Below are positions 1 through 64,000 of a DNA stretch of 64,000 nucleotides, one piece after another. The first letter of the stretch is position 1. Each line of letters starts with the position of its first letter. The notes beneath the pieces were generated by a model, which was not told where the DNA came from, searched no databases, and was given only the letters and a program-made list of their open reading frames with translations. This stretch comes from an uncultured Anaerolineae bacterium (GTDB lineage: Bacteria > Chloroflexota > Anaerolineae > J036 > Brachytrichaceae): assembly GCA_938034415.1 (NCBI GenBank), contig CALHLE010000009.1:1-64000 (forward strand). The letters are read 5' to 3'. The position numbers and the translations under genes were made by a program.

Positions 1-1124
1 AGCGCCTGCTCGATCTTCTCGTAGGATTGGGCGTAGGCCATGCGCACGTGTCCGGCGCCGCCTGCGCCGAACGCGCTGCCAGGCACCACGGCGACTTGCT
101 CCTCCAGCAGCAGCTTTTCGGCGAACTCCTCGTCGCTCATGCCGGTCCGGGCGACCGAGGGGAAGGCATAGAACGCGCCGCGCGGCTCGAAGCAATCCAG
201 CCCGAGGGCGTTGCACCCGCTCACGATCAGCTTGCGCCGCCGGTCGTATTCGGCCACCATCCGCTGCACATGCTCCTCGCCTTCCTGGAGCGCGGCCAGC
301 GCGGCATGTTGGCCGGTGGTCGGCGCGGACATGATGGTGTACTGATGCACCTTGCGCATCGCGGCCAGCAGCTCCGCCGGCGCCGCCGCATAGCCGATGC
401 GCCAGCCGGTCATCGCGTAGTCCTTGCTGAAGCCGCCCAGCAGGATCGTGCGCGCCTGCATGCCCGGCAACGCGGCGAAGCACACGTGTGCCACGCCATA
501 CACTAACCGGTCGTAGATCTCGTCGCTGATGACGACCAGGTCGTGCTGCTCGGCCAGGCGGGCGATCTCCATTAGCCGCGCGCGGCTCATCACCGCGCCG
601 GTGGGGTTGTTGGGGTAGCCGATCAGGATGGCCTTGGTGCGGGGTGTGATGCGCGCGGCGACCTCTTCGCCCGTCACCTGGAATTCGTGCTCGACGCGCG
701 TCGGGATAGGAACGGCCACGCCGCCGGCGAAGGTCACCTCCGGCGCGTAGGACACAAAGCACGGCTGCGGCACGATCACCTCGTCGCCGGGGTCAACGAT
801 CGCCGTCAAGGCCAGATACATCGCCTCGCTCACGCCTACGGTGATCAGCAGCTCGGTCTCCGGGTCGTACTCCACGCCATACAGCCGGGCCAGATGCGCG
901 CTGAGCGCGCGGCGCAGCTCGAGCGTGCCGGAGTTGCTGGTGTAGGCCGTCTCGCCGCGCTCCAGCGACGCGATGCCGGCGCGAAGGATCGGCGGCGGCG
1001 TGACGAAGTCCGGCTCGCCGATGCCCAGGGAGATCACATCGGGCATGGTGGCGGCGATGTCGAAGAAGCGCCGGATGCCGGAGGGGGGGACGGACGCGAC
1101 GCGCTGAGAGATGAAGTTGCGCAT
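1..1124 (-). CDS. Class I/II PLP-dependent aminotransferase (3' end beyond window)
   Basis: Reading from an ATG at 1124, the protein begins MRNFISQRVASVPPSGIRRF and is open to the window edge, giving 374 residues of a family that is usually about 390 long. It is a fold-type I aminotransferase: SLGIGEPDF near the N-terminus, GYPNNPTGAV for substrate and PLP contacts, SDEIYDRLVY, and the PLP-lysine motif GGFSKDYAMTGWRIGY. It is the last gene of the aromatic operon seen here, so an aromatic or aspartate/prephenate substrate is a reasonable inference, but the substrate cannot be read from sequence alone. A 102-base gap separates it from the anti-sigma gene, so it may also have its own promoter. 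Confidence 0.9.
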   Translation of the reverse strand, partial: MRNFISQRVASVPPSGIRRFFDIAATMPDVISLGIGEPDFVTPPPILRAGIASLERGETAYTSNSGTLELRRALSAHLARLYGVEYDPETELLITVGVSEAMYLALTAIVDPGDEVIVPQPCFVSYAPEVTFAGGVAVPIPTRVEHEFQVTGEEVAARITPRTKAILIGYPNNPTGAVMSRARLMEIARLAEQHDLVVISDEIYDRLVYGVAHVCFAALPGMQARTILLGGFSKDYAMTGWRIGYAAAPAELLAAMRKVHQYTIMSAPTTGQHAALAALQEGEEHVQRMVAEYDRRRKLIVSGCNALGLDCFEPRGAFYAFPSVARTGMSDEEFAEKLLLEEQVAVVPGSAFGAGGAGHVRMAYAQSYEKIEQA

Positions 1125-1189
1125 GATGAAACCTGGATGCTTGCGGTTCGGATCGCTCAAAGCGATTCGAGCAGTGATTGACCAACCGG

Positions 1190-1195
1190 ATTATA
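1190..1195 (-). promoter_or_regulatory. Possible -10 element upstream of the aminotransferase
   Basis: A perfect TATAAT is present on the minus strand in the gap between the anti-sigma stop and the aminotransferase start, about 65 bases before the ATG. No convincing -35 lies 17 or 18 bases upstream, so this is a weak call. Confidence 0.3.
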
Positions 1196-1226
1196 GAAGC
1201 GCTCGCGCAAAGCGGCCGGAGCGCAG

Positions 1227-1907
1227 TCACCGCTTCACCCAACCGAGCAGGCCCAGGGCGATGGCCGCAAGCAGCGCCAGCGCGGCCAACAGGCGCGTCG
1301 GCGTGATCGGCCCGGCGGCCGGCGGCGCGGGCGCGGCGACGGTTGCCGCCGGTTCGCTCGCCGCCTGAAAGGAACGCTGCGCCGCATCCGCGCCCGCGGA
1401 TTCAACTTCGGCCTCCGGCGCGACGGCGGCTTGAATCGGGGCGGCCGGCAACGCCTCACCCTGCATCGGCTGCGCCGCCGGCGCCATCTCGGCCGGCGGT
1501 TCAGCGGGCGTCGCCAACGCGCGCTGCGGCGGCATCTCCAGAGCGGGCGCAGCCGCCGGTGCGACTGCGGGCATTGCGGCGAAGGGCGCGGGGCGCGTCA
1601 ACTCGGATGCCGCCAGCGCCACGAAGAGCGCCGTCGCGGCCAGCGAGCCGAGCCGCAAGAGCCATGGGGAGAACAAAGGCCGTCGCCGCTCGGGCGCGGC
1701 CGGCTTTCGGCCGACGTCGAGCGGCAAGATGAAGTTGCGCGGCGGTTGCAGCGCCGGCAACGCGCGCGATTCTCGGACGAGCAGACGCGTCGCGGCGACG
1801 CGGCGCCGCAGCGGCGCGTCCCGCGCCATCCGCGCTTCGAGCGCAGCGCGCTCGGCCTCGCTCAGCCGGCCATCCACGTAAGCGGAGATCAGCTCGTCCT
1901 CGGTCAT
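1227..1907 (-). CDS. Putative transmembrane anti-sigma factor
   Basis: 226 residues. The N-terminus (MTEDELISAYVDGRLSEAER) has the look of an anti-sigma helical domain with the DGRLSEAE segment common in these proteins. A first hydrophobic segment lies near residues 85-105, followed by a long Ala/Pro-rich linker and a second hydrophobic segment at the extreme C-terminus (LLAALALLAAIALGLLGW). The usual HxxxCxxC zinc motif is not present. It starts 11 bases after the stop of an ECF sigma gene, the normal pairing. Function as its antagonist is inferred from position and architecture; the signal it senses is unknown. Confidence 0.7.
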   Translation of the reverse strand: MTEDELISAYVDGRLSEAERAALEARMARDAPLRRRVAATRLLVRESRALPALQPPRNFILPLDVGRKPAAPERRRPLFSPWLLRLGSLAATALFVALAASELTRPAPFAAMPAVAPAAAPALEMPPQRALATPAEPPAEMAPAAQPMQGEALPAAPIQAAVAPEAEVESAGADAAQRSFQAASEPAATVAAPAPPAAGPITPTRLLAALALLAAIALGLLGWVKR

Positions 1908-1918
1908 TGCCCTTCCCC

Positions 1919-2509
1919 TTACTGACGAAACTCGTCGGGCAGCAGTTCCTCGTGGGCTAACAAAGCGTCGCGCAGCTTGGCGCGCGCCCGGCTCAGCCGG
2001 CTTTTCACCGTGCCGAGCGATACCTGCATCGCCTCGGCGATTTCTTCGTAGCTCAAGCCTTGAACGTCGGACAGCACGAACGTGATGCGTTGATCGGGCG
2101 GCAATTGCAGCGCCGCGCGCGCGATGAAGCGGCGCAGGTCGCTGCGCTCGGCGGCGTGCAAGGGATCCTCGTCGTCGGCGGGTAACACATCGGCCAGGCT
2201 GCGCCCCTCGTCGGCCTCGTCGCCGCCCTCCAGCGAGGCGGCCGGCCGGCGTCGCGCGTAGCGCAGCGCGTCGTAGCAGGCGTTGGTCACGATGCGCAGC
2301 AGCCAGCTCTTGAACGAACCGCCGCGATAGCTTTTGATGTGGGTGAACGCCGCGAGGAATGCCTCTTGCGTCGCGTCGGCGGCCGCAGCCGGCTCGCCCA
2401 GGATGCGATAGGCGACGTTATAAACCTGCGACTGGTAGGCCAACACCAGTTGGTTGAATGAGGCTACATCGCCGCGCTGCGCCGCGCGGATCAACCCCGC
2501 TTCATCCAT
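1919..2509 (-). CDS. ECF-family RNA polymerase sigma factor
   Basis: 196 residues from the ATG at 2509 ([20 protein letters not shown]); a longer reading frame exists but its extra residues are the aroQ gene in another frame. Region 2 is clear ([20 protein letters not shown], then [19 protein letters not shown]) and region 4 carries the helix-turn-helix [25 protein letters not shown]. No region 3 or 1.1, as expected for ECF factors. The start overlaps the end of aroQ by 8 bases, so the two are probably translationally coupled, which places a stress-type sigma factor inside an amino acid biosynthesis operon. Confidence 0.92.
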
Positions 2510-3044
2510 CGGCCCGATTGTGCGGCTGCTCGGCCAGGATGTCCAGCAGGGCGGCCAGCCCCAGCGTGTAGCTGCGCCAGCCGAAGCCGGCAATCACGCC
2601 GACGGCCACCGGCGAGATGAACGAGTGGTGTCGGAAAGGCTCGCGCTTGTGCACGTTCGAGAGGTGCACTTCGACGCAGGGCAGGGCGACCGCGCTAATT
2701 GCGTCGCGCAGGGCGACGCTGGTGTGCGTCAGGCCGCCGGGGTTGATCAGGATGCCATGCGCCCACGCGCGCGCGTCGTGGATGGCGTCAATCAAGGCGC
2801 CCTCGTGGTTCGACTGCGCGATGCGCAGCGCGGCGTTGCGCTGCGCGGCCAGCTCGCGCAAGCGCCGGTTGATGTCCTCCAGCGTGACGCGGCCGTACAC
2901 GTCCGGCTCGCGCAGGCCGAGCAAATTCAGGTTGGGGCCGTGAAGCACCAGAACCGCCCATTGTGCACCGGCCATCGAGGAACCGGCGTCGCCCGCCGGC
3001 TGCGGCTCGGCCGGGCGCTGCGACCTATCCGCTGCGTTCTCCAT
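2502..3044 (-). CDS. aroQ: Type II 3-dehydroquinate dehydratase
   Basis: Shikimate step 3: dehydration of 3-dehydroquinate to 3-dehydroshikimate. Hallmarks are [21 protein letters not shown] at the N-terminus (catalytic Tyr in VYG), [15 protein letters not shown], the [19 protein letters not shown] segment, and [19 protein letters not shown] with the catalytic His region. I chose the ATG at 3044 because GGAGG sits 5 bases upstream; this leaves about 25 residues before the family core. Alternatives are 3065, an ATG overlapping the aroB stop, and 2975, closest to the usual family length near 150. The gene lies directly behind the aroK-aroB fusion and overlaps the sigma gene. Confidence 0.95.
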
Positions 3045-3061
3045 GTGGGCCTCCGGTTTTC

Positions 3062-4717
3062 TCATCTCAGCGATGCCAGCGCGTCTTGCGCCATTGTCTC
3101 CGGCACGGCGTCGCACACGAAGGCGTCGCCCGGCGCGCGCAGCAGGACGAAGCGCAGCTTGCCGGCGCGCTTCTTCTTGTCGCTCAGCATGTAGCGCCAC
3201 ACCGCGTCCGGCGCAAACGCCAGGCCGTCGAGCGCATCGCGCGCGTCGTCGAGCGCGGTGGGCAGGCCGACGCTGCGCAGCAGGCCGATCACTTCGGCCA
3301 CCAGCGCGCCCTCGCACACCCCCATCGCATGTGAGAGCCGCGCAGCGCAGACCAGGCCCAGCGCCACCGCCTCGCCGTGCTTCAGCCGAAAGCCGCTCCA
3401 CGCCTCCAGGCCGTGGCCGAAAGTGTGGCCCAGGTTCAGCAGCGCGCGCCGGCCGCGCTCGAACGGGTCGGCCTGCACAATCGCGCGCTTGAGCAGGATG
3501 GCGTCTGCCAGCGCATTGAGCAGCGCTTGGCCGCGCCCGTCGCTCAGCGCGCCGCTTGTCGCCGCCTCGCGCAGCCGCACATAGGCCGCGCCGCCGCTGA
3601 GCAGGGCGGCTTTGACGATTTCGGCCAGGCCGCAGCGCAGCTCGCGCGGCGGCAGCGAAGCCAGCGCGCTCAGGTCGGCCACGACCAAATCGGGCTGCTT
3701 GAACGCGCCGACCAGGTTTTTGCCGAAGTCGGTGTCCACGCCGACCTTGCCGCCGATGCTGGAATCGGCCATGGCCAGCAGCGAGGTGGGCACTTGGACG
3801 AGCGGCACGCCGCGCAGGAAGGTGGCCGAGGCGAAGCCGGCCGTATCGCCCACCACGCCGCCGCCCAGCGCGATGACGGCGCTCGCGCGCTCCATGCCGC
3901 GCGCGCTGAAGGCGCGATACATCGCCTCGACGCTGGCCAGCGTCTTGTGCGCCTCGCCGGCAGGCATGACGTGCAGGAAGCCATCCAGGCCGGCGCGCGC
4001 CAGCGCGCGCAGCGCGCGCTCGCCGTAGTGCGCGGCGACGTTTGCATCGCTCACCACGGCGAACGGCGGCGTCCAGCCGCGCCCGGCCAGCATGAACCCC
4101 AGCGCATCCAGCACGCCCTCGCCGATGACGATGTCGTAGCGCGCGCCGGCTTCGGGCACGTCCACCGCGATCCGGGCGCGCTCGCGCCGGTAGGCTTCGC
4201 ACGCCAGCGCGGCGACTTCATCGGGCGTGCGTTGAGAGGTATCTATGGCGTAGTGCAACTGGGCGTATTTGGTCGCGCGCTCGCGCAAGAGCTGTGTGAC
4301 GCGCGCGGTCACGTCGCCGCCGCGCAGCATCGGGCGCTCGGCGGCGGCCGCCTCGCCGCCCACGCGCTGCACGATGACCTCCGGCGTCGCCGTGAGGCAC
4401 ACGCCGACGCCGCTGCTGAGCAGCGCCGCGCGGTTGTCGTCGTCCACGATCATGCCGCCGCCGGTGGCGATGACGCAGTTCCGGCGCGCGCTCAGCTCGG
4501 CGACGAGTTCGCGCTCGCGGGCGCGAAAGTAGCCCTCGCCGCGCGAGGCGAAGATCGCCGGAATCGGCATACCCTCGCGTCGGCTGATCTCCTCGTCGGC
4601 GTCTATGAAGGCCAGCCCAAGGCGCTGCGCGCAGAGCCGGCCGACGGTGCTTTTGCCCGTGCCCATGAAGCCGGCCAGGATGAGGTTGCGAGGATGGGCG
4701 GCGATGTCTTCACGCAT
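3062..4717 (-). CDS. aroKB: Bifunctional shikimate kinase / 3-dehydroquinate synthase fusion
   Basis: 551 residues with two catalytic domains in one frame. Residues 1-170 are shikimate kinase: P-loop GFMGTGKST at 16-24, the acidic pair in FIDADEEI, and the shikimate-binding ATGGGMI near 84-90. Residues about 185-551 are 3-dehydroquinate synthase, with [10 protein letters not shown], the NAD-contacting [35 protein letters not shown], and metal-ligand segments E...H...H in LAEIVKAAL and [12 protein letters not shown]. Steps 2 and 5 of the pathway are therefore covalently linked although not consecutive. Such fusions are known in several bacterial lineages. It follows aroC by 9 bases and precedes aroQ. 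Confidence 0.96.
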
Positions 4718-4726
4718 CTTTGGCGA

Positions 4727-5911
4727 TCACTCATAGCCGAAGCGCCAGGGCAGGGCGTCCATCGGCAGAGCGTCCAGCCGCAGCCGACGCAGCGCTGCGA
4801 AGCGCGGGCGCATCTCGTCCAGCGAGTCGCCGCCCAGCTTCTCGACGAGCGCATCGGCCAACACGAAGCACACCATCGCCTCGATGATCGGGACGGCGCG
4901 CGGCACCTGGCAGAAGTCGCTGCGCTCGTATTTCGTCTTGACCATCCGGCCGGTGGCTAAGTCCACCGAGTCGAGCGGGTTGAGCGTGGTGGCGATGGGC
5001 TTGAGCGCGGCGCGCGCGACGATCGGCGCGCCGTTGGTGATGCCGCCCTCCAGCCCGCCGGCGTGGTTGGTGCGCTGGCAGATCGCGCCGTCGGCGGCGT
5101 AGAGCTGGTCTTGGGCCTGGGTGCCGAGCCGACGCGCCTCGGCGAAGCCGTCGCCGATCTCGACGCCCTTGACGGCGTGCACGCTCATCACCGCCTGCGC
5201 CAATCGTGCGCTCAGGCGACGATCCCAATGCACATGGCTGCCGAGGCCGGGCGGCACATGCAGCGCGACCACCTCGACGACGCCGCCCAGGGTGTCCTTC
5301 GCGGCGATGACCTCGGCGATGCGGGCGCGCATGCGCTCGGCGGTGGGAGGGTGGTAGCAGCGCACGTCGCTGGCCTCGGCCTGCGCGAAGCGCTGTAGGT
5401 AGGTCTCGGCGTCCACCGCAGAGGCATGGTCGGGCGTCTCCACTTCGCCGATGCTGAGCACGTAGCCGCCGACGACGATGCCGAACTGTCGCAGCAGCGC
5501 GCGACAGGCGGCACCGACGGCGACGCGCACGGCCGTCTCGCGCGCCGAGGCGCGCTCCAGCGCTAGGCGCAGCTCGCGATAGCCGTATTTCACTGCGCCG
5601 GTCAGGTCGGCGTGGCCGGGGCGCGGGATGGTCATCGGCTCAATGTCGCGGTCTTTCCATTTGGCGTGGTCGAGGTTCTCGATGACGAAGGCGATCGGGC
5701 CGCCGGTAGTCTTGCCGGCCATCACGCCGGCGGTGATGCGCGCGTGGTCGCGCTCGATCTTCATCCGTCCGCCGCTGCCGTAGCCTTGTTGGCGGCGGGC
5801 CAAGTCGCGGTCAATGTCCTCGGAGCACAGCGGCACGCCGGCGGGCATGCCTTCGAGGATGGCGGTCAGCGATGGGCCGTGCGATTCGCCGGCGGTGAGA
5901 AACCTAAGCAT
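4727..5911 (-). CDS. aroC: Chorismate synthase
   Basis: 394 residues, within the family range. Catalyses EPSP to chorismate with reduced FMN. Signature segments visible are MLRFLTAGESHGPSL at the start, RRQQGYGSGGRMKIE, RPGHADLTGAVKYGYRE, RASARETAVRVAVGAACR, HWDRRLSARLAQAVMSVHAVKGVEIG and the EGGITNGAPIVARAALKPI region. The ATG overlaps the end of aroE by 8 bases, which fits translational coupling. Confidence 0.97.
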   Translation of the reverse strand: MLRFLTAGESHGPSLTAILEGMPAGVPLCSEDIDRDLARRQQGYGSGGRMKIERDHARITAGVMAGKTTGGPIAFVIENLDHAKWKDRDIEPMTIPRPGHADLTGAVKYGYRELRLALERASARETAVRVAVGAACRALLRQFGIVVGGYVLSIGEVETPDHASAVDAETYLQRFAQAEASDVRCYHPPTAERMRARIAEVIAAKDTLGGVVEVVALHVPPGLGSHVHWDRRLSARLAQAVMSVHAVKGVEIGDGFAEARRLGTQAQDQLYAADGAICQRTNHAGGLEGGITNGAPIVARAALKPIATTLNPLDSVDLATGRMVKTKYERSDFCQVPRAVPIIEAMVCFVLADALVEKLGGDSLDEMRPRFAALRRLRLDALPMDALPWRFGYE

Positions 5912-6743
5912 CTTGAAGCGCCTCCCGCATGATAGCCGAAACGCGCGCGGCCGGCACGCCCGTCCACCGCTCGAACGCCGCCGCGCCTTGCTCGGCCAGC
6001 ATGCCGATGCCGCCGATGGCGCGCGCGCCGGCGGCCTCGGCCTGCCGCATCAACTTCGTCACACGCGGCGTGTATACCAGGTCGTAGAGCGTGGCGCCGG
6101 CCGGGAAGGGCGCGCCGTCCGGCCATGGCGATTCGTCCTCGCGCGGCCACATGCCGGCGGATGTGCAGTTGACGATCAAGTGCACCGCTTGACAGGCCGG
6201 ATCCATCGGCGACGCCACGACGGCGCATCGCTCGCGCGTGGCGATCGAATGGGCCAGGTCGTCCAGCAGATGCTGGGCACGGGCCGGCGCGCGGTTGTAT
6301 ACCCACACGCGCGCCCCCCGCAGCGCCAGCGCATAGACGACCGCCCGCGCCGAACCGCCGGCGCCCAGCACCAGCGCCCGCGTGCCGGCGTGGACATCCA
6401 CGCCGTGAAAGGCCAGGTCGGCCAGGAAGCCGATCCAGTCGGTGTTATCGCCCAGCAGGGCGCCCCTGCGCTTGAAGATGGTGTTCACCGCGCCGATGGC
6501 GCGCGCGTGTGCGCTCACCTCGTCGAGGTAGGGCATCACCGCCTGTTTGTGCGGGATGGTCACGTTGCAGCCGGCGACGTCCTCGCGCTCGCCCAACTCG
6601 CGCATGCGCGCCGGCAGGGCTTCCGGCGGCGTGTCCCACAATTCGTAGCGCCAGCCGCTCAACCCGATGTGGGCGAACGCTGTGCGCTGCATCTGCGGGC
6701 TTTTGCTGTGCGCAACCGGATGGCCGATCAAACCAACGATCAT
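5904..6743 (-). CDS. aroE: Shikimate dehydrogenase
   Basis: 279 residues from the ATG at 6743 (MIVGLIGHPVAHSKSPQMQR); the frame is open further upstream but that part does not match the family. Reduces 3-dehydroshikimate with NADPH. Motifs: GHPVAHSKSP for substrate binding, NVTIPHKQAVMPYLDE with the catalytic Lys, GDNTDWIGFLADL, and the nucleotide-binding ALVLGAGGSARAVVYAL followed by VYNRAPARA. It sits 29 bases behind aroA. Confidence 0.96.
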   Translation of the reverse strand: MIVGLIGHPVAHSKSPQMQRTAFAHIGLSGWRYELWDTPPEALPARMRELGEREDVAGCNVTIPHKQAVMPYLDEVSAHARAIGAVNTIFKRRGALLGDNTDWIGFLADLAFHGVDVHAGTRALVLGAGGSARAVVYALALRGARVWVYNRAPARAQHLLDDLAHSIATRERCAVVASPMDPACQAVHLIVNCTSAGMWPREDESPWPDGAPFPAGATLYDLVYTPRVTKLMRQAEAAGARAIGGIGMLAEQGAAAFERWTGVPAARVSAIMREALQDA

Positions 6744-6772
6744 GGCGTAGCTCGCATGGGATGGCGAGTAGG

Positions 6773-8095
6773 TCAGCGGTCGGCGACCAGCGACGCTAGG
6801 TCGCGAAAGAACGCCGGGTAGGTCTTGGCCACGCACTCCGCGCCGAGGATTTTCGTCTCGCCTTCGGCGCGCAACGCGGCGATGGCCAGCGCCATCGCCA
6901 CGCGGTGATCGCCCAGACCGTCCACCACTGCGCCGCGCAGGCGGGCCGGCCCTTCGACGACGAAGCCATCTGCCGTCGCTTCAATCCGCGCGCCCAATTT
7001 GCGCAGCTCGCCGACGAACCCTTCTAGCCGGTTGCTCTCCTTCACGCGCAGTTCCTCGGCGTCGCGGACGATGGTGACGCCGTGCGCCTGCGTCGCGGCC
7101 ACGGCGAAGATGGGGAACTCGTCAATCATGCGCGGCGTCAGCGCGCCGCCTACTTCGACGCCGCGCAACTCGCCACCGACGACTTCCACATCGCCCACCG
7201 GCTCACCGCCTTCCTCGCGCAGGTCGGCCATATAGATTGTCGCCCCCATCGCCCGCAGCGCGTCAAGCAGGCCGGTGCGCGTCGGATTCAAGCCGACTTC
7301 GACGAGGCGAAGCCGCGCGCCGGGCGTGATCGCCGCCGCGACGATGAAGAATGCTGCCGAGGAGAAATCCGCCGGCACCAGCATGTCCAGCGCGCGCAGC
7401 GGCCTTTGCGGCGGATGCGCGGTGATGCGGCCGGCCTCCCCTTCGGCTTCTACGGTGACTTCGACGCCCATGGCGCGCAGCATGCGCTCGGTGTGGTCGC
7501 GCGTCGGCGCCGGCTCGCGAACGGTCACCGGCCCATCCGCATATAGGCCGGCCAAGAGCAGCGCGCTCTTCACTTGCGCGCTGGCGATGGGCATATCGTA
7601 GGTCAGCCCGTGCAATGGGCGATGCGCGGCGCGGATGACGAGCGGCGCGTGGCCGTCTGTGTCTTCGATCTGTGCGCCCATCCGGCGCAGCGGATCGGTG
7701 ACGCGGCGCATTGGGCGGCGGCGCAGTTGTTCGCTGCCGTCTAACACCGCGTCGAACGCCTGCCCGGCCAAGCAGCCGGCCAGCAGCCGCATCGTCGTGC
7801 CGGATGAGTTGCAGAACAGCGGCTGGTCGGGCGCGCGCAGGCCGCGCAATCCCCGGCCGGCGATGCGCAGGCCCGCCGAGTCGCAGCCGCTGCCGAGTGG
7901 GGCCGCCGGCGCGCCAAGCGCAGCCATGCAGCGCAGCGCGGCGTCCGCGTCGTCGCTCGCCAACGGCTCGCGAATGCGGCTGACGCCCTCGGCGACGCCG
8001 GCCAGGATGGCGGCCCGCACGGTGATGCTGCGGTCGCTCGGCGCGCGCAGCACGCCACGCAGCGCGTGCGTCGGTTGGACGGTCTCGATGGTCAT
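6773..8095 (-). CDS. aroA: 3-phosphoshikimate 1-carboxyvinyltransferase (EPSP synthase)
   Basis: 440 residues starting MTIETVQPTHALRGVLRAPS. The frame is open for another 270 codons upstream, but that part is tyrA in another phase. EPSP synthase signs: APSDRSITVRAAILAGVAEG (the family usually has K where T is seen in RSITVRA), LFCNSSGTTMRLLAG, LDGSEQLRRRPMRR, SAQVKSALLLAGLYADG, and LRVKESNRLEGFVGELRKLG near the C-terminus. The start overlaps the tyrA stop as ATGA. Confidence 0.96.
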   Translation of the reverse strand: MTIETVQPTHALRGVLRAPSDRSITVRAAILAGVAEGVSRIREPLASDDADAALRCMAALGAPAAPLGSGCDSAGLRIAGRGLRGLRAPDQPLFCNSSGTTMRLLAGCLAGQAFDAVLDGSEQLRRRPMRRVTDPLRRMGAQIEDTDGHAPLVIRAAHRPLHGLTYDMPIASAQVKSALLLAGLYADGPVTVREPAPTRDHTERMLRAMGVEVTVEAEGEAGRITAHPPQRPLRALDMLVPADFSSAAFFIVAAAITPGARLRLVEVGLNPTRTGLLDALRAMGATIYMADLREEGGEPVGDVEVVGGELRGVEVGGALTPRMIDEFPIFAVAATQAHGVTIVRDAEELRVKESNRLEGFVGELRKLGARIEATADGFVVEGPARLRGAVVDGLGDHRVAMALAIAALRAEGETKILGAECVAKTYPAFFRDLASLVADR

Positions 8096-8943
8096 CGGAA
8101 GTGTGTTCTGCGCGCCTGCGCCGCAGCCGCGAGGAAGGCGCGCAGGCCTTCCTCGTCGCGACGCTCCAGCAGCGCAGTGAATTGATCGAGCGTGAACTGG
8201 AAGTCGCGCACGGCACCGAGCACGGCGTCGGCGTTCGTCAGCAAAATGTCCAGCCACATGGTGACATCGCTGGCAGCCACGCGCGAGGTGTCGCGAAAGC
8301 CGCCGGCCATCACCTGCCAGACCTCCGGCCGGTTCAGGCTGAACTGGTCGGTGGTCGTCACCAGGGCGACGGCTAGCGCGTAGGGCAGGTGGCTGGCGAA
8401 GGCTAATAATGCGTCGTGGTGTTCCGCGCCGATTTCGCGCGGCGCGGCGCCGACGCGCTCCGCCAGGTCGCGGACGACGGCCAGCGCCTCGTCGTCGCTG
8501 CGTTGGGTGCGGGTGAGCAACCAAGGCGCGCCCTGATACAGCGATGCGTCGGCGGCATCTATGCCGGCAGTCTCTTTGCCGCACATCGGATGCGAGCCGA
8601 CGGCGCGCAGGTGGGGTGGCAGCGCGTCCATGGCGCGGACGACTTCGGTCTTGGTGCTGCCCATGTCGGTGATGATCGCGCCGGGCCGGCAGATGTCGGC
8701 CAGTTGCCCGATCTGAGCGATGAGCGCGCGCACCGGCGTGCACAGCACGACCACATCGGCCTCGCCGGCGCGGCTCAGCTCCGACGAGACGACATCGGCG
8801 ATGTCGCGCGCCTGCGCCTTGCGCAGCGTCTCGGCGCTGCGCGAGATGCCGATCAGCCGGCCGGCATAGCCGTTGGCGCGCAGCGCCAGGGCGAACGAGG
8901 CGCCCATCAGCCCGAGGCCGACGATGCAAATTGTGCCTGTCAC
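8092..8943 (-). CDS. tyrA: Prephenate (or arogenate) dehydrogenase
   Basis: 283 residues from a GTG at 8943; there is no ATG near the N-terminal Rossmann motif and this GTG begins VTGTICIVGLGLMGASFALA directly on it. Further motifs are ITDMGSTKTEV, VGSHPMCGKETAGIDAA with the catalytic His, and SHLPYALAVAL. It makes hydroxyphenylpyruvate or arogenate from prephenate (or tyrosine from arogenate); the sequence does not decide. No ACT domain is attached, so feedback control of this step, if any, is not through that domain. The stop overlaps the aroA start. Confidence 0.93.
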   Translation of the reverse strand: MTGTICIVGLGLMGASFALALRANGYAGRLIGISRSAETLRKAQARDIADVVSSELSRAGEADVVVLCTPVRALIAQIGQLADICRPGAIITDMGSTKTEVVRAMDALPPHLRAVGSHPMCGKETAGIDAADASLYQGAPWLLTRTQRSDDEALAVVRDLAERVGAAPREIGAEHHDALLAFASHLPYALAVALVTTTDQFSLNRPEVWQVMAGGFRDTSRVAASDVTMWLDILLTNADAVLGAVRDFQFTLDQFTALLERRDEEGLRAFLAAAAQARRTHFR

Positions 8944-8966
8944 GTTGGGTTGAGGGACGCGCGAGA

Positions 8967-9992
<1,026 letters not shown>

Positions 9993-10014
9993 GCTTCCTA
10001 CCATTTGCGTTTAT

Positions 10015-10086
10015 CGCGGGATGAATCCTGCGTTACTGTCGCGGGATGAATCCCGCGTTACGGCCGCGGGATGAATCCCGCATTAC
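10015..10086 (-). repeat. Three palindromic repeats at 25-base period between aroG and aroF
   Basis: Three 22-base copies start at 10015, 10040 and 10065, separated by 3-base spacers. The consensus is CGCGGGATGAATCCCGCG plus TTAC; each unit is nearly self-complementary, with arms CGCGGGAT and ATCCCGCG. Copy 1 has one arm mismatch and copy 3 ends in CATTAC. They lie between two co-directional genes of one operon, so the transcript would carry three successive hairpins. Palindromic content and 3-base spacers argue against CRISPR. Confidence 0.9.
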
Positions 10087-10094
10087 CGGTTGGG

Positions 10095-11204
10095 CTACAG
10101 GGCTGCCACCTTGCCGTCCATGTGCTCAGCGAGATGCAGGGACGTCGCGCGGCTGCGGCGCCGGATGCGCACGGCTTCGGCCAAGCGGTCAAGCACGCGC
10201 TCGGTGTCTTCCCAGCCGATGCAAGCGTCGGTGATGCTCTTGCCGTATTCCAGCGGGCAGCCCGGCGTCAGGTCTTGGCGGCCTTCGCACAGGTTCGACT
10301 CCAGCATCACGCCGGCAATCGCATGCTCGCCCGCCTCGATCTGCTGGGCTACGTCCTCGGCGACCACAAGCTGCTGCTCATGCTTCTTGTTGCTGTTGCC
10401 GTGCGAGCAGTCAATCATGAGGCGCGGCGACAGGCCGTCCCGCAACAGCGCCTCCGCCGTGGCGCGCACGCTGGCGTGGTCGTAATTGGGCGCCTTGCCG
10501 CCGCGCAGCACAATGTGACAGTCGTCGTTGCCGGCGGTGTGCACGATGGCGCTGATGCCGCCTTTGGTGACCGATAGAAAATGGTGCGGCTGGCGGGCGG
10601 CTTTGATCGCGTCAATGGCGATCTTGATGTTGCCGTCGGTGCCGTTCTTGAAGCCGACCGGACATGACAGGCCGCTGGCCAGCTCGCGATGCACCTGCGA
10701 CTCGGTCGTGCGCGCGCCGATGGCGCCCCAGGCGATCAGGTCGGCGACATACTGAGGCGAGATGGTGTCGAGGTACTCGGTGGCCGCCGGCAGCCCCAAC
10801 TCGCTGATGTCCAACAGCAGCTTGCGCGCCATCCGCAGCCCCTTGTTAATGCGGAACGAGCCGTCGAGGTCGGGGTCGTTAATCAATCCTTTCCAGCCCA
10901 CCGTGGTGCGCGGCTTTTCAAAGTACACGCGCATGATGATCTCTAGCGCGTCCCGGCAGCGATCCCGGACGGGCTTCAGCCGCGTCGCGTACTCAAACGC
11001 CGCCTGCACGTCGTGCACGCTGCACGGCCCAACGACGACGAAGACGCGGTCGTCGTCGCCGTGCAAGATGCGGTGTATGGCGCGGCGCGTCTCGTAGACT
11101 AGCTTCGCCACCTCCGACGTGATCGGGAACTCCCGCATCAGATGCGCCGGCGGCGCCAGCTCTTTGATCTCGCGGATACGAACATCATCAGTTTGATAAT
11201 TCAT
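10095..11204 (-). CDS. aroG: 3-deoxy-7-phosphoheptulonate synthase, type I-alpha
   Basis: 369 residues, close to the enterobacterial AroF/G/H class: IREIKELAPPAHL at the N-terminus, VVVGPCSVHDVQAAFEYA, FEKPRTTVGWKGLINDPDLDGSF, IGARTTESQVHRELASGLS, PVGFKNGTDGNIKIAIDA, MIDCSHGNSNKKHE and VMLESNLCEGRQDL. It catalyses the same entry reaction as aroF, so two isoenzymes of different subclass are co-transcribed. First structural gene of the operon, it starts about 25 bases after the attenuator terminator. The label aroG denotes the subclass; the inhibitor specificity (Phe, Tyr or Trp) is not read here. Confidence 0.96.
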   Translation of the reverse strand: MNYQTDDVRIREIKELAPPAHLMREFPITSEVAKLVYETRRAIHRILHGDDDRVFVVVGPCSVHDVQAAFEYATRLKPVRDRCRDALEIIMRVYFEKPRTTVGWKGLINDPDLDGSFRINKGLRMARKLLLDISELGLPAATEYLDTISPQYVADLIAWGAIGARTTESQVHRELASGLSCPVGFKNGTDGNIKIAIDAIKAARQPHHFLSVTKGGISAIVHTAGNDDCHIVLRGGKAPNYDHASVRATAEALLRDGLSPRLMIDCSHGNSNKKHEQQLVVAEDVAQQIEAGEHAIAGVMLESNLCEGRQDLTPGCPLEYGKSITDACIGWEDTERVLDRLAEAVRIRRRSRATSLHLAEHMDGKVAAL

Positions 11205-11230
11205 CGTGTCATCCCCGGTATAAAAATCAA

Positions 11231-11258
11231 AAGCGCGGAGCTTACCAGCTCCGCGCTT
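11231..11258 (-). terminator. Intrinsic terminator/attenuator before aroG
   Basis: Perfect 12-bp stem AAGCGCGGAGCT / AGCTCCGCGCTT with a 4-base loop. On the minus strand it is followed by TTTTGATTTTTA, the U-rich tail of a Rho-independent terminator. It ends about 25 bases before the aroG ATG and after the aromatic leader peptide, so it can only act as a regulated (attenuator) terminator for the operon. The 7 bases GGTAAGC in its loop and 3' arm are complementary to GCTTACC inside the leader (about 11318-11324), a candidate alternative pairing. Confidence 0.85.
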
Positions 11259-11276
11259 CTACCTGACCTGCACTGA

Positions 11277-11362
11277 CTACTTTTGGTTACCTGCCGGTCG
11301 TCTCGAACCCGCGCGCCGGTAAGCCGCCTTTGCCCACGGCAAAGTAGCTAAACCAAAAGTAG
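11277..11362 (-). promoter_or_regulatory. Structured leader RNA: 12-bp stem enclosing two hairpins
   Basis: On the minus-strand transcript CTACTTTTGGTT (11362-11351) is perfectly complementary to AACCAAAAGTAG (11288-11277). Inside lie a short hairpin TTTGCC/GGCAAA (about 11343-11329) and a second with arms TTACCGG and CCGGCAGGTAA. The 5' arm of the outer stem is made of the aromatic codons of the leader peptide, and the 3' arm begins at the peptide stop codon. A ribosome stalled on those codons would therefore free the 3' arm, whose CAAAAG could pair with CTTTTG of the terminator tail. The base pairing is seen; the switching mechanism is inferred. Confidence 0.75.
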
Positions 11363-11385
11363 CCCCAAAAGCGCACGGATACCAT
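11287..11385 (-). CDS. Aromatic-rich leader peptide of the aro operon
   Basis: A 32-codon reading frame, ATG at 11385 and TAA at 11287-11289. It begins MVSVR and continues FWGYFWFSYF, so 8 of 10 consecutive residues are Phe, Trp or Tyr (4 F, 2 W, 2 Y); another Phe occurs at residue 27. It lies between a sigma70 promoter and a terminator that precedes the operon for Phe, Tyr and Trp precursors. This is the classical layout of ribosome-mediated attenuation as in trp and pheA leaders, here able to sense all three aromatic amino acids. Weak point: the predicted 5' UTR is only about 8-10 bases and has no Shine-Dalgarno, so translation would have to be nearly leaderless. The aromatic run also overlaps a stem arm, so structure may constrain these codons. 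Confidence 0.8.
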   Translation of the reverse strand: MVSVRFWGYFWFSYFAVGKGGLPARGFETTGR

Positions 11386-11401
11386 GTGCGAGATGGCCAA
11401 T

Positions 11402-11430
11402 ATGGTAAGCCATGAGGCGCAACTTGTCAA
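11402..11430 (-). promoter_or_regulatory. Sigma70-type promoter of the aro operon leader
   Basis: On the minus strand a perfect -35 TTGACA (11430-11425), a 17-base spacer and a -10 TACCAT (11407-11402, four of six matches). Transcription would begin near 11395, about 10 bases before the leader peptide ATG. Confidence 0.65.
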
Positions 11431-11669
11431 ATGTGCGATGGCGCATGTGCGCGCGGCCGAAGAGTGGTTGGGGCGGGCGAAGGCATTGCCTTCGCCTACC
11501 TAGGCTCAATGCAGATTTCCGCAGACGCGCTCGCCCGCGCGCCTGCGGCGATTTTGGATAGAATTCCAGCCAAGGCGAATGAAGGCGCTGCTCTCCCCGC
11601 GCCGCGTATCACGCACGCTCCGCGATGAGGACAAATCACCCGTAACACAGATTCCCAGGAGGTTTTGAC
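11431..11669. other. Intergenic region upstream of the ABC transporter gene
   Basis: No gene is supported in this part of the divergent aroG/transporter spacer. It holds the palindromic repeat at 11475-11499, a possible -10 (TAGAAT at 11559-11564, without a good -35) on the plus strand and the strong ribosome binding site AGGAGG at 11657-11662 for the binding-protein gene. I saw no recognised riboswitch. Confidence 0.5.
11475..11499. repeat. Dispersed palindromic repeat (GGGCGAAGGC type)
   Basis: GGCGAAGGCATTGCCTTCGCC is a near-perfect palindrome followed by TAC. Related hairpins with the same centre and pyrimidine-rich tail occur at 18081, 25325 and 53036, all in intergenic DNA. It is probably a REP-like element. 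Confidence 0.6.
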
Positions 11670-12740
11670 ATGATCAAAAAGTTTGCTTTGTCTATCGCCG
11701 CTGCCGTGGCCGTCTCCGCATGCACTGCGATGCCGGCGCCACCCCAAGCTGGCCAGCAACCCGCCGCGGCGCCGCCTGCCAAGCCTAAGGTCGCGCACAT
11801 TCGCTTTGCGTTGGACTGGGCCATCGAGGGGCCGTCGGCGCCGTTCCTCATCGCGCTTGACAAGGGTTACTTCGCCGAGGAAGGGCTGTCGGTTGTCATT
11901 GACCGGGGCACCGGCTCGGCGGGCACGGTGACCAAGATCGCCAGCGGCGCATACGAGATGGGCTACGCCGACATCAACTCGATGATCGAGTTCAACGTGA
12001 AGAACCCCGACAAGGCGCTGCGGGCGATCGCCATCCTCTACAACAACGCGCCGATGACGGTCTTCACGCTCAAGGACAGGGGCATTGCCTCGCCGGCCGA
12101 CCTCGCTGGCAAGAAGCTCGGCGCGCCGGCGGGCGACGCAGGCCGGCGGCTCTTCCCGCTGTTCGCCAAGCAAGCGGGCATTGACCCGGGGAGCGTGGAG
12201 TGGGTGACCATGGAGCCAGCCCTGCGCGAAGCTGCCCTGGCCAAAGGCGAAGTGGATGCGATCACCGCTTTCTACGGCAGCGGTTGGTTCGGCCTGCTGC
12301 GCAACAAGGTTGAGCCGGAGAATATCGTCGCCTTCATGTATGCCGAACAGGGCCTGCCGCTGTATGGCAACGCCGTGATGGCCTCGCCCAAGTTCTTGGC
12401 CGAGAACGAAGAAGCGGTGAAGGGCTTTCTGCGCGCGCTGGCCCGCGGCTGGCGAGAGGCGCTGGCCGATCCGGCCGCAGCCGTGGAGATCATCAAGCGC
12501 CGCGAGCCGTTGATTGACGCCGAGGTCGAGACGGCGCGTTTGAAGATGGCTATCGAGAAGCACTTCCTGACCGAAGAGGTGAAGAAGAACGGCTTCGGCG
12601 CGGCCGACCCCGAGCGGCTGGCGAAGAGCATCGCGCTGGTGGCCGAGGGCTTCGAGTTGCCCAGCGTCCCCAAGCCGGAGGAGGTTTTCACCGATAAGTA
12701 TTTGCCGGCCAAAGAGTTGCGCATGCCGCCGGCGATGTGA
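11670..12740 (+). CDS. ABC transporter substrate-binding lipoprotein, NMT1/SsuA-like
   Basis: 356 residues. The N-terminus is a lipoprotein signal (MIKKFALSIAAAVAVSAC), then a Pro/Ala linker. The body is the NMT1/THI5-like periplasmic fold: FALDWAIEGPSAPFLIALDK, GYFAEEGLSVVIDRGTGSAG, the GAYEMGYADINSMIEF segment and LAGKKLGAPAGDAGR. Family members bind pyrimidines, sulfonates, nitrate or riboflavin precursors, so the ligand is open. The genes behind it encode the ATPase, permease and a xanthine dehydrogenase-type hydroxylase, suggesting that a heterocyclic compound is imported and oxidised. The start has AGGAGG 7 bases upstream. Confidence 0.88.
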   Translation: MIKKFALSIAAAVAVSACTAMPAPPQAGQQPAAAPPAKPKVAHIRFALDWAIEGPSAPFLIALDKGYFAEEGLSVVIDRGTGSAGTVTKIASGAYEMGYADINSMIEFNVKNPDKALRAIAILYNNAPMTVFTLKDRGIASPADLAGKKLGAPAGDAGRRLFPLFAKQAGIDPGSVEWVTMEPALREAALAKGEVDAITAFYGSGWFGLLRNKVEPENIVAFMYAEQGLPLYGNAVMASPKFLAENEEAVKGFLRALARGWREALADPAAAVEIIKRREPLIDAEVETARLKMAIEKHFLTEEVKKNGFGAADPERLAKSIALVAEGFELPSVPKPEEVFTDKYLPAKELRMPPAM

Positions 12741-12752
12741 CCATCCCTCACC

Positions 12753-12792
12753 GGCCCGCGCAGGCGGTCGCAATCCTGCGCGGGCCGCCTTT
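12753..12792 (+). terminator. Terminator-like hairpin between binding-protein and ATPase genes
   Basis: GGCCCGCGCAGG (12753-12764) and CCTGCGCGGGCC (12775-12786) form a perfect 12-bp stem with a 10-base loop, followed by GCCTTTT. Placed just after the binding-protein stop, it probably causes partial termination or protects the upstream message, giving more binding protein than ATPase, a common arrangement in ABC operons. Confidence 0.7.
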
Positions 12793-12808
12793 TGCCCGTC
12801 ATCTACAC

Positions 12809-13606
12809 ATGGCAACATCGGTTCCCTGCGTCGCCCTGCGCGATGTGTCGCTGATCTACCACGGCGAAGATGGGCGCGCGGTGCATGCCCTCGAAGGCGT
12901 GTCGCTCTCCATCGCGCAAGGTGAATTCGTGGCCATCGCCGGCCCCAGCGGCTGCGGCAAAACCACCATCCTCAAGCTGGTCTCTGGCCTGATGCCGGCC
13001 ACGCGCGGCCAGGTGTTGATTGACGGCGCGCCGGTGCGCGGGCCGCAGAAGAACGTCGGCATGGCCTTTCAGAATCCCACGCTGCTGCCGTGGCGCAGCG
13101 CGCTGGAGAACGTGCTGTTGCCGCTTGAGGTGGTGGAGCCGCACCGGCGCGCCTTTCGCCAGAGGAAGCGCGAGTACGAAGCGCGCGCCTTGGAGCTGCT
13201 CAAGCTGGTCGGGCTGGACGGCTTCGCCCACAAGCCGCCCTATCAGCTCTCCGGCGGGATGCAACAGCGCGTCTCGCTCTGCCGCGCGCTCATCCACGAG
13301 CCGGAGATCCTGCTGCTTGACGAGCCGTTTGCCGCGCTGGACGCCTTCACGCGCGAGGAGCTTTGGGGCGTGTTACAGTCGCTGTGGCAGGCGCGGCGCT
13401 GCACAGTGATACTCGTGACACACGATCTGCGCGAAGCTGTCTTCCTGGCCACCACGGTGTATGTGATGAGCAAGCGGCCAGGGCGACTGATGCATGCCAC
13501 CCAAATTGATTTGCCGCGCCCGCGCACGGCGGAGCACATGTTCGAGCCGCGTTTCAACGACTACGTGCACGACATCTACACCCGAATCGGCGAGGTGCGT
13601 ATATGA
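12809..13606 (+). CDS. ABC transporter ATP-binding protein (SsuB/TauB-like)
   Basis: 265 residues from the ATG at 12809 (MATSVPCVALRDVSLIYHGE); an upstream in-frame GTG would translate the terminator hairpin and is unlikely. Walker A is GPSGCGKTTILKLVSGL, the Q-loop is MAFQNPTLLPWRSALENVLLP, the ABC signature is LSGGMQQRVSLCRAL and Walker B is EILLLDEPFAALD, followed by the switch region VTHDLREAVFLA. The DLREAVFLA ending is typical of nitrate/sulfonate/taurine-type importers. The stop overlaps the permease start as ATGA. Confidence 0.94.
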   Translation: MATSVPCVALRDVSLIYHGEDGRAVHALEGVSLSIAQGEFVAIAGPSGCGKTTILKLVSGLMPATRGQVLIDGAPVRGPQKNVGMAFQNPTLLPWRSALENVLLPLEVVEPHRRAFRQRKREYEARALELLKLVGLDGFAHKPPYQLSGGMQQRVSLCRALIHEPEILLLDEPFAALDAFTREELWGVLQSLWQARRCTVILVTHDLREAVFLATTVYVMSKRPGRLMHATQIDLPRPRTAEHMFEPRFNDYVHDIYTRIGEVRI

Positions 13607-14362
13607 GATCTGCTTCCCCGCTGCGGCGCATCTTGCCGCCGGTCGTCGCTGTGGCGCTCTTCTTCCTCGCGTGGGAGGTGGGCTGCTTGGTGTTGGGCGT
13701 GGACGAGTTCATCTTGCCGCGCCCCAGCGTCGCTGTGGCCGCCTATTTCCAGTGGCAAGCGGCCATCTGGCCCAACGCGCTGCAGACGCTGTTCACGACG
13801 CTGGTCGGCCTGGGGCTGGCCATCGTGACCGGCACTGTGATTCGGCGCGTTGATCGGCTACTCGGCGTTGCTCTACGATGCGCTGTACCCGCTGCTGATC
13901 GCGTTCAACTCGATCCCCAAGGCGGCGCTGGTGCCGGTGTTCGTGATCTGGTTCGGCATCGGCACGCTGCCGGCGATCCTGATCGCCTTCCTCATTTCGT
14001 TCTTCCCGATTGCCGTCAACGTGGCTACCGGCATCGCTACAGTGGAGCCGGAGCTGCGCGACGTGTTGCGCTCGCTGGGCGCCAGCAAGTTCGACCTGTT
14101 CATCAAGGTGGGCTTCCCGCGCGCGCTGCCGTATTTCTTCGCCTCGCTCAAGGTCGCAGTGACGCTGGCCTTCGTCGGTTCTGTGGTGGCCGAGTTGGGC
14201 GCATCGAATCGCGGCATCGGCAACATGATGGTGATCGCCAGCTCGCGCTTCGACGTGCCGCTGGTGTTCGCCGGCTTGATCGTCGTCGCGCTAATGGGCA
14301 TCGCCTTGTATGCCGCCTTTGCCCTGCTCGAGCGGCGCGTCGTGAATTGGGCCTATCGCTAA
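13603..14362 (+). pseudogene. ABC transporter permease (SsuC-like), frameshifted
   Basis: The reading frame starts MRSASPLRRILPPVVAVALF and matches a binding-protein-dependent permease to GLGLAIVTGTVI at about 13842. It then shifts, and the true continuation (GALIGYSALLYDALYPLLIAF to the stop at 14362) lies in the +1 frame. Removing one C near 13843 restores a single 252-residue permease with six membrane segments and the EAA-type loop ELRDVLRSLGASKFDLFIKVGFP. Everything downstream is intact and the neighbours look functional, so a sequencing or assembly error is as likely as a real mutation. Confidence 0.8.
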
Positions 14363-14365
14363 GCC

Positions 14366-15259
14366 ATGAGTTGGAATGATTACTTCATGCCCAAGACGTT
14401 GGAGGAGGCCGTGCGACTCCTGGCCGCGCACGGCGGGCGCGCCCGCGTGATCGGCGGCGGCACGGACTACTTCGTGGATGAGGCGCACCAGCCGGCGCCG
14501 GAGGCGCTGGTGGATGTGACGCGCATCGCCGACCTGCGCGGCATCTGGGAGGAGGAGGGCTACGTCGTCATCGGCTGCGGCGCGTCGCACGCGCAGATCG
14601 TCGCCTCGCCGATTGTGCAGGCGCACGGCGCGGCCCTGGTCGAGGCCTGCGGGCAGATCGGCGGGCCGCAGGTGCGCAACGTGGCGACGCTGGCCGGCAA
14701 CATCGCCCACGCGCTGCCGGCCGCCGACGGCGCCATCGCGCTGCTGGCGTTGGACGGCGAGGCGCTGATTGCCTGGGCCGAGGGGGACGCCGTAATCCGG
14801 GAATGGCGGCCGCTGCCCCAGCTCTTTCGAGGGCCGGGGCAATCGGCCATAGACAGCACGCGGCAAGTTTTGGCGGCGCTGCGCTTCCCGGTTCGCGCGC
14901 CGTCGGAAGGCTCGGCTTTCGCCCGCGTGATGCGCCCGCAAGGCGTAGCGCTGCCGATCATGGGGTTGGCCGCGCGCGTGCGCTTGCGCGACGACGGCGC
15001 TATCGCCGATGTCCGCGTGACGCTGGGACCGGCCGCGCCGACGCCGTTTCGCGCGCAGGCGACCGAGGCCTATCTGCGCGGCCGGGCGCCGGACGCGCAG
15101 ACCTTGCGCGAGGCCGGCGAAATGCTCCTCGGCGAAGTGCATCCGCGCACCAGCCCGCACCGCGCCACGGCGGCGTATCGGCGCGAGGTGATTCCGGTGT
15201 TGTTCCAGGAAGCGATGGGCCGCGCGCTGCGACGCGTGGCGGTTCTTGAGGGAGGATAA
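14366..15259 (+). CDS. FAD-binding subunit of a molybdenum hydroxylase (xanthine dehydrogenase family)
   Basis: 297 residues of the CoxM/XdhB type. FAD contacts are visible in ARVIGGGTDYFVD and in IGGPQVRNVATLAGNIAHALPAADGAIAL, where family members have an equivalent GG-x-Q-x-RNxxTxGGN. It feeds electrons from the iron-sulfur domain of the next gene to the acceptor. It starts 4 bases after the permease stop and ends 5 bases before the large subunit, so the transporter and hydroxylase genes form one transcription unit. The substrate cannot be told from this subunit. Confidence 0.9.
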   Translation: MSWNDYFMPKTLEEAVRLLAAHGGRARVIGGGTDYFVDEAHQPAPEALVDVTRIADLRGIWEEEGYVVIGCGASHAQIVASPIVQAHGAALVEACGQIGGPQVRNVATLAGNIAHALPAADGAIALLALDGEALIAWAEGDAVIREWRPLPQLFRGPGQSAIDSTRQVLAALRFPVRAPSEGSAFARVMRPQGVALPIMGLAARVRLRDDGAIADVRVTLGPAAPTPFRAQATEAYLRGRAPDAQTLREAGEMLLGEVHPRTSPHRATAAYRREVIPVLFQEAMGRALRRVAVLEGG

Positions 15260-15264
15260 CGCTC

Positions 15265-18069
<2,805 letters not shown>

Positions 18070-18080
18070 GCGAAAGGGCC

Positions 18081-18112
18081 GGGTGGGCGAAGGCACTGTC
18101 TTTGCCCACCCT
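18081..18112. repeat. Dispersed palindromic repeat / bidirectional hairpin between convergent genes
   Basis: GGGTGGGCGAAGGC and CTTTGCCCACCC pair with one wobble around ACTGT. It lies between the convergent hydroxylase and LysM genes, so it may serve as terminator for both, and is related in sequence to the hairpin at 11475. Confidence 0.55.
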
Positions 18113-18119
18113 TAGGGTC

Positions 18120-19172
18120 TCAGCGGCTAATGACGAGTTCCTGGCCCGGCCGAATCAGGCAGTCGGCGGTGAGGTTGTTCCGGCGGATCAGGTCATCCAC
18201 CGAGATGTTGAACCGCGTGGCGATACCCCAGCATGAATCGCCCTGCTTCACGGTATAGGTCGCCGCGTCGTTTTGGGCCGCCGGCGTATCGGTGGGCTGC
18301 GGCGCAGGCGTCTCCGTCGGGAGCGGCAACGGCGTATCGGTCGGCGGCGGGGCGGGTATCTCGGTCGGGGAAGGCAGCGGCGAGGGCGTCGGCGCAACCG
18401 TCGGCGGCGCTTCGGTCGCCGCAGCCGCCGACAACGTTTCGGTTGTCGGTTGGGTGGCGATGAGCGGCGGCTCAACCTGCCGCGCCGACGAATCGCGCCC
18501 CGCGCCGGAGCCGGCGATGGCGACTGCCAGCAGCGCTGCCACGCCGAGCACCGCCCCCAGGGTGATGGCCAGGCTTAGGAGGCTGCGGGATCGCTGCCCC
18601 GAGATAGGAATCGGGCGCTTCGACGCCGTACTCTTCGGCCTGTAGGGCGCAGCAGGCCCGGGAGCAGCGGCCGGCCTTTGTCGCGCCTGATAGGCTGCGG
18701 CCTGTGATTTGGGCTTGAATCCAGCGCGGCTTGTCGCGCCTGCGCCAACAACATTCGGCGCGCCGGATGGATGGGCTGAGGCGGAGGCCTGCGTTTTGTT
18801 CCCCTGCGGCGCGTGTTTGGTCTCCGGCGCGCGCGTGAACGGCTCGTCGAACGTTTCGTGCGCAACCGGCGGCGGAGAAACAGGCTCGACCGGCGGGATA
18901 TGCGCCGCATCCACCGGCTCGGCGGGCGCTGTGGACGAAGTAGGGGGCTGCGCGCGCATTTCGGCAGACGCGCCCGCCGACAACGGCGCGGGAGGCGTTT
19001 GTGGTTGCACCGGCTGCGTGGACGCCGCAGGCCGGAAGAAAGTCGCCCATTTGGGTGATCCGGTATCGGGCGGGCCAAACACGTAGCCGCACATGTCGCA
19101 GCTTTTGGCGTCCGCCGGATTGCTCGAACCGCAGGACGGGCAGCGCCGTCTTCGTCTGGGTGGTGAACTCAC
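18120..19172 (-). CDS. Zinc-ribbon, membrane-anchored LysM protein
   Basis: 350 residues. The N-terminus is a CPSCGSSNPADAKSCDMCGY zinc ribbon, followed by about 140 residues rich in Pro, Ala, Thr and Ser. A membrane segment (SLLSLAITLGAVLGVAALLA) comes near residues 195-220, then a repetitive Pro/Thr/Glu linker. A single LysM ends the protein (YTVKQGDSCWGIATRFNISV through IRPGQELVIS). The likely topology puts the zinc ribbon inside and LysM, a peptidoglycan/glycan binder, outside. The next gene upstream is a paralogue with two LysM modules. The role is unknown; a cell-envelope anchor or sensor is an inference. Confidence 0.82.
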   Translation of the reverse strand: MSSPPRRRRRCPSCGSSNPADAKSCDMCGYVFGPPDTGSPKWATFFRPAASTQPVQPQTPPAPLSAGASAEMRAQPPTSSTAPAEPVDAAHIPPVEPVSPPPVAHETFDEPFTRAPETKHAPQGNKTQASASAHPSGAPNVVGAGATSRAGFKPKSQAAAYQARQRPAAAPGPAAPYRPKSTASKRPIPISGQRSRSLLSLAITLGAVLGVAALLAVAIAGSGAGRDSSARQVEPPLIATQPTTETLSAAAATEAPPTVAPTPSPLPSPTEIPAPPPTDTPLPLPTETPAPQPTDTPAAQNDAATYTVKQGDSCWGIATRFNISVDDLIRRNNLTADCLIRPGQELVISR

Positions 19173-19221
19173 GTCGCCTTTCTCCTTGCGTTATCGGTCT
19201 CAGTTAAGGGGCGCCTGCCGC

Positions 19222-20526
19222 TTATGGGCTGGGCGTTGGTGTGCCGACCGGCCGTTTGCGCCAGACAAAAGCGCGCGCCGGGCTGGGCGGGCTGAGCTCC
19301 GCATACATGCGCTGACCGGTGGTCGGTTCGACACCCAGGAAACGTTTGACCTGCACCCACCATGCGATCTCACGCTCCTCTTGATCGCCGAGGATATCTT
19401 GCGTGAGCTTGAGCGAAGTCGCTTTGGTCTCGAAAATAGGCACGGTGAGCGCGCCTGATGGCTGCACTTGCACAACATACCATTCGTCCGCCTGTAGCAG
19501 GCCGACCGTCAGCCATTGTAACGTCACGACTTCCTGCGTGCCGCTGATCTGTGCGCCGTTGGGTGGCAGCATGACGATAGGGGCGCTGTAACCGGCGCGC
19601 GGCGTCGGCGTCTGTAGCACGATCGGCGTCGGGGCGACGAGCGGCGTCGGCGTGGCGAACGTGATCGTCAGCACCTGGTTCATGCGGATCAGACAGTTTG
19701 CGTCCAGGTTATTTTGCTGGATCAGCAGCTCGACCGTCACTTTGAACTTTTGAGCGATTTCGCTGCAGGTATCGCCGCCTTTCACCACATACACGATCTG
19801 CGCCGGCAACGTCGCCGTAGGCTCACCCGCAACGAGCGCAGCGGCGGGGGTGGGCGTGACGTTCGGCGGCAACGTCGCAGTCGGGAGCGGGGTAGGCGAG
19901 GGCACCGGGATCAACAATCTGTCGCCGACGCGAATCAAGCACTGCACGGCGTCGAGGTTGTTTAGAGCGATGAGTTCATCCAACCGCACACCGAAGCGCT
20001 GGGCGATGCCGCTGCACGTGTCGCCGGACTGCACGGTGTATTCGAGCGGCGGGATGGGCGTAGGCGACGGCGCCGGCGCGGCGGTCGGCGGCCCTGCGGC
20101 GGGCGTTGGCGTCTCGGCAAACTGCAAGTTGCCGGCGATTAGCCCGTTTTCTGTAGTCGGCAGACCCTGGATGACGACCTCGACGGTCGGTTCGGCTGAA
20201 GCCTGAGTCAGGCCGATGCTTTGCGCAAGCCACATCGCACCGAGGATGATAAAGGCGATCACGGCCACCACACCGACCACTCCCCAGGGGATCTGCGCCA
20301 AGGGCGATCGTCGGCGCGCGTCAACAAACTGGAACGTTTTAACCGGGCCTGAGCGAGGTAGGGGAGGGCGGTGCGCGGCGGTTCGCTGCGCGTCTGGCCG
20401 CGCGCGCGGGATGGCCTGCGTGGTGCCGAATTCGTGTCCACAGACTTCGCACACCTGCGCGTCTTCCGCAGCGCGTGAGCCGCAGGAAGGGCAACGCTTG
20501 TAACGGGATTTTGGCGGGCTGCTCAT
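19222..20526 (-). CDS. Zinc-ribbon, membrane-anchored protein with two LysM domains
   Basis: 434 residues. The zinc ribbon CPSCGSRAAEDAQVCEVCGHE is at residues 12-31 and the membrane segment (GVVGVVAVIAFIILGAMWLA) near 82-102. The first LysM is YTVQSGDTCSGIAQRFGVRL onward, the second YVVKGGDTCSEIAQKFKVTV onward, each followed by a Pro/Thr spacer. A C-terminal domain of about 120 residues (from LPPNGAQISGTQEVVTLQW) looks like a small beta domain, ending VWRKRPVGTPTPSP. It shares layout with the downstream neighbour 49 bases away, so the pair probably arose by duplication. Function is not known. Confidence 0.82.
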   Translation of the reverse strand: MSSPPKSRYKRCPSCGSRAAEDAQVCEVCGHEFGTTQAIPRARPDAQRTAAHRPPLPRSGPVKTFQFVDARRRSPLAQIPWGVVGVVAVIAFIILGAMWLAQSIGLTQASAEPTVEVVIQGLPTTENGLIAGNLQFAETPTPAAGPPTAAPAPSPTPIPPLEYTVQSGDTCSGIAQRFGVRLDELIALNNLDAVQCLIRVGDRLLIPVPSPTPLPTATLPPNVTPTPAAALVAGEPTATLPAQIVYVVKGGDTCSEIAQKFKVTVELLIQQNNLDANCLIRMNQVLTITFATPTPLVAPTPIVLQTPTPRAGYSAPIVMLPPNGAQISGTQEVVTLQWLTVGLLQADEWYVVQVQPSGALTVPIFETKATSLKLTQDILGDQEEREIAWWVQVKRFLGVEPTTGQRMYAELSPPSPARAFVWRKRPVGTPTPSP

Positions 20527-20563
20527 ACGGAGCGATCGGCGACCGGCTGTGGCCGGCAGTCGG

Positions 20564-21151
20564 TCACTTCACCCCATCCAATCCCAGAGCGGCTGCGTTG
20601 CTCTGCATGGCCGCCAGGACGATGCCGATGTGCTCATCGAGTGGGACGCCGAGCGCCGCCGCCGCGCGCTCGATCTCGTCGCGATGCACGCCGGCAGCGA
20701 AGGCTTTCTCTTTCCACTTCTTCTTCACCGATGACACCTGCACATCGGCGATGTTCTTCGTCGGGCGAACAAACGTCACGGCAGCGATAAAGCCGGTCAG
20801 CTCGTCCACGGCGACCAGGGCGCGCTCCATGTCGTTCTCGGGCTGCGCGCCTGTCAATTCGGGCGCATGAGCGGCGATGCCGTGCAGGATCTCCTCCGGC
20901 CACCCTTGCGCGCGCAGGTAAGCGATGCCGACGTTGGGGTGTCCCTGACCGTCCAGGTTAGGATGCCGCTGATAGTCGAAGTCGTGAATCAAGCCGAGCA
21001 CTCCCCACAGCTCCGGATCGCCGCCGAAGCGCGGCGCGTAGGCGCGCATGGCGGTCTCGACGGACAACATATGCCGGATTAGGGCGGGGTCAGTCGTCCA
21101 CTCTGTGACGATGGCCCAAGCTGCATCGCGGTTGTATCGAGAGTCGCTCAT
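20564..21151 (-). CDS. HD-domain phosphohydrolase-like protein
   Basis: 195 residues from the ATG at 21151 (MSDSRYNRDAAWAIVTEWTT); an ATG four codons earlier is also possible. A compact HD fold is indicated by IRHMLSVETAMRAYAPRFGG, LIHDFDYQRHPN with the HD pair, HPNVGIAYLRAQGWPEEILHGIAAHAP and VAVDELTGFI. These match the HDIG-type hydrolases found widely in bacteria, which act on nucleotides or phosphoesters. No partner domain is attached, so the substrate is unknown. It is 35 bases from the SanA-like gene on the same strand. Confidence 0.8.
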   Translation of the reverse strand: MSDSRYNRDAAWAIVTEWTTDPALIRHMLSVETAMRAYAPRFGGDPELWGVLGLIHDFDYQRHPNLDGQGHPNVGIAYLRAQGWPEEILHGIAAHAPELTGAQPENDMERALVAVDELTGFIAAVTFVRPTKNIADVQVSSVKKKWKEKAFAAGVHRDEIERAAAALGVPLDEHIGIVLAAMQSNAAALGLDGVK

Positions 21152-21185
21152 GGGCAGTTGCAAAGTGTAGCAGATTCGCCCCGGC

Positions 21186-21845
21186 TCAGGCGATCGGGAG
21201 CGGCTCGCCCAGCACCGGCAGCGGACGACTGATGAACAAATCCCAGAACGCTTTCAACGTTGCGCCGAATTCCCTGAGCTGAAACCAGGACATAGCGGCA
21301 TATGGCCTTCGATCGGCCGGGTAGCCGACCGCAGCCACGCCGAGCGCGTTGCAAATGAAGATAGCGCGGTCGAGGTGATACGCTTGGGTCACCAGCACGG
21401 CGTCGCGCAGGCCGAAGATCTCGCGGGCACGGTAGCACGTGTCGTAGGTGCTGTGGCCGGCGTAATCGAGCACGATGTCATCGTCGGGGATGCCGAGCCG
21501 AAGCGCCGTCTGACGCATCACAGCCGGCTCATTGTAGTTGGCGAAGCGGCTGTCGCCGCTCATCAGCAGCTTGTCCACTGCGCCGGCCCGGTAGAGCGCT
21601 GCCGCCGAGGCGACTCGGTCATAGAGCACGGCGCTAGGCTGGCCGTTGCGCACGCCCGCGCCGAACACAACGGCCACGCGGTGATGCGGCGTCGTCTCCG
21701 GCGTGATGTAGATGCGGCTCCGCGCGAACGCCATCGTAAACCCGCGCGCCAGCAGCGGAGTGCTGACCAGCAAGACTGCGAGGAGCAAGATCATCCGCTT
21801 GATCACAGCGCGCATTGTATGCGACGCGCGGCGCCTGCCGCTCAT
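21186..21845 (-). CDS. SanA/YdcF-like DUF218 membrane protein
   Basis: 219 residues. One N-terminal membrane helix (ILLLAVLLVSTPLLARGFTM) is followed by a DUF218 domain: VAVVFGAGVRNGQPSAVLYDR, KLLMSGDSRFANYNEP, the DYAGHSTYDTCYRAREIFG segment and VLVTQAYHLDRAIFICNALG. Members such as SanA affect envelope permeability; the biochemical activity is unproven. The ATG overlaps the stop of the cytidine deaminase gene, suggesting coupled translation. Confidence 0.85.
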   Translation of the reverse strand: MSGRRRASHTMRAVIKRMILLLAVLLVSTPLLARGFTMAFARSRIYITPETTPHHRVAVVFGAGVRNGQPSAVLYDRVASAAALYRAGAVDKLLMSGDSRFANYNEPAVMRQTALRLGIPDDDIVLDYAGHSTYDTCYRAREIFGLRDAVLVTQAYHLDRAIFICNALGVAAVGYPADRRPYAAMSWFQLREFGATLKAFWDLFISRPLPVLGEPLPIA

Positions 21846-22381
21846 CGGCGCTTCGCTTTGGCCAGCTTATCGGGGGTGAACGCATCGGGCAACAGCGCGC
21901 CGACAGTGGTCAGCGTGTAATCGCCGCGGGCGTTGGCCTGGATGACGATGGTGTCCAGGCCGAACTCGCTCATGAACTGCCGACACGCCCCGCATGGCGA
22001 GCCGCCGTTGTCGGTGACAACGGCGATGGCGATGAAGTTGCGCTCCCCCTCGCTGATCGCCTTGACATAGGCCGTGCGTTCGCTGCAGATCGCCAGCCCG
22101 TAGGATGCGTTTTCCACATTCACGCCGCTATAGACGTTGCCCGAGTCGGCCAGCAGCGCCGAGCCGACGCGGTAGCGCGAATAGGGGGCGTGAGCGTACT
22201 TCCGCGCGCGGTTGGCCACTTCAATCAGCACACGGATGACTTCCTCAGGTAGCTCGCCTGGGGGCGGTGTTGTTGATGGGGCTGAGGCGTTTGCCGCGCT
22301 CTTCCGGCGCGACATCGCCTGCCGCGCGGGGGCGTTCTTGCGCTGCTTGTTGCTGCTGCGCGTCTGGCTGGCTTGGCGCAT
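21842..22381 (-). CDS. cdd: Cytidine deaminase
   Basis: 179 residues; deaminates cytidine or deoxycytidine for pyrimidine salvage. Zinc and catalytic motifs are NVENASYGLAICSERTA (the E of SERTA region and a Cys ligand) and GGSPCGACRQFMSEFG (two Cys ligands). The core begins near YAHAPYSRYRVGSALLA, so the first 40-odd residues, rich in Ser, Pro and Arg, are an unusual extension. The chosen ATG at 22381 has AAGGTG just upstream but makes the gene overlap the preceding CNNM gene by 137 bases; an ATG at 22315 would shorten the overlap. Start uncertain, identity certain. Confidence 0.93.
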   Translation of the reverse strand: MRQASQTRSSNKQRKNAPARQAMSRRKSAANASAPSTTPPPGELPEEVIRVLIEVANRARKYAHAPYSRYRVGSALLADSGNVYSGVNVENASYGLAICSERTAYVKAISEGERNFIAIAVVTDNGGSPCGACRQFMSEFGLDTIVIQANARGDYTLTTVGALLPDAFTPDKLAKAKRR

Positions 22382-23699
22382 GCGTCACCTTCACTTTCAG
22401 GATGCGCCGGTCGTTGACGGCGAGCACCTCGAAGATAAATCCACCGTGCTCAACGTGCTCGCCGACAACCGGCACTTTGCCCAATTGGTCGTAGATGAAG
22501 CCGCCCAGCGTGTCGCTTTCGCCTTCGGGCAGCTCAACCTGGAGCAGTTCGCCGGCGTCTTCGATGTTCATCCCTGCGTCGAGGATGTAACCGTTGCCAT
22601 CCGGCAGCGGCACGATGTCCGGCTCTTCGGCGTCGTATTCGTCCTGTATCTCGCCGACGATCTCTTCCAGGATGTCCTCGATGGTCACCAGGCCGGCGGT
22701 GCCGCCGTATTCATCTACGACGATGGAGACGTGCACCCGGCGCTTTTGCAATTCGTGCAGCAGCTCGATCACGCGCTTGGATTCGGGCGTGAAATAGACC
22801 GGGCGCAGCATCTGTGCCAGCGGCGGTTTTGCGCCGTCGCGCAACGCAGCCAGCATGTCCTTGGCGTAGAGGATGCCGATGATCTCGTCAATCGTGCCGC
22901 GATAGACGGGGATGCGCGAGTGGCCGGCGGAGACGACCACATCCAGCGCCTCGTCGAACGGCGTGTTGACATCGAGGGCTACCATCGCAATCCGCGGCAC
23001 CATCACCTCGCGCGCAACGGTGTCGCCGAAATCGAGCACCGAGAGGATCATCTCCTTCTCGCCTTCTTCGATCAGGCCTTCCTCTTCGCCGGCGTCCACC
23101 ATCGTCTTGATCTCTTCCTCGGTGACGAGCGCAGCGCCTTCGCGCTTCTGACCGCCCATCGGGATCGAGAGCAGGTTGCTCAACACTATGGCAAAGCGCA
23201 CAAACGGCGCGAGCAGGATGCTCATGACCTGCATCGGCCGGGCTAACGCCAGCGCGAGCGACTCGGTATAGCGCAACGCCAGCGCCTCCGGCACCAGCCG
23301 GCCGAAGACGAACAAGAAGAGCGCCGTCGCAAAAGTGACGATCAAGAAGGCGATCACTTGGGCGGCTTCTGGCGATAGCACATCGAACATGGCGCGCAGC
23401 CGGTTCAGCGCCGGCGGCGTGAAGCCCAACGCAGCGATGCCGGCCGCGAGCACCAGCCCTAACAGCGCCCCCACTTCCGCCGTCGCCAACAGTCGGCCGG
23501 AATTCTCGGTGAGCTGCTGAATCGCCCGCGCAGAGGTCACCCCTTTCTTCTCCAGCTCAACCAGGCGTGGCCGGCGCATGTTGATCAGCGCGCTGCGGGC
23601 GACGGCGAAGAACGCGCGGATCGCAGCGGCTAACGCGAACAATAAAACGACCATCGCGACGATTCTTTGTAACTCTATCCGAACATGGAGCGCCCCCAA
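22245..23699 (-). CDS. CNNM/CorC (HlyC) family membrane protein with CBS pair
   Basis: 484 residues. The DUF21 membrane domain occupies about 1-190 with several hydrophobic segments and the typical FFAVARSALINMRRPRL. Two CBS domains follow (MVPRIAMVALDVNTPFDEAL, GHSRIPVYRGTIDEIIGILY, and HVSIVVDEYGGTAGLVTIED), then a CorC_HlyC domain (DAGMNIEDAGELLQVELPEG to LAVNDRRILKVKV). The last 40 residues are Gln/Ala/Arg-rich and overlap the deaminase gene. Relatives are linked to Mg2+ or Co2+ transport and efflux; the older name haemolysin is misleading. Confidence 0.9.
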   Translation of the reverse strand: MGALHVRIELQRIVAMVVLLFALAAAIRAFFAVARSALINMRRPRLVELEKKGVTSARAIQQLTENSGRLLATAEVGALLGLVLAAGIAALGFTPPALNRLRAMFDVLSPEAAQVIAFLIVTFATALFLFVFGRLVPEALALRYTESLALALARPMQVMSILLAPFVRFAIVLSNLLSIPMGGQKREGAALVTEEEIKTMVDAGEEEGLIEEGEKEMILSVLDFGDTVAREVMVPRIAMVALDVNTPFDEALDVVVSAGHSRIPVYRGTIDEIIGILYAKDMLAALRDGAKPPLAQMLRPVYFTPESKRVIELLHELQKRRVHVSIVVDEYGGTAGLVTIEDILEEIVGEIQDEYDAEEPDIVPLPDGNGYILDAGMNIEDAGELLQVELPEGESDTLGGFIYDQLGKVPVVGEHVEHGGFIFEVLAVNDRRILKVKVTHAPSQPDAQQQQAAQERPRAAGDVAPEERGKRLSPINNTAPRRAT

Positions 23700-23706
23700 C
23701 TTCGCT

Positions 23707-25101
23707 TCAGGCGCTTGCGTTCGGATCCTCCAACTTACGAATCACGCGCGCCGGTATGCCGACGGCCAGCGTTGCATCGGGCACGTCCTTGGTGACGACT
23801 GCGCCGGCGCCGGTGCGCGCGCGCTTGCCCACGGTGACCGGCGCCACCAGCATCGTGTCGCTGCCGATGAAGGCGTGATCGCCAATGACCGTCCGGTTCT
23901 TCTTCGCGCCGTCGAAGTTGCAAGTGATCGCGCCGGCGCCGATGTTGACGTGTTCCCCCACGCTGGCATCGCCCAGGTAGCTGAAGTGCCCCATGTGGCT
24001 GCCTGCGCCGAGCGTGCTGTTCTTGATCTCCGCAAAGTTGCCAATGTGCGCGCCGGCACCAATGCGCGCGCCGGGCCGCAGATGCGAGAACGGCCCAATG
24101 TGCACGTCGTCCTCCACATGAGCGTGCTCGACCGTGGATTGCGCGATTCGCACGCGGTCGCCGACCTCCGACTCCACGATGTAGGAGTTCGGCCCGATCT
24201 GGCAGTCGCCGCCGATGCGCGTGCGGCCGATCAGGTGGGTGTTGGGCAGGATGACGGTGTCTGCGCCGATTTCCACGCTTGCCTCGATGTAGGTCGTTTC
24301 GGGGTCAACGATGGTCACGCCGTTGAGCATGTGTTGGCGATTGATGCGGCGGCGCAGCGCGCGCTCGGCGTCAGCCAGGTCCACGCGGGTGTTGACGCCG
24401 ATGCACTCGTCGCGGTCTTCCACCGTCAGGGCGCGCACCTCGCGGCCATCGGCGACGGCCATCTCGATCAGGTCGGTGAGGAAGTACTCGCCTTTGCGCG
24501 GATGGGGGCGAATGCGCTTCAGCGCGTCCCACACCCATGCGCCGTCGAAGCAATAGGCGCCCACGTTCAGCTCGCGGATGGCGAGTTGCGCCGGCGTGCA
24601 GGCCACCTCTTCGACGATGGTCAGCACTCGCTCGCCCTGCGCGTCGCGGATCACGCGGCCAAACCCGCGCGGATCGTCCGAGATTACGCTCAGCATGGCG
24701 ATCGCTGCGTCGTGGCGCTCGCGCAGCGCGGCGAGTTGGCGCAGCGTCTCGGGCCGCAGGAGCGGCACGTCGCCGTGAATGACGAGGACCTGTGCAGCGC
24801 CGGCGGCGTGGGTTTTGGCCTGCATCACGGCATGGCCCGTGCCCAGTGGGACGTCCTGGTGCGCGAAGACCGCGCGGTCGCCGATCGCGGCGCGCACGGC
24901 GTCGGCATGGTGGCCGATGACGACGATGGGCCTATTGCCCGTGGCGCGCTCGGCGGCGGCGATGCAGTGATCTAACAGGGTGCGGCCGGCCAGGCGGTGT
25001 AGGACTTTGGGGCGCTTCGATTTCATGCGCGTCCCCATGCCGGCCGCAAGCACAATCGCGCAGGCATTCGCGCGCGGATGGTCTGGTTCGTCAGACATCA
25101 T
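23707..25101 (-). CDS. glmU: Bifunctional UDP-GlcNAc pyrophosphorylase / GlcN-1-P acetyltransferase
   Basis: 464 residues; makes UDP-GlcNAc for peptidoglycan. The N-terminal uridyltransferase half has AIVLAAGMGTRMKSKRPKVL and QDVPLGTGHAVMQA, with VIHGDVPLLRPETL. The C-terminal half is a left-handed beta-helix of hexapeptides (VSVEIGADTVILPNTHLIG and later repeats) ending with HMGHFSYLGDASVGEHVNIG and FIGSDTMLVAPVTVG, which hold acetyl-CoA and catalytic residues. Full length. It starts 67 bases after the tRNA-Gln gene on the same strand, with a terminator between them. Confidence 0.97.
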   Translation of the reverse strand: MMSDEPDHPRANACAIVLAAGMGTRMKSKRPKVLHRLAGRTLLDHCIAAAERATGNRPIVVIGHHADAVRAAIGDRAVFAHQDVPLGTGHAVMQAKTHAAGAAQVLVIHGDVPLLRPETLRQLAALRERHDAAIAMLSVISDDPRGFGRVIRDAQGERVLTIVEEVACTPAQLAIRELNVGAYCFDGAWVWDALKRIRPHPRKGEYFLTDLIEMAVADGREVRALTVEDRDECIGVNTRVDLADAERALRRRINRQHMLNGVTIVDPETTYIEASVEIGADTVILPNTHLIGRTRIGGDCQIGPNSYIVESEVGDRVRIAQSTVEHAHVEDDVHIGPFSHLRPGARIGAGAHIGNFAEIKNSTLGAGSHMGHFSYLGDASVGEHVNIGAGAITCNFDGAKKNRTVIGDHAFIGSDTMLVAPVTVGKRARTGAGAVVTKDVPDATLAVGIPARVIRKLEDPNASA

Positions 25102-25105
25102 CTGA

Positions 25106-25159
25106 ATTGAAAATCAAGAATCGAGAACCAAGCGCCGGGCAGCGCTCAGTCCTCGATTC
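25106..25159 (-). terminator. Terminator of tRNA-Gln
   Basis: On the minus strand GAATCGAG (25159-25152) pairs with CTCGATTC (25125-25118), with an inner AGCGC/GCGCT stem, followed by TTGATTTTC. It stands directly after the tRNA and before glmU. Confidence 0.65.
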
Positions 25160-25168
25160 CCGATTCTA

Positions 25169-25240
25169 CTGGGGCGGCTGGATTCGAACCAACGAATGTC
25201 GGATCCAGAGTCCGATGCCTTACCACTTGGCGACGCCCCA
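25169..25240 (-). tRNA. tRNA-Gln (anticodon CUG)
   Basis: A complete cloverleaf on the minus strand: acceptor TGGGGCG pairing with CGCCCCA, the D-loop region GCCAAGTGGTAAGGC, anticodon stem TCGGA/TCCGA with loop CTCTGGA (anticodon CTG), and the T arm with GGTTCGAATCC. The discriminator is G, as usual for glutamine. CCA is not encoded. Confidence 0.95.
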
Positions 25241-25324
25241 TCATGATGCGACTTTTCGCGCGCATATTTTACCATCGGTGGCCGGCGCGAGGTCTTGCCC
25301 GCGGGTGTATTTCTAACCAGGGGG

Positions 25325-25343
25325 GCGCAGGTATTGCCTGCGC
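25325..25343. repeat. Short palindromic repeat
   Basis: GCGCAGG, the spacer TATTG, then CCTGCGC, followed by GTTAC. It shares the ATTGCCT centre with the repeat at 11475 and the GTTAC tail with the triple repeat at 10015. It lies in the gap between tRNA-Gln and rtcB. Confidence 0.5.
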
Positions 25344-25381
25344 GTTACTCCGCCGGACCTTCGGCTGCGCAAAGCGCAATC

Positions 25382-26587
25382 TCAAATGTCGCGCGGGTCG
25401 TCGGTCATCATCACCAGGCGCGGCTTGAAGCGCGCGATGCAGTCCACCAAGTCGCGCTGGGCAGCCATCACGGCGTCAATGTTCTTGTAAGCCTGCGGCG
25501 CCTCGTCCAAGCCGCCGCCCAGCAGCTTGACGCCATGCTCGCGCAGATAGGCGTCGCGCATCTTTTGGGTGATGCGCTTGAATGCCTCGTTGCGGCTCAT
25601 CTGCCGGCCTGCGCCGTGCGAGGCGCTGTTCAACGAAGCCGGGTTGCCCTTGCCGCGCACCACGTAACCCACATCGCCCATGGTGCCGGGGATCACGCCC
25701 AGCACGCCCTTGCCGGCCGGCGTCGCGCCTTTGCGATGCACAAAGACGCGCCGGCCGTCGGGCAGCGACTCCTCCCAGGCGAAGTTGTGGTGGTTCTCCA
25801 CCGTGGCCAGCACTTCCAAGCCGGCCGCCTTGGCGATCTGCTTATGGATGATGCGATGATTGGCCGAGGCGAAGCGCCCCGCCAAGTTCATCGCCAGCCA
25901 GTATTCCTGGCCGGCTTCGCTATCCATATCCAACCAGGCAAGGTGGGCGAGGTCCTTGCCCAGCTCTGGGTGCAACTGACGCGCCAGCTTGCTGTAGTGG
26001 TCGGCGATCTGAAAGCCGACGCCTCGGCTGCCGCTGTGCGAGAGCAAGGCCAAGTATGCGCCGGGCTGCAGGCCCAGTTGCGGATCGAACTCTAATACTT
26101 CAAGTTGGCCGAATTCGACGAAGTGGTTGCCGCTGCCCGATGTGCCGAGCTGCGGGATGCCCTTAGTTTCTTTCAAATGCCGCAGCAACGGCGTGGCCTG
26201 CCAATCTGGGTCGTCCAGGATCGGGTCTTCGCGCGGCGGCTTCCACTCCGCGCCGGCGCCAAAGCGGGTATTCTCGCGCAGCACCTTCTCGAAACGGCTC
26301 GCTTGCTGGTCAAGCAGATAAGGCGGCGCGTCGAAGACGCTCAGCCGCATGCGGCAGGCGATGTCCACACCCACGGCGTAGGGGATCACGGCGCCTTCCG
26401 TCGCCAGCACGCCGCCGATGGGCAAGCCGTAGCCGACATGCGCGTCGGGCATGAGTGCGCCGGCCACGCTGATCGGCAGGCGCATTGCGTTGTCCATCTG
26501 TGCCCGCGAAGCGGCGTCAATGTGCTCCTCGCCCCACACACTGTAGGGCAGCGGTGCTGGACGCACTTCACCCTTAACCTTGGCCAT
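25382..26587 (-). CDS. rtcB: RtcB family RNA ligase
   Basis: About 400 residues from the ATG at 26587 (MAKVKGEVRPAPLPYSVWGE); two further in-frame ATGs upstream leave the exact start open. RtcB joins RNA 3'-phosphate or 2',3'-cyclic phosphate to 5'-OH with GTP and Mn2+. Visible family elements are MPDAHVGYGLPIGGVLATEG, YAVGVDIACRMRLS with the metal-binding Cys, GSGNHFVEFGQ, LSHSGSRGVGFQIADHYS, VENHHNFAWEE and HRKGATPAGKG. The C-terminus has the LLGGGLDEAPQAYKNIDAVM stretch with the RtcB GG and Y/K contacts. No RtcA or RtcR lies beside it. Confidence 0.92.
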   Translation of the reverse strand: MAKVKGEVRPAPLPYSVWGEEHIDAASRAQMDNAMRLPISVAGALMPDAHVGYGLPIGGVLATEGAVIPYAVGVDIACRMRLSVFDAPPYLLDQQASRFEKVLRENTRFGAGAEWKPPREDPILDDPDWQATPLLRHLKETKGIPQLGTSGSGNHFVEFGQLEVLEFDPQLGLQPGAYLALLSHSGSRGVGFQIADHYSKLARQLHPELGKDLAHLAWLDMDSEAGQEYWLAMNLAGRFASANHRIIHKQIAKAAGLEVLATVENHHNFAWEESLPDGRRVFVHRKGATPAGKGVLGVIPGTMGDVGYVVRGKGNPASLNSASHGAGRQMSRNEAFKRITQKMRDAYLREHGVKLLGGGLDEAPQAYKNIDAVMAAQRDLVDCIARFKPRLVMMTDDPRDI

Positions 26588-26668
26588 ACAACTCATCGTA
26601 CCATGTTCGCCTGAATCCAGGCTGATGGGCGCTGAGCTGAGCGGCCGATGCGTCACGTGGTAAGCGGA

Positions 26669-27805
26669 TCAGTCCAGCAACCGCTTTACTTCGAATGGAT
26701 CGATCGAGATGGTGTTGTGGGCGTAGAGGTCAATCGCGCCGATGTCGGATGAGCGCATCTCCGGCGCGCCGCGGTCGCCGATCCGGATGATGACCGGGAA
26801 GCCCGACCAGTCCTCCTGATCTGCGCTCGATCCTTCGTCGGGCCTGGGGGGGAAGAACGGCGGCGTGAGCACGGCTACATTGAAGGCGCGCATATCGGCG
26901 CGTTCGATCAGCGCGCGCAGCGCGTCGTGCAGCGCGTCGGCCAGGTCGTCGTCGAGTGCGTGGCCGTAGATCCAGGTGTCCTTTGGCCGGTTGGCGGCCA
27001 AATACACGAAGCCGCGCAGCCGGCCGACGCGCAAGCCCAACCCCACATCGTCGTGCGCGGCCAGCAGGTCGTCGAAGTAGTTTGCATCGTATTGTGCGCG
27101 GTAGGCCAGCGCCGCGCGGCGTAGCAGCTCCACCTTGGCGTAGTGCATGCCACGCCCCAGCCCCATCTGCGCGTGGGCGTGCGGGATTGAGGCGCCGCCT
27201 TTCAGCCCGCCGTTCCATATCCACACGAAATAGCGCGCCTGTGGGTCATGCTGATGCGCCTGTTGCGCCCATGCCAGCGATGTGCGGAAGTAGTCGCGCA
27301 GATGCGCGCGGGTAAAGGCGAGTGGATCCGGCTCATCGAAGATCAGCACGGCGCACAGCCCCTCCCAGCTTGCGATGTTGCTGGCGGTGATGCAATGCTC
27401 GCCGCGCACTCGGCCGAAGACGTCCTCGGTGGTCAAGCGCGCGGGGTCGGCGAATGCTGCGTAGGCTTGCGCTTGTCGTTCGACGACGGGCGATGGATGC
27501 CCCCTGTCCGGCTCCTGACATCCGGCGGCGTCATACAGCGTCACCGGCCGCCAGCGGCGCAGCGGGTTGAACAGCGCGCCGTCGAAGGTGACCCGGTTGG
27601 TCACGCGCACCACGGTCTGGCGCTCCACGGCGGCCACTGAGCCGAACTGCGACTCGACCCACGCGCGCATCGCCTGGGGGACGCGGCACCGGCCGACGAC
27701 GCGATCCACGCGGAAGATGCGCTCAAAGCGCGTGCGGCGTTCGGCAGGCAGCGCGGCGACCAACTCCGGCAGGTCAACGATGGTGGGCGTGGTCATGGGT
27801 GTCAA
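26669..27805 (-). CDS. Galactose-1-phosphate uridylyltransferase/HIT-like protein
   Basis: 378 residues. The HIT-type active-site stretch GGASIPHAHAQMGLGRG contains H-x-H-x-Q as in GalT and Ap4A phosphorylases. An upstream GEHCITASNIASWEGLCAVLIF and a later VGLGLRVGRLRGFVYLAANR support a full GalT-like double domain rather than a small HIT protein. The likely chemistry is a nucleotidyl transfer through a histidine adduct. Sugar or dinucleotide substrate is not determined. It lies 13 bases before an ATG-distal rtcB extension on the same strand, so the two may be co-transcribed. Confidence 0.75.
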   Translation of the reverse strand: MTPMTTPTIVDLPELVAALPAERRTRFERIFRVDRVVGRCRVPQAMRAWVESQFGSVAAVERQTVVRVTNRVTFDGALFNPLRRWRPVTLYDAAGCQEPDRGHPSPVVERQAQAYAAFADPARLTTEDVFGRVRGEHCITASNIASWEGLCAVLIFDEPDPLAFTRAHLRDYFRTSLAWAQQAHQHDPQARYFVWIWNGGLKGGASIPHAHAQMGLGRGMHYAKVELLRRAALAYRAQYDANYFDDLLAAHDDVGLGLRVGRLRGFVYLAANRPKDTWIYGHALDDDLADALHDALRALIERADMRAFNVAVLTPPFFPPRPDEGSSADQEDWSGFPVIIRIGDRGAPEMRSSDIGAIDLYAHNTISIDPFEVKRLLD

Positions 27806-27893
27806 TCCGGAAGCGCTCGCAGTGCTTTCGTCAATGAGATTGGGCAGGCTGCAGGCGCGTCGGACTCGGCCTCGTCGTGCGCAGCTATTGTAG

Positions 27894-29297
<1,404 letters not shown>

Positions 29298-29315
29298 TTC
29301 TGGGAGGGAACAGCG

Positions 29316-29756
29316 ATGCAAGTGCGCCGTTGGGTGACGCTCTGCGGGTTGGCAATCGCGTTGGTCGCGTGCGGCGCCGGCGATGGGCCGCCGCCGATCG
29401 CGACGATCAGCCCGCACATCACCACGCTGAGCGAGCCATCGGTCGAGGTAGAGTCGCAGGCTCAGGTGAGCGGGCCGATCACGTTCATAGACTTCTACGC
29501 GGAGTGGTGCGCGGTATGCAAGCAGACCGCGCCGGCTGTGAGCCGGCTGCGCGAGGAGTTCAAGGACGAGGTGATCTTCGTGTCGTACGATGTGGACGCG
29601 CCGGCCAGCCGGGACATCGTCCGGCAGTACCGCGTCGTCGGCGTGCCGACTTTTGTCATCCTAGACGGCAAGCAGGAGGTCATCAGCCGCTTCAGCGGCG
29701 GCTTCGGCTACGCCGACATGAAGCGAAAGCTGGAGCGCTACATGGGCAAGCGCTAA
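29316..29756 (+). CDS. Thioredoxin-like lipoprotein
   Basis: 146 residues. The N-terminus is a lipoprotein signal ending LVACGAG, then a linker. The thioredoxin fold follows with the active site FYAEWCAVCKQTAPAV and the cis-Pro segment VVGVPTFVILDG. It would be tethered outside the membrane, acting as a disulfide reductase or in cytochrome/heme maturation; the partner is not indicated. The ATG has GGGAGGGA about 10 bases upstream and lies 18 bases after enolase. Confidence 0.88.
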   Translation: MQVRRWVTLCGLAIALVACGAGDGPPPIATISPHITTLSEPSVEVESQAQVSGPITFIDFYAEWCAVCKQTAPAVSRLREEFKDEVIFVSYDVDAPASRDIVRQYRVVGVPTFVILDGKQEVISRFSGGFGYADMKRKLERYMGKR

Positions 29757-29802
29757 GAGGGCGCGCTCGGTTTGCTGAAGGCCGTCGGTGTAACCGTCGA
29801 GG

Positions 29803-30786
29803 TCAAAGCGACACGGTTGCAGGAGCGCACTTGTTGCGAAACTCACGCGGCGTCATGCCATAGACGCGACGGAAGACGCGATTAAATTCTTGCACGTTGT
29901 TGAATCCAACGCTATAGGCAATGTCTAGGATAGTAGCCTCGGTCTGTTGTAGGCGGACGATCGCCTCCGACAGGCGACGGGCGTTGCGGTAAGCGATCGG
30001 CGTCGTATTCATTGCTTCGCGAAAGAGCGCGCAGCAGTACGACGGGCTGACATGGATCACTTTTGACATGTCCGCCAAGGACAACGGCTGTGCGTAGTTT
30101 GTTTCGATAAAGCTGAGCAGCGGCCGAATGATCTGTAATGCTTTTGCCCGACGCTGATTGAGCTTTAAGGAGCTACCCGCTGAATCGAGCAAACGTCGCA
30201 CCAATATGCCAACTGCCTGAAGTAGTAATCCGCCGGCGATGATTTCCCAGGCACATCCCTTCTGTTCTTCCTGAGCTTGAATCTGCTGCAGTAAAGCGAG
30301 CAACTGCTGGGTGATCGGATCGTCAATCGGAATGAGTGGGCCATGGAATGTCGCGAAATCGGGAGTAAAAGGCAACCGTGCCTGACATCCCAGTCGCGCT
30401 AGCCATCCGTCTTCGACCAAGTCTGGATGAAAGTGAACGACGAACAAGCAACACGCTTCGTCCAACGCATATGCCATGTGGGGCTCTAAGCTATTGACTA
30501 CGTAGACTTGTCCTGACTCGGCAAAGTGGCTTTGCTCGCCGACCTTGATCAAGCACTTACCCCACTGAATACAACCGATCTCGTAAGTATCGTGCCAGTG
30601 TAAGGGTTCAAAGCGACCAGGCAATTGCACTACTCGCTGGATCACAAAGAATTTGCCTTGTCTAGCGAGGCTGGCACGGCTTAGCTCGGCGGCAAGATGA
30701 GGGGTACTTCGGAGTCGGTTCACAACTTCAAGCATCTGCCCTTGTTTAGCTGGATCGACCGGCAGAGATTCAGGAAATCCCTTCAT
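29803..30786 (-). CDS. AraC family transcriptional regulator
   Basis: 327 residues. The N-terminal half is a cupin-type effector domain (RFEPLHWHDTYEIGCIQWGK, then SLEPHMAYALDEACCLFVVH). The C-terminal 100 residues carry two helix-turn-helix motifs, with PLSLADMSKVIHVSPSYCCA and ILDIAYSVGFNNVQEFNRVF ending in MTPREFRNK. It is divergent from the sugar transporter and catabolic cluster that follows, which it probably controls in response to a sugar or derivative. From this gene rightward the DNA is noticeably AT-richer than in the flanking genes. Confidence 0.92.
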   Translation of the reverse strand: MKGFPESLPVDPAKQGQMLEVVNRLRSTPHLAAELSRASLARQGKFFVIQRVVQLPGRFEPLHWHDTYEIGCIQWGKCLIKVGEQSHFAESGQVYVVNSLEPHMAYALDEACCLFVVHFHPDLVEDGWLARLGCQARLPFTPDFATFHGPLIPIDDPITQQLLALLQQIQAQEEQKGCAWEIIAGGLLLQAVGILVRRLLDSAGSSLKLNQRRAKALQIIRPLLSFIETNYAQPLSLADMSKVIHVSPSYCCALFREAMNTTPIAYRNARRLSEAIVRLQQTEATILDIAYSVGFNNVQEFNRVFRRVYGMTPREFRNKCAPATVSL

Positions 30787-31145
30787 GCTTTGCCTCCGTT
30801 CAGCAAAGGCGCCAGTAGTTTATGTCAATGGGGTGAACAGGGAAGCGTGTAGCCGGATTTTAGGCTTTCTAAACAAGAGCGTCAAGCAGGTCCAATCTTG
30901 CTCGCGCCGGAGGCTTGAAACCGACTCGCAAACTGCCTCTTCAATATCAAACTGCGCTACGGATGTGAGGATAAACGACGAGCATCGGATGCAGTTGCGC
31001 AGGATTTGAGCGATAGGGCATGGCTTCGAGACAGATGGATTTTCTTTCAAGCCTAAAAAAGATTCATGAAGCGCGATCGTCAAAAGGCCAGTAATCTTCT
31101 ATCACTTTCAATTCTCGCAGAGGATATTCCTGGGAGGTTAATGCC
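30787..31145. other. Divergent regulatory region between araC-type gene and sugar transporter
   Basis: 359 bases with no supported gene. It should contain the operator for the AraC regulator and both divergent promoters. A TTGACA is present on the minus strand at 30828-30823 but its -10 partner is poor. The strong ribosome site GGGAGG stands 8 bases before the binding-protein ATG. I could not define repeat operators with confidence. Confidence 0.5.
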
Positions 31146-32564
31146 ATGAAGAAAGTGCGCCATGTCTCGCTAACACGCCGCGCATTTTTGCGCAAGAGCG
31201 CTGCAGCCGCTTTTGGCTTGCTGGCTACGGCCTGCGTTGCAGCGCCTGGTCCGGCTACTCAGCCATCAGGCAGCGTCTCGGCGCCGGCCTCGACGACTGC
31301 ACCGGCCGTCGTTCGTCCGTCTGTTGCCAAAAATGATTTCGAGGCGAAGTACGAGGAGCTAGGCAGACAGTGGGAAGGAACTACGCTGCGCGTCCCGGTG
31401 GGCGGTTCCGGACATTGGAAAGTCAACGAGCAAGCTTCACAGAGATTCACCGAGCTCACGGGCATAAAAACCATCTGGGAGGACAACCCCTACGAGCAGG
31501 TTTATGACAAGACCTTTTTGGATCTGGCCTCGCAATCGGGCACCTACGACATTCTAGATCTGAACTATGCATGGTTTGGTCAGTTTATTGCTACTAATGG
31601 GCTGCTTGAACTAGCACCTTACGTAGAGAATCCCTCTTTCCCCAAAGTGGACCTCAAAGGTTTCGTACCTGCGATTCTTGAAACCTATGGGGTGTGGGAG
31701 GGCAAGCTGTATGGGCTGCCATGGCTGGGTGACGCGATGATCTTCTGCTACAACAAGGCGCACTTTGAAGCCGCCGGCCTGGACCCGCAGAAGGCTCCGA
31801 CGACTTGGGACGAGGTCTATGAGTTCGGCAAGGCGCTGACAAAAGATGAGCGCTACGGGTTTGCTCTGATGGGCGGACGTCAGATTCAAGCGATGTGCAC
31901 TTACGCGGCCATTTTCTTCGGTCTATCGGGGAAGGATTTCTACGATGCCTCCGGAGCGCCGCAGTTCGACAGCGATGAGGGGCGCCAAGCTATGGAGATT
32001 GTGGCCGTCAAACTTCCTGAAATTGCACCTAAGGCGGCTACATCCTGGGATATCGTTAAGGCTGCTGAGTCTGTGGCGCAGGGCGTTACTTCGATGCAGA
32101 TTCAGTGGCCTGGCATATTGCCTGGACTACTGGATCCGAATAGCTCCAAGGTTGTTGGCCAAATGGCATTCACTAATCCACCAGGTGGCACGGCGCTCGG
32201 CGGTCATGCTATTGCTGTGTCGAATTACTCTAAGAACAAGGATGCAGCTTATCTGTTAGCCAACTATCTCGTGTCGCCTGAGATTCAACGCGAGTATGTA
32301 AGCCAAGGCTACTCCATCACGCTGACAGAGCTGTTCAATGATCCCGCGATCCAGCAGGTGAATCCCTACATTAAGGCGCTTGGAGACTCGCTCGCTATCG
32401 GCCGCGGCTGGCCGCGCACTGAGGAAACTAATGAGGTCTTCGACATCATGGTAAAGCACATCAGCAATGCGATTACCAAGCAAGAGAAGCCTGATGCTGC
32501 AGTCCGTGCAATGAATGAAGAGATCTTCAAGTTGCGCAAAGAGCGCGGATTTATCAAATCGTAA
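31146..32564 (+). CDS. Family 1 extracellular sugar-binding lipoprotein
   Basis: 472 residues. The N-terminus has a twin-arginine motif (TRRAFLRKSAAAAFGLLA) and then a lipobox (LATAC), so it may be exported by Tat and lipidated. The mature part is a type 1 solute-binding protein: RVPVGGSGHWKVNEQASQRF, YDILDLNYAWFGQFIATNGL, GLPWLGDAMIFCYNKAHFEA and PTTWDEVYEFGKAL are typical. The two following genes are its permeases and no ATPase is present nearby, so a shared MsmK-type ATPase elsewhere is implied. The sugar is not known; downstream genes suggest a modified or oxidised sugar. Confidence 0.9.
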   Translation: MKKVRHVSLTRRAFLRKSAAAAFGLLATACVAAPGPATQPSGSVSAPASTTAPAVVRPSVAKNDFEAKYEELGRQWEGTTLRVPVGGSGHWKVNEQASQRFTELTGIKTIWEDNPYEQVYDKTFLDLASQSGTYDILDLNYAWFGQFIATNGLLELAPYVENPSFPKVDLKGFVPAILETYGVWEGKLYGLPWLGDAMIFCYNKAHFEAAGLDPQKAPTTWDEVYEFGKALTKDERYGFALMGGRQIQAMCTYAAIFFGLSGKDFYDASGAPQFDSDEGRQAMEIVAVKLPEIAPKAATSWDIVKAAESVAQGVTSMQIQWPGILPGLLDPNSSKVVGQMAFTNPPGGTALGGHAIAVSNYSKNKDAAYLLANYLVSPEIQREYVSQGYSITLTELFNDPAIQQVNPYIKALGDSLAIGRGWPRTEETNEVFDIMVKHISNAITKQEKPDAAVRAMNEEIFKLRKERGFIKS

Positions 32565-32677
32565 GGCGCGGAGCATGCAATGCACAGGCATGGTCCAGGG
32601 GCTCAGCTCCGTGTGCTGGCCTTTGCACCAAGGCTGGAGGCAGAGTACCGCTATCGCGTAGCTTGCCAATCGAAATA

Positions 32678-32726
32678 GGGGATAGGGCCTTTGGCGTAAA
32701 GATATTGCGCCTGGGCGCCTATCCCC
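32678..32726 (+). terminator. Hairpin between binding-protein and permease genes
   Basis: GGGGATAGG (32678-32686) and CCTATCCCC (32718-32726) form a perfect 9-bp stem, with an inner GGCG/CGCC stem in the loop, and TTTTGCTTTT follows a few bases later. It probably reduces expression of the permeases relative to the binding protein. Confidence 0.6.
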
Positions 32727-32793
32727 CCATCGAGATTTTGCTTTTGAGCACGTGACGCAGTAATCACTTGCGCTCAACTTGAAGTTGCGCTGA

Positions 32794-33735
32794 ATGGCTT
32801 CCCCAGACTTAACCTCAGCCCGGATTAGGAGCAGAAAGCGAGTTGGACATTCGAGGATTTACGCACCATATCTCCTCATTGCCCCAACGCTGCTCGTTGT
32901 ATTCGGCCTGCTGGTCTTTCCAATCGGCTATGCCCTTGTCTTGAGCTTCTCGAACCGAATGCTGACCGGTTCGGTTGCGTTTGGATGGATAGGTCTGCAA
33001 AACTATCTCAATTTGTTGTCTCCGAACAGTGAGTTTTGGCACAGCTTGTGGATAACCGCGCGCTTTGCGTTAATCTGCGTGGCCGTCGAATTCGCGCTGG
33101 GATTGGGGCTGGCGCTGCTGCTCAACCGTAGCTTTGCAGGTCGCGCCTGGTTTCGCACAACGATCCTCATTCCACTCGTTGTGCCCGCTCTGGCGTCAGG
33201 ACTTGTCTGGAGCACCATGTATGACGACCAGTTTGGCGTTGTGCCGTATTTGCTGCGCCTGCTGGGCTACGCCTCTCCGGTGTTTCTGGCTGATCCGGAT
33301 GTGGCGCTCTATGCTGTTGCCGCAACCGAGATATGGCGCGCTAGCCCTTTCATGGTTCTAGTGTTGCTTGCCGCGCTGCAGGCAGTGCCTCAAGAGCTGA
33401 TTGAAGCTGCGCAGGTGGACGGTGGCAATAAGCTCCAAGTGTTCAGATACGTCACTTTACCCTTTATCGCGCCCGTGATCGTCGTGGCACTGCTATTTCG
33501 CACCGTAGATGCGTTGCGCACGTTTGACCTGATCTACTTGTTGACTCAAGGCGGGCCGGGGATCGCCACTGAGGTCGTCAGCATGTTTATCTACCGGTGG
33601 GGATTCCGTCACTTCAAGGTCGGATTCACCTCCGCAGCCTCGATATTGTTGTTTGTCCTAACGCTCGTGGTCTGCCTGATCTACCTTCGCCAACTGGTGT
33701 ACCGTCAATCGCAAGTGCAAACTATCAAGGGCTAG
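32794..33735 (+). CDS. Sugar ABC transporter permease (MalF/UgpA-like)
   Basis: 313 residues with six predicted membrane segments, beginning LLIAPTLLVVFGLLVFPIGY. The EAA motif that contacts the ATPase is ELIEAAQVDGGNKLQVFRYV followed by TLPFIAP. It forms the membrane channel with the next gene and starts about 230 bases after the binding-protein stop, behind the hairpin at 32678. The assignment to the carbohydrate CUT1 class is from motif and gene order. Confidence 0.93.
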   Translation: MASPDLTSARIRSRKRVGHSRIYAPYLLIAPTLLVVFGLLVFPIGYALVLSFSNRMLTGSVAFGWIGLQNYLNLLSPNSEFWHSLWITARFALICVAVEFALGLGLALLLNRSFAGRAWFRTTILIPLVVPALASGLVWSTMYDDQFGVVPYLLRLLGYASPVFLADPDVALYAVAATEIWRASPFMVLVLLAALQAVPQELIEAAQVDGGNKLQVFRYVTLPFIAPVIVVALLFRTVDALRTFDLIYLLTQGGPGIATEVVSMFIYRWGFRHFKVGFTSAASILLFVLTLVVCLIYLRQLVYRQSQVQTIKG

Positions 33736-33741
33736 ATCGTC

Positions 33742-34578
33742 ATGCGTTCATCTCCTCTCCTGATGCGTCTGGGCCAACTGCTCATTGGCCTCGTGCTTGT
33801 ATCGGTTTGGCTTCTATACATGTTTCCCGTCTACTGGATGGTAACGTCTTCGTTGAAGACTCGTGTAGATAACTTTGCGGTTCCGCCCAAATTTATTTTT
33901 ATGCCGACCATTGAATATTTTGTATATACCTTCAATAATCATCAATTTCATCGAGCTGTAGGCAACAGCCTGTTTATTACTGCCATGACCGTAGTTTGCT
34001 CACTTGCGCTTGGTGGATGGGCGGCGTACGCATTTGCGCGATTCCGATTCCCAGGGTCTGCCGCATTAGGCTTCTCTCTTATCATCGCTCGAATGATGCC
34101 CCCAATCGTGTTTATTGTTCCCTTGTTTTTGATGTTGCAAGCGTTAAAGTTGCGAAACTCGCACTTTGCTTTGATTTTAATATATACGGCATTTAGTCTT
34201 CCATTTGCCGTGTGGATGCTCAGGAGCTTTTTCGAGGAACTCCCCGTCGAGTTAGAAGAAGCTGCATGGATTGATGGCGCGTCGCGTTTGCAGACCTTCC
34301 TATATATTCTCCTGCCACTCATTGCGCCCGGACTCGCCGCAACCGCAGTGTTTACGGCGCTGTTAGCTTGGGGGGAGTTTCTTTTTGCACTCTTGCTCGG
34401 TGGGCCGGACACGACTACATTGCCGGTGTACTTAGCAGGATTTGTCGGCGAGCGCACAGTAGAATGGGGAGAGATTATGTCTTCAGCCGTCTTGTCCATA
34501 ATCCCGCCGATGATCCTATTTATGCTTGTTCAACGTAACCTGATCAAAGGGCTGACCCTTGGAGCGATTAAAGGCTGA
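33742..34578 (+). CDS. Sugar ABC transporter permease (MalG/UgpE-like)
   Basis: 278 residues with six membrane segments. It starts LLIGLVLVSVWLLYMFPVYW, followed by MVTSSLKTRVDNFAVPP, which is typical of MalG-type subunits. The EAA loop is VELEEAAWIDGASRLQTFLY and then ILLPLIAPGLAATAVF. It starts 6 bases after the other permease. It is the most AT-rich gene in the window (for example the run of A/T around 33890-33950), in contrast to the GC-rich genes on either side of the island, which hints at acquisition from another genome. Confidence 0.93.
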   Translation: MRSSPLLMRLGQLLIGLVLVSVWLLYMFPVYWMVTSSLKTRVDNFAVPPKFIFMPTIEYFVYTFNNHQFHRAVGNSLFITAMTVVCSLALGGWAAYAFARFRFPGSAALGFSLIIARMMPPIVFIVPLFLMLQALKLRNSHFALILIYTAFSLPFAVWMLRSFFEELPVELEEAAWIDGASRLQTFLYILLPLIAPGLAATAVFTALLAWGEFLFALLLGGPDTTTLPVYLAGFVGERTVEWGEIMSSAVLSIIPPMILFMLVQRNLIKGLTLGAIKG

Positions 34579-34604
34579 CTACAACGGTCCATCTCCTAGA
34601 AATT

Positions 34605-35567
34605 ATGATTCAAGAACGCAAGAGGTTGTCTTACGCCCCGCTAGGGCACTCCGCCGTGCAAGTGTATGCCCAAGATGGTAAGTTGCTTGCTGTGTATCAC
34701 TGGGGCAGGGAACATCGCCAGCCATTCTTTCATCCCTTGTATTCCTATCGAAGCTCGGAACCGCTGACTTGCTTCGCGCCCTGGGATCATCCGTGGCATA
34801 AAGGATTGTGGTGGTCCTGGAAGTACGTCAACGGGATCAATTTCTGGGAGCGCCTTGCCCAAGAAGGAGAGGGCGAGGGCCAGAGCATCGTCAGCGATCA
34901 CGATATCTCTGCCCAGCCGGATGGCAGCATCCGTATCCAGCAGAGACTGGAGATGCAAAGCATCCAAAGCCTAGAAACGTATCTAGTGGAGGATCGTCGC
35001 ATCACTATCGCGCCCAGCTTGCCGGGATGGCCGGGCGCTTGGCACTTGGACTGGGAAGCTATCACAACTGCGCTGTCGGATTGCGAACTTTCGGTAACCC
35101 CCTATCCAGAGGCCTTATGGGGCGGATACGCCGGTTTGAACTTTCGCCCCAACCGCTCTATGGGCTGGGGCGAAACCATTCGCAACAGCGAAGGGCACGA
35201 AGGACACTCAGCATGTCATGGACAGCGGGCGCGCTGGGCTGCCTATGGTGGGTGGCTGGACGGCGATGAGGCGGCTACACCGGCGCTGCCCAGCCAGGCC
35301 GGTCTCGCCATCCTCGACCATCCGAGCAATCCCAGCTATCCGACGCCGTTCTATGCCTGGTCAACCGGCGACGACAACCGCAGCTTCGGCTTCCTCGCGG
35401 CGGCGCCGCTTATGCACATCGGCCGCCTTGCCCTGTCCGGTGGGGACCGACTCCAATTTCGTTATCGCGTCATCCTGTTTGACGGATGCATACAGAGTGA
35501 TAAGCTCTCAGAGGCTTGGGAGTCGTTTGCTGCGATAGGGGCGGCGGCCATGGCAGCGGGATCCTAG
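34605..35567 (+). CDS. DUF6807 (PmoA-like) family protein
   Basis: 320 residues. The conserved stretch FFHPLYSYRSSEPLTCFAPW then DHPWHKGLWWSWKYVNGINF is the signature of this family, which is common beside sugar-catabolic oxidoreductases and in older annotation is called PmoA or methane oxygenase by mistake. A later GGYAGLNFRPN and SNPSYPTPFYAW fit the same family. There is no signal peptide. Biochemical function is not established; here it shares an operon with ThuA-like, Gfo/Idh and isomerase genes. Confidence 0.8.
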   Translation: MIQERKRLSYAPLGHSAVQVYAQDGKLLAVYHWGREHRQPFFHPLYSYRSSEPLTCFAPWDHPWHKGLWWSWKYVNGINFWERLAQEGEGEGQSIVSDHDISAQPDGSIRIQQRLEMQSIQSLETYLVEDRRITIAPSLPGWPGAWHLDWEAITTALSDCELSVTPYPEALWGGYAGLNFRPNRSMGWGETIRNSEGHEGHSACHGQRARWAAYGGWLDGDEAATPALPSQAGLAILDHPSNPSYPTPFYAWSTGDDNRSFGFLAAAPLMHIGRLALSGGDRLQFRYRVILFDGCIQSDKLSEAWESFAAIGAAAMAAGS

Positions 35568-35598
35568 TGAGCAGTTGACCCCGGTAGAGGCAAGCGCA

Positions 35599-36288
35599 AT
35601 GGAAAAACCAAAGCTCATCTTCCACGTCGGCGGGCCAACCTTTCATCCCACCCTTGAACAAGCGCGCGCCGTTCAAGCCTGGCTGGGGCCGGACTTCGAC
35701 TATGCGATCTACGATGGCGTAGATGCCTTTGAGCATTTGGATGACTGCGACTTGCTCGTTGTCATGGGCTTGCACTGGACGGGAATGAGCGCTGACTGGA
35801 GCGGCAATTTGCTCTACCGCCCGATGACGCTTGCCCATCAGCGCGCGCTGGAGGCCTACATCGCTTCTGGCCGGCCGGTGCTCTGTCACCACGGCGGCAT
35901 CGCCAGCTATGACGATTGGCCGCGCTTTGGCGAACTCATCGGCTTCGCTTGGGTTTGGGGCGTCACATCGCACTCCGACCTGGGCGATCATCAAGTGCGC
36001 ATCCTGCCCACGGGCCATGCCATCGTCGCTGGGGTGTCCGATTACACCATCCACGATGAGTTGTACTACGATGTGCAGATCGCGCCCGCAATGCAATGTG
36101 ACGCACATGCGGAGGCGACTTGGCAGGGGCGCGCGCTGCCCGTGGTGTTCACGGGTGAGGGTGGCCGCACAGCCGGTTCAGGCCGCACCGTTTACCTAGC
36201 GAACGGGCACGACATGAAGACATTCGCCTGCCCAACGATGAAGCATCTTTGGAACAACGCCGTGCGCTGGTTATTGCGCATGGCTTGA
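35599..36288 (+). CDS. ThuA-like domain protein
   Basis: 229 residues from the ATG at 35599 (MEKPKLIFHVGGPTFHPTLE). It has the glutamine-amidotransferase-like fold of ThuA proteins: DCDLLVVMGLHWTGMSADWS, GRPVLCHHGGIASYDDWPRF, DYTIHDELYYDVQIAPAMQC and RTVYLANGHDMKTFACPTMK. ThuA was named from trehalose/disaccharide utilisation in rhizobia and family members sit with Gfo/Idh dehydrogenases and TIM-barrel isomerases, as here. The reaction is unknown. Confidence 0.82.
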   Translation: MEKPKLIFHVGGPTFHPTLEQARAVQAWLGPDFDYAIYDGVDAFEHLDDCDLLVVMGLHWTGMSADWSGNLLYRPMTLAHQRALEAYIASGRPVLCHHGGIASYDDWPRFGELIGFAWVWGVTSHSDLGDHQVRILPTGHAIVAGVSDYTIHDELYYDVQIAPAMQCDAHAEATWQGRALPVVFTGEGGRTAGSGRTVYLANGHDMKTFACPTMKHLWNNAVRWLLRMA

Positions 36289-36303
36289 ACTTCCTCTAGA
36301 CCT

Positions 36304-37398
36304 ATGGCACAAGAAAATCCGATTTACACGGCTGCCGTGATCGGCGCCGGCAAGGCCGGCCAGGACAGCGGCACGCGCACCGGCGGCTTTCGCATCGGCT
36401 ACACCCACGCCGAAACGTTCAAGCGCAACCCACGCACGCAGCTCATTGCATGTGCCGACATTAACCCGGACAACCTGCGCGCGTTTATGAGTCGCTTCGG
36501 CGTGCCACACGGCTTCACCGAATACGAGGCGATGCTGCATGAGGTGAAGCCCGATCTCGTCAGCATTGGCACCTATGTCGGTTTGCATCGCCCGATGATC
36601 GAGAAAGCCGCCGAGGCAGGCGTCAAGGGCATCTTGTGTGAAAAGCCATTCGTCGCCTCGCCAGCCGACTTGAAAGCCGTCCAACGCATCGCTCAGGCCA
36701 CCGGCGTCAAGATCGTAGTGGCACACATCCGCCGCTATCTCCCCGCCTTTGCGCGCGCTCGCCAGCTCTACAACGATGGCGCAATCGGCCAGCCGGTGAT
36801 GTGCGTCGCAGGCATCGAGGGCTGGGACTTGAGCGAATGGGGTTCACACTGGCTGGACATGTTCCGCTTCTTCCACAACGACCAGCCGGTGAAGTGGGTG
36901 TTCGGTCAGCTTCGCGTGCGCGATACGCGCGGCTTTGGTCACGCGATGGAGGACCACGGCGTCGCCTACTTCGAGTTCGAGAACGGCGGCAAAGGACTAG
37001 TAGACGGCGGCCGCGGGTTGAACGGCGGGATGACGATGGCGCTGCTGGGCACCCAAGGCTCGATTCGCGTGCTCGGGGAAGATACGCTGGTTATACAGAA
37101 CGCGGCCGGGCAGTGCGAAGAGCGCTTTCCGGCCGAGCAGTTCGGCGGCTGGACCTATGCCTGGGACTGCCTACTGAACGATCTGATTCAGTGGGTGGAG
37201 GGCGGTGGTGCGCCGATGACAGGTCTGCCGAACGTCTCGCGAAGCGCAGAACTCAACCTGGCTGCTTACATCTCCGCCGTGCGCGGCGACCGCGTGGACT
37301 TGCCTCTGGAAGATGACACGGACGAATGGCCGGTCGAGATCCTTGCCCGGCGGCGCGCCCAGGCGCTAAATGTGCGCTCATCACTCTCAGCTTTTTAA
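36304..37398 (+). CDS. Gfo/Idh/MocA family oxidoreductase
   Basis: 364 residues. The Rossmann fold lies at the N-terminus (AAVIGAGKAGQDSGTRTGGF) with LIACADINPDNLRAFMSRFG, and the EKP motif is in GILCEKPFVASPADLKAV. The GFO_IDH_MocA C-terminal domain follows (SEWGSHWLDMFRFFHNDQPV with a likely catalytic His/Asp region). It probably oxidises or reduces a sugar or sugar acid with NAD(P). It lies 15 bases after the ThuA-like gene and 22 before the isomerase. Confidence 0.9.
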   Translation: MAQENPIYTAAVIGAGKAGQDSGTRTGGFRIGYTHAETFKRNPRTQLIACADINPDNLRAFMSRFGVPHGFTEYEAMLHEVKPDLVSIGTYVGLHRPMIEKAAEAGVKGILCEKPFVASPADLKAVQRIAQATGVKIVVAHIRRYLPAFARARQLYNDGAIGQPVMCVAGIEGWDLSEWGSHWLDMFRFFHNDQPVKWVFGQLRVRDTRGFGHAMEDHGVAYFEFENGGKGLVDGGRGLNGGMTMALLGTQGSIRVLGEDTLVIQNAAGQCEERFPAEQFGGWTYAWDCLLNDLIQWVEGGGAPMTGLPNVSRSAELNLAAYISAVRGDRVDLPLEDDTDEWPVEILARRRAQALNVRSSLSAF

Positions 37399-37420
37399 GA
37401 CATAAGGAGGTACCTGAACG

Positions 37421-38269
37421 ATGACGATTAAAGTAGGATGTTTCGCGCTGATTGACCCGTTCTCGGTGCTCGAGCACCAACTCGAGCGAATTCACGGCTG
37501 GGGCTTCAAATATGCAGACGTGACCGACAATACCGACGGCGCTTGCCTCGGCGTGGAGTTCGGCTTCACTGCCGTGGCCAGTTTGGACGCCAACCCGTTT
37601 GATCTTAAGCGCATGTTTGAGAGGCATGGCCTGACAATCACCAGTTTCTGCGCGCACGCTAATTTGCTCGATCCGACGGCGCCTTGGCGCTACGGCACTG
37701 CGCAGATCATCAAAGCGGTGCGCGCTGCCGCTGCCATCGGCGTGAAGCACGTGATCACCACCGAGGGCGATCCCAAGACCGACTTCGGTCATCACCTGAG
37801 TGAGAAGGAGGCGCTCTTCACCATTCGCGAGAAGCTCTACGAGCCGTTGCGCGTCGCAGCCGATCACGGTGTGAAGATTCTGCTTGAGCCGCACGGCAAA
37901 TATACCGACTCGGTGGATCACATGGAGAAGATCCTCGAATTGTGCAATTCCGACGCGCTGGGGATCAACCTGGACACCGGCAATCTGTGGCTGGGCGGCG
38001 GCGACCCGGTTGAGATGGTGAAGCGACTCGGCTCGAAGATTGAGCATGTGCACTGGAAAGACTGGCCGGCCGATATGGAAGCCAAACGCGGCCAAATATA
38101 CGGCGCAGGCATGGCCGTCATTCCGCTGGGCAGCGGCGTCGTAGATATCAAGGGCACATTCCAGGCGCTGACCCAGGCTGGGTTCGATGGCTACACCACG
38201 CTAGAGGTCGCAGGTGACGAGAACGTAAAGCAGAGCTACGCGTTCCTGAAGTCGCTTGGCGCAGAGTGA
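37421..38269 (+). CDS. Sugar phosphate isomerase/epimerase-like TIM-barrel protein
   Basis: 282 residues. It is an AP-endonuclease-2-type barrel: HGWGFKYADVTDNTDGACLG, LTITSFCAHANLLDPTAPWR, DHGVKILLEPHGKYTDSVDH with a metal-binding Glu, GINLDTGNLWLGGGDPVEMV (Asp/His type ligands), HVHWKDWPADME and a C-terminal TTLEVAGDENVKQSY with the last Glu ligand. The family includes inosose and hydroxypyruvate isomerases and 3-keto-sugar enzymes, so the substrate is open. AAGGAGG lies about 10 bases upstream. Confidence 0.88.
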   Translation: MTIKVGCFALIDPFSVLEHQLERIHGWGFKYADVTDNTDGACLGVEFGFTAVASLDANPFDLKRMFERHGLTITSFCAHANLLDPTAPWRYGTAQIIKAVRAAAAIGVKHVITTEGDPKTDFGHHLSEKEALFTIREKLYEPLRVAADHGVKILLEPHGKYTDSVDHMEKILELCNSDALGINLDTGNLWLGGGDPVEMVKRLGSKIEHVHWKDWPADMEAKRGQIYGAGMAVIPLGSGVVDIKGTFQALTQAGFDGYTTLEVAGDENVKQSYAFLKSLGAE

Positions 38270-38305
38270 ACAGCTTCTGAAACGCGCGGCGCAGCCTCCG
38301 TGCGT

Positions 38306-38366
38306 GATGACAGCTCGGCGATAAGTCGCTGTTGTGATTCAACGAGCTATCGCCGAGCTGTTCATC
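38306..38366 (+). repeat. 18-bp imperfect inverted repeat between isomerase and GH13 genes
   Basis: ACAGCTCGGCGATA (38310-38323) is perfectly complementary to TATCGCCGAGCTGT (38348-38361), and GATG/CATC extends the stem across a one-base bulge. The loop is 24 bases. No T-run follows, so it is more likely an operator, RNA-stability hairpin or repeat than a terminator. Confidence 0.7.
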
Positions 38367-38452
38367 TGCGTTGCACTCGCAGTCAAAAGTCTGAGGAAGT
38401 GACGTCGGGATAACCTCTAGGCAAAGGCCGTGACGAACCCCGCCCGACTACC

Positions 38453-40228
38453 ATGCAGATGGCTCCACAAGATGACAAGCCCGGCGCGGCACTCGTCGCT
38501 GCGCCGGATTGGATCGACGACCTGATCCTCTACGAGGTTGCCACCAAGGGATACACCTCGCCGAACGGTCCTGAATCGGGGACGTTCGCCAGCTTGAGGT
38601 TGCGCCTGCCTTATCTCGCCGAGCTAGGCGTCACCGGCATTTGGCTAACCGGTCATTCGCTCGGCCACCCGACGCACTTCTATAACGTGTGGACGCAATA
38701 TGCCGTCATCGAGCCGGATAAGCTCGATCCATCACTAGGCTCAGAAGAGGATTTCCATGCGCTGATTGAGTCCGCCCATGCACATGGCATCCGGGTGTTT
38801 CTGGAAGTCGTGACCCACGGCGTCATGAGCGAAAGTTCGCTTGTGCGCGAGAAGCCCCACTGGTTCAAAGGCGGCTCTTGGGGCATGGTTGACTTCGACT
38901 GGGATAATCCCCTGCCGGAACGAGATAACTGGTGGGTTGATTTATGGTCGGACATGGTGGTGCGCTACGGCATTGACGGCTTCCGACTCGACGTGGCCGT
39001 CTATCGCTGGGACTTGTGGCAGCGCATTCGGGCGCGTGCGCTGGCCGCCGGCCATCCAATCGCAATCGTAACCGAGCACGGACCGGGGTATCTTGGCGTT
39101 AACGATATCTTCCAACGCGGCGCGATTTGCCTAAGCACACAAACTCGCGGGTTGAAGCATGACAGTCCGCTGCTGACCGACCTGGCGGGGTACTTTCAAC
39201 GCCGCGTGAAACCGCACTCCAGCGCGTATCAGGTCAGAGTCATTATGGACAATGGCGATGTGCTCTCGACCGCCGGCACAAACCCACAGTTGCGCATCGC
39301 TTCCCAGCGCCATGAGAGGGAAGTAGTGCGTAATGATGCCGGCGCGCCGATCTGGGAGAGATGGATTGTGACGTTGCAAGTTGAGGGTGGGCTGCCTGAA
39401 ACAAGCATTGAAGACGTCGTTGTCGCAGATGAAGAAGGCCAAGAATGGCACTGGCGCCCCTGGGTGGAGGCGGACTGTCGCCTGAATCTGGCGCGGACTT
39501 CCCCTAGCTTGCGCCTGCAATTCGCCGAAAAGTATCCGCCCGGCTGGTTGCTTGCCGTACAGTTGAGCAGCCACGACAACGGCTGGGAGGGTTCGCCGCT
39601 CGACGAGAACCCCTACGTGGCGCAGGGCAGCCGCTTTGTGTTCGGCTACGCCTTTATGCTAGCGCCTGCTATTCCTTTGTTCATGTCAGGCGAAGAATTT
39701 GACGCTGAGTATCGTCCTCTGCCGGGACATAGTCCCAAACTCTTCGGCGGAGAATTGCCCGGCAGAGGACGTTGGCTGTATGCAAGTTGGCTTGACTGGT
39801 CACAGCTCCAAGACTCCCGGCGTGCCGCCATGCTGGACGATGTGAAAAGGCTCATCGCTATCCGCAAGCGCTTTCGTCATCTGATCCGCCCACTACGGGT
39901 AGGCGATGAAGTCAGTCATCTGCTAGCTGCCGAGATAACGACCGAGAGCGCGGCGCCTAAGCCATATCTGTATCACAACGGCGACGAGTGCCTGCTGATT
40001 GCGGGGAATCCAAATGCCGACGCCGACCTGAGGTTGCGCATTACTCTGCCGCTTCGCGCAATTGGGTGGGGGACTGATACATTGCTTACCGTCACGGATC
40101 TGTGGCGAGAGTCGCCATCGCAGATGCTTCAAGCGAGAGAATTTGCCGACGTCACGCACATAATCCAGCGCGATAAGACGCCACGTGGCGGCTTGCTGGT
40201 TCTTCACCTGCGACGACATACCTCATAG
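38453..40228 (+). CDS. GH13 (alpha-amylase family) glycosidase
   Basis: 591 residues. A TIM barrel with the GH13 landmarks: LPYLAELGVTGIWLTG, FLEVVTHGV, GIDGFRLDVA with nucleophile Asp180, IAIVTEHGPG with probable acid/base Glu208, and QLSSHDNGW with Asp375. The stretch between Glu208 and Asp375 is about 165 residues and contains beta-type insert sequence (SRCH-like core from AYQVRVIMDNGDVLSTAG to VEADCRLNLA), longer than usual. The C-terminal domain C begins after GRWLYASWLDWSQL. No signal peptide, so it acts in the cytoplasm. Its relation to the sugar cluster is inferred from position behind a hairpin. Confidence 0.85.
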   Translation: MQMAPQDDKPGAALVAAPDWIDDLILYEVATKGYTSPNGPESGTFASLRLRLPYLAELGVTGIWLTGHSLGHPTHFYNVWTQYAVIEPDKLDPSLGSEEDFHALIESAHAHGIRVFLEVVTHGVMSESSLVREKPHWFKGGSWGMVDFDWDNPLPERDNWWVDLWSDMVVRYGIDGFRLDVAVYRWDLWQRIRARALAAGHPIAIVTEHGPGYLGVNDIFQRGAICLSTQTRGLKHDSPLLTDLAGYFQRRVKPHSSAYQVRVIMDNGDVLSTAGTNPQLRIASQRHEREVVRNDAGAPIWERWIVTLQVEGGLPETSIEDVVVADEEGQEWHWRPWVEADCRLNLARTSPSLRLQFAEKYPPGWLLAVQLSSHDNGWEGSPLDENPYVAQGSRFVFGYAFMLAPAIPLFMSGEEFDAEYRPLPGHSPKLFGGELPGRGRWLYASWLDWSQLQDSRRAAMLDDVKRLIAIRKRFRHLIRPLRVGDEVSHLLAAEITTESAAPKPYLYHNGDECLLIAGNPNADADLRLRITLPLRAIGWGTDTLLTVTDLWRESPSQMLQAREFADVTHIIQRDKTPRGGLLVLHLRRHTS

Positions 40229-40279
40229 CAGGGCTTGAGCGGCCATATGCCCTTCGGGATTTGCGCCTATATACGAAGC

Positions 40280-40310
40280 GACCCCCCGGCTGCGTCCCAG
40301 TCGGGGGGTC
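40280..40310. terminator. Bidirectional hairpin between GH13 and atp genes
   Basis: GACCCCCCG (40280-40288) and CGGGGGGTC (40302-40310) form a perfect 9-bp GC-rich stem that extends further with CT/AG. It sits between convergent transcription units and closes the nuo-atp operon; no clear T-run follows on either strand. Confidence 0.6.
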
Positions 40311-40334
40311 GTTCAAGCTTGCGTCTGTAGCTTC

Positions 40335-41138
40335 TCAGGCGCTCAACTGCTGACGCAAGGCGTTGACTTTGCTCAGCACGCTGTCGTCAATCACCTTGTC
40401 ACCCACGCGGACCACCAGGCCGCCCAGGATGGACGGGTCCACATCGAACGTGATGTTTTCTATCGCGCCGATTTGCTTCGACAGATCAGCTTTCACGCGC
40501 GACTGTTCTTCGGCCGTGAGCGGCAGCGCGCTGGTGACGACGACCGGCGCGCCGTCCACAGAGACCCCGGCGATCTTGGCCGCCGGCACCTTGCTGAAGA
40601 AGTCGTTGATCAGCGCCTTCTGACGATTGGCGTCGAGCGATTCGCCGACGAGCTTGTTCGTCGCCGCTATGACGAGGGCGACGATCTGGTTGCGTGCGTC
40701 GGCCAGGAGCTGATTGCGCTCGGCCTGCGCGTCAAGGCGCGCCTGCTGACGCATGCGCTCGATCTCAGCTTGCGCCTCCTGGCGGATGCGCTGCGCCTCT
40801 TGCTGCGCGGCGTTCACCGCTTCGGCGCGGATCTTCTGCGCTTCGGCCGCGGCCTCGTTCAACTTGGCCTGATAATCTTTCTCGACGTTGGCCAGGCGCT
40901 CGTCGGCCAGGCGCGCGTTTTCCAGGCTTTCCTCGATGCGCTTGCGCCGCGCCTCCAAGTTGCGCAACACCGGCCGGATCACCATGCCGTTCAGGAAGTA
41001 CATGATCAGCAGGAAGTTGATGAGCTGCGCCAGGAACTGCACCAGGTTGATGCCCAGCCCTTCAAACGGGTTGGGGGCGCCGCCGCCTTCCGCTGCCACG
41101 CGCGCGATTGCGAGAAACGACAACACGGTTACCTCCAA
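40335..41138 (-). CDS. atpF: ATP synthase subunit b fused to the C-terminal domain of subunit delta
   Basis: 267 residues. Residues 1-60 include the b-subunit membrane segment (FLAQLINFLLIMYFLNGMVI) and about 60-175 are a long charged coiled coil (EARRKRIEESLENARLADER). From about 190 the sequence is the C-terminal beta-type domain of subunit delta: VVVTSALPLTAEEQSRVKAD and ENITFDVDPSILGGLVVRVG, ending DKVIDDSVLSKVNALRQQLS. The helical N-terminal domain of delta, which normally binds subunit alpha, is not recognisable. Full b-delta fusions are known in mycobacteria; this shorter form is unusual. It is the last gene of the operon. Confidence 0.88.
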   Translation of the reverse strand: MEVTVLSFLAIARVAAEGGGAPNPFEGLGINLVQFLAQLINFLLIMYFLNGMVIRPVLRNLEARRKRIEESLENARLADERLANVEKDYQAKLNEAAAEAQKIRAEAVNAAQQEAQRIRQEAQAEIERMRQQARLDAQAERNQLLADARNQIVALVIAATNKLVGESLDANRQKALINDFFSKVPAAKIAGVSVDGAPVVVTSALPLTAEEQSRVKADLSKQIGAIENITFDVDPSILGGLVVRVGDKVIDDSVLSKVNALRQQLSA

Positions 41139-41148
41139 TATGCTGCGC

Positions 41149-41397
41149 CTAACCGGTAAAGGCGAACAACAGCAGGAACGAAATCACGAGCGCGAAGATG
41201 GCGAGCGACTCCGCGAACGCGATCACGAGGATCATGTAGGTCTGGAGCGTCGAGGTCACTTCGGGATTGCGGCCGATTGAGATCAGCGCGCCGAGGCCCG
41301 CTAGCCCGATGCCGATGCCGGGGCCAATCATGCCGGCGCCGCCGGCGATGCCCGCGCCGATCGCTTTGCCCAAAACGAGTGCTGCTTCTGGTTCCAT
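41149..41397 (-). CDS. atpE: ATP synthase subunit c
   Basis: 82 residues, a two-helix hairpin. Helix 1 contains the glycine-rich IGAGIAGGAGMIGPGIGIGL, the polar loop is SIGRNPEV, and helix 2 carries the ion-binding Glu in ILVIAFAESLAIFALVI. The Gln of Na+-type rings is missing from helix 1, so a proton-driven ring is more likely. It starts 80 bases after the atpB stop. Confidence 0.95.
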   Translation of the reverse strand: MEPEAALVLGKAIGAGIAGGAGMIGPGIGIGLAGLGALISIGRNPEVTSTLQTYMILVIAFAESLAIFALVISFLLLFAFTG

Positions 41398-41477
41398 TGT
41401 GCTTACTCCTCAGTGTGTCTGTAGTTTGTAAATCTGTGTGGTGAACTTAGCAATTCGGTAATGCGTTATCACCCGCA

Positions 41478-42581
41478 TCAGTGCTCGCCGTGCGCCACGG
41501 CCAGCGAGGTGAATACGGTGATCAACATCATGAACACGAAGGCTTGAATCACGGCGATCGCAAACTCCAAGCCGTAGAAGACAGTGGGCAACAAGACCGG
41601 GAGGATAGAGGCCATCACGAAGACGAGCACCGTCCCAGCGAACATGTTGCCGAAAAGTCGGAACGAGAACGACACGATGCGGATGAACTCGGAGATCAAC
41701 TCGAGCGGGCCGACCAGGCCGGCCTGGATGTTGCCCACCAAGCCCTGCATCATGCCTTGATGCGCGCGCCGCCAGGCATCCACCTGGATGAAGCGGCTGA
41801 AGTAATGGATGCCATTGGCGCGGATGCCCTGATATTCGATGAACAGGAAGGCGAGTACTGCCAACGCCAGCGTCGTGCTGAGCGAAGAGGTCGGACGGCG
41901 CAAGAAGGGAATGAGCGCAGCGCCGGCGTTCGGATCCGTGCCACCGGCCGTCGCCGGGGCGGCCTGCACGTCGCTGGTCAGGCCCGCGATTGCGGCGTCG
42001 CCGGCGACCGCCACGCCTTCCGCTTGCTCGAGCGTGTAGCCGCATGATTCGGCGAAGCCCTTGGCCTTATCCACTTCGTAGCCGGTGATTAGCCATGCCC
42101 CGCCCGCTTTGACGGCGCAAAATCCGCGCAGGTTGGCCGGCGCAGCTTCTATCTTGCCAACGGACTCATGGCCGGGCAACAGCTCGAAGAAGCCGGCGAT
42201 CATGATGAAGGTAAAGATCGAGATCGCAATCGGCGCCACCACCTTTGCGCGTGAGCCGAGCGTAGGCACGAGGTAGTTGTTGTAAAGGAACTCGACGAAC
42301 GTCTCCCACGCGCGTGCAAACCAGTTGGTTCCGGTGAGCGTGTTGCGCAAGCCGCGCGCGCCCAGCAACGCCAGCACGATGATCACCACGTCCACGATCA
42401 GCGTCGTGAACAACGTGTTGTGCAGCCAATCCGGGCCGAGCGGCTCCGAGGGCACGACGATGTTGGGGATGAACGCCTTGAACGGCACGGCTACGCCGTT
42501 GATGCTCAACGTGAAGCTGCTGAGCACGAGGCCGGCCACAATGGCCAGGACCAGGATGACGAGGAACTTCAACCCTTTCAT
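41478..42581 (-). CDS. atpB: ATP synthase subunit a with a large loop insertion
   Basis: 367 residues, about 100 longer than many homologues. The essential arginine is in SFSFRLFGNMFAGTVLV (Arg308) and the family stretch LSTTLALAVLAFLFIEYQGI is present. Between LLPGHESVGKIEA and PFLRRPTSSLSTTLALA there is an added segment of roughly 80-90 residues (about 139-226) that is polar and contains Cys155 and Cys180. It is probably extracytoplasmic; its role is unknown. It forms the proton channel with the atpE ring and follows atpZ-like and nuoN genes. Confidence 0.93.
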   Translation of the reverse strand: MKGLKFLVILVLAIVAGLVLSSFTLSINGVAVPFKAFIPNIVVPSEPLGPDWLHNTLFTTLIVDVVIIVLALLGARGLRNTLTGTNWFARAWETFVEFLYNNYLVPTLGSRAKVVAPIAISIFTFIMIAGFFELLPGHESVGKIEAAPANLRGFCAVKAGGAWLITGYEVDKAKGFAESCGYTLEQAEGVAVAGDAAIAGLTSDVQAAPATAGGTDPNAGAALIPFLRRPTSSLSTTLALAVLAFLFIEYQGIRANGIHYFSRFIQVDAWRRAHQGMMQGLVGNIQAGLVGPLELISEFIRIVSFSFRLFGNMFAGTVLVFVMASILPVLLPTVFYGLEFAIAVIQAFVFMMLITVFTSLAVAHGEH

Positions 42582-42621
42582 ATCGTTACAGTTTCAAAAC
42601 TCATTGAGTATCGCGTTGTAG

Positions 42622-42975
42622 CTAGTGTGCATCGTTGAATGTGACGGTCGGCGCGCCCTGGGCATCTGTCACGCTGTTGGCTTTGGCGCGCTGCGATTCC
42701 GCCCAATCCAGGTAGGCCCGACGGGAACGTCGGACCGTTCGCATGGCCATCCGGTAGGTCACGAATAGCGAGAGAACCGCGCTGAGGATCGGCAGGCTGA
42801 GGGTCAGCAGCGGTCGCGTGTCGAGCTGGCGGTCGAGCGTGACGCCGAGGAACACCCCTCCGAGCATAAGCGCGCCGTTGATCAACGCAATCTGGACGGC
42901 CATGGCGGCGATGATCCGAGGTGGAAATGCCTTGAGGAAGATGACGAACGGCGACTCGCGTTTGGGGCTATGCAT
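42622..42975 (-). CDS. AtpZ/AtpI-like small membrane protein
   Basis: 117 residues with two membrane segments (AMAVQIALINGALMLGGVFLG and PLLTLSLPILSAVLSLFVTY). These hairpin proteins commonly start ATP synthase operons and assist c-ring assembly or Mg2+ supply; identity here is mainly from size, topology and position just before atpB. The charged C-terminal tail is about 35 residues. It starts 82 bases after the nuoN stop. Confidence 0.65.
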   Translation of the reverse strand: MHSPKRESPFVIFLKAFPPRIIAAMAVQIALINGALMLGGVFLGVTLDRQLDTRPLLTLSLPILSAVLSLFVTYRMAMRTVRRSRRAYLDWAESQRAKANSVTDAQGAPTVTFNDAH

Positions 42976-43057
42976 CTCGCAACTCCGATTTTAGCACGCG
43001 CAGCATGGGATTGCCCGTCCTGACTTCGCTTTCGATGAGACCGAGATCGAATTTGCC

Positions 43058-44551
43058 TCAGCCTGGGAAGAACGACTGCGCCGCCTCAACGGCCAGGTTC
43101 CAGAATGGCGGCGAGACGACGGTCAACAGGACGATGGCGACGGCGGTGAGCAACACCACGGCGCCGGTCGGCGCGGGCACATAGAACGGCTGGGCGTCGT
43201 GCTCGGTGCGCTCCACGTACATTGCGCGCACCACGTTCAAGTAATACACGACCGACACCAGCACCATGATGATGGCGATGACAACCAGCGCAATCAGGTT
43301 GACGCCGACGGCCGGCGCGAAGACCAGCAGTTTGGCGACGAAGCCCACCAGCGGGGGCGCGCCCAACAGGCTGACCAGGGCTGCCGTCATGCCCAGCGCG
43401 AGATAGGGCGCGCGCCGGCCCAGCCCGTTGAAGTGTTGGATGTCGTCCCCGCCCACGCGCTCGGAGACGAGGCCGACGACGGCGAAGGCGCAGATGTTGG
43501 TGAGCATGTAGGTGGCGATGTAGAAGATCACCGCCGCCAACGCATCGGCGCGGTTGAGCTGGTTAGCGGCCAACGCCGTCACGCCGACGAGGATATAACC
43601 GGCCTGCGCGACGCTGGAATAGGCCAACATGCGCTTGACATTGCTCTGCACCAGCGCCAGCAGGCCGCCGACGACCATGGTTAGGATGGCAAGCGGCTGC
43701 ATGAGCGCCGCCCAGGTCAATGAGGCTTCTGAAGTGCCGGGTGGCAACGTGTAGAACAAGAAGCGCATCAGGATGGCGAAGCCGGCCGCCTTTGACGCGG
43801 TGCTGATGTAGCCGGAGACCGGCGTCGGCGCGCCCTGATACACGTCCGGCGCCCAGAAGTGGAACGGGAAGGCCGAGGTCTTGAAGGCGAAGCCGACCAG
43901 CACGAGCAAGGCGGCGAAGGACACCGGCACGCGCAGGTCGGGATCAAGCAGCGCGCGGGCGACGGCCTGGTAGCCGGTGTTGCCGCCGCTTAGGCCGTAG
44001 AACAGGCTGAGGCCGAACAGCATCACTGCCGAGGTGACTGCGCCGAAGATAAAGTACTTCATGCCGGCCTCGGCGCTCAGCTTGTTGCCGCGGTAGAAGC
44101 CGGCCAGCAGGTACAACGACAGGCTCGACGACTCGGTGGCCAGGAACAGCATGATCAGGTCGTTCGCGCCGGCCATCAGCGACATGGCGATCGTCGTGAA
44201 GATGATGATGGCATAGTACTCGCTGCCGATCCGCATCGAGCGGAAGTCAATGGAGACCAGGCAGGTAAGCGCGCCGGCAGCGATGAAGATGATGCGAAAG
44301 ACGAACGTATACAGGTCGTTGCGGATCATGCCGCCGAGGATGGTCTGCGACTCGGCCGGCCGGCCGGCGATGGCGACGACCAGGATGACGATCATGCCGA
44401 TGGCCGCTGTCATGCCCAGGGTGCGTCGCTTAAGTGACCGCCCGGAGACCAAGTCGAGCGCCAGCACGACCATGGACCACAGCAGCAACAAAATCTCCGG
44501 CAAGATGCCGAGAAACTCGGCGAGGTTGAACTCCACGAAAGAACCACCCAT
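43058..44551 (-). CDS. nuoN: NADH-quinone oxidoreductase subunit N
   Basis: 497 residues, about 14 membrane segments. An antiporter-like subunit: LFLATESSSLSLYLLAGFYR with the conserved Glu, KTSAFPFHFWAPDVYQGAPT with the key Lys, SNVKRMLAYSSVAQAGYILV, and GLGRRAPYLALGMTAALVSL with GAPPLVGFVAK. It is the distal proton-pumping subunit next to NuoM, 62 bases after the second nuoM gene, with a short GC hairpin (44573-44591) in the gap. Confidence 0.95.
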   Translation of the reverse strand: MGGSFVEFNLAEFLGILPEILLLLWSMVVLALDLVSGRSLKRRTLGMTAAIGMIVILVVAIAGRPAESQTILGGMIRNDLYTFVFRIIFIAAGALTCLVSIDFRSMRIGSEYYAIIIFTTIAMSLMAGANDLIMLFLATESSSLSLYLLAGFYRGNKLSAEAGMKYFIFGAVTSAVMLFGLSLFYGLSGGNTGYQAVARALLDPDLRVPVSFAALLVLVGFAFKTSAFPFHFWAPDVYQGAPTPVSGYISTASKAAGFAILMRFLFYTLPPGTSEASLTWAALMQPLAILTMVVGGLLALVQSNVKRMLAYSSVAQAGYILVGVTALAANQLNRADALAAVIFYIATYMLTNICAFAVVGLVSERVGGDDIQHFNGLGRRAPYLALGMTAALVSLLGAPPLVGFVAKLLVFAPAVGVNLIALVVIAIIMVLVSVVYYLNVVRAMYVERTEHDAQPFYVPAPTGAVVLLTAVAIVLLTVVSPPFWNLAVEAAQSFFPG

Positions 44552-44613
44552 GTTTTTTGAGCTGTGAGCGGTGAGCGGCGCGCGGCCGCTCCCGCTCGAA
44601 CTAGAGTCTCAAG

Positions 44614-46149
44614 TTATCCTGTCGCGGTCAGGCCGCGAATGATCGCTTGCACGCCGGCGTTGACCACCGACATGACCGTGTTCGGCAGCACGCCGACGAC
44701 GATGAGCACCGCACACATCAACACAATAGCCGTCTTCTCCAGCGCGTCGAGGCGAGGCAGCTTTTGCAGCTCCATGTTCTGCGGCTCGCTGAAGTACACC
44801 CGGCCGGCCACGCGCAGCGTCCAGGCGGCGTTGACGACGATGACGACGATGCTGGCCACGGCTACAACGGCGTACCAACCGTTCGTCGCGCCCGCAAACA
44901 TCGCGCTCGGCGTAGCCGAGGCGTTCCACAGGCCCATGAAGATTTGTAACTCGGCCGGGAAGCCCGGCAAGCCGGGCATGCCCATCAGCGTGAGCGCGCC
45001 GATGACGAAGCCGATGGCTGCCAGCGGCATGACCCGCACCAGCCCGTTCAGCTCACGCACGTCGCGCAGGTGCGCGCGCTCGTAGATCATGCCGACCAGG
45101 GCGAACATCAGGCCGGTCATCACGCCGCCGGCGAACAGCTCCAACCCGGCGCCGTTCAGGCCGAGTTCGTTCAGCGCGGCCAGGCCCAGCAGCACCAGGC
45201 CGAGGTGGCTGACCGACGAGAAGCCGATGATGTACTTGAGGTCGGTCTGCCGGAAGGCGATCAAGGCCGCGTAGATCAGGCCGGCCATGCACAGGAAGAC
45301 GACCACCGGCATCCAGTATTTAGCGCCTTCGGGCAGCAGTTGGATGCCGATGCGCAGGCCGCAATAGGCGCCGGTCGCTTTCAACACGCCGCCGTGCAAC
45401 ATCGAGACGGCGGTGGGCGCTGCGGCGTAACCATCGGGCGACCAGTTGTGCAACGGCCACAGGCTGGCCAGCACGCCGAAGCCGACGAAGATCGGCAAGA
45501 ACCAGGTGCGCTGCAACTGAACGGACTGCTCCGGCGGCAGGTTGCGCACGCCGGCCTGAATGTCGAACCAGTCGAACGAATTGCCGGTCTGGAAGTAAAT
45601 GGCCAACAGTCCGATGATCGCCACGAGGGAACCGACGAACAGGTAGATCGTCAGCTTCATCGCCGCGTATTCGCGCCGCTTGCTGCCCCAGCCGGCGATG
45701 AGCACATAGACCGGGAACAGCACCAGCTCGTAGAAGATGAGCAGCAGGAAGATGTCGAGCGCGATGAAGCTGCCGAACACGCCGGATACGAGCAGCAGCA
45801 GGAAGGCGAAATACTCTCGTGGGCGATCGGCGGAGCGCCACGAGACCAGCACGGCGCAGAACATGACGATGCCGGTCAATACAAGCTGCGGCGCAGAAAA
45901 GCCGTCCACGCCGACGTGATAGCCGATGCCGAATTCCGGTATCCAAGGCGTCTTCTCCTGGAACTGGAAGCCGCCGAGGGTGCGATCGTAGCCGAAGAAC
46001 ACGGCCAGCGAGAGCAGCAGCGAGACGAATGACGCCATGGCCGCAATGGTCTTGATCACATCCTCCCGATCGCGCGGCACGAGCAGGATGATGATCGCGC
46101 CGATGAGCGGCACAAGCATGATGAGGGTGAGGAACGGGACGTTCGTCAT
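44614..46149 (-). CDS. nuoM: NADH-quinone oxidoreductase subunit M, second copy
   Basis: 511 residues from the ATG at 46149 (MTNVPFLTLIMLVPLIGAII); the open frame further upstream is the other nuoM in a different phase. Antiporter-like features include LLIFYELVLFPVYVLIAGWG with the conserved Glu, SLWPLHNWSPDGYAAAPTAV, TDLKYIIGFSSVSHLGLVLL with Lys, and MGMPGLPGFPAELQIF. It diverges clearly from the first NuoM. It starts 5 bases after that gene. Confidence 0.94.
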   Translation of the reverse strand: MTNVPFLTLIMLVPLIGAIIILLVPRDREDVIKTIAAMASFVSLLLSLAVFFGYDRTLGGFQFQEKTPWIPEFGIGYHVGVDGFSAPQLVLTGIVMFCAVLVSWRSADRPREYFAFLLLLVSGVFGSFIALDIFLLLIFYELVLFPVYVLIAGWGSKRREYAAMKLTIYLFVGSLVAIIGLLAIYFQTGNSFDWFDIQAGVRNLPPEQSVQLQRTWFLPIFVGFGVLASLWPLHNWSPDGYAAAPTAVSMLHGGVLKATGAYCGLRIGIQLLPEGAKYWMPVVVFLCMAGLIYAALIAFRQTDLKYIIGFSSVSHLGLVLLGLAALNELGLNGAGLELFAGGVMTGLMFALVGMIYERAHLRDVRELNGLVRVMPLAAIGFVIGALTLMGMPGLPGFPAELQIFMGLWNASATPSAMFAGATNGWYAVVAVASIVVIVVNAAWTLRVAGRVYFSEPQNMELQKLPRLDALEKTAIVLMCAVLIVVGVLPNTVMSVVNAGVQAIIRGLTATG

Positions 46150-46154
46150 GGGAG

Positions 46155-47744
46155 CTACCTTAACAACCCTTGCACGCCTACGTTGATCACATTGAGCGCC
46201 AGCGCCGGCCACACGCCCAGCACCAGCATCGCACCCATCAACGGGGCGATGCCGAGGATCTCGGCGAAGTTCATGTCCGGCAGCGGATGATGTCGCCATG
46301 TTTCGCCCAGCGGGCCATGCAGCACTTTCTGGATCGCCTTGAGGATATAGATGCCGGTGATGAGCAGGCCGGCCATCGAGAGGATGGTGAGCAGGGTATG
46401 CACCGACCACGCGCCGCGCGTGACCATGAACTCGCTCACAAACCCGGACAGGCCGGGCAGCCCTAGCGAGCCCATGGCGCAGAAGATGAGCACGGCGCCG
46501 TAGATCGGCATGATCGTCCACAGGCCACCGTACTGGTTCAGGTCGCGCGTGTGGGCGCGTTCATACACTACGCCGACCAGGGCGAACATGGCCGCCGAGG
46601 AGAGGCCATGCGTCACCATTTGCAGCACGGCGCCGCTGCCGGCGATGGTGGCGTCGATTTCGCGCACGGTGGAGTCGGGCGCCAGCGCCAGCCCCGCCGA
46701 GGCGATGCCCAGGGCCACAAAGCCCATGTGGTTGATGGATGAGTAGGCGACCAGTCGCTTGAAGTCGGTCTGCCCCCAGGCAGCGAACGCCCCCAGCAGG
46801 ATGCTCAGGAAGGCCAGCAAGGCCAGCAGCACACTGTAGTTGAGCGGCGCGCCGAAGACGCTCAGCCCAGGCAGCACCGGCTGCGAGAACACATCGGGGA
46901 AGAGCGGCATGACCAGCCGGAAGAAGCCATAGCCGCCGAGCTTGAGCAGGATGCCGGCCAGCATCATCGAGCCGCCGGTCGGCGCCTCGGTGTGCGCGTC
47001 GGGCAGCCAGGTGTGCAGCGGCCAGATCGGAATCTTCAACGCGAAGGCGATGCTGAACGCGATGAACGCAATCGCCTTCCAGACGGTCGGCTCCCAGCCG
47101 AAGAACGTCACTTGGTTGTTGCCGGTGAAGGGTCGGCCGAGCGACGATTCGAGATAGGTGAGGTCGAAGCTCTTGGAGGCCAGGCCGATCACCTGGATGG
47201 CCAGCAGCATCCCCAGGCTGGCGAACATCGTGTAGAGGATGAACTTGAAGGAAGCATAGCGCCGGTTTGCTCCGCCCCACTGGCTGATGAGGAAGTACAT
47301 CGGCACCAGGCTGACCTCGTAGAACAGGAAGAACAGGATGAGGTCGAGCGCGATGAACACGCCCAGCACCGTCGTCTGCAACAGGAAGAAGAGCGCGAAG
47401 TAAGCCTTCGGGTGATGCTCGATGTTGAGCGAGAAGATCATCGCCAGCGGCGTGAGGAAGCAGGTGAGCACCACCAGCGGCAGGCTGATGCCGTCCACGC
47501 CCACTTTGTAGACCGAGTTGATCTGCGGGAACCAGACCATACTCTCGAGGTACTGGTAGCCGCCCTGGGCGCGGTCGTAGCCGACCCACGCCGCAATCGA
47601 AAGCCCTAGCGGAATCAGGCTGAAGGCGATGGCCCCCCATTTGATCAGCCGGGTCTGGTTGGATGGCGTGACCAACACCAGCAACATGCCCACCAGCGGC
47701 AGGTAGGTGATTACCGACAGCAGGTTTGTGCTCAGTAGATTCAT
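46155..47744 (-). CDS. nuoM: NADH-quinone oxidoreductase subunit M, first copy
   Basis: 529 residues. Motifs: FFLFYEVSLVPMYFLISQWG with the key Glu, FALKIPIWPLHTWLPDAHTE with Lys and His typical of NuoM, TDFKRLVAYSSINHMGFVAL and LGLPGLSGFVSEFMVTRGAW. It lies 55 bases after nuoL, the normal gene order, and is followed by a second nuoM, making four antiporter-like subunits in this operon (L, M, M, N) instead of three. Confidence 0.95.
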   Translation of the reverse strand: MNLLSTNLLSVITYLPLVGMLLVLVTPSNQTRLIKWGAIAFSLIPLGLSIAAWVGYDRAQGGYQYLESMVWFPQINSVYKVGVDGISLPLVVLTCFLTPLAMIFSLNIEHHPKAYFALFFLLQTTVLGVFIALDLILFFLFYEVSLVPMYFLISQWGGANRRYASFKFILYTMFASLGMLLAIQVIGLASKSFDLTYLESSLGRPFTGNNQVTFFGWEPTVWKAIAFIAFSIAFALKIPIWPLHTWLPDAHTEAPTGGSMMLAGILLKLGGYGFFRLVMPLFPDVFSQPVLPGLSVFGAPLNYSVLLALLAFLSILLGAFAAWGQTDFKRLVAYSSINHMGFVALGIASAGLALAPDSTVREIDATIAGSGAVLQMVTHGLSSAAMFALVGVVYERAHTRDLNQYGGLWTIMPIYGAVLIFCAMGSLGLPGLSGFVSEFMVTRGAWSVHTLLTILSMAGLLITGIYILKAIQKVLHGPLGETWRHHPLPDMNFAEILGIAPLMGAMLVLGVWPALALNVINVGVQGLLR

Positions 47745-47799
47745 CGTTGTCGCCGTGAGACCGGAGACCTATCAATCTCCCATCCCAGAATCCATACCT

Positions 47800-49998
47800 T
47801 TACTGAAACAGGAACAAGAAGAACACCAGAATTGCAATGACCATGATCAGGCCGGACAGCAGGTAGTTCTGCACCTGTCCGGTCTGCAATTCGCGGCCCC
47901 AATCGCCCAGGTTGCGGAAGAAGCGGCCCACGGCATCGGAGAAGCCGGTGATCACGACGCGGTCGAACTCGGCGAAGCCCTGCGTCACGCGCGCGCCGAG
48001 GGCGTAGCCGCCCTCCAGGATGCGGTCTATCACACCTTTGTCCACCACGCGCGAGTAGTTATCGGCGATGGCTTGCAGCGGATTGATGAAGATCTTGCGA
48101 TATAGCTCGTCCCAGTACCAGCGGTGATAGAGGAAGTTGAACATGGGCAGCTTCTCCACCGGATCGGTCTGGCCGGCCTGCAGCGGGTTGCGCGCATAGA
48201 CGAGCCAGCCGAGTGCCAGGCCGCCCAGCGCCACGCCGATCGAGAACAACACCGGCACGACGTTGAACGCCAGCGGCTCCGGCTTCTCCAGCAACATGCT
48301 GGCGATGAAGTTCTTCAACCAAAAGGCGCCATCCCCCATCAAGGCGCCGAAGATTGGGAAGTCCTTGGGGATGTTGATAAAGCCGATGAACAGCGCGAAG
48401 ACGGCCAGGACGATCAACGGGAAGGTCATGGTGGGGGCGCTCTCGGTTGCGTGTGCCGCTGCTTCGGTGCGCGGCTGGCCGAGGAAGGTCATGGCGATCT
48501 GGCGCATGGTGTAGAACGCCGTCAGGAGTGCGCTGACCACCAGCACCACGAAGACCAGGGCTGCCAACCCGTTGCCTTTGACCAGGCCGTGATAGTAAGC
48601 ATCGGCGAAGATCTCGTCTTTGCTCCAGAAGCCGGCGGTGATGAACGGGAAGCCGGCCAGCGCCAAGCCGCCGATCAAGAATGTGACAAATGTGATCGGC
48701 ATGCGCGCGCGCAAACCGCCCATGTTGCGCATGTCCTGCGGGTCGAATGCGTGCGCGTCATCGCCGGCGTGTTCGCCGTGTGCATCGTGGCCGTTGTGCG
48801 CGTCATCCCCGTGCCCAGAATGGCTCGCGTGGCCTGAGTGATGGGCATGGCTCACATGATGGTGTCCATGCTCCACGCCGTGGATGACCGAGCCGGAAGC
48901 CAGGAACAGCAGCGCCTTGAAGAAGGCATGCGTCAGCAGGTGGAAGGCTGCCGCCACATATGCCCCGATGCCGACCGCGGCGACCATGAACCCGAGCTGC
49001 GAGATGGTGGAGAAGGCCAGCACGCGCTTGATGTCGTATTGCGCCACGGCGATCGTCGCGCCCAGGAAGGCGGTGAATGCCCCGATGAGGCCGACGATGG
49101 TAAAGGCGGCGCTGTGTTCGCCGGCGGCTAACAGCAGCGGGAAGAAGCGCAGCAGCATGAAGATGCCGGCGCTCACCATCGTGGCTGCGTGGATCATGGC
49201 CGAGACCGGCGTCGGGCCTTCCATCGCGTCGGGCAACCACACGTGCAGCGGCCACTGCGCGCTCTTGCCTACCGTGCCGCCGAAGATCAGGATGGCGATC
49301 AGCCCGGCTGCCGAGATGCCCAGCCCAAGCACCGCCGGCGTCGCCGCCAGTTCCTTCAGCACTTCTTCGCTGCGCAGGATGGCATGGAAGTTCAACGTGC
49401 CGGTTTGCGCATAGAGATACACCATGCCTAGCAACAGCAACATGTCGCCTACGCGCGTCGTCATGAAGGCCTTGACCGCCGCCTTGTAGGCCGAGGGTTT
49501 CTGATAGAAGAAGCCGATCAGCGAGTAGGAGCAAAAGCCCATCAGCTCCCAGAAGATGAATAGGGTGAGCAGGTTGTCGCTGACCACCAGGCCCATCATC
49601 GAGCCGGCGAACAGGCTGAGGTAGGCGAAGAAGCGTGTGTAGCGCGGATCCGCCGACATGTAGCCGACGCTGTAGATGAAGATCAGCGTACAAGCCAGCG
49701 GCACCATGAACAGAAAGGTCGCGCCGAGCGGGTCCACGGCGACGCCGATGTTCAGGACGGTCTCGCCGGTGGGCAACCAACCAATCTGCCCGCCGATGGG
49801 CTTCTTGCCCAGGTCCTTCATCTGCCAGACGCTGAAGAACACGATGAACGACATCACCAAAGATGCGATCATCGCGAGCACGGCGATCGTCGAGCTGGTC
49901 TGGCGGTAGCGGTTGGTGAACAGCGCAATGACCGCAAACGCCAAGATCGGCGGCAGCGGCGCAAGCCAGAGTAATGTAGTCAGGGTTTCGTGCGACAT
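47800..49998 (-). CDS. nuoL: NADH-quinone oxidoreductase subunit L with His-rich insertion
   Basis: 732 residues versus about 610 in the usual enzyme. Core motifs: LFIFWELMGFCSYSLIGFFY with the key Glu, SAQWPLHVWLPDAMEGPTPV, YDIKRVLAFSTISQLGFMVA and LTHAFFKALLFLASGSVIHG. Residues about 373-416 are an insertion with 16 His in 44 residues. Near the C-terminus the bridging region before the last membrane segment (about 651-710) is long and seems to contain two similar units, DKGVIDRILEGGYALGARVT and DRVVITGFSDAVGRFFRNLG. The first helix of proton pumping in the distal arm is expected here. Confidence 0.95.
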   Translation of the reverse strand: MSHETLTTLLWLAPLPPILAFAVIALFTNRYRQTSSTIAVLAMIASLVMSFIVFFSVWQMKDLGKKPIGGQIGWLPTGETVLNIGVAVDPLGATFLFMVPLACTLIFIYSVGYMSADPRYTRFFAYLSLFAGSMMGLVVSDNLLTLFIFWELMGFCSYSLIGFFYQKPSAYKAAVKAFMTTRVGDMLLLLGMVYLYAQTGTLNFHAILRSEEVLKELAATPAVLGLGISAAGLIAILIFGGTVGKSAQWPLHVWLPDAMEGPTPVSAMIHAATMVSAGIFMLLRFFPLLLAAGEHSAAFTIVGLIGAFTAFLGATIAVAQYDIKRVLAFSTISQLGFMVAAVGIGAYVAAAFHLLTHAFFKALLFLASGSVIHGVEHGHHHVSHAHHSGHASHSGHGDDAHNGHDAHGEHAGDDAHAFDPQDMRNMGGLRARMPITFVTFLIGGLALAGFPFITAGFWSKDEIFADAYYHGLVKGNGLAALVFVVLVVSALLTAFYTMRQIAMTFLGQPRTEAAAHATESAPTMTFPLIVLAVFALFIGFINIPKDFPIFGALMGDGAFWLKNFIASMLLEKPEPLAFNVVPVLFSIGVALGGLALGWLVYARNPLQAGQTDPVEKLPMFNFLYHRWYWDELYRKIFINPLQAIADNYSRVVDKGVIDRILEGGYALGARVTQGFAEFDRVVITGFSDAVGRFFRNLGDWGRELQTGQVQNYLLSGLIMVIAILVFFLFLFQ

Positions 49999-50048
49999 GC
50001 TTCGATTGGTGTCGTTCGTGTCGGTGGCGTCTATGTTGTCTTACGCCA

Positions 50049-50375
50049 TCACAGCTTCATCTGGTCTAGCTTCTCCGGATCAATGCTGCGCGTGATGCGA
50101 TAGACCGCGATGATCAGCGCAAGGCCGACGGCGGCTTCAGCAGCGGCGATCACAAGCACAAAGGCGGCGAAGGCCAGCCCGCCGGATGACGTCGGCGCTA
50201 GATAGCGCCAAAAGGCCAGCAGGTTGATGTTGGCAGCGTTCAGCATCAGCTCAACGCCCATCAACAATGCGATGGCGTTTTTGCGCGCCAGCGCGCCATA
50301 TAGGCCAATGCAGAAAAGCGCCGCCGATACGGCGAGATACCACCACAGCGGGATTCCGTTGAGCAAGTTTTGCAT
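50049..50375 (-). CDS. nuoK: NADH-quinone oxidoreductase subunit K
   Basis: 108 residues from the ATG at 50375, chosen because GAGG lies 5 bases upstream; an in-frame ATG four codons earlier exists. Three membrane segments with NAIALLMGVELMLNAANINL, carrying the two Glu-type residues important for proton transfer (Glu in VELMLN and in AAAEAAVGLAL). It lies 50 bases before nuoL. Confidence 0.95.
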   Translation of the reverse strand: MQNLLNGIPLWWYLAVSAALFCIGLYGALARKNAIALLMGVELMLNAANINLLAFWRYLAPTSSGGLAFAAFVLVIAAAEAAVGLALIIAVYRITRSIDPEKLDQMKL

Positions 50376-50402
50376 GATTCCTCGCAAGAGCGCGCTTGAG
50401 TT

Positions 50403-51122
50403 TCAGTGTTCGGCGGTCGAAGCAACGGCGCCTTCCGGCAATGGCGCAACATCCGGCGCCATGCCAGCCTGCCGCATGGCTTCGGCTTCCTCGGCAGCTT
50501 CTTCGGCCTGGCGGCGGCGATCCTCGATGACCTCGGCTGGCCGGCGCTGGCGCGCGACGAAGATCGCGCCGGCCAGCACCACGTCCACCAAGAAGGCGAT
50601 CAGCAAGAAGGGCAGCAGATACTGGTTCAAGTCCACCAGCGAGCGGCCGAAGTCGGCGATGTAAGTCTCCGGCACGGATGGGATCGGCTGATTGGGCGGC
50701 GTCCACTCAATGCCGCCGACGTCGCGCGGGGAGGCGTTGCCGGCAAACAGCGAGAAGACCGGCCAGCGCGCGACATCAACCGTCACGCGGAATGGGCCGA
50801 ACAGAAGCAGCAGCACCGCGAAGATGATCCCCACGGTCACAGCTGCGGCGACGGCCTGCGAGTTGCGCGGCACCATGCCTTGCATGCCGCGCGTGAGCAT
50901 GACGGCGAAGATGAGCAATATGGAGATTGCGCCGATGTAGATCAGCACCTGCGCCACGGCGAACAGGCCGATGTCCAGCAGCACGAATAATCCGGCTACG
51001 CCGAAGAACGTGAGGATCAGCATCAGTGCCGCGCGGAAGAGGTTGCTGGTGGTGACGACGAAGATCGCCGACCCAAGGATGGCCAGAGCCATCACGATGA
51101 AGAGCACTTGGTGGATCGTCAT
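50403..51122 (-). CDS. nuoJ: NADH-quinone oxidoreductase subunit J
   Basis: 239 residues, with five membrane segments starting LFIVMALAILGSAIFVVTTS. The conserved AQVLIYIGAISILLIFAVML is clear. The loop before the last membrane segment is long (about 50 residues) and there is a charged, Ala/Glu-rich cytoplasmic tail of about 50 residues (RRQAEEAAEEAEAMRQAGM). It follows nuoH directly: the nuoI gene that usually lies between H and J is missing. Confidence 0.94.
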   Translation of the reverse strand: MTIHQVLFIVMALAILGSAIFVVTTSNLFRAALMLILTFFGVAGLFVLLDIGLFAVAQVLIYIGAISILLIFAVMLTRGMQGMVPRNSQAVAAAVTVGIIFAVLLLLFGPFRVTVDVARWPVFSLFAGNASPRDVGGIEWTPPNQPIPSVPETYIADFGRSLVDLNQYLLPFLLIAFLVDVVLAGAIFVARQRRPAEVIEDRRRQAEEAAEEAEAMRQAGMAPDVAPLPEGAVASTAEH

Positions 51123-51153
51123 GATTGCCGAATTCGTAATGGTTCAACCGTGT

Positions 51154-52407
51154 CTATGCGCTCACCGCGGCGATGTTCTCCGCTCGGCGCTGCTCCAGCA
51201 CGGCTTCTTCTTGCAGGCGCATGATGCGCGCGCGCCGCGCCGCAACCGTCAGCGAGCCGATCAGGACGAGCGTGCTCGCCACGAACAGGATGGCTGCTTG
51301 CGCGGCCGGCGTGACCAGGATGCCGCCGTTGGCCTGCGCGAGCGCTGGGCTGGTCACGAAGAGTTTCATCAACACCATGACCACGACCAGGTGCACGATC
51401 GAAACCGGCACGAAGAACTTCCAGTTTAAGTTGTGCATCTGGTCCACGCGGATGCGCGGCAGCGTGCCGCGCAGCCACATGAAGATGAAGAACACGACCG
51501 CTGCTTTGAGCAGCAACCAGATGTAGGGCGGCAGCACTGGGCCGGCGTAACCGCCCAGGAACAGCGTTGAGAACACAAACGCCACAGCCAGCGCGTTGAC
51601 GTATTCGCCTAGGAAGAACAGCGCGAATTTCATGCCGCTGTATTCGATGTGGAAGCCGGCCACGATCTCCGATTCGGCCTCCAGCAGGTCGAAGGGTGAG
51701 CGCGCGGTCTCGGCGATGCCGCTGATCAAGAAGACCAGCGCGCTGAATGGGAAGAACACGATGAACGGGATGCCGGGGTTGCCGTTCAGCGTCGTCTGTT
51801 GGTTGATGATGTCTACGAGGCCCAGCGAGCCGGTGATCATCACCACCGGCAGCACGTTCAACAGCATCGGCACCTCATAGCCGACCAGTTGCGCCACCGT
51901 GCGAAAGGCGCCCAGCAAGGCATACTTGTTGTTGCTGCCCCAGCCCGCCATGATGATGGCCACGATGCTGCCCGAGCCGATGGCGATGATGAAGAACACG
52001 CCGACGTTCAGGTTTGTGCCTACCACGCCCGGCGCGAACGGCAGCACGGCGTAGGTCGTCAGGGCGAACACCGCGATGACCAGCGGCGCGAGGTTGTATA
52101 CCCAGCGATCAGCCGCCGCCGGCGTGGTGTCTTCCTTAGTGAACATCTTGATGCCGTCGGCGATGGGCTGCAGCAGCCCAAATGGCCCGGCCTGATTCGG
52201 GCCGACTCGGTCTTGGATGCGCGCGACAACCTTGCGCTCGACATACGTCAGCCCCATGAACGACAGTGCGGCGAAGGTGCACAAAATGATTGCTGCCAGC
52301 CCCATGGTGACCAGGTCGGCAAGGAAGGGGCTGAATCCGAAGATGCTATTGATAATCCCCGCGATGAAGTCGCCGATGATCTTGAGCAGGTCGTTGATGA
52401 AGTTCAT
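51154..52407 (-). CDS. nuoH: NADH-quinone oxidoreductase subunit H
   Basis: 417 residues. The quinone-channel subunit: YVERKVVARIQDRVGPNQAG (characteristic), GLLQPIADGIKMFTKEDTTP, AETARSPFDLLEAESEIVAG and FALFFLGEYVNALAVAFVF. The C-terminus has an extra tail of about 30 residues with Arg/Glu-rich helix. It stands between nuoA and nuoJ, with no nuoB, C, D, E, F, G or I in the interval. Confidence 0.95.
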   Translation of the reverse strand: MNFINDLLKIIGDFIAGIINSIFGFSPFLADLVTMGLAAIILCTFAALSFMGLTYVERKVVARIQDRVGPNQAGPFGLLQPIADGIKMFTKEDTTPAAADRWVYNLAPLVIAVFALTTYAVLPFAPGVVGTNLNVGVFFIIAIGSGSIVAIIMAGWGSNNKYALLGAFRTVAQLVGYEVPMLLNVLPVVMITGSLGLVDIINQQTTLNGNPGIPFIVFFPFSALVFLISGIAETARSPFDLLEAESEIVAGFHIEYSGMKFALFFLGEYVNALAVAFVFSTLFLGGYAGPVLPPYIWLLLKAAVVFFIFMWLRGTLPRIRVDQMHNLNWKFFVPVSIVHLVVVMVLMKLFVTSPALAQANGGILVTPAAQAAILFVASTLVLIGSLTVAARRARIMRLQEEAVLEQRRAENIAAVSA

Positions 52408-52462
52408 GGAATCAGGTCTCAGCAGCCGGCAGCCTGCCGGCTGCTCGGCGATGTGATCCTCG

Positions 52463-52819
52463 TTATTCCCAGTCCAGCGCGCCTTTGCGCCAGGCGTAGA
52501 GCAGCGCGATCAGCAGCACGATGACGAAGAGGGCGACGTTGGCGACGGCGAAGAACGTCAGCGAGTTGAACGCCACGGCGATCGGGAAGAGCAGGATTGC
52601 CTCGATGTCGAACAGCACAAACACCAGGGCGATCACGTAGTATTGCACCCGGAACTGCACCCAAGTGTCGCCGACCGTCTCCATGCCGCACTCATACGTC
52701 TCGAGCTTGGCTTTGCTAGGCTTTTTGGGGCGAAGCAACGAAGCCGCGATGAGCGCCACTCCCATGAGCAACGCAGCCGTCACCAGCATCACACCGACGA
52801 ACGCAAAGTCTGTTCTCAT
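52463..52819 (-). CDS. nuoA: NADH-quinone oxidoreductase subunit A
   Basis: 118 residues from the ATG at 52819 (MRTDFAFVGVMLVTAALLMG); a GTG four codons upstream is less likely. Three membrane helices, with LETYECGMETVGDTWVQFRV and VFVLFDIEAILLFPIAVAF, which are the conserved elements of the quinone-site loop. First gene of the operon, 100 bases after the predicted transcription start. Confidence 0.95.
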   Translation of the reverse strand: MRTDFAFVGVMLVTAALLMGVALIAASLLRPKKPSKAKLETYECGMETVGDTWVQFRVQYYVIALVFVLFDIEAILLFPIAVAFNSLTFFAVANVALFVIVLLIALLYAWRKGALDWE

Positions 52820-52834
52820 AGGCCTATGCACGAT

Positions 52835-52884
52835 TTAGCCACAGCGCCGCTGCAACCGATCGTTTCTCGCGGCACTGTGGCTAA
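52835..52884 (-). promoter_or_regulatory. Long hairpin in the nuo operon leader
   Basis: TTAGCCACAG-C-GCCGC (52835-52850) pairs with GCGGC-A-CTGTGGCTAA (52869-52884): 10 plus 5 base pairs with one mismatch and an 18-base loop. It sits between the promoter at 52925 and the nuoA start, 15 bases before the ATG. No T-run follows, so an mRNA stability or translational element is more likely than a terminator. Confidence 0.7.
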
Positions 52885-52924
52885 TTGAGATCCGGACAAG
52901 TGCCAAACTTCACAAGGCAAAGGC

Positions 52925-52954
52925 ATTATAGCCGCAGGCATTCTACGGCGTCAA
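52925..52954 (-). promoter_or_regulatory. Sigma70-type promoter of the nuo-atp operon
   Basis: On the minus strand TTGACG (52954-52949), an 18-base spacer and a perfect TATAAT (52930-52925). Transcription would start near 52918, giving a leader of about 100 bases that contains the hairpin at 52835-52884. Confidence 0.7.
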
Positions 52955-53035
52955 GGATGGTTTGGCATTTTGCAAATTCTCCGCTCCCTTTGGCCGAGCG
53001 CTGGAATATTCGCCGACTGCTATTCAGCTTTGGTA

Positions 53036-53065
53036 GGGTAGTCGTGGCATTGCTTGCGCCTACCC
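53036..53065. repeat. Dispersed palindromic repeat, degenerate copy
   Basis: GGGTAG at one end and CTACCC at the other enclose GGCATTGCTTGCGC, close to the centre of the repeat at 11475. Inner arms pair imperfectly. Confidence 0.45.
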
Positions 53066-53096
53066 ATGTCTCGCGCTGCAGAGAAATGCCCCTGGC

Positions 53097-53126
53097 TTCA
53101 CCACTTGGTGTCAAATTAACTATAAT
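53097..53126 (+). promoter_or_regulatory. Possible promoter of the acetyltransferase gene
   Basis: Perfect TATAAT at 53121-53126 with a weak -35 TTCACC at 53097-53102 (18-base spacer). Transcription would begin only a few bases before the ATG at 53141, so the message may be leaderless; no Shine-Dalgarno is visible. Confidence 0.45.
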
Positions 53127-53140
53127 TCGGCGGCAAAGCT

Positions 53141-53728
53141 ATGGATGTCCGGCCCATTACCCTGGTCGGGCGATGGGTGAGGCTGGAGCCGTTGCGCGTG
53201 GAGCACGCCGAGGCGCTATGGCCGCAAGCCGACGAGCCTGAAATCTGGCGCTATATGCCCTACGGCGAGGTGAATTCGCCGGCCAAGCTGCGCGCGGTGA
53301 TCGAGGACTTGCTCGGGCGCCAGGCGCGCGGAACCGATCTGTGCTTTGCGGTGTTTCATTGTGCGACGGACGCGGCGGCCGGCATGACGCGCTACATGAC
53401 GATTGACCGGCCTAACCGAAGCCTGGAAATCGGCGGCACCTGGTATGGCAAGGCTTACCGCCGGACTGTGATGAACACGGAGTGCAAATACCTGCTGCTG
53501 AGGCACGCCTTCGAGGTGTTGGGGTGCATTCGCGTGCAACTCAAGACCGATCTGCGCAACGAACGCAGCCAGCGCGCGATTGAACGCCTGGGCGCCGTGC
53601 GGGAGGGCGTGTTGCGCAAGCACATGATCATGCCGGATGGCTACCCGCGTTCGTCGGTGATCTACAGCGTGATTGACGACGAGTGGCCGGCGGTTAAAGC
53701 GCGCCTCGAGCAAATGTTGAGCACGTAA
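53141..53728 (+). CDS. GNAT family N-acetyltransferase (RimJ/RimL-like)
   Basis: 195 residues. The Acetyltransf_3 layout is clear: ITLVGRWVRLEPLRVEHAEA at the start, LEIGGTWYGKAYRRTVMNTE, the LLRHAFEVLGCIRVQLKTDL segment and NERSQRAIERLGAVREGVLR, where the acetyl-CoA site and the conserved RSQRAIERLG helix lie. The target (protein N-terminus, amino acid or other) cannot be told. It is a single gene with its own probable promoter. Confidence 0.9.
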   Translation: MDVRPITLVGRWVRLEPLRVEHAEALWPQADEPEIWRYMPYGEVNSPAKLRAVIEDLLGRQARGTDLCFAVFHCATDAAAGMTRYMTIDRPNRSLEIGGTWYGKAYRRTVMNTECKYLLLRHAFEVLGCIRVQLKTDLRNERSQRAIERLGAVREGVLRKHMIMPDGYPRSSVIYSVIDDEWPAVKARLEQMLST

Positions 53729-53769
53729 AGCTTGCCCCGTGCAGCGCGCGTCCCCGTATTCATGCTCTG

Positions 53770-53798
53770 TTGAGTAAGACCTGCCCAGTCCACTAAAT
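53770..53798 (+). promoter_or_regulatory. Possible promoter of the phosphofructokinase gene
   Basis: TTGAGT (53770-53775), a 17-base spacer and CTAAAT (53793-53798). A small hairpin (CGAGAA/TTCTCG, 53823-53839) and the ribosome site AGGAGA follow before the ATG at 53859. Confidence 0.45.
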
Positions 53799-53858
53799 CG
53801 TTTTAGAGATAGTCGAAATCCACGAGAAACTCATTCTCGAAATAGCAGGAGAGATGTT

Positions 53859-55019
53859 ATGCGAATTGGAATCTTGACAGGCGGCGGCGATGTGCCCGGT
53901 TTGAACTCGGCCATCAAAGCGGCGACAATCCGATTGCTCGACGCCGGCCATGAGATGGTCGGCATCCGGCGCGGCTGGTATGGCCTGCTGCACTTCAACA
54001 TGGACGATGAGACGAGCGCGCAGCAGTTCATCCTGCGGCTCGACCGCAACGCCGTGCGCACGGTGGATCGCACCGGCGGCACCTTTCTGCACACCAGCCG
54101 CACCAACCCGGCCAACGTGAAAGCCAAAGACGTGCCGGAGTTCCTCAAACACACGACGGTGTTCGCCAGCGGTCTGGCCGACCGCTATGACTTCACGCAG
54201 CATGTGTTGAGCGTGTTGCATTTCTTGGGCATAGAGGCGCTCATCACCATCGGCGGCGACGACACGCTGAGCTATTCGCTGCGGCTGCACAACGAGGGCT
54301 TCCCCATCGTGGCCATCCCCAAGACGATGGACAATGACGTGCGCGGCACGGATTACTGCATCGGGTTCAGCACGGCGGTCACCCGCGCGCTTGATTTCAT
54401 TCACAACATGCGCACCTGCACCGGCAGCCACGAACGCATCGCCGTGATCGAGCTATTCGGGCGCTACAGCGGCGAGACCGCGCTCATGTCTTCCTATCTG
54501 GGCAACGTGGATCGCTGCTTAATCGCCGAGGTGCCGTTCGACATCGAGAAGCTATGCGACTATCTGTTGCGCGACAAGCGCGCCAATCCGAGCAACTACG
54601 CGATGCTGGTCGTTTCGGAGGGCGCGCGACCGAAGGACGGCGCGATGATCGAGCGCGGCGAGGCCGACGCCTACGGGCACCGCAAGCTGGGCGGCATTGG
54701 CGATTACATCAGCGAGCAGATCAAGCGCCTCACCGGCGAGCACACGATGTATCAGAACGTGGCGTATCTGATGCGCTCCGGAGCGCCGGATGCGCTGGAC
54801 GTGATGGTGTCCAGCAACTTCGGCGCGTTGGCGGCCGATTTGATCCTGCAAGGGCGCTACGGCCGGATGGTGGCGCTGCAGGGCGGCAAGTACACCAGCG
54901 TTCCGTTGACCGAAGTAGGGGGTGGGCCGCGCTCGCTCGATGTCGCCGAACTCTATGATGCCGAACACTACCGGCCGCGCGTGCGCAATGTTGAGAATAA
55001 GCCGATGTTCTTGTACTGA
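53859..55019 (+). CDS. Phosphofructokinase, probably pyrophosphate-dependent
   Basis: 386 residues. Family motifs: [19 protein letters not shown], then GGDDTLSYS (132-140), [20 protein letters not shown] and [14 protein letters not shown]. In ATP-dependent enzymes the two key positions are Gly in GGDG and PGTIDND; here they are Asp (GGDD) and Lys (PKTMDND), the residues associated with PPi use. The prediction is that it phosphorylates fructose 6-phosphate reversibly with PPi; it should be checked enzymatically. ATP or another phosphoryl donor remains possible. Confidence 0.88.
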
Positions 55020-55113
55020 TGACGTGATGGATGGTCGGCGATGTCGCGTGGGCCATCGCTGATCGGCGCTTTTGCCTGAGGGCTTGGCCGGCGCGCCGGC
55101 TTCGGATGTCTGC

Positions 55114-56793
55114 TCAGATCACCGTCGGCGGGTGATATTCGCCAAAGACGCGGCGCAGCGCCTTACCGATCTCGCCGACGGTGACGCCGCCTTCGACGCA
55201 CGCGATCAGGCACGGCATGATGTTCTCGCTGCTGCGCGCCGTTTGCTCCAGTTGGTTGATAAGGGCGCCGACGCGCTCGTTGTCGCGGTTGGCGCGCCAC
55301 TCGGCCAACCGCCGGCGTTGCTCGGCCTCGATGGCCGGATTCACTCTGAACCGTTCCCCGGCGCCTGGCCCCTGATCCTTGTCCTCGAACGCGTTGACGC
55401 CGACGATGACGCGCTCTTTGCGCTCCACTTCACGCTGGTAGCGATAGGCCGACTCGGCGATCTGCGCCTGCATCCAACCGCTCTCGATTGCCTTGACCGC
55501 GCCGCCCATGGCGTCAATCTTCGCGATCAAGTCGCCAGCGCGTCGCTCGATCTCGTCGGTCAGGTATTCGATGACGTATGAGCCGCCGAGCGGGTCAACC
55601 GTGTCGGTCACGCCGCTCTCGTGGGCGATGATTTGCTGCGTGCGCAGCGCCGTGCGCGCCGCCTCGGCGGTGGGGAGCTGCAGCGCCTCGTCCCAGCCGT
55701 TGGTGTGCAAGCTCTGCGTGCCGCCGAGCACTGCTGCCAGCGCCTGAATGGTGACGCGAACCACGTTGTTGATGGGTTGCTGCGCCGTGAGCGTGCTGCC
55801 GGCGGTTTGGGCGTGGAAGCGCAACATGCAACTGCGCGGGTCCTTCGCGCCGAATCGCTCGCGCATGATTTTGGCCCACAGCCGTCGCGCGGCGCGGAAC
55901 TTGGCGATCTCTTCGAGGAAGTCGCTGTGCGCGTTGAAGAAGAAGGCGAGCTGGCCGGCGAACTCGTCCACGTCCAGGCCGGCCTCGATGGCCGCTTGAG
56001 TGTAGGCGATGGCGTTGGCCAGCGTGAACGCCACCTCTTGTACGGCGGTGCTGCCCGCTTCGCGGATGTGATAGCCGCTGATGCTGATCGTGTTCCAGTG
56101 GGGCAGGTGATCTTTGCAAAATGCGAAGATGTCCGTCACCAGCCGCATGGAATGGCGCGGGGGGAAGACGTATAGGCCGCGCGCGGCATATTCTTTCAAG
56201 ATGTCGTTTTGCGTGGTGCCGCGCAGCTTGCGCATGACCTCGGGCGAGCGGCCGGCTTGCTCTTTAGCCACTGCGATGTAGAGCGCCAGCAGCACGGCGG
56301 CCGGCGCGTTGATGGTCATGCTGGTGCTCACTTGGTCGAGCGGGATGCCATCGAACAGCTCGCGCATATCGCCCAGCGTGCTGATGCTCACGCCGACTTT
56401 GCCGACCTCGCCGGCCGCCAGCGGATCGTCGGCGTCCATGCACAGTTGCGTCGGCAGGTCGAAGGCCACGGAGAGGCCGGTCTGTCCCTGCGCAAGCAGA
56501 TAGCGATAGCGCGCGTTGCTTTCCTTCGCCGTGGAGAAGCCGGCATATTGCCGCATCGTCCAGTGGCGCGAGCGATACATGGTCGGATGGATGCCCCGCG
56601 TAAACGGATATTCGCCGGGGAACTCGCCGTGATAGCCCGCGCCGGTCGCCGGGTCGCCGTGAACGACGTCGAGCGGGATGCCAGAAGGCGTCTCGAAGCG
56701 CGCTTTGCGCTCCGGCGCGCGTTGCAACGCAGGCTGGAGCGTCTCGCGCTCCCAGTCGGCGCGGGTGCGTTGGGCGTGAGCGATCTCAGTCAT
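55114..56793 (-). CDS. Methylmalonyl-CoA mutase large (catalytic) subunit
   Basis: 559 residues containing only the substrate-binding TIM barrel: [100 protein letters not shown] and [20 protein letters not shown]-like text (read [20 protein letters not shown]). There is no C-terminal cobalamin-binding domain, so a separate small B12 subunit is required and is not in this window. The barrel type is that of McmA1-style enzymes; ethylmalonyl- or isobutyryl-CoA mutases are related. Convergent with the phosphofructokinase gene. Confidence 0.92.
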
Positions 56794-56813
56794 GTCGGGC
56801 GAAGTGTACCGGG

Positions 56814-58595
56814 CTAGAAGTAACTGCTGATCACGTCCAGCAGTTTCTTGATGTTCTTCGGGTCGCCGCTCTGCACCTTAGTGTCGCTGGCGCGGCCGAT
56901 TGCGTTCAGCGCGTTGATGTCGGCATCGCGCCCATAGGCGACCGGGATCACCAGGATCGGCGCGCGGCTGTTGCGAGCTTCCTGGAGCACGCGCACCACC
57001 TGATTCAAGCTGGCCTGTGAGGACGTGTCCTGCCCGTCGGAGAGCAGCACGATGGCCTGGATGCGCTCGGGAGCTGATGCGGCTTGCAGCTTTCGCACGG
57101 CAGCAATCACCGCGTCATAGAGCGCTGTGTTGCCCTCTGCCCGGATCCGGTCGAGCGCCATCAAGATGTCGCTGCGATTGCTCTCCAGCGCGCCGAGCGG
57201 CACAAGCACCTCGATGTCGCTGCTGAAGCGCATCAGACCGACGTTGTTCTTGCCGGCCTGGTCTTCCAGGAACACTTTCGCCGCTTCGATAGCCTGGCCG
57301 ATCTTGTCCTCGTCGCGCATCGAGCCGGACGTGTCTATCAACAGCATGATGTCGGCCTGCTTCTTCACCAGTTGCCACGACTGTTGCACCAGTGCGATGA
57401 CTCCCGGATCGGGCACCGGCAACAGCGTCTTGGGCTGGTTCGGATCCACGCCGTTTTCCGGGCTGATGGGGTAGGACAGGGGCACTTCCTTGTTAGCCGG
57501 TCGGAAGCCGGCTTCCAGCACCTTCTGCTGCACCTCCCGGCTCAGGAAGTACTGGGTGAAGACCTCGGCGGCGCGGCGCTGCTCATCCGTCACCCAGGGC
57601 GCGTCGGGAATGGCGAAGGGATGGTCATGCACAAACGTGCCTTCCTTCGGATAGAGCGCGACCAACTTCTCCGGCGGCTTGATCTGCGTTTTGCCCTGGT
57701 TGATGAAGATCAAGTCGTTCTCTTCCAACGCGACGAAGTCCACATAGTCCGGCCCCTGCGCGATGTATTCGATGAACTCGGTGGTGCGCGCCGAGTAGTG
57801 TTTGATCAGGTTCTCGATGCGGCGTACGCCCTCCTGCACGCGCGGGTCGTTGACATGCTCTACCGTGAGGCGCGCGGCGGCGTCCGTTTTGCCGACGTTA
57901 TAGCGCGCGCTGGCGTAGAACTCGGCCAATAACGTGGAGAGCGCCGTGGACGACACGCGCGGGTCGGTATGGCCGTAATACACCGATGGCCGCCCGCTCA
58001 GGCCGTAGGCGTTCCAGCCTTGCGGGTTGTCGAATACGGCGAGCAGTTCTTCCCACCCAATTGCTGCGCCGTGTCGGGCTTGCAGCGCCTTCAGGCGCGA
58101 TTCCCAGATCGCCATCACCACCGGCGCAATGGCTGTGCCCGGCGCGCCCTCCACATCGAACACGCGCTGGCCGGTCTGGTAGTTCACCAGCGCCAGCCAG
58201 TGCCGCACCGAGGGCGACCACAGCACCGGCCGCTCGACGTTGGCGTTGTTCGGCGCGATGAATGCGTTGATGATGCCCTCGTGCACCGTGCCGGACGAAC
58301 CGCTGCGGCCTTCGATCCAGATCGGCCGTTCGCCGGGGCGCAGGCCCTGGCCGGTCACCGGATTGCGGCCTTCGGCGAAGGCGCGGTTGAAGTCGGTGAT
58401 GATCGCGCTGACGTTTAGATTCTTGTCGAACTCCGGCGCATAGATGAACGTCACTTCGATCGCGTTGGCCGGCTTGTTTACCGTCGGCGATGCGCCGGTG
58501 ATAAGGTTGCCCACTGCCCGGCCCAGCAGCACGACGATGACGACGAGGATCGCCGTCCCGACGATCAAGCCGAATAAGAGCCGATTGCCTTTCAT
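56814..58595 (-). CDS. Membrane-anchored binding-protein/VWA fusion
   Basis: 593 residues from the ATG at 58595; an ATG nine codons upstream is possible. One membrane segment ([20 protein letters not shown]) is at the start. Residues about 45-390 resemble an extracellular solute-binding protein ([46 protein letters not shown]-like ending of the next part), and the last 200 are a von Willebrand A domain with the MIDAS motif [15 protein letters not shown] and later [13 protein letters not shown]. The fusion would display both domains outside the membrane. The ligand and partner are unknown. Confidence 0.8.
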
Positions 58596-58737
58596 GTCGG
58601 GTTGAAATCTCCCCAGCCTCATGGGCAGTGTGCCCAGTTTATCTTCTGTAGTTTAACCGCAGCCGCGAAGGGCATATTGCCCGGTTTTTGTCAGCGTGCG
58701 TGTGCGCTGCCCGGCGCAAGATGTGGATAATTCATCC

Positions 58738-60564
58738 ATGGTGAGCGAATCCAAGGTTCTGTGGCGCGAGTGGAGCGATGAAGCCTTTGCCGAAGCGAAA
58801 GCGCAGGATAAGCCGGTGTTGCTGGGCATCAGCGCGGTGTGGTGCCATTGGTGCCACGTGATGGATCGGGGGTTGCCGGGCGACCCGGTGCACACCGGCG
58901 TGTACAACAACCCGCAGATCGCGGACTACATCAACGCGCATTTCATCCCTATCCGCGTAGATAACGACCAGCGTCCCGACATCAACGCGCGCTACAACAT
59001 GGGCGGTTGGCCGACGACCTGCTTCCTCACGCCCGAGGGCGACGTGATCTACGGCGCGACCTACCTTGCGCCGGCGCAGATGCGCCAGTTGCTCCCGCGC
59101 GTCGTCGAAGTGTGGCGCAACGAGCGCGAGGCGATTCTCAAGCAGCTCAGGGGTAGGACGGAAGGCGCAGGGGGCCGGACTCAAAGTGCAATCCTCAACT
59201 TGGCTGAGCGGCAATCGTCAATCGTTCAGCGTCAATCCGCGATCGTCGAAGACGTGGCCGGCGCCATCATCCGCAACATCGACCCGAAGCACGGTGGGCT
59301 GGGCAACGGCCAAAAGTTCCCCATGAGCGACGCCTGGGAACTCTTGCTCGCCATCTACGCCCAGACGGGCGAGAAGCGTTTGCTTGACATGGTGGTGAAG
59401 ACGCTGGTCGCCATGGGCACACGCGGCATGTACGACCTGGTCGCCGGCGGCTGGTTTCGCTATTCCACTACGCCGGATTGGAGCGTGCCGCACTTCGAGA
59501 AAATGCTCGAAGACCACGCCCGCCTGACGCCGGTCTATCTGCACGCGATTCAGTTGTGCCGCGCAGCGGGGCGCGAAGACGACGCGACGACGTTGACTCA
59601 GGTCGTCCGGGCGTCGCTCGACTATTTGACCTCGACGCTGCTCCACGACGAGGCCGGCCTGACCTACTTTGCCGGCAGCCAGGACGCCGACGAGACGTAT
59701 TACCTGCTCTCGCGTGAGGAGCGCGCCCAACTCCCGGCGCCGTTTATTGACTGGCGACTGTATGCCGACTGGAACGCGCTGATGCTCTCTGCGCTTTTGC
59801 AGGCCGACGTCGTGCTCGACGAGCCGTCGTATGCCGATCTCGCCGCGCGCATCTGGCGCACCCTTGTCAATCGTTGCGTGAACGATGATGGCAGCGTGGT
59901 GCATTCGCTCATCTCGAAAGATGGCGCGATGGTACATGCCAGCCTGCGCGGCCAACTCGGCGATCAGGCCGCGCTGGCGCGCGCCGGCCTCGACCTGGCG
60001 CAGCACCGGCCGGAGCTGGCCGCCGATGCCCTGGCCGTCGCGCGCCGTGTCGTGGCGTTTGCCATGCGCGAGCTGCGCGCGCCGGAGGGCAACTTCTATG
60101 ACGGGCCGGCCAATCCGAACGCTCAGGGGATGCTGCGCGTGCGCATTCAGCCCATCTTTGACAATTGCGCGTTAGCCGAGGCGTTGCTGATAATGAGCTA
60201 TCTGACCGATGAGATGGACGGGCGGCAGGCTGCGCTGGGGACGCTGGCGGCGTTCGGCGACGAATACAAGCGCTATCGCGAACACGCAGCGCCTTACGCG
60301 CTGGCCGTTATGCGCGCGACCCAGCTTCCTGACGAGATCATGATCGTCGGGCGCGGCGATGAGGTCTCTCCGTTCGTTCGCGCGGCGCATGCCGCTTATT
60401 CACCCTGGCGCATCGTGCGGGCGCTCGACCCCGACCGCGACGCGGCTGCCATCGCTCAGCGCGGCTATCCCACGGCCCGGCTGCCGGTCGCGTTCCTCTG
60501 CCGTGGGACGACGTGCAGCGCGCCGATCTACGCGCCGGACGACCTGCGCGCCGCGTCTGTTTAA
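58738..60564 (+). CDS. DUF255 / thioredoxin-domain protein (YyaL-like)
   Basis: 608 residues from the ATG at 58738 (MVSESKVLWREWSDEAFAEA). The N-terminal thioredoxin-like domain has VLLGISAVWCHWCHVMDRGL and NMGGWPTTCFLTPEGDVIYG. After a linker that includes ERQSSIVQRQSAIVEDVAG, a large helical domain follows (NGQKFPMSDAWELLLAIYAQ, GGWFRYSTTPDWSVPHFEKM and SQDADETYYLLS). This is the architecture of YyaL/SPATA20 proteins; activity is unproven. The stop overlaps the end of the convergent methyltransferase gene by 4 bases. Confidence 0.85.
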   Translation: MVSESKVLWREWSDEAFAEAKAQDKPVLLGISAVWCHWCHVMDRGLPGDPVHTGVYNNPQIADYINAHFIPIRVDNDQRPDINARYNMGGWPTTCFLTPEGDVIYGATYLAPAQMRQLLPRVVEVWRNEREAILKQLRGRTEGAGGRTQSAILNLAERQSSIVQRQSAIVEDVAGAIIRNIDPKHGGLGNGQKFPMSDAWELLLAIYAQTGEKRLLDMVVKTLVAMGTRGMYDLVAGGWFRYSTTPDWSVPHFEKMLEDHARLTPVYLHAIQLCRAAGREDDATTLTQVVRASLDYLTSTLLHDEAGLTYFAGSQDADETYYLLSREERAQLPAPFIDWRLYADWNALMLSALLQADVVLDEPSYADLAARIWRTLVNRCVNDDGSVVHSLISKDGAMVHASLRGQLGDQAALARAGLDLAQHRPELAADALAVARRVVAFAMRELRAPEGNFYDGPANPNAQGMLRVRIQPIFDNCALAEALLIMSYLTDEMDGRQAALGTLAAFGDEYKRYREHAAPYALAVMRATQLPDEIMIVGRGDEVSPFVRAAHAAYSPWRIVRALDPDRDAAAIAQRGYPTARLPVAFLCRGTTCSAPIYAPDDLRAASV

Positions 60565-61193
60565 CCCGGCGCAGCGCACACCCACACGACGACCTCCGCC
60601 CGCGCAGTCTGCACGGTGTGCTGCGCGAAGGTGTAGCCGGCGGACTCGAAGCGCCGGCGGATGCTATCCACCGATGATCGCCCCTGTCCGGTCACGCGGT
60701 AGGCGAACTTAACCAGCGCGGTGAGGGCGTCGTTCCCTTTCAGGCGCGCCGTCGGCACGACGACGAACCGCCCGCCCGGGTGGAGCACGCGGCGCACTTC
60801 GCGCAGCGTTTCGGGCGCGAAGATGAACGCCGCCGGGAAGGTGCTGACGGCGCAGGCGAACGACCCATCGGCAAACGGCAGGCGCAGCGCCGAGGCGCGC
60901 GCGTGCGCAGGCGCCTGGCCGGTGGCCTGGAGGATGCGCCGGCGTAGCCGTCGCGCCATTTGCGGCGAGAGATCCAGCCCTATCACCTCGAATCCCTGCT
61001 GGCGCAGCGTCAGGTGCAGGTGACCCGGCCCATGGGCGATCTCCAGCAGGCGGCCCTCGCGCGTCAGGAACGGGATCGCCGCGCGTCCCCACGCCTTCCA
61101 TTCGCCGAATGAGACTGCGTCCGCCACCAGGTCATATGCCCAGGCGAGGTTGGTGTAGAGCTGATCGAAGGCGAAGTGGATCAGGCGATTCAT
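60561..61193 (-). CDS. Class I SAM-dependent methyltransferase
   Basis: 210 residues from the ATG at 61193 (MNRLIHFAFDQLYTNLAWAY); the frame is open upstream, but that part overlaps the divergent gene. SAM motif I is LLEIAHGPGHLHLTLRQQGF, motif II IGLDLSPQMARRLRR, and a later FADGSFACAVSTFPAAFIF matches the UbiE/COQ5-type Methyltransf_11 domain. The usual Asp/Glu-x-Gly-x-Gly motif appears as EIAHGPG. The substrate is unknown. Confidence 0.85.
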   Translation of the reverse strand: MNRLIHFAFDQLYTNLAWAYDLVADAVSFGEWKAWGRAAIPFLTREGRLLEIAHGPGHLHLTLRQQGFEVIGLDLSPQMARRLRRRILQATGQAPAHARASALRLPFADGSFACAVSTFPAAFIFAPETLREVRRVLHPGGRFVVVPTARLKGNDALTALVKFAYRVTGQGRSSVDSIRRRFESAGYTFAQHTVQTARAEVVVWVCAAPG

Positions 61194-61275
61194 CGCCGAT
61201 GTTTCACGTGTCGGGTCATAGATAGGCGTCTGATGGCGCTCGGCATCCGTGATTCCGTCATTAGAATACCGCGCA

Positions 61276-62661
61276 ATGAATGCTCGTCGCCGCCATTGGC
61301 CGCTTGCCGTCATCGTCGTCGCCTATTTAGCGCTCGGCAGCCTGTTTGCCTTGCGCACGCCGGCCTGGCAGAATCCCGATGAACCGGCACACTACAACTA
61401 CACGCGCCAGCTTGTCCGTTCCGGCAACCTGCCCGTCATCGAGCCGGAGGATTGGGTGGCCGGCCTCGTGCCCATTGGCCCCGATGTGCGCGATGCGCCG
61501 GTGGAGCGCATGACCTACGAGGATCACCAGCCACCGTTGTTCTATTTGCTCTCTGCGCCGGTGTTCGTCATCGCCGACGGCGGGCTTGTCGCGTTGCGCT
61601 TGTTTGCTTTGCTGATCGGCGCGTTTGTGGTGGCCTTTGCCTATTTCACGGTTGCGGCCATCTTCCCGGCGCATCTGTACCTGGCTGCTTTTGCGGCGAC
61701 CTTCATTGCGCTGCTGCCGCAACACTTGGCGATCATGAGCAGCTACAACAACGATGCGCTCTCCGAAGCGCTGCTGGCGTTGGCCGTGTTGCTGAGCGTC
61801 CGCATCATCATGAAGCGCGACGCCCTCGCCACCGGTCGTCTGGCCGTCCTCGCCGTCGTCGTCGGTCTGTGCTTCATCACCAAGGCGCAGGCATATCTGG
61901 CGTTGCCTGTCGCGCTGCTCGGCGTCTTTCTGGCAACCCGATGCGCCGATGCCCCCGACGCTCGTGAATCCCCCTCCCTGCTGCGCGCTGCGCTCATCGT
62001 GCTTGGCTTCAGCGTGCCGATCGGCCTGCCGTGGTGGGCGCGCAACATGCGCCTCTACGGTGGGACTGACTTTCTCGGCTTGCAGCGGCACAACGCAGTC
62101 GTCGTCGGCCAGCCCACCACCGCCGAGTGGCTGGCGGAATACGGTCTAGGCGACGTGCTGTGGCGTCTGCTGCAGACGACGTTCCAGTCGTTCTGGGGGC
62201 AGTTCGGTTGGATGAGCATCCCGCTCGACCGGCGCATCTATCTCGCGCTGCTTGTTTTCGCGTTGTTTTCTGCGGCGCTCTTCCTCGCCTGGTGGATACA
62301 TGGGCGCGTGGCGCGCAGGCAGTTGAGCCGCCAGATGCGCGCGCGCGCCGACGATGCGCTTTACTCACCCTATCTTTTGCTCACGGCGCAACAGTCGCGC
62401 GCGCTCACGCTGCTGGCAGGTGTAGCGTTGTTTACGCTGCTGGCTTATGCCTGGTACAACCTGCAATTCGTGCAGCATCAGGGGCGCTACCTGTATCCGG
62501 CGCTCATCCCGATCGCGACGGCTTGCGCGTTGGGATGGAGCTTCTTGGTCTCGCGCCGTGAGGCAGTCGGTCGCTGGTTGTGGCCGGCCTTGCTCAGCGG
62601 CCTGGCGGCACTCGACGCATACCTTCTGTTCCGCGTGATCTTGCCGGGGATGGGCGTGTGA
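61276..62661 (+). CDS. DUF2142/glycosyltransferase-like multispanning membrane protein
   Basis: 461 residues from the ATG at 61276 (MNARRRHWPLAVIVVAYLAL). It has about eleven hydrophobic segments. The first loop carries NPDEPAHYNYTRQLVRSGNL and QPPLFYLLSAPV, which is typical of GT-C-fold dolichol/polyprenyl-phosphate glycosyltransferases, and QHQGRYLYPALIPIATACAL is typical of DUF2142. It probably transfers a sugar outside the membrane for cell-surface glycans; donor and acceptor are unknown. It lies divergently from the methyltransferase gene. Confidence 0.72.
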   Translation: MNARRRHWPLAVIVVAYLALGSLFALRTPAWQNPDEPAHYNYTRQLVRSGNLPVIEPEDWVAGLVPIGPDVRDAPVERMTYEDHQPPLFYLLSAPVFVIADGGLVALRLFALLIGAFVVAFAYFTVAAIFPAHLYLAAFAATFIALLPQHLAIMSSYNNDALSEALLALAVLLSVRIIMKRDALATGRLAVLAVVVGLCFITKAQAYLALPVALLGVFLATRCADAPDARESPSLLRAALIVLGFSVPIGLPWWARNMRLYGGTDFLGLQRHNAVVVGQPTTAEWLAEYGLGDVLWRLLQTTFQSFWGQFGWMSIPLDRRIYLALLVFALFSAALFLAWWIHGRVARRQLSRQMRARADDALYSPYLLLTAQQSRALTLLAGVALFTLLAYAWYNLQFVQHQGRYLYPALIPIATACALGWSFLVSRREAVGRWLWPALLSGLAALDAYLLFRVILPGMGV

Positions 62662-62737
62662 AGGGAAAGGGCGTTGCGGGCGACATCGCCGATGGCCGCT
62701 CGGCTGAGTCTGCCCTGGATGGGCCACAGCGACTTTT

Positions 62738-64000
62738 CTACGGGTCCCGTAACGTCACGTCGCGGCCCTTGCCGGCTTGGCGGCTAGGGGCGCTGACGTA
62801 GCCCATCTCTTGAAGCTCTTCCATCAGGCGCGCTGCGCGCGGATAGCCGATGCGCAGCTTGCGCTGGAGCAGCGACGTGCTCACGTTGCCGCTGCTGCGG
62901 ATGATCTCCATGGCGCGCTGCAACAGGTCGTCGTCGCCGTCATCATCCTCGCCGCCTCGGCCGCCCTTGGCGCTGCCCATCTGCTGAAAGCGCTCGGCGG
63001 CGATCTCGGCAACCATCGTCTCCCAGGGCGTCTCCAGCTCTGGTTTGTGATGCGCGGCGTATGCCGCTGATGTTTCGTCTTGCCGATCAGCGGCGGCGTC
63101 TTGCGCTTCTGCCGCGATTTCTTTCTTCCACCAGCCGATCACGGCTTCGATCTCGCGTTCGCTCACGTAGCAACCTTGCAGGCGGATCGGGCTGCCGTGT
63201 TCGGGGTTGAGGAAGAGCATGTCGCCTCGGCCGAGCAGCGATTCGGCGCCGACCTGGTCGAGGATCACGCGCGAGTCGGTGGCGGAGGCGACGGCGAATG
63301 AGATGCGCGCCGGGAAGTTGGCTTTGATCAGGCCGGTGACGACATCTACGCTGGGGCGTTGCGTGGCGACGACGAGGTGGATCCCCGTCGCGCGCGCCAT
63401 TTGGGCGAGCCGGCAGATGGTCTTCTCCGTCTCGATCGGCGATTGCAGCATCAGGTCGGCCAGTTCGTCAATCAGCACCACGATGCGCGGCAGCAGCGCC
63501 TCGCGCCGGCGTTCCATCGCCTGGTTGTATTCCTGCAAGTTGCGCGAGCCGATTTCGGCGAACTTCTTGTAGCGCGCGTCCATCTCGCGCGTGACCCAGC
63601 GCAGCACGGCCGGGATGCGCTCAATGTCGCTCTCCGGCTTGCCGATGATGTGCGGCAGTCCGGCGAAGCGTGACAGCTCGACCATCTTCGGATCAATCAT
63701 CACCAGCTTCAAGTCCTCCGGCCGGTTGTTCATCACCAGGCATGTGGTGATCGCGCTGATGCACACGCTTTTGCCGCTGCCGGTGGTGCCGGCGATCAGC
63801 AAGTGGGGCATGCGCGCCAGGTCGGCGACGATCGCTGCGCCGGAGACATCGCGGCCCAGGGCGATGGCGAGCGGCGACTTCTCGGCCAGCTTGCGAAAGG
63901 CCTCGCCTTCCATGATCGAGCGCAAATCCACTTCGCCAATGGTGCTGTTGGGCACCTCGATGCCGACCAGCCCACGGCCGGGGATGGGGGCTTCGATGCG
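62738..64000 (-). CDS. ftsK: DNA translocase FtsK/SpoIIIE, C-terminal part (5' end beyond window)
   Basis: 421 codons are in the window; the frame is open at 64000 and begins RIEAPIPGRGLVGIEVPNST, so the N-terminal membrane part lies outside. The motor has Walker A in LIAGTTGSGKSVCISAI, Walker B in IVVLIDELADLMLQ, and MARATGIHLVVATQRPSVDV, VTGLIKANFPARISFAVASA and LLGRGDMLFL. The C-terminal winged-helix gamma domain (LLQRAMEIIRSSGNVSTSLL, then LRIGYPRAARLMEELQEMGY) would read KOPS-like sites. Moves DNA during septum closure and chromosome segregation. Confidence 0.95.
   Translation of the reverse strand, partial: RIEAPIPGRGLVGIEVPNSTIGEVDLRSIMEGEAFRKLAEKSPLAIALGRDVSGAAIVADLARMPHLLIAGTTGSGKSVCISAITTCLVMNNRPEDLKLVMIDPKMVELSRFAGLPHIIGKPESDIERIPAVLRWVTREMDARYKKFAEIGSRNLQEYNQAMERRREALLPRIVVLIDELADLMLQSPIETEKTICRLAQMARATGIHLVVATQRPSVDVVTGLIKANFPARISFAVASATDSRVILDQVGAESLLGRGDMLFLNPEHGSPIRLQGCYVSEREIEAVIGWWKKEIAAEAQDAAADRQDETSAAYAAHHKPELETPWETMVAEIAAERFQQMGSAKGGRGGEDDDGDDDLLQRAMEIIRSSGNVSTSLLQRKLRIGYPRAARLMEELQEMGYVSAPSRQAGKGRDVTLRDP

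Follow-up and report, generated by a model that had tools for sequence, protein, structure and literature searches.

A short leader peptide gene rich in aromatic codons, followed by an intrinsic terminator, stands before the shikimate operon of an uncultured member of the Anaerolineae (a class of the Chloroflexota), and it is very probable that the two form a ribosome-mediated transcription attenuator tying the whole operon to the supply of charged aromatic tRNA, a conclusion reached without transcript, ribosome, or expression data. The element lies in a window of 64,000 nucleotides (the whole stretch of DNA that was analyzed), which belongs to an assembly of 2.83 Mb. Sequence comparison establishes its conservation, reading frame, alternative pairings with their covariation, and operon content, and thereby supports the main interpretation of an earlier sequence-only reading of this DNA. 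The parts of the locus are as follows.

2502 to 10004, minus strand: aroF (I-beta DAHP synthase), tyrA, aroA, aroE, aroC, an aroK-aroB fusion, and aroQ (NCBIfam)
10095 to 11204, minus strand: aroG, DAHP synthase class I-alpha (NCBIfam NF006723, 585 bits, above cut-off)
11215 to 11227, minus strand: U-rich terminator tail, AUUUUUA... (sequence and scan)
11228 to 11261, minus strand: intrinsic terminator hairpin, regions 3 and 4 (scan, folding, and covariation)
11275 to 11289, minus strand: post-stop strand UAACCAAAAGUAGUC, partner of the aromatic codons, which closes the leader domain (pairing across leaders)
11287 to 11385, minus strand: leader peptide ORF of 32 codons with a near-leaderless start (translation and orthologues)
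11304 to 11329, minus strand: region 2, the antiterminator 5' strand AGGCGGCUUACCGGCGCGCGGGUUCG, codons GGLPARGF (pairing with the terminator)
11328 to 11344, minus strand: hairpin A, CUUUGCC-GUG-GGCAAAG, over the last Tyr/Phe codons and the codons that follow (covariation)
11341 to 11370, minus strand: region 1, the regulatory codons F W G Y F W F S Y F (translation, survey, and masked folding)
11402 to 11430, minus strand: promoter, with -35 TTGACA at 11430-11425, a 17-nt spacer, and -10 TACCAT at 11407-11402 (scan, 10/12 match)

Translation of the ORF at 11385-11287 gives MVSVRFWGYFWFSYFAVGKGGLPARGFETTGR*, in which FWGYFWFSYF contributes eight aromatic residues, in agreement with the 32-codon leader claimed by the sequence-only reading. 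The scan also recovered the TTGACA/17/TACCAT promoter that had been placed upstream and the terminator that had been placed between the leader and aroG, a hairpin of 15 pairs (11261-11228) followed by ATTTTTA, whose loop UGGUAA doubles as the antiterminator 3' strand. Since the upstream gene (11670, plus strand) is divergent, this terminator cannot belong to it. The stem proposed between the aromatic codons and a strand starting at the leader stop codon is likewise present (GGCTACTTTTGGTT : AACCAAAAGTAGTC). The locus meets the criteria for an attenuator that a leader with codons for the pathway products, whose translation is here inferred, precede the operon and that a terminator precede the first gene.

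NCBIfam matches and gene order bear out the claim of a chorismate-pathway operon downstream, the shikimate genes following the leader in the order aroG-aroF-tyrA-aroA-aroE-aroC-aroKB-aroQ. The usual order in Anaerolineae, taken from loci with 11-14 kb read (some operons are shorter), is leader, aroH, (pheA), aroF, tyrA, aroA, aroE, aroC, aroK, aroB, and aroQ, with aroH, a chorismate mutase gene, as the first operon gene in most members of the class. Searching 396 Anaerolineae genomes with PF07736 finds the aroH chorismate mutase in 268 of them and yields no match in the window's genus, where aroG occupies the usual place of aroH. The window aroG encodes a proteobacterial-type I-alpha DAHP synthase, rare in Anaerolineae (19/396 genomes), and after a close Anaerolineae relative its best matches are mostly from Proteobacteria (window 10095-11204, relatives L083-L094), which suggests gene replacement beneath a retained leader. 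One genome (G013; L094, L122) carries aroG without a leader of its own because an aroH with the leader sits immediately upstream, an arrangement that is possibly an intermediate of the aroH-to-aroG replacement. Two DAHP synthase types (I-alpha and I-beta) adjoin within the one operon (window 8967-11204). After the aro operon, on the same strand, lies an ECF sigma factor gene (1919-2593), and the ORF downstream of it resembles an anti-sigma partner (window 1227-2593).

The leader is present in all aroG relatives with a readable upstream region, in the same genus as well as in genera g5 and g7 (including G021), and their alignment, a check suggested by the sequence-only reading, shows the aromatic run kept through synonymous and aromatic-to-aromatic changes. 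A covariance model built from ten leaders of aroG relatives finds the element in 26 of 28 family genomes and recovers one genome outside its training set (G012) at E 5e-7; in family genomes with a leaderless aroG or without aroG, the element precedes an aroH-type chorismate mutase gene or aroF. Low-scoring matches of the model in other genomes (G059, G290, G053, G236, G329, G096, G247, G130, G230) were rejected as chance terminators or tRNA-like sequences. A survey of the 330 nt upstream of 127 aroH genes, from a spread of families that is not a random sample, finds a nine-residue open-frame window with at least five F/W/Y on the coding strand in 117 and with at least six in 108, compared with 7 and 1 on the reverse strand and 5 and 2 in shuffles; the aromatic run of the leader is far beyond chance. 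When the aroH and family leaders are pooled, 142 of 149 have an intrinsic terminator 11-66 nt past the stop codon (median about 25). Among 40 aroH genes from Chloroflexota families outside Anaerolineae, clear leaders occur in f71 (3/3), f107, f81, and f110 and in one member each of f74 and f94; most of the other families in this set have no leader, and thus provide a negative control for the survey method. In family f38 (L128, L130, L331), the aromatic run comes at the end of a conserved ORF that is longer, perhaps 70 residues (...LLDGPTAAEMLLTNNLRHEWRGFSFGNFWFGYYFG...), indicating that some leaders are long peptides.

The promoter form TTGACA-N16/17-TAnnnT occurs in 24 of 26 family members, with the -10 element ending 12-20 nt upstream of the ATG, and from this conserved spacing the mRNA is predicted to be nearly leaderless and to lack a Shine-Dalgarno sequence. 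Conservation thus answers the caveat raised over the short 5' UTR without a Shine-Dalgarno sequence: the near-leaderless start is shared among relatives and is not an annotation defect. The transcript start itself is inferred to lie near 11395, about 10 nt upstream of the leader ATG.

The compensatory hairpin changes that the sequence-only reading had named as a further check are found in hairpin A and in the terminator. Among 26 sequences, hairpin A pairs change from GC to AU in 10 and from CG to GC in 4, with CUUUGCC:GGCAAAG replaced in relatives by CUUUAC:GUAAAG, CUUUAGC:GCUAAAG, or CUUUGGC:GCCAAAG. Over hairpin A and the terminator, two-sided changes affect 10 of 18 pairs, a count equalled in 0 of 500 shuffles; since the alignment was fitted to these helices, the count leans towards them. 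The antiterminator pairing was not included in the covariance model, and its core has two-sided changes in 4 of 8 pairs. Region 2 of the window pairs with the terminator 5' arm and loop at -29.1 kcal/mol, and across 132 non-redundant leaders region 2 pairs better with its own terminator (-23.4 kcal/mol) than with those of others (-18.3 kcal/mol; z -18, with 0 of 10,000 permutations as good). The GCTTACC:GGTAAGC pairing singled out by the sequence-only reading proves to be central to a genuine antiterminator, which covaries across the class and which, as attenuation requires, uses terminator sequence and is mutually exclusive with the terminator. Within the leader, the aromatic strand has two partners, namely region 2 (z -6.6) and the stretch that begins at the stop codon (z -4.8 over 139 leaders; -3.8 outside the family). 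Region 2 or its neighbor also serves as partner for the ORF 5' end (z -6.9). The stem between aromatic codons and post-stop strand recurs in distant genomes (e.g., G099 UUCGCCUAUUAC:GUAAUAGGCGAA and G187 UUCGCUUACUUU:AAAGUAAGCGAA), ruling out its restriction to part of the genus. The proposed pairing of a freed CAAAAG, part of the post-stop strand, with the terminator tail was rejected, since neither the 3' arm nor the U tail of the terminator gave any signal as its partner (z +1.3 over 140 leaders). The permutation tests ignore relatedness, and all z values are therefore upper bounds.

The response of these pairings to a ribosome was predicted by folding the nascent leader up to the terminator loop with the ribosome footprint masked. 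For the window leader, the expected number of antiterminator pairs is 17 when any one of the eight aromatic codons occupies the A site, 0 without a ribosome, 0 for a ribosome beyond codon 18 and as far as codon 29, and 4-6 for one at the stop codon, and the outcome holds for four footprint sizes. Across 140 leaders, the mean number of antiterminator pairs is 10.7 for an aromatic stall, 0.6 at later codons, 5.4 at the stop codon, and 6.0 without a ribosome (stall versus stop, p 1.7e-16). Two E. coli leaders used as controls behave as their known mechanism predicts: in trpL, the first Trp codon gives 7 pairs, the second 13, and the stop codon 2, and in pheL most Phe codons give 13 pairs, the last two give 10 and 6, and the stop codon gives 0. 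The comparison of folding with and without a stalled ribosome, as the sequence-only reading had recommended, thus favors the switch in silico only, a stall on any aromatic codon giving the antiterminator. A further requirement, that a stall free the antiterminator strand and that completed translation mostly not do so, is also met in silico, with some relatives ambiguous (e.g., in G015 the antiterminator is predicted even at the stop codon). In full-length equilibrium folds, the terminator is always favored in the window leader and usually so in other complete leaders, implying that the switch must be kinetic. Without a ribosome, much of the antiterminator is predicted in 5 of 11 closely related leaders; relatives differ in this respect, and the untranslated state is therefore uncertain.

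The tryptophan branch in the same genome is arranged differently. Upstream of trpE (G000:C19, L347 1109-1370) lies a T-box-like leader with a terminator (L347 1352-1383); its match to the Rfam T-box scores 77.9 bits (E 2e-17), short of the 93 bits that Rfam sets for gathering, and its specifier region reads GAAUGGAC, in which UGG is, on the authors' reading, the apparent specifier. A Trp-rich leader was looked for upstream of trpE in this genome and not found, and no leader was found upstream of pheA. The trp branch seems to be served by a separate tRNA sensor, with the leader acting on the common pathway, and the role of the leader Trp codons remains undecided.

The proposed mechanism, of which the transcript start, translation, stalling, read-through, and the choice among the three amino acids are all inferred, would run as follows. 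Transcription would begin about 10 nt 5' of the leader ATG, and a ribosome would load on the near-leaderless start. When Phe, Tyr, or (in the window's lineage) Trp tRNA is short, the ribosome would stall in FWGYFWFSYF and cover region 1 and the ORF 5' strand, leaving region 2 free to pair with the emerging terminator 5' arm and loop, and RNA polymerase would read into aroG. When aromatic tRNAs are plentiful, the ribosome would pass region 2 and release, after which both region 2 and the post-stop strand would be bound by the aromatic strand; the terminator would form, and transcription would stop before aroG.

The aromatic run could in principle have arisen merely from the demands of RNA stems or from a T-rich composition, with no sensor function, and the aromatic codons do fall within paired strands. 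This explanation merits almost no credence, as only one frame is aromatic: across 142 runs, aromatic residues make up 79% of frame 0, against 17% and 19% of the two alternative frames and 31% of shuffles of the same composition, and frame 0 is the most aromatic in 142/142. Both synonyms of the Phe and Tyr codons are used (TTT 363, TTC 99, TAT 215, TAC 202), an in-frame ATG precedes 121 of the 142 runs, reverse strands and shuffles lack the run, and the residues stay aromatic though their stem partners change. By its codons, the leader is selected as a peptide, its translation being an inference. A main role in trans, either for an sRNA that the terminator would end or for the aromatic peptide itself, with attenuation as a side effect, is conceivable since the element would yield a small RNA of ~170 nt and a 32-residue peptide, and a trans role has been described for peTrpL of Sinorhizobium meliloti trpL (PMC7298713). 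It is nevertheless highly improbable, given that the element always precedes aromatic pathway genes, whichever gene comes first (aroG, aroH, or aroF), that the leader-terminator pairing in cis is conserved, and that residue order drifts among families while aromatic content is constant.

A narrower signal for the same device, in which only Phe (or Phe and Tyr) shortage operates the switch and the Trp codons are passengers or extend the stall zone, is a possibility that can be held only tentatively. Among 142 leaders, 69 contain F, W, and Y, 68 contain F and Y without W, and 5 are of other composition; with Phe and Tyr both present in 137, these two form the core, to which about half of the leaders add Trp. 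The first gene in most Anaerolineae is a chorismate mutase, serving only Phe and Tyr; the trp branch of the window's genome has its own T-box-like element; and AroR of C. glutamicum contains Phe-Tyr-Phe and answers to Phe limitation and not to Tyr limitation (Neshat et al. 2014, as cited by PMC11802643). However, at least one Trp codon is retained in every leader read in the window's genus, g7, and g5, a stall at either Trp codon gives the same 17 antiterminator pairs in masked folding, and the chorismate that the operon supplies feeds all three amino acids. The claim that the leader carries all three aromatics suits the window's family (21/25 leaders) better than the class, where Trp codons occur in only about half; sensing of the amino acids is inferred in either case. 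Returning to the attenuator as proposed, its fullest version is about evenly balanced between acceptance and doubt: a leader that combines the aminoacyl-tRNA pools of all three aromatics in a logical OR and thereby sets expression of the entire shikimate pathway, that is ancestral to Anaerolineae and some other Chloroflexota, and that survived the aroH-to-aroG swap, with the trp branch read separately by a T-box.

Ribosome-mediated attenuation is a known kind of control; of an aromatic version spread through a whole class, the sources searched seem to give no description. The leader matched no Rfam family at the gathering score and no T-box at the gathering or a relaxed threshold, and none of 10 further loci, most of them bearing the leader, matched Rfam; identity of the aro leader as a riboswitch or T-box was rejected, being without Rfam support. 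As in E. coli pheL-pheA and trpL-trpE, strands 1:2, a 2:3 antiterminator, and a 3:4 terminator can be assigned, and the response to masked folding is the same, whereas pheL and trpL are each built around one amino acid and have a standard RBS. Region 2 lies after the stop codon in pheL, around and after it in trpL, and inside the ORF in the window leader. Branched-chain and threonine leaders (ilvL, thrL) combine in one leader the codons for several end products of a shared pathway; they differ from the window leader in pathway and amino acids. The nearest precedent is C. glutamicum aroR, which leads the aroF operon and resembles the window leader as an aromatic-codon leader acting by ribosome stalling before a DAHP synthase operon; it is actinobacterial and has Phe-Tyr-Phe only, with no Trp codons mentioned in the review PMC11802643. 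Acholeplasma uORFC-13-1, known from 24 sequences from Acholeplasma and environmental samples, is similar in placing a uORF with Phe codon(s), promoter elements, and a terminator before the DAHP synthase gene aroF, and differs in having an RBS and at least one Phe codon without being aromatic-rich as described (PMC8632094). An attenuator sensing Tyr-tRNA was proposed for E. coli aroF-tyrA (Camakaris 1980, cited in PMC2659441), which would likewise attenuate a DAHP synthase operon; it is hypothetical, concerns a single amino acid, and belongs to different bacteria. The present element is undescribed in the literature searched, and a 2010 attenuator study (Lopatovskaya et al., cited in PMC4833913) could hold related predictions.

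Described attenuators are mostly proteobacterial, actinobacterial, or firmicute, and the aromatic ones are tuned to a single amino acid. A deep-branching, mostly uncultured class seems to route its whole chorismate supply via a single aromatic-sensing leader, and this cis element appears to have outlived a gene it formerly controlled. The leader gives a functional annotation to small ORFs missed by gene callers, and its hundreds of natural variants with and without Trp codons may allow insight into which codons of the mixed run are sensed.
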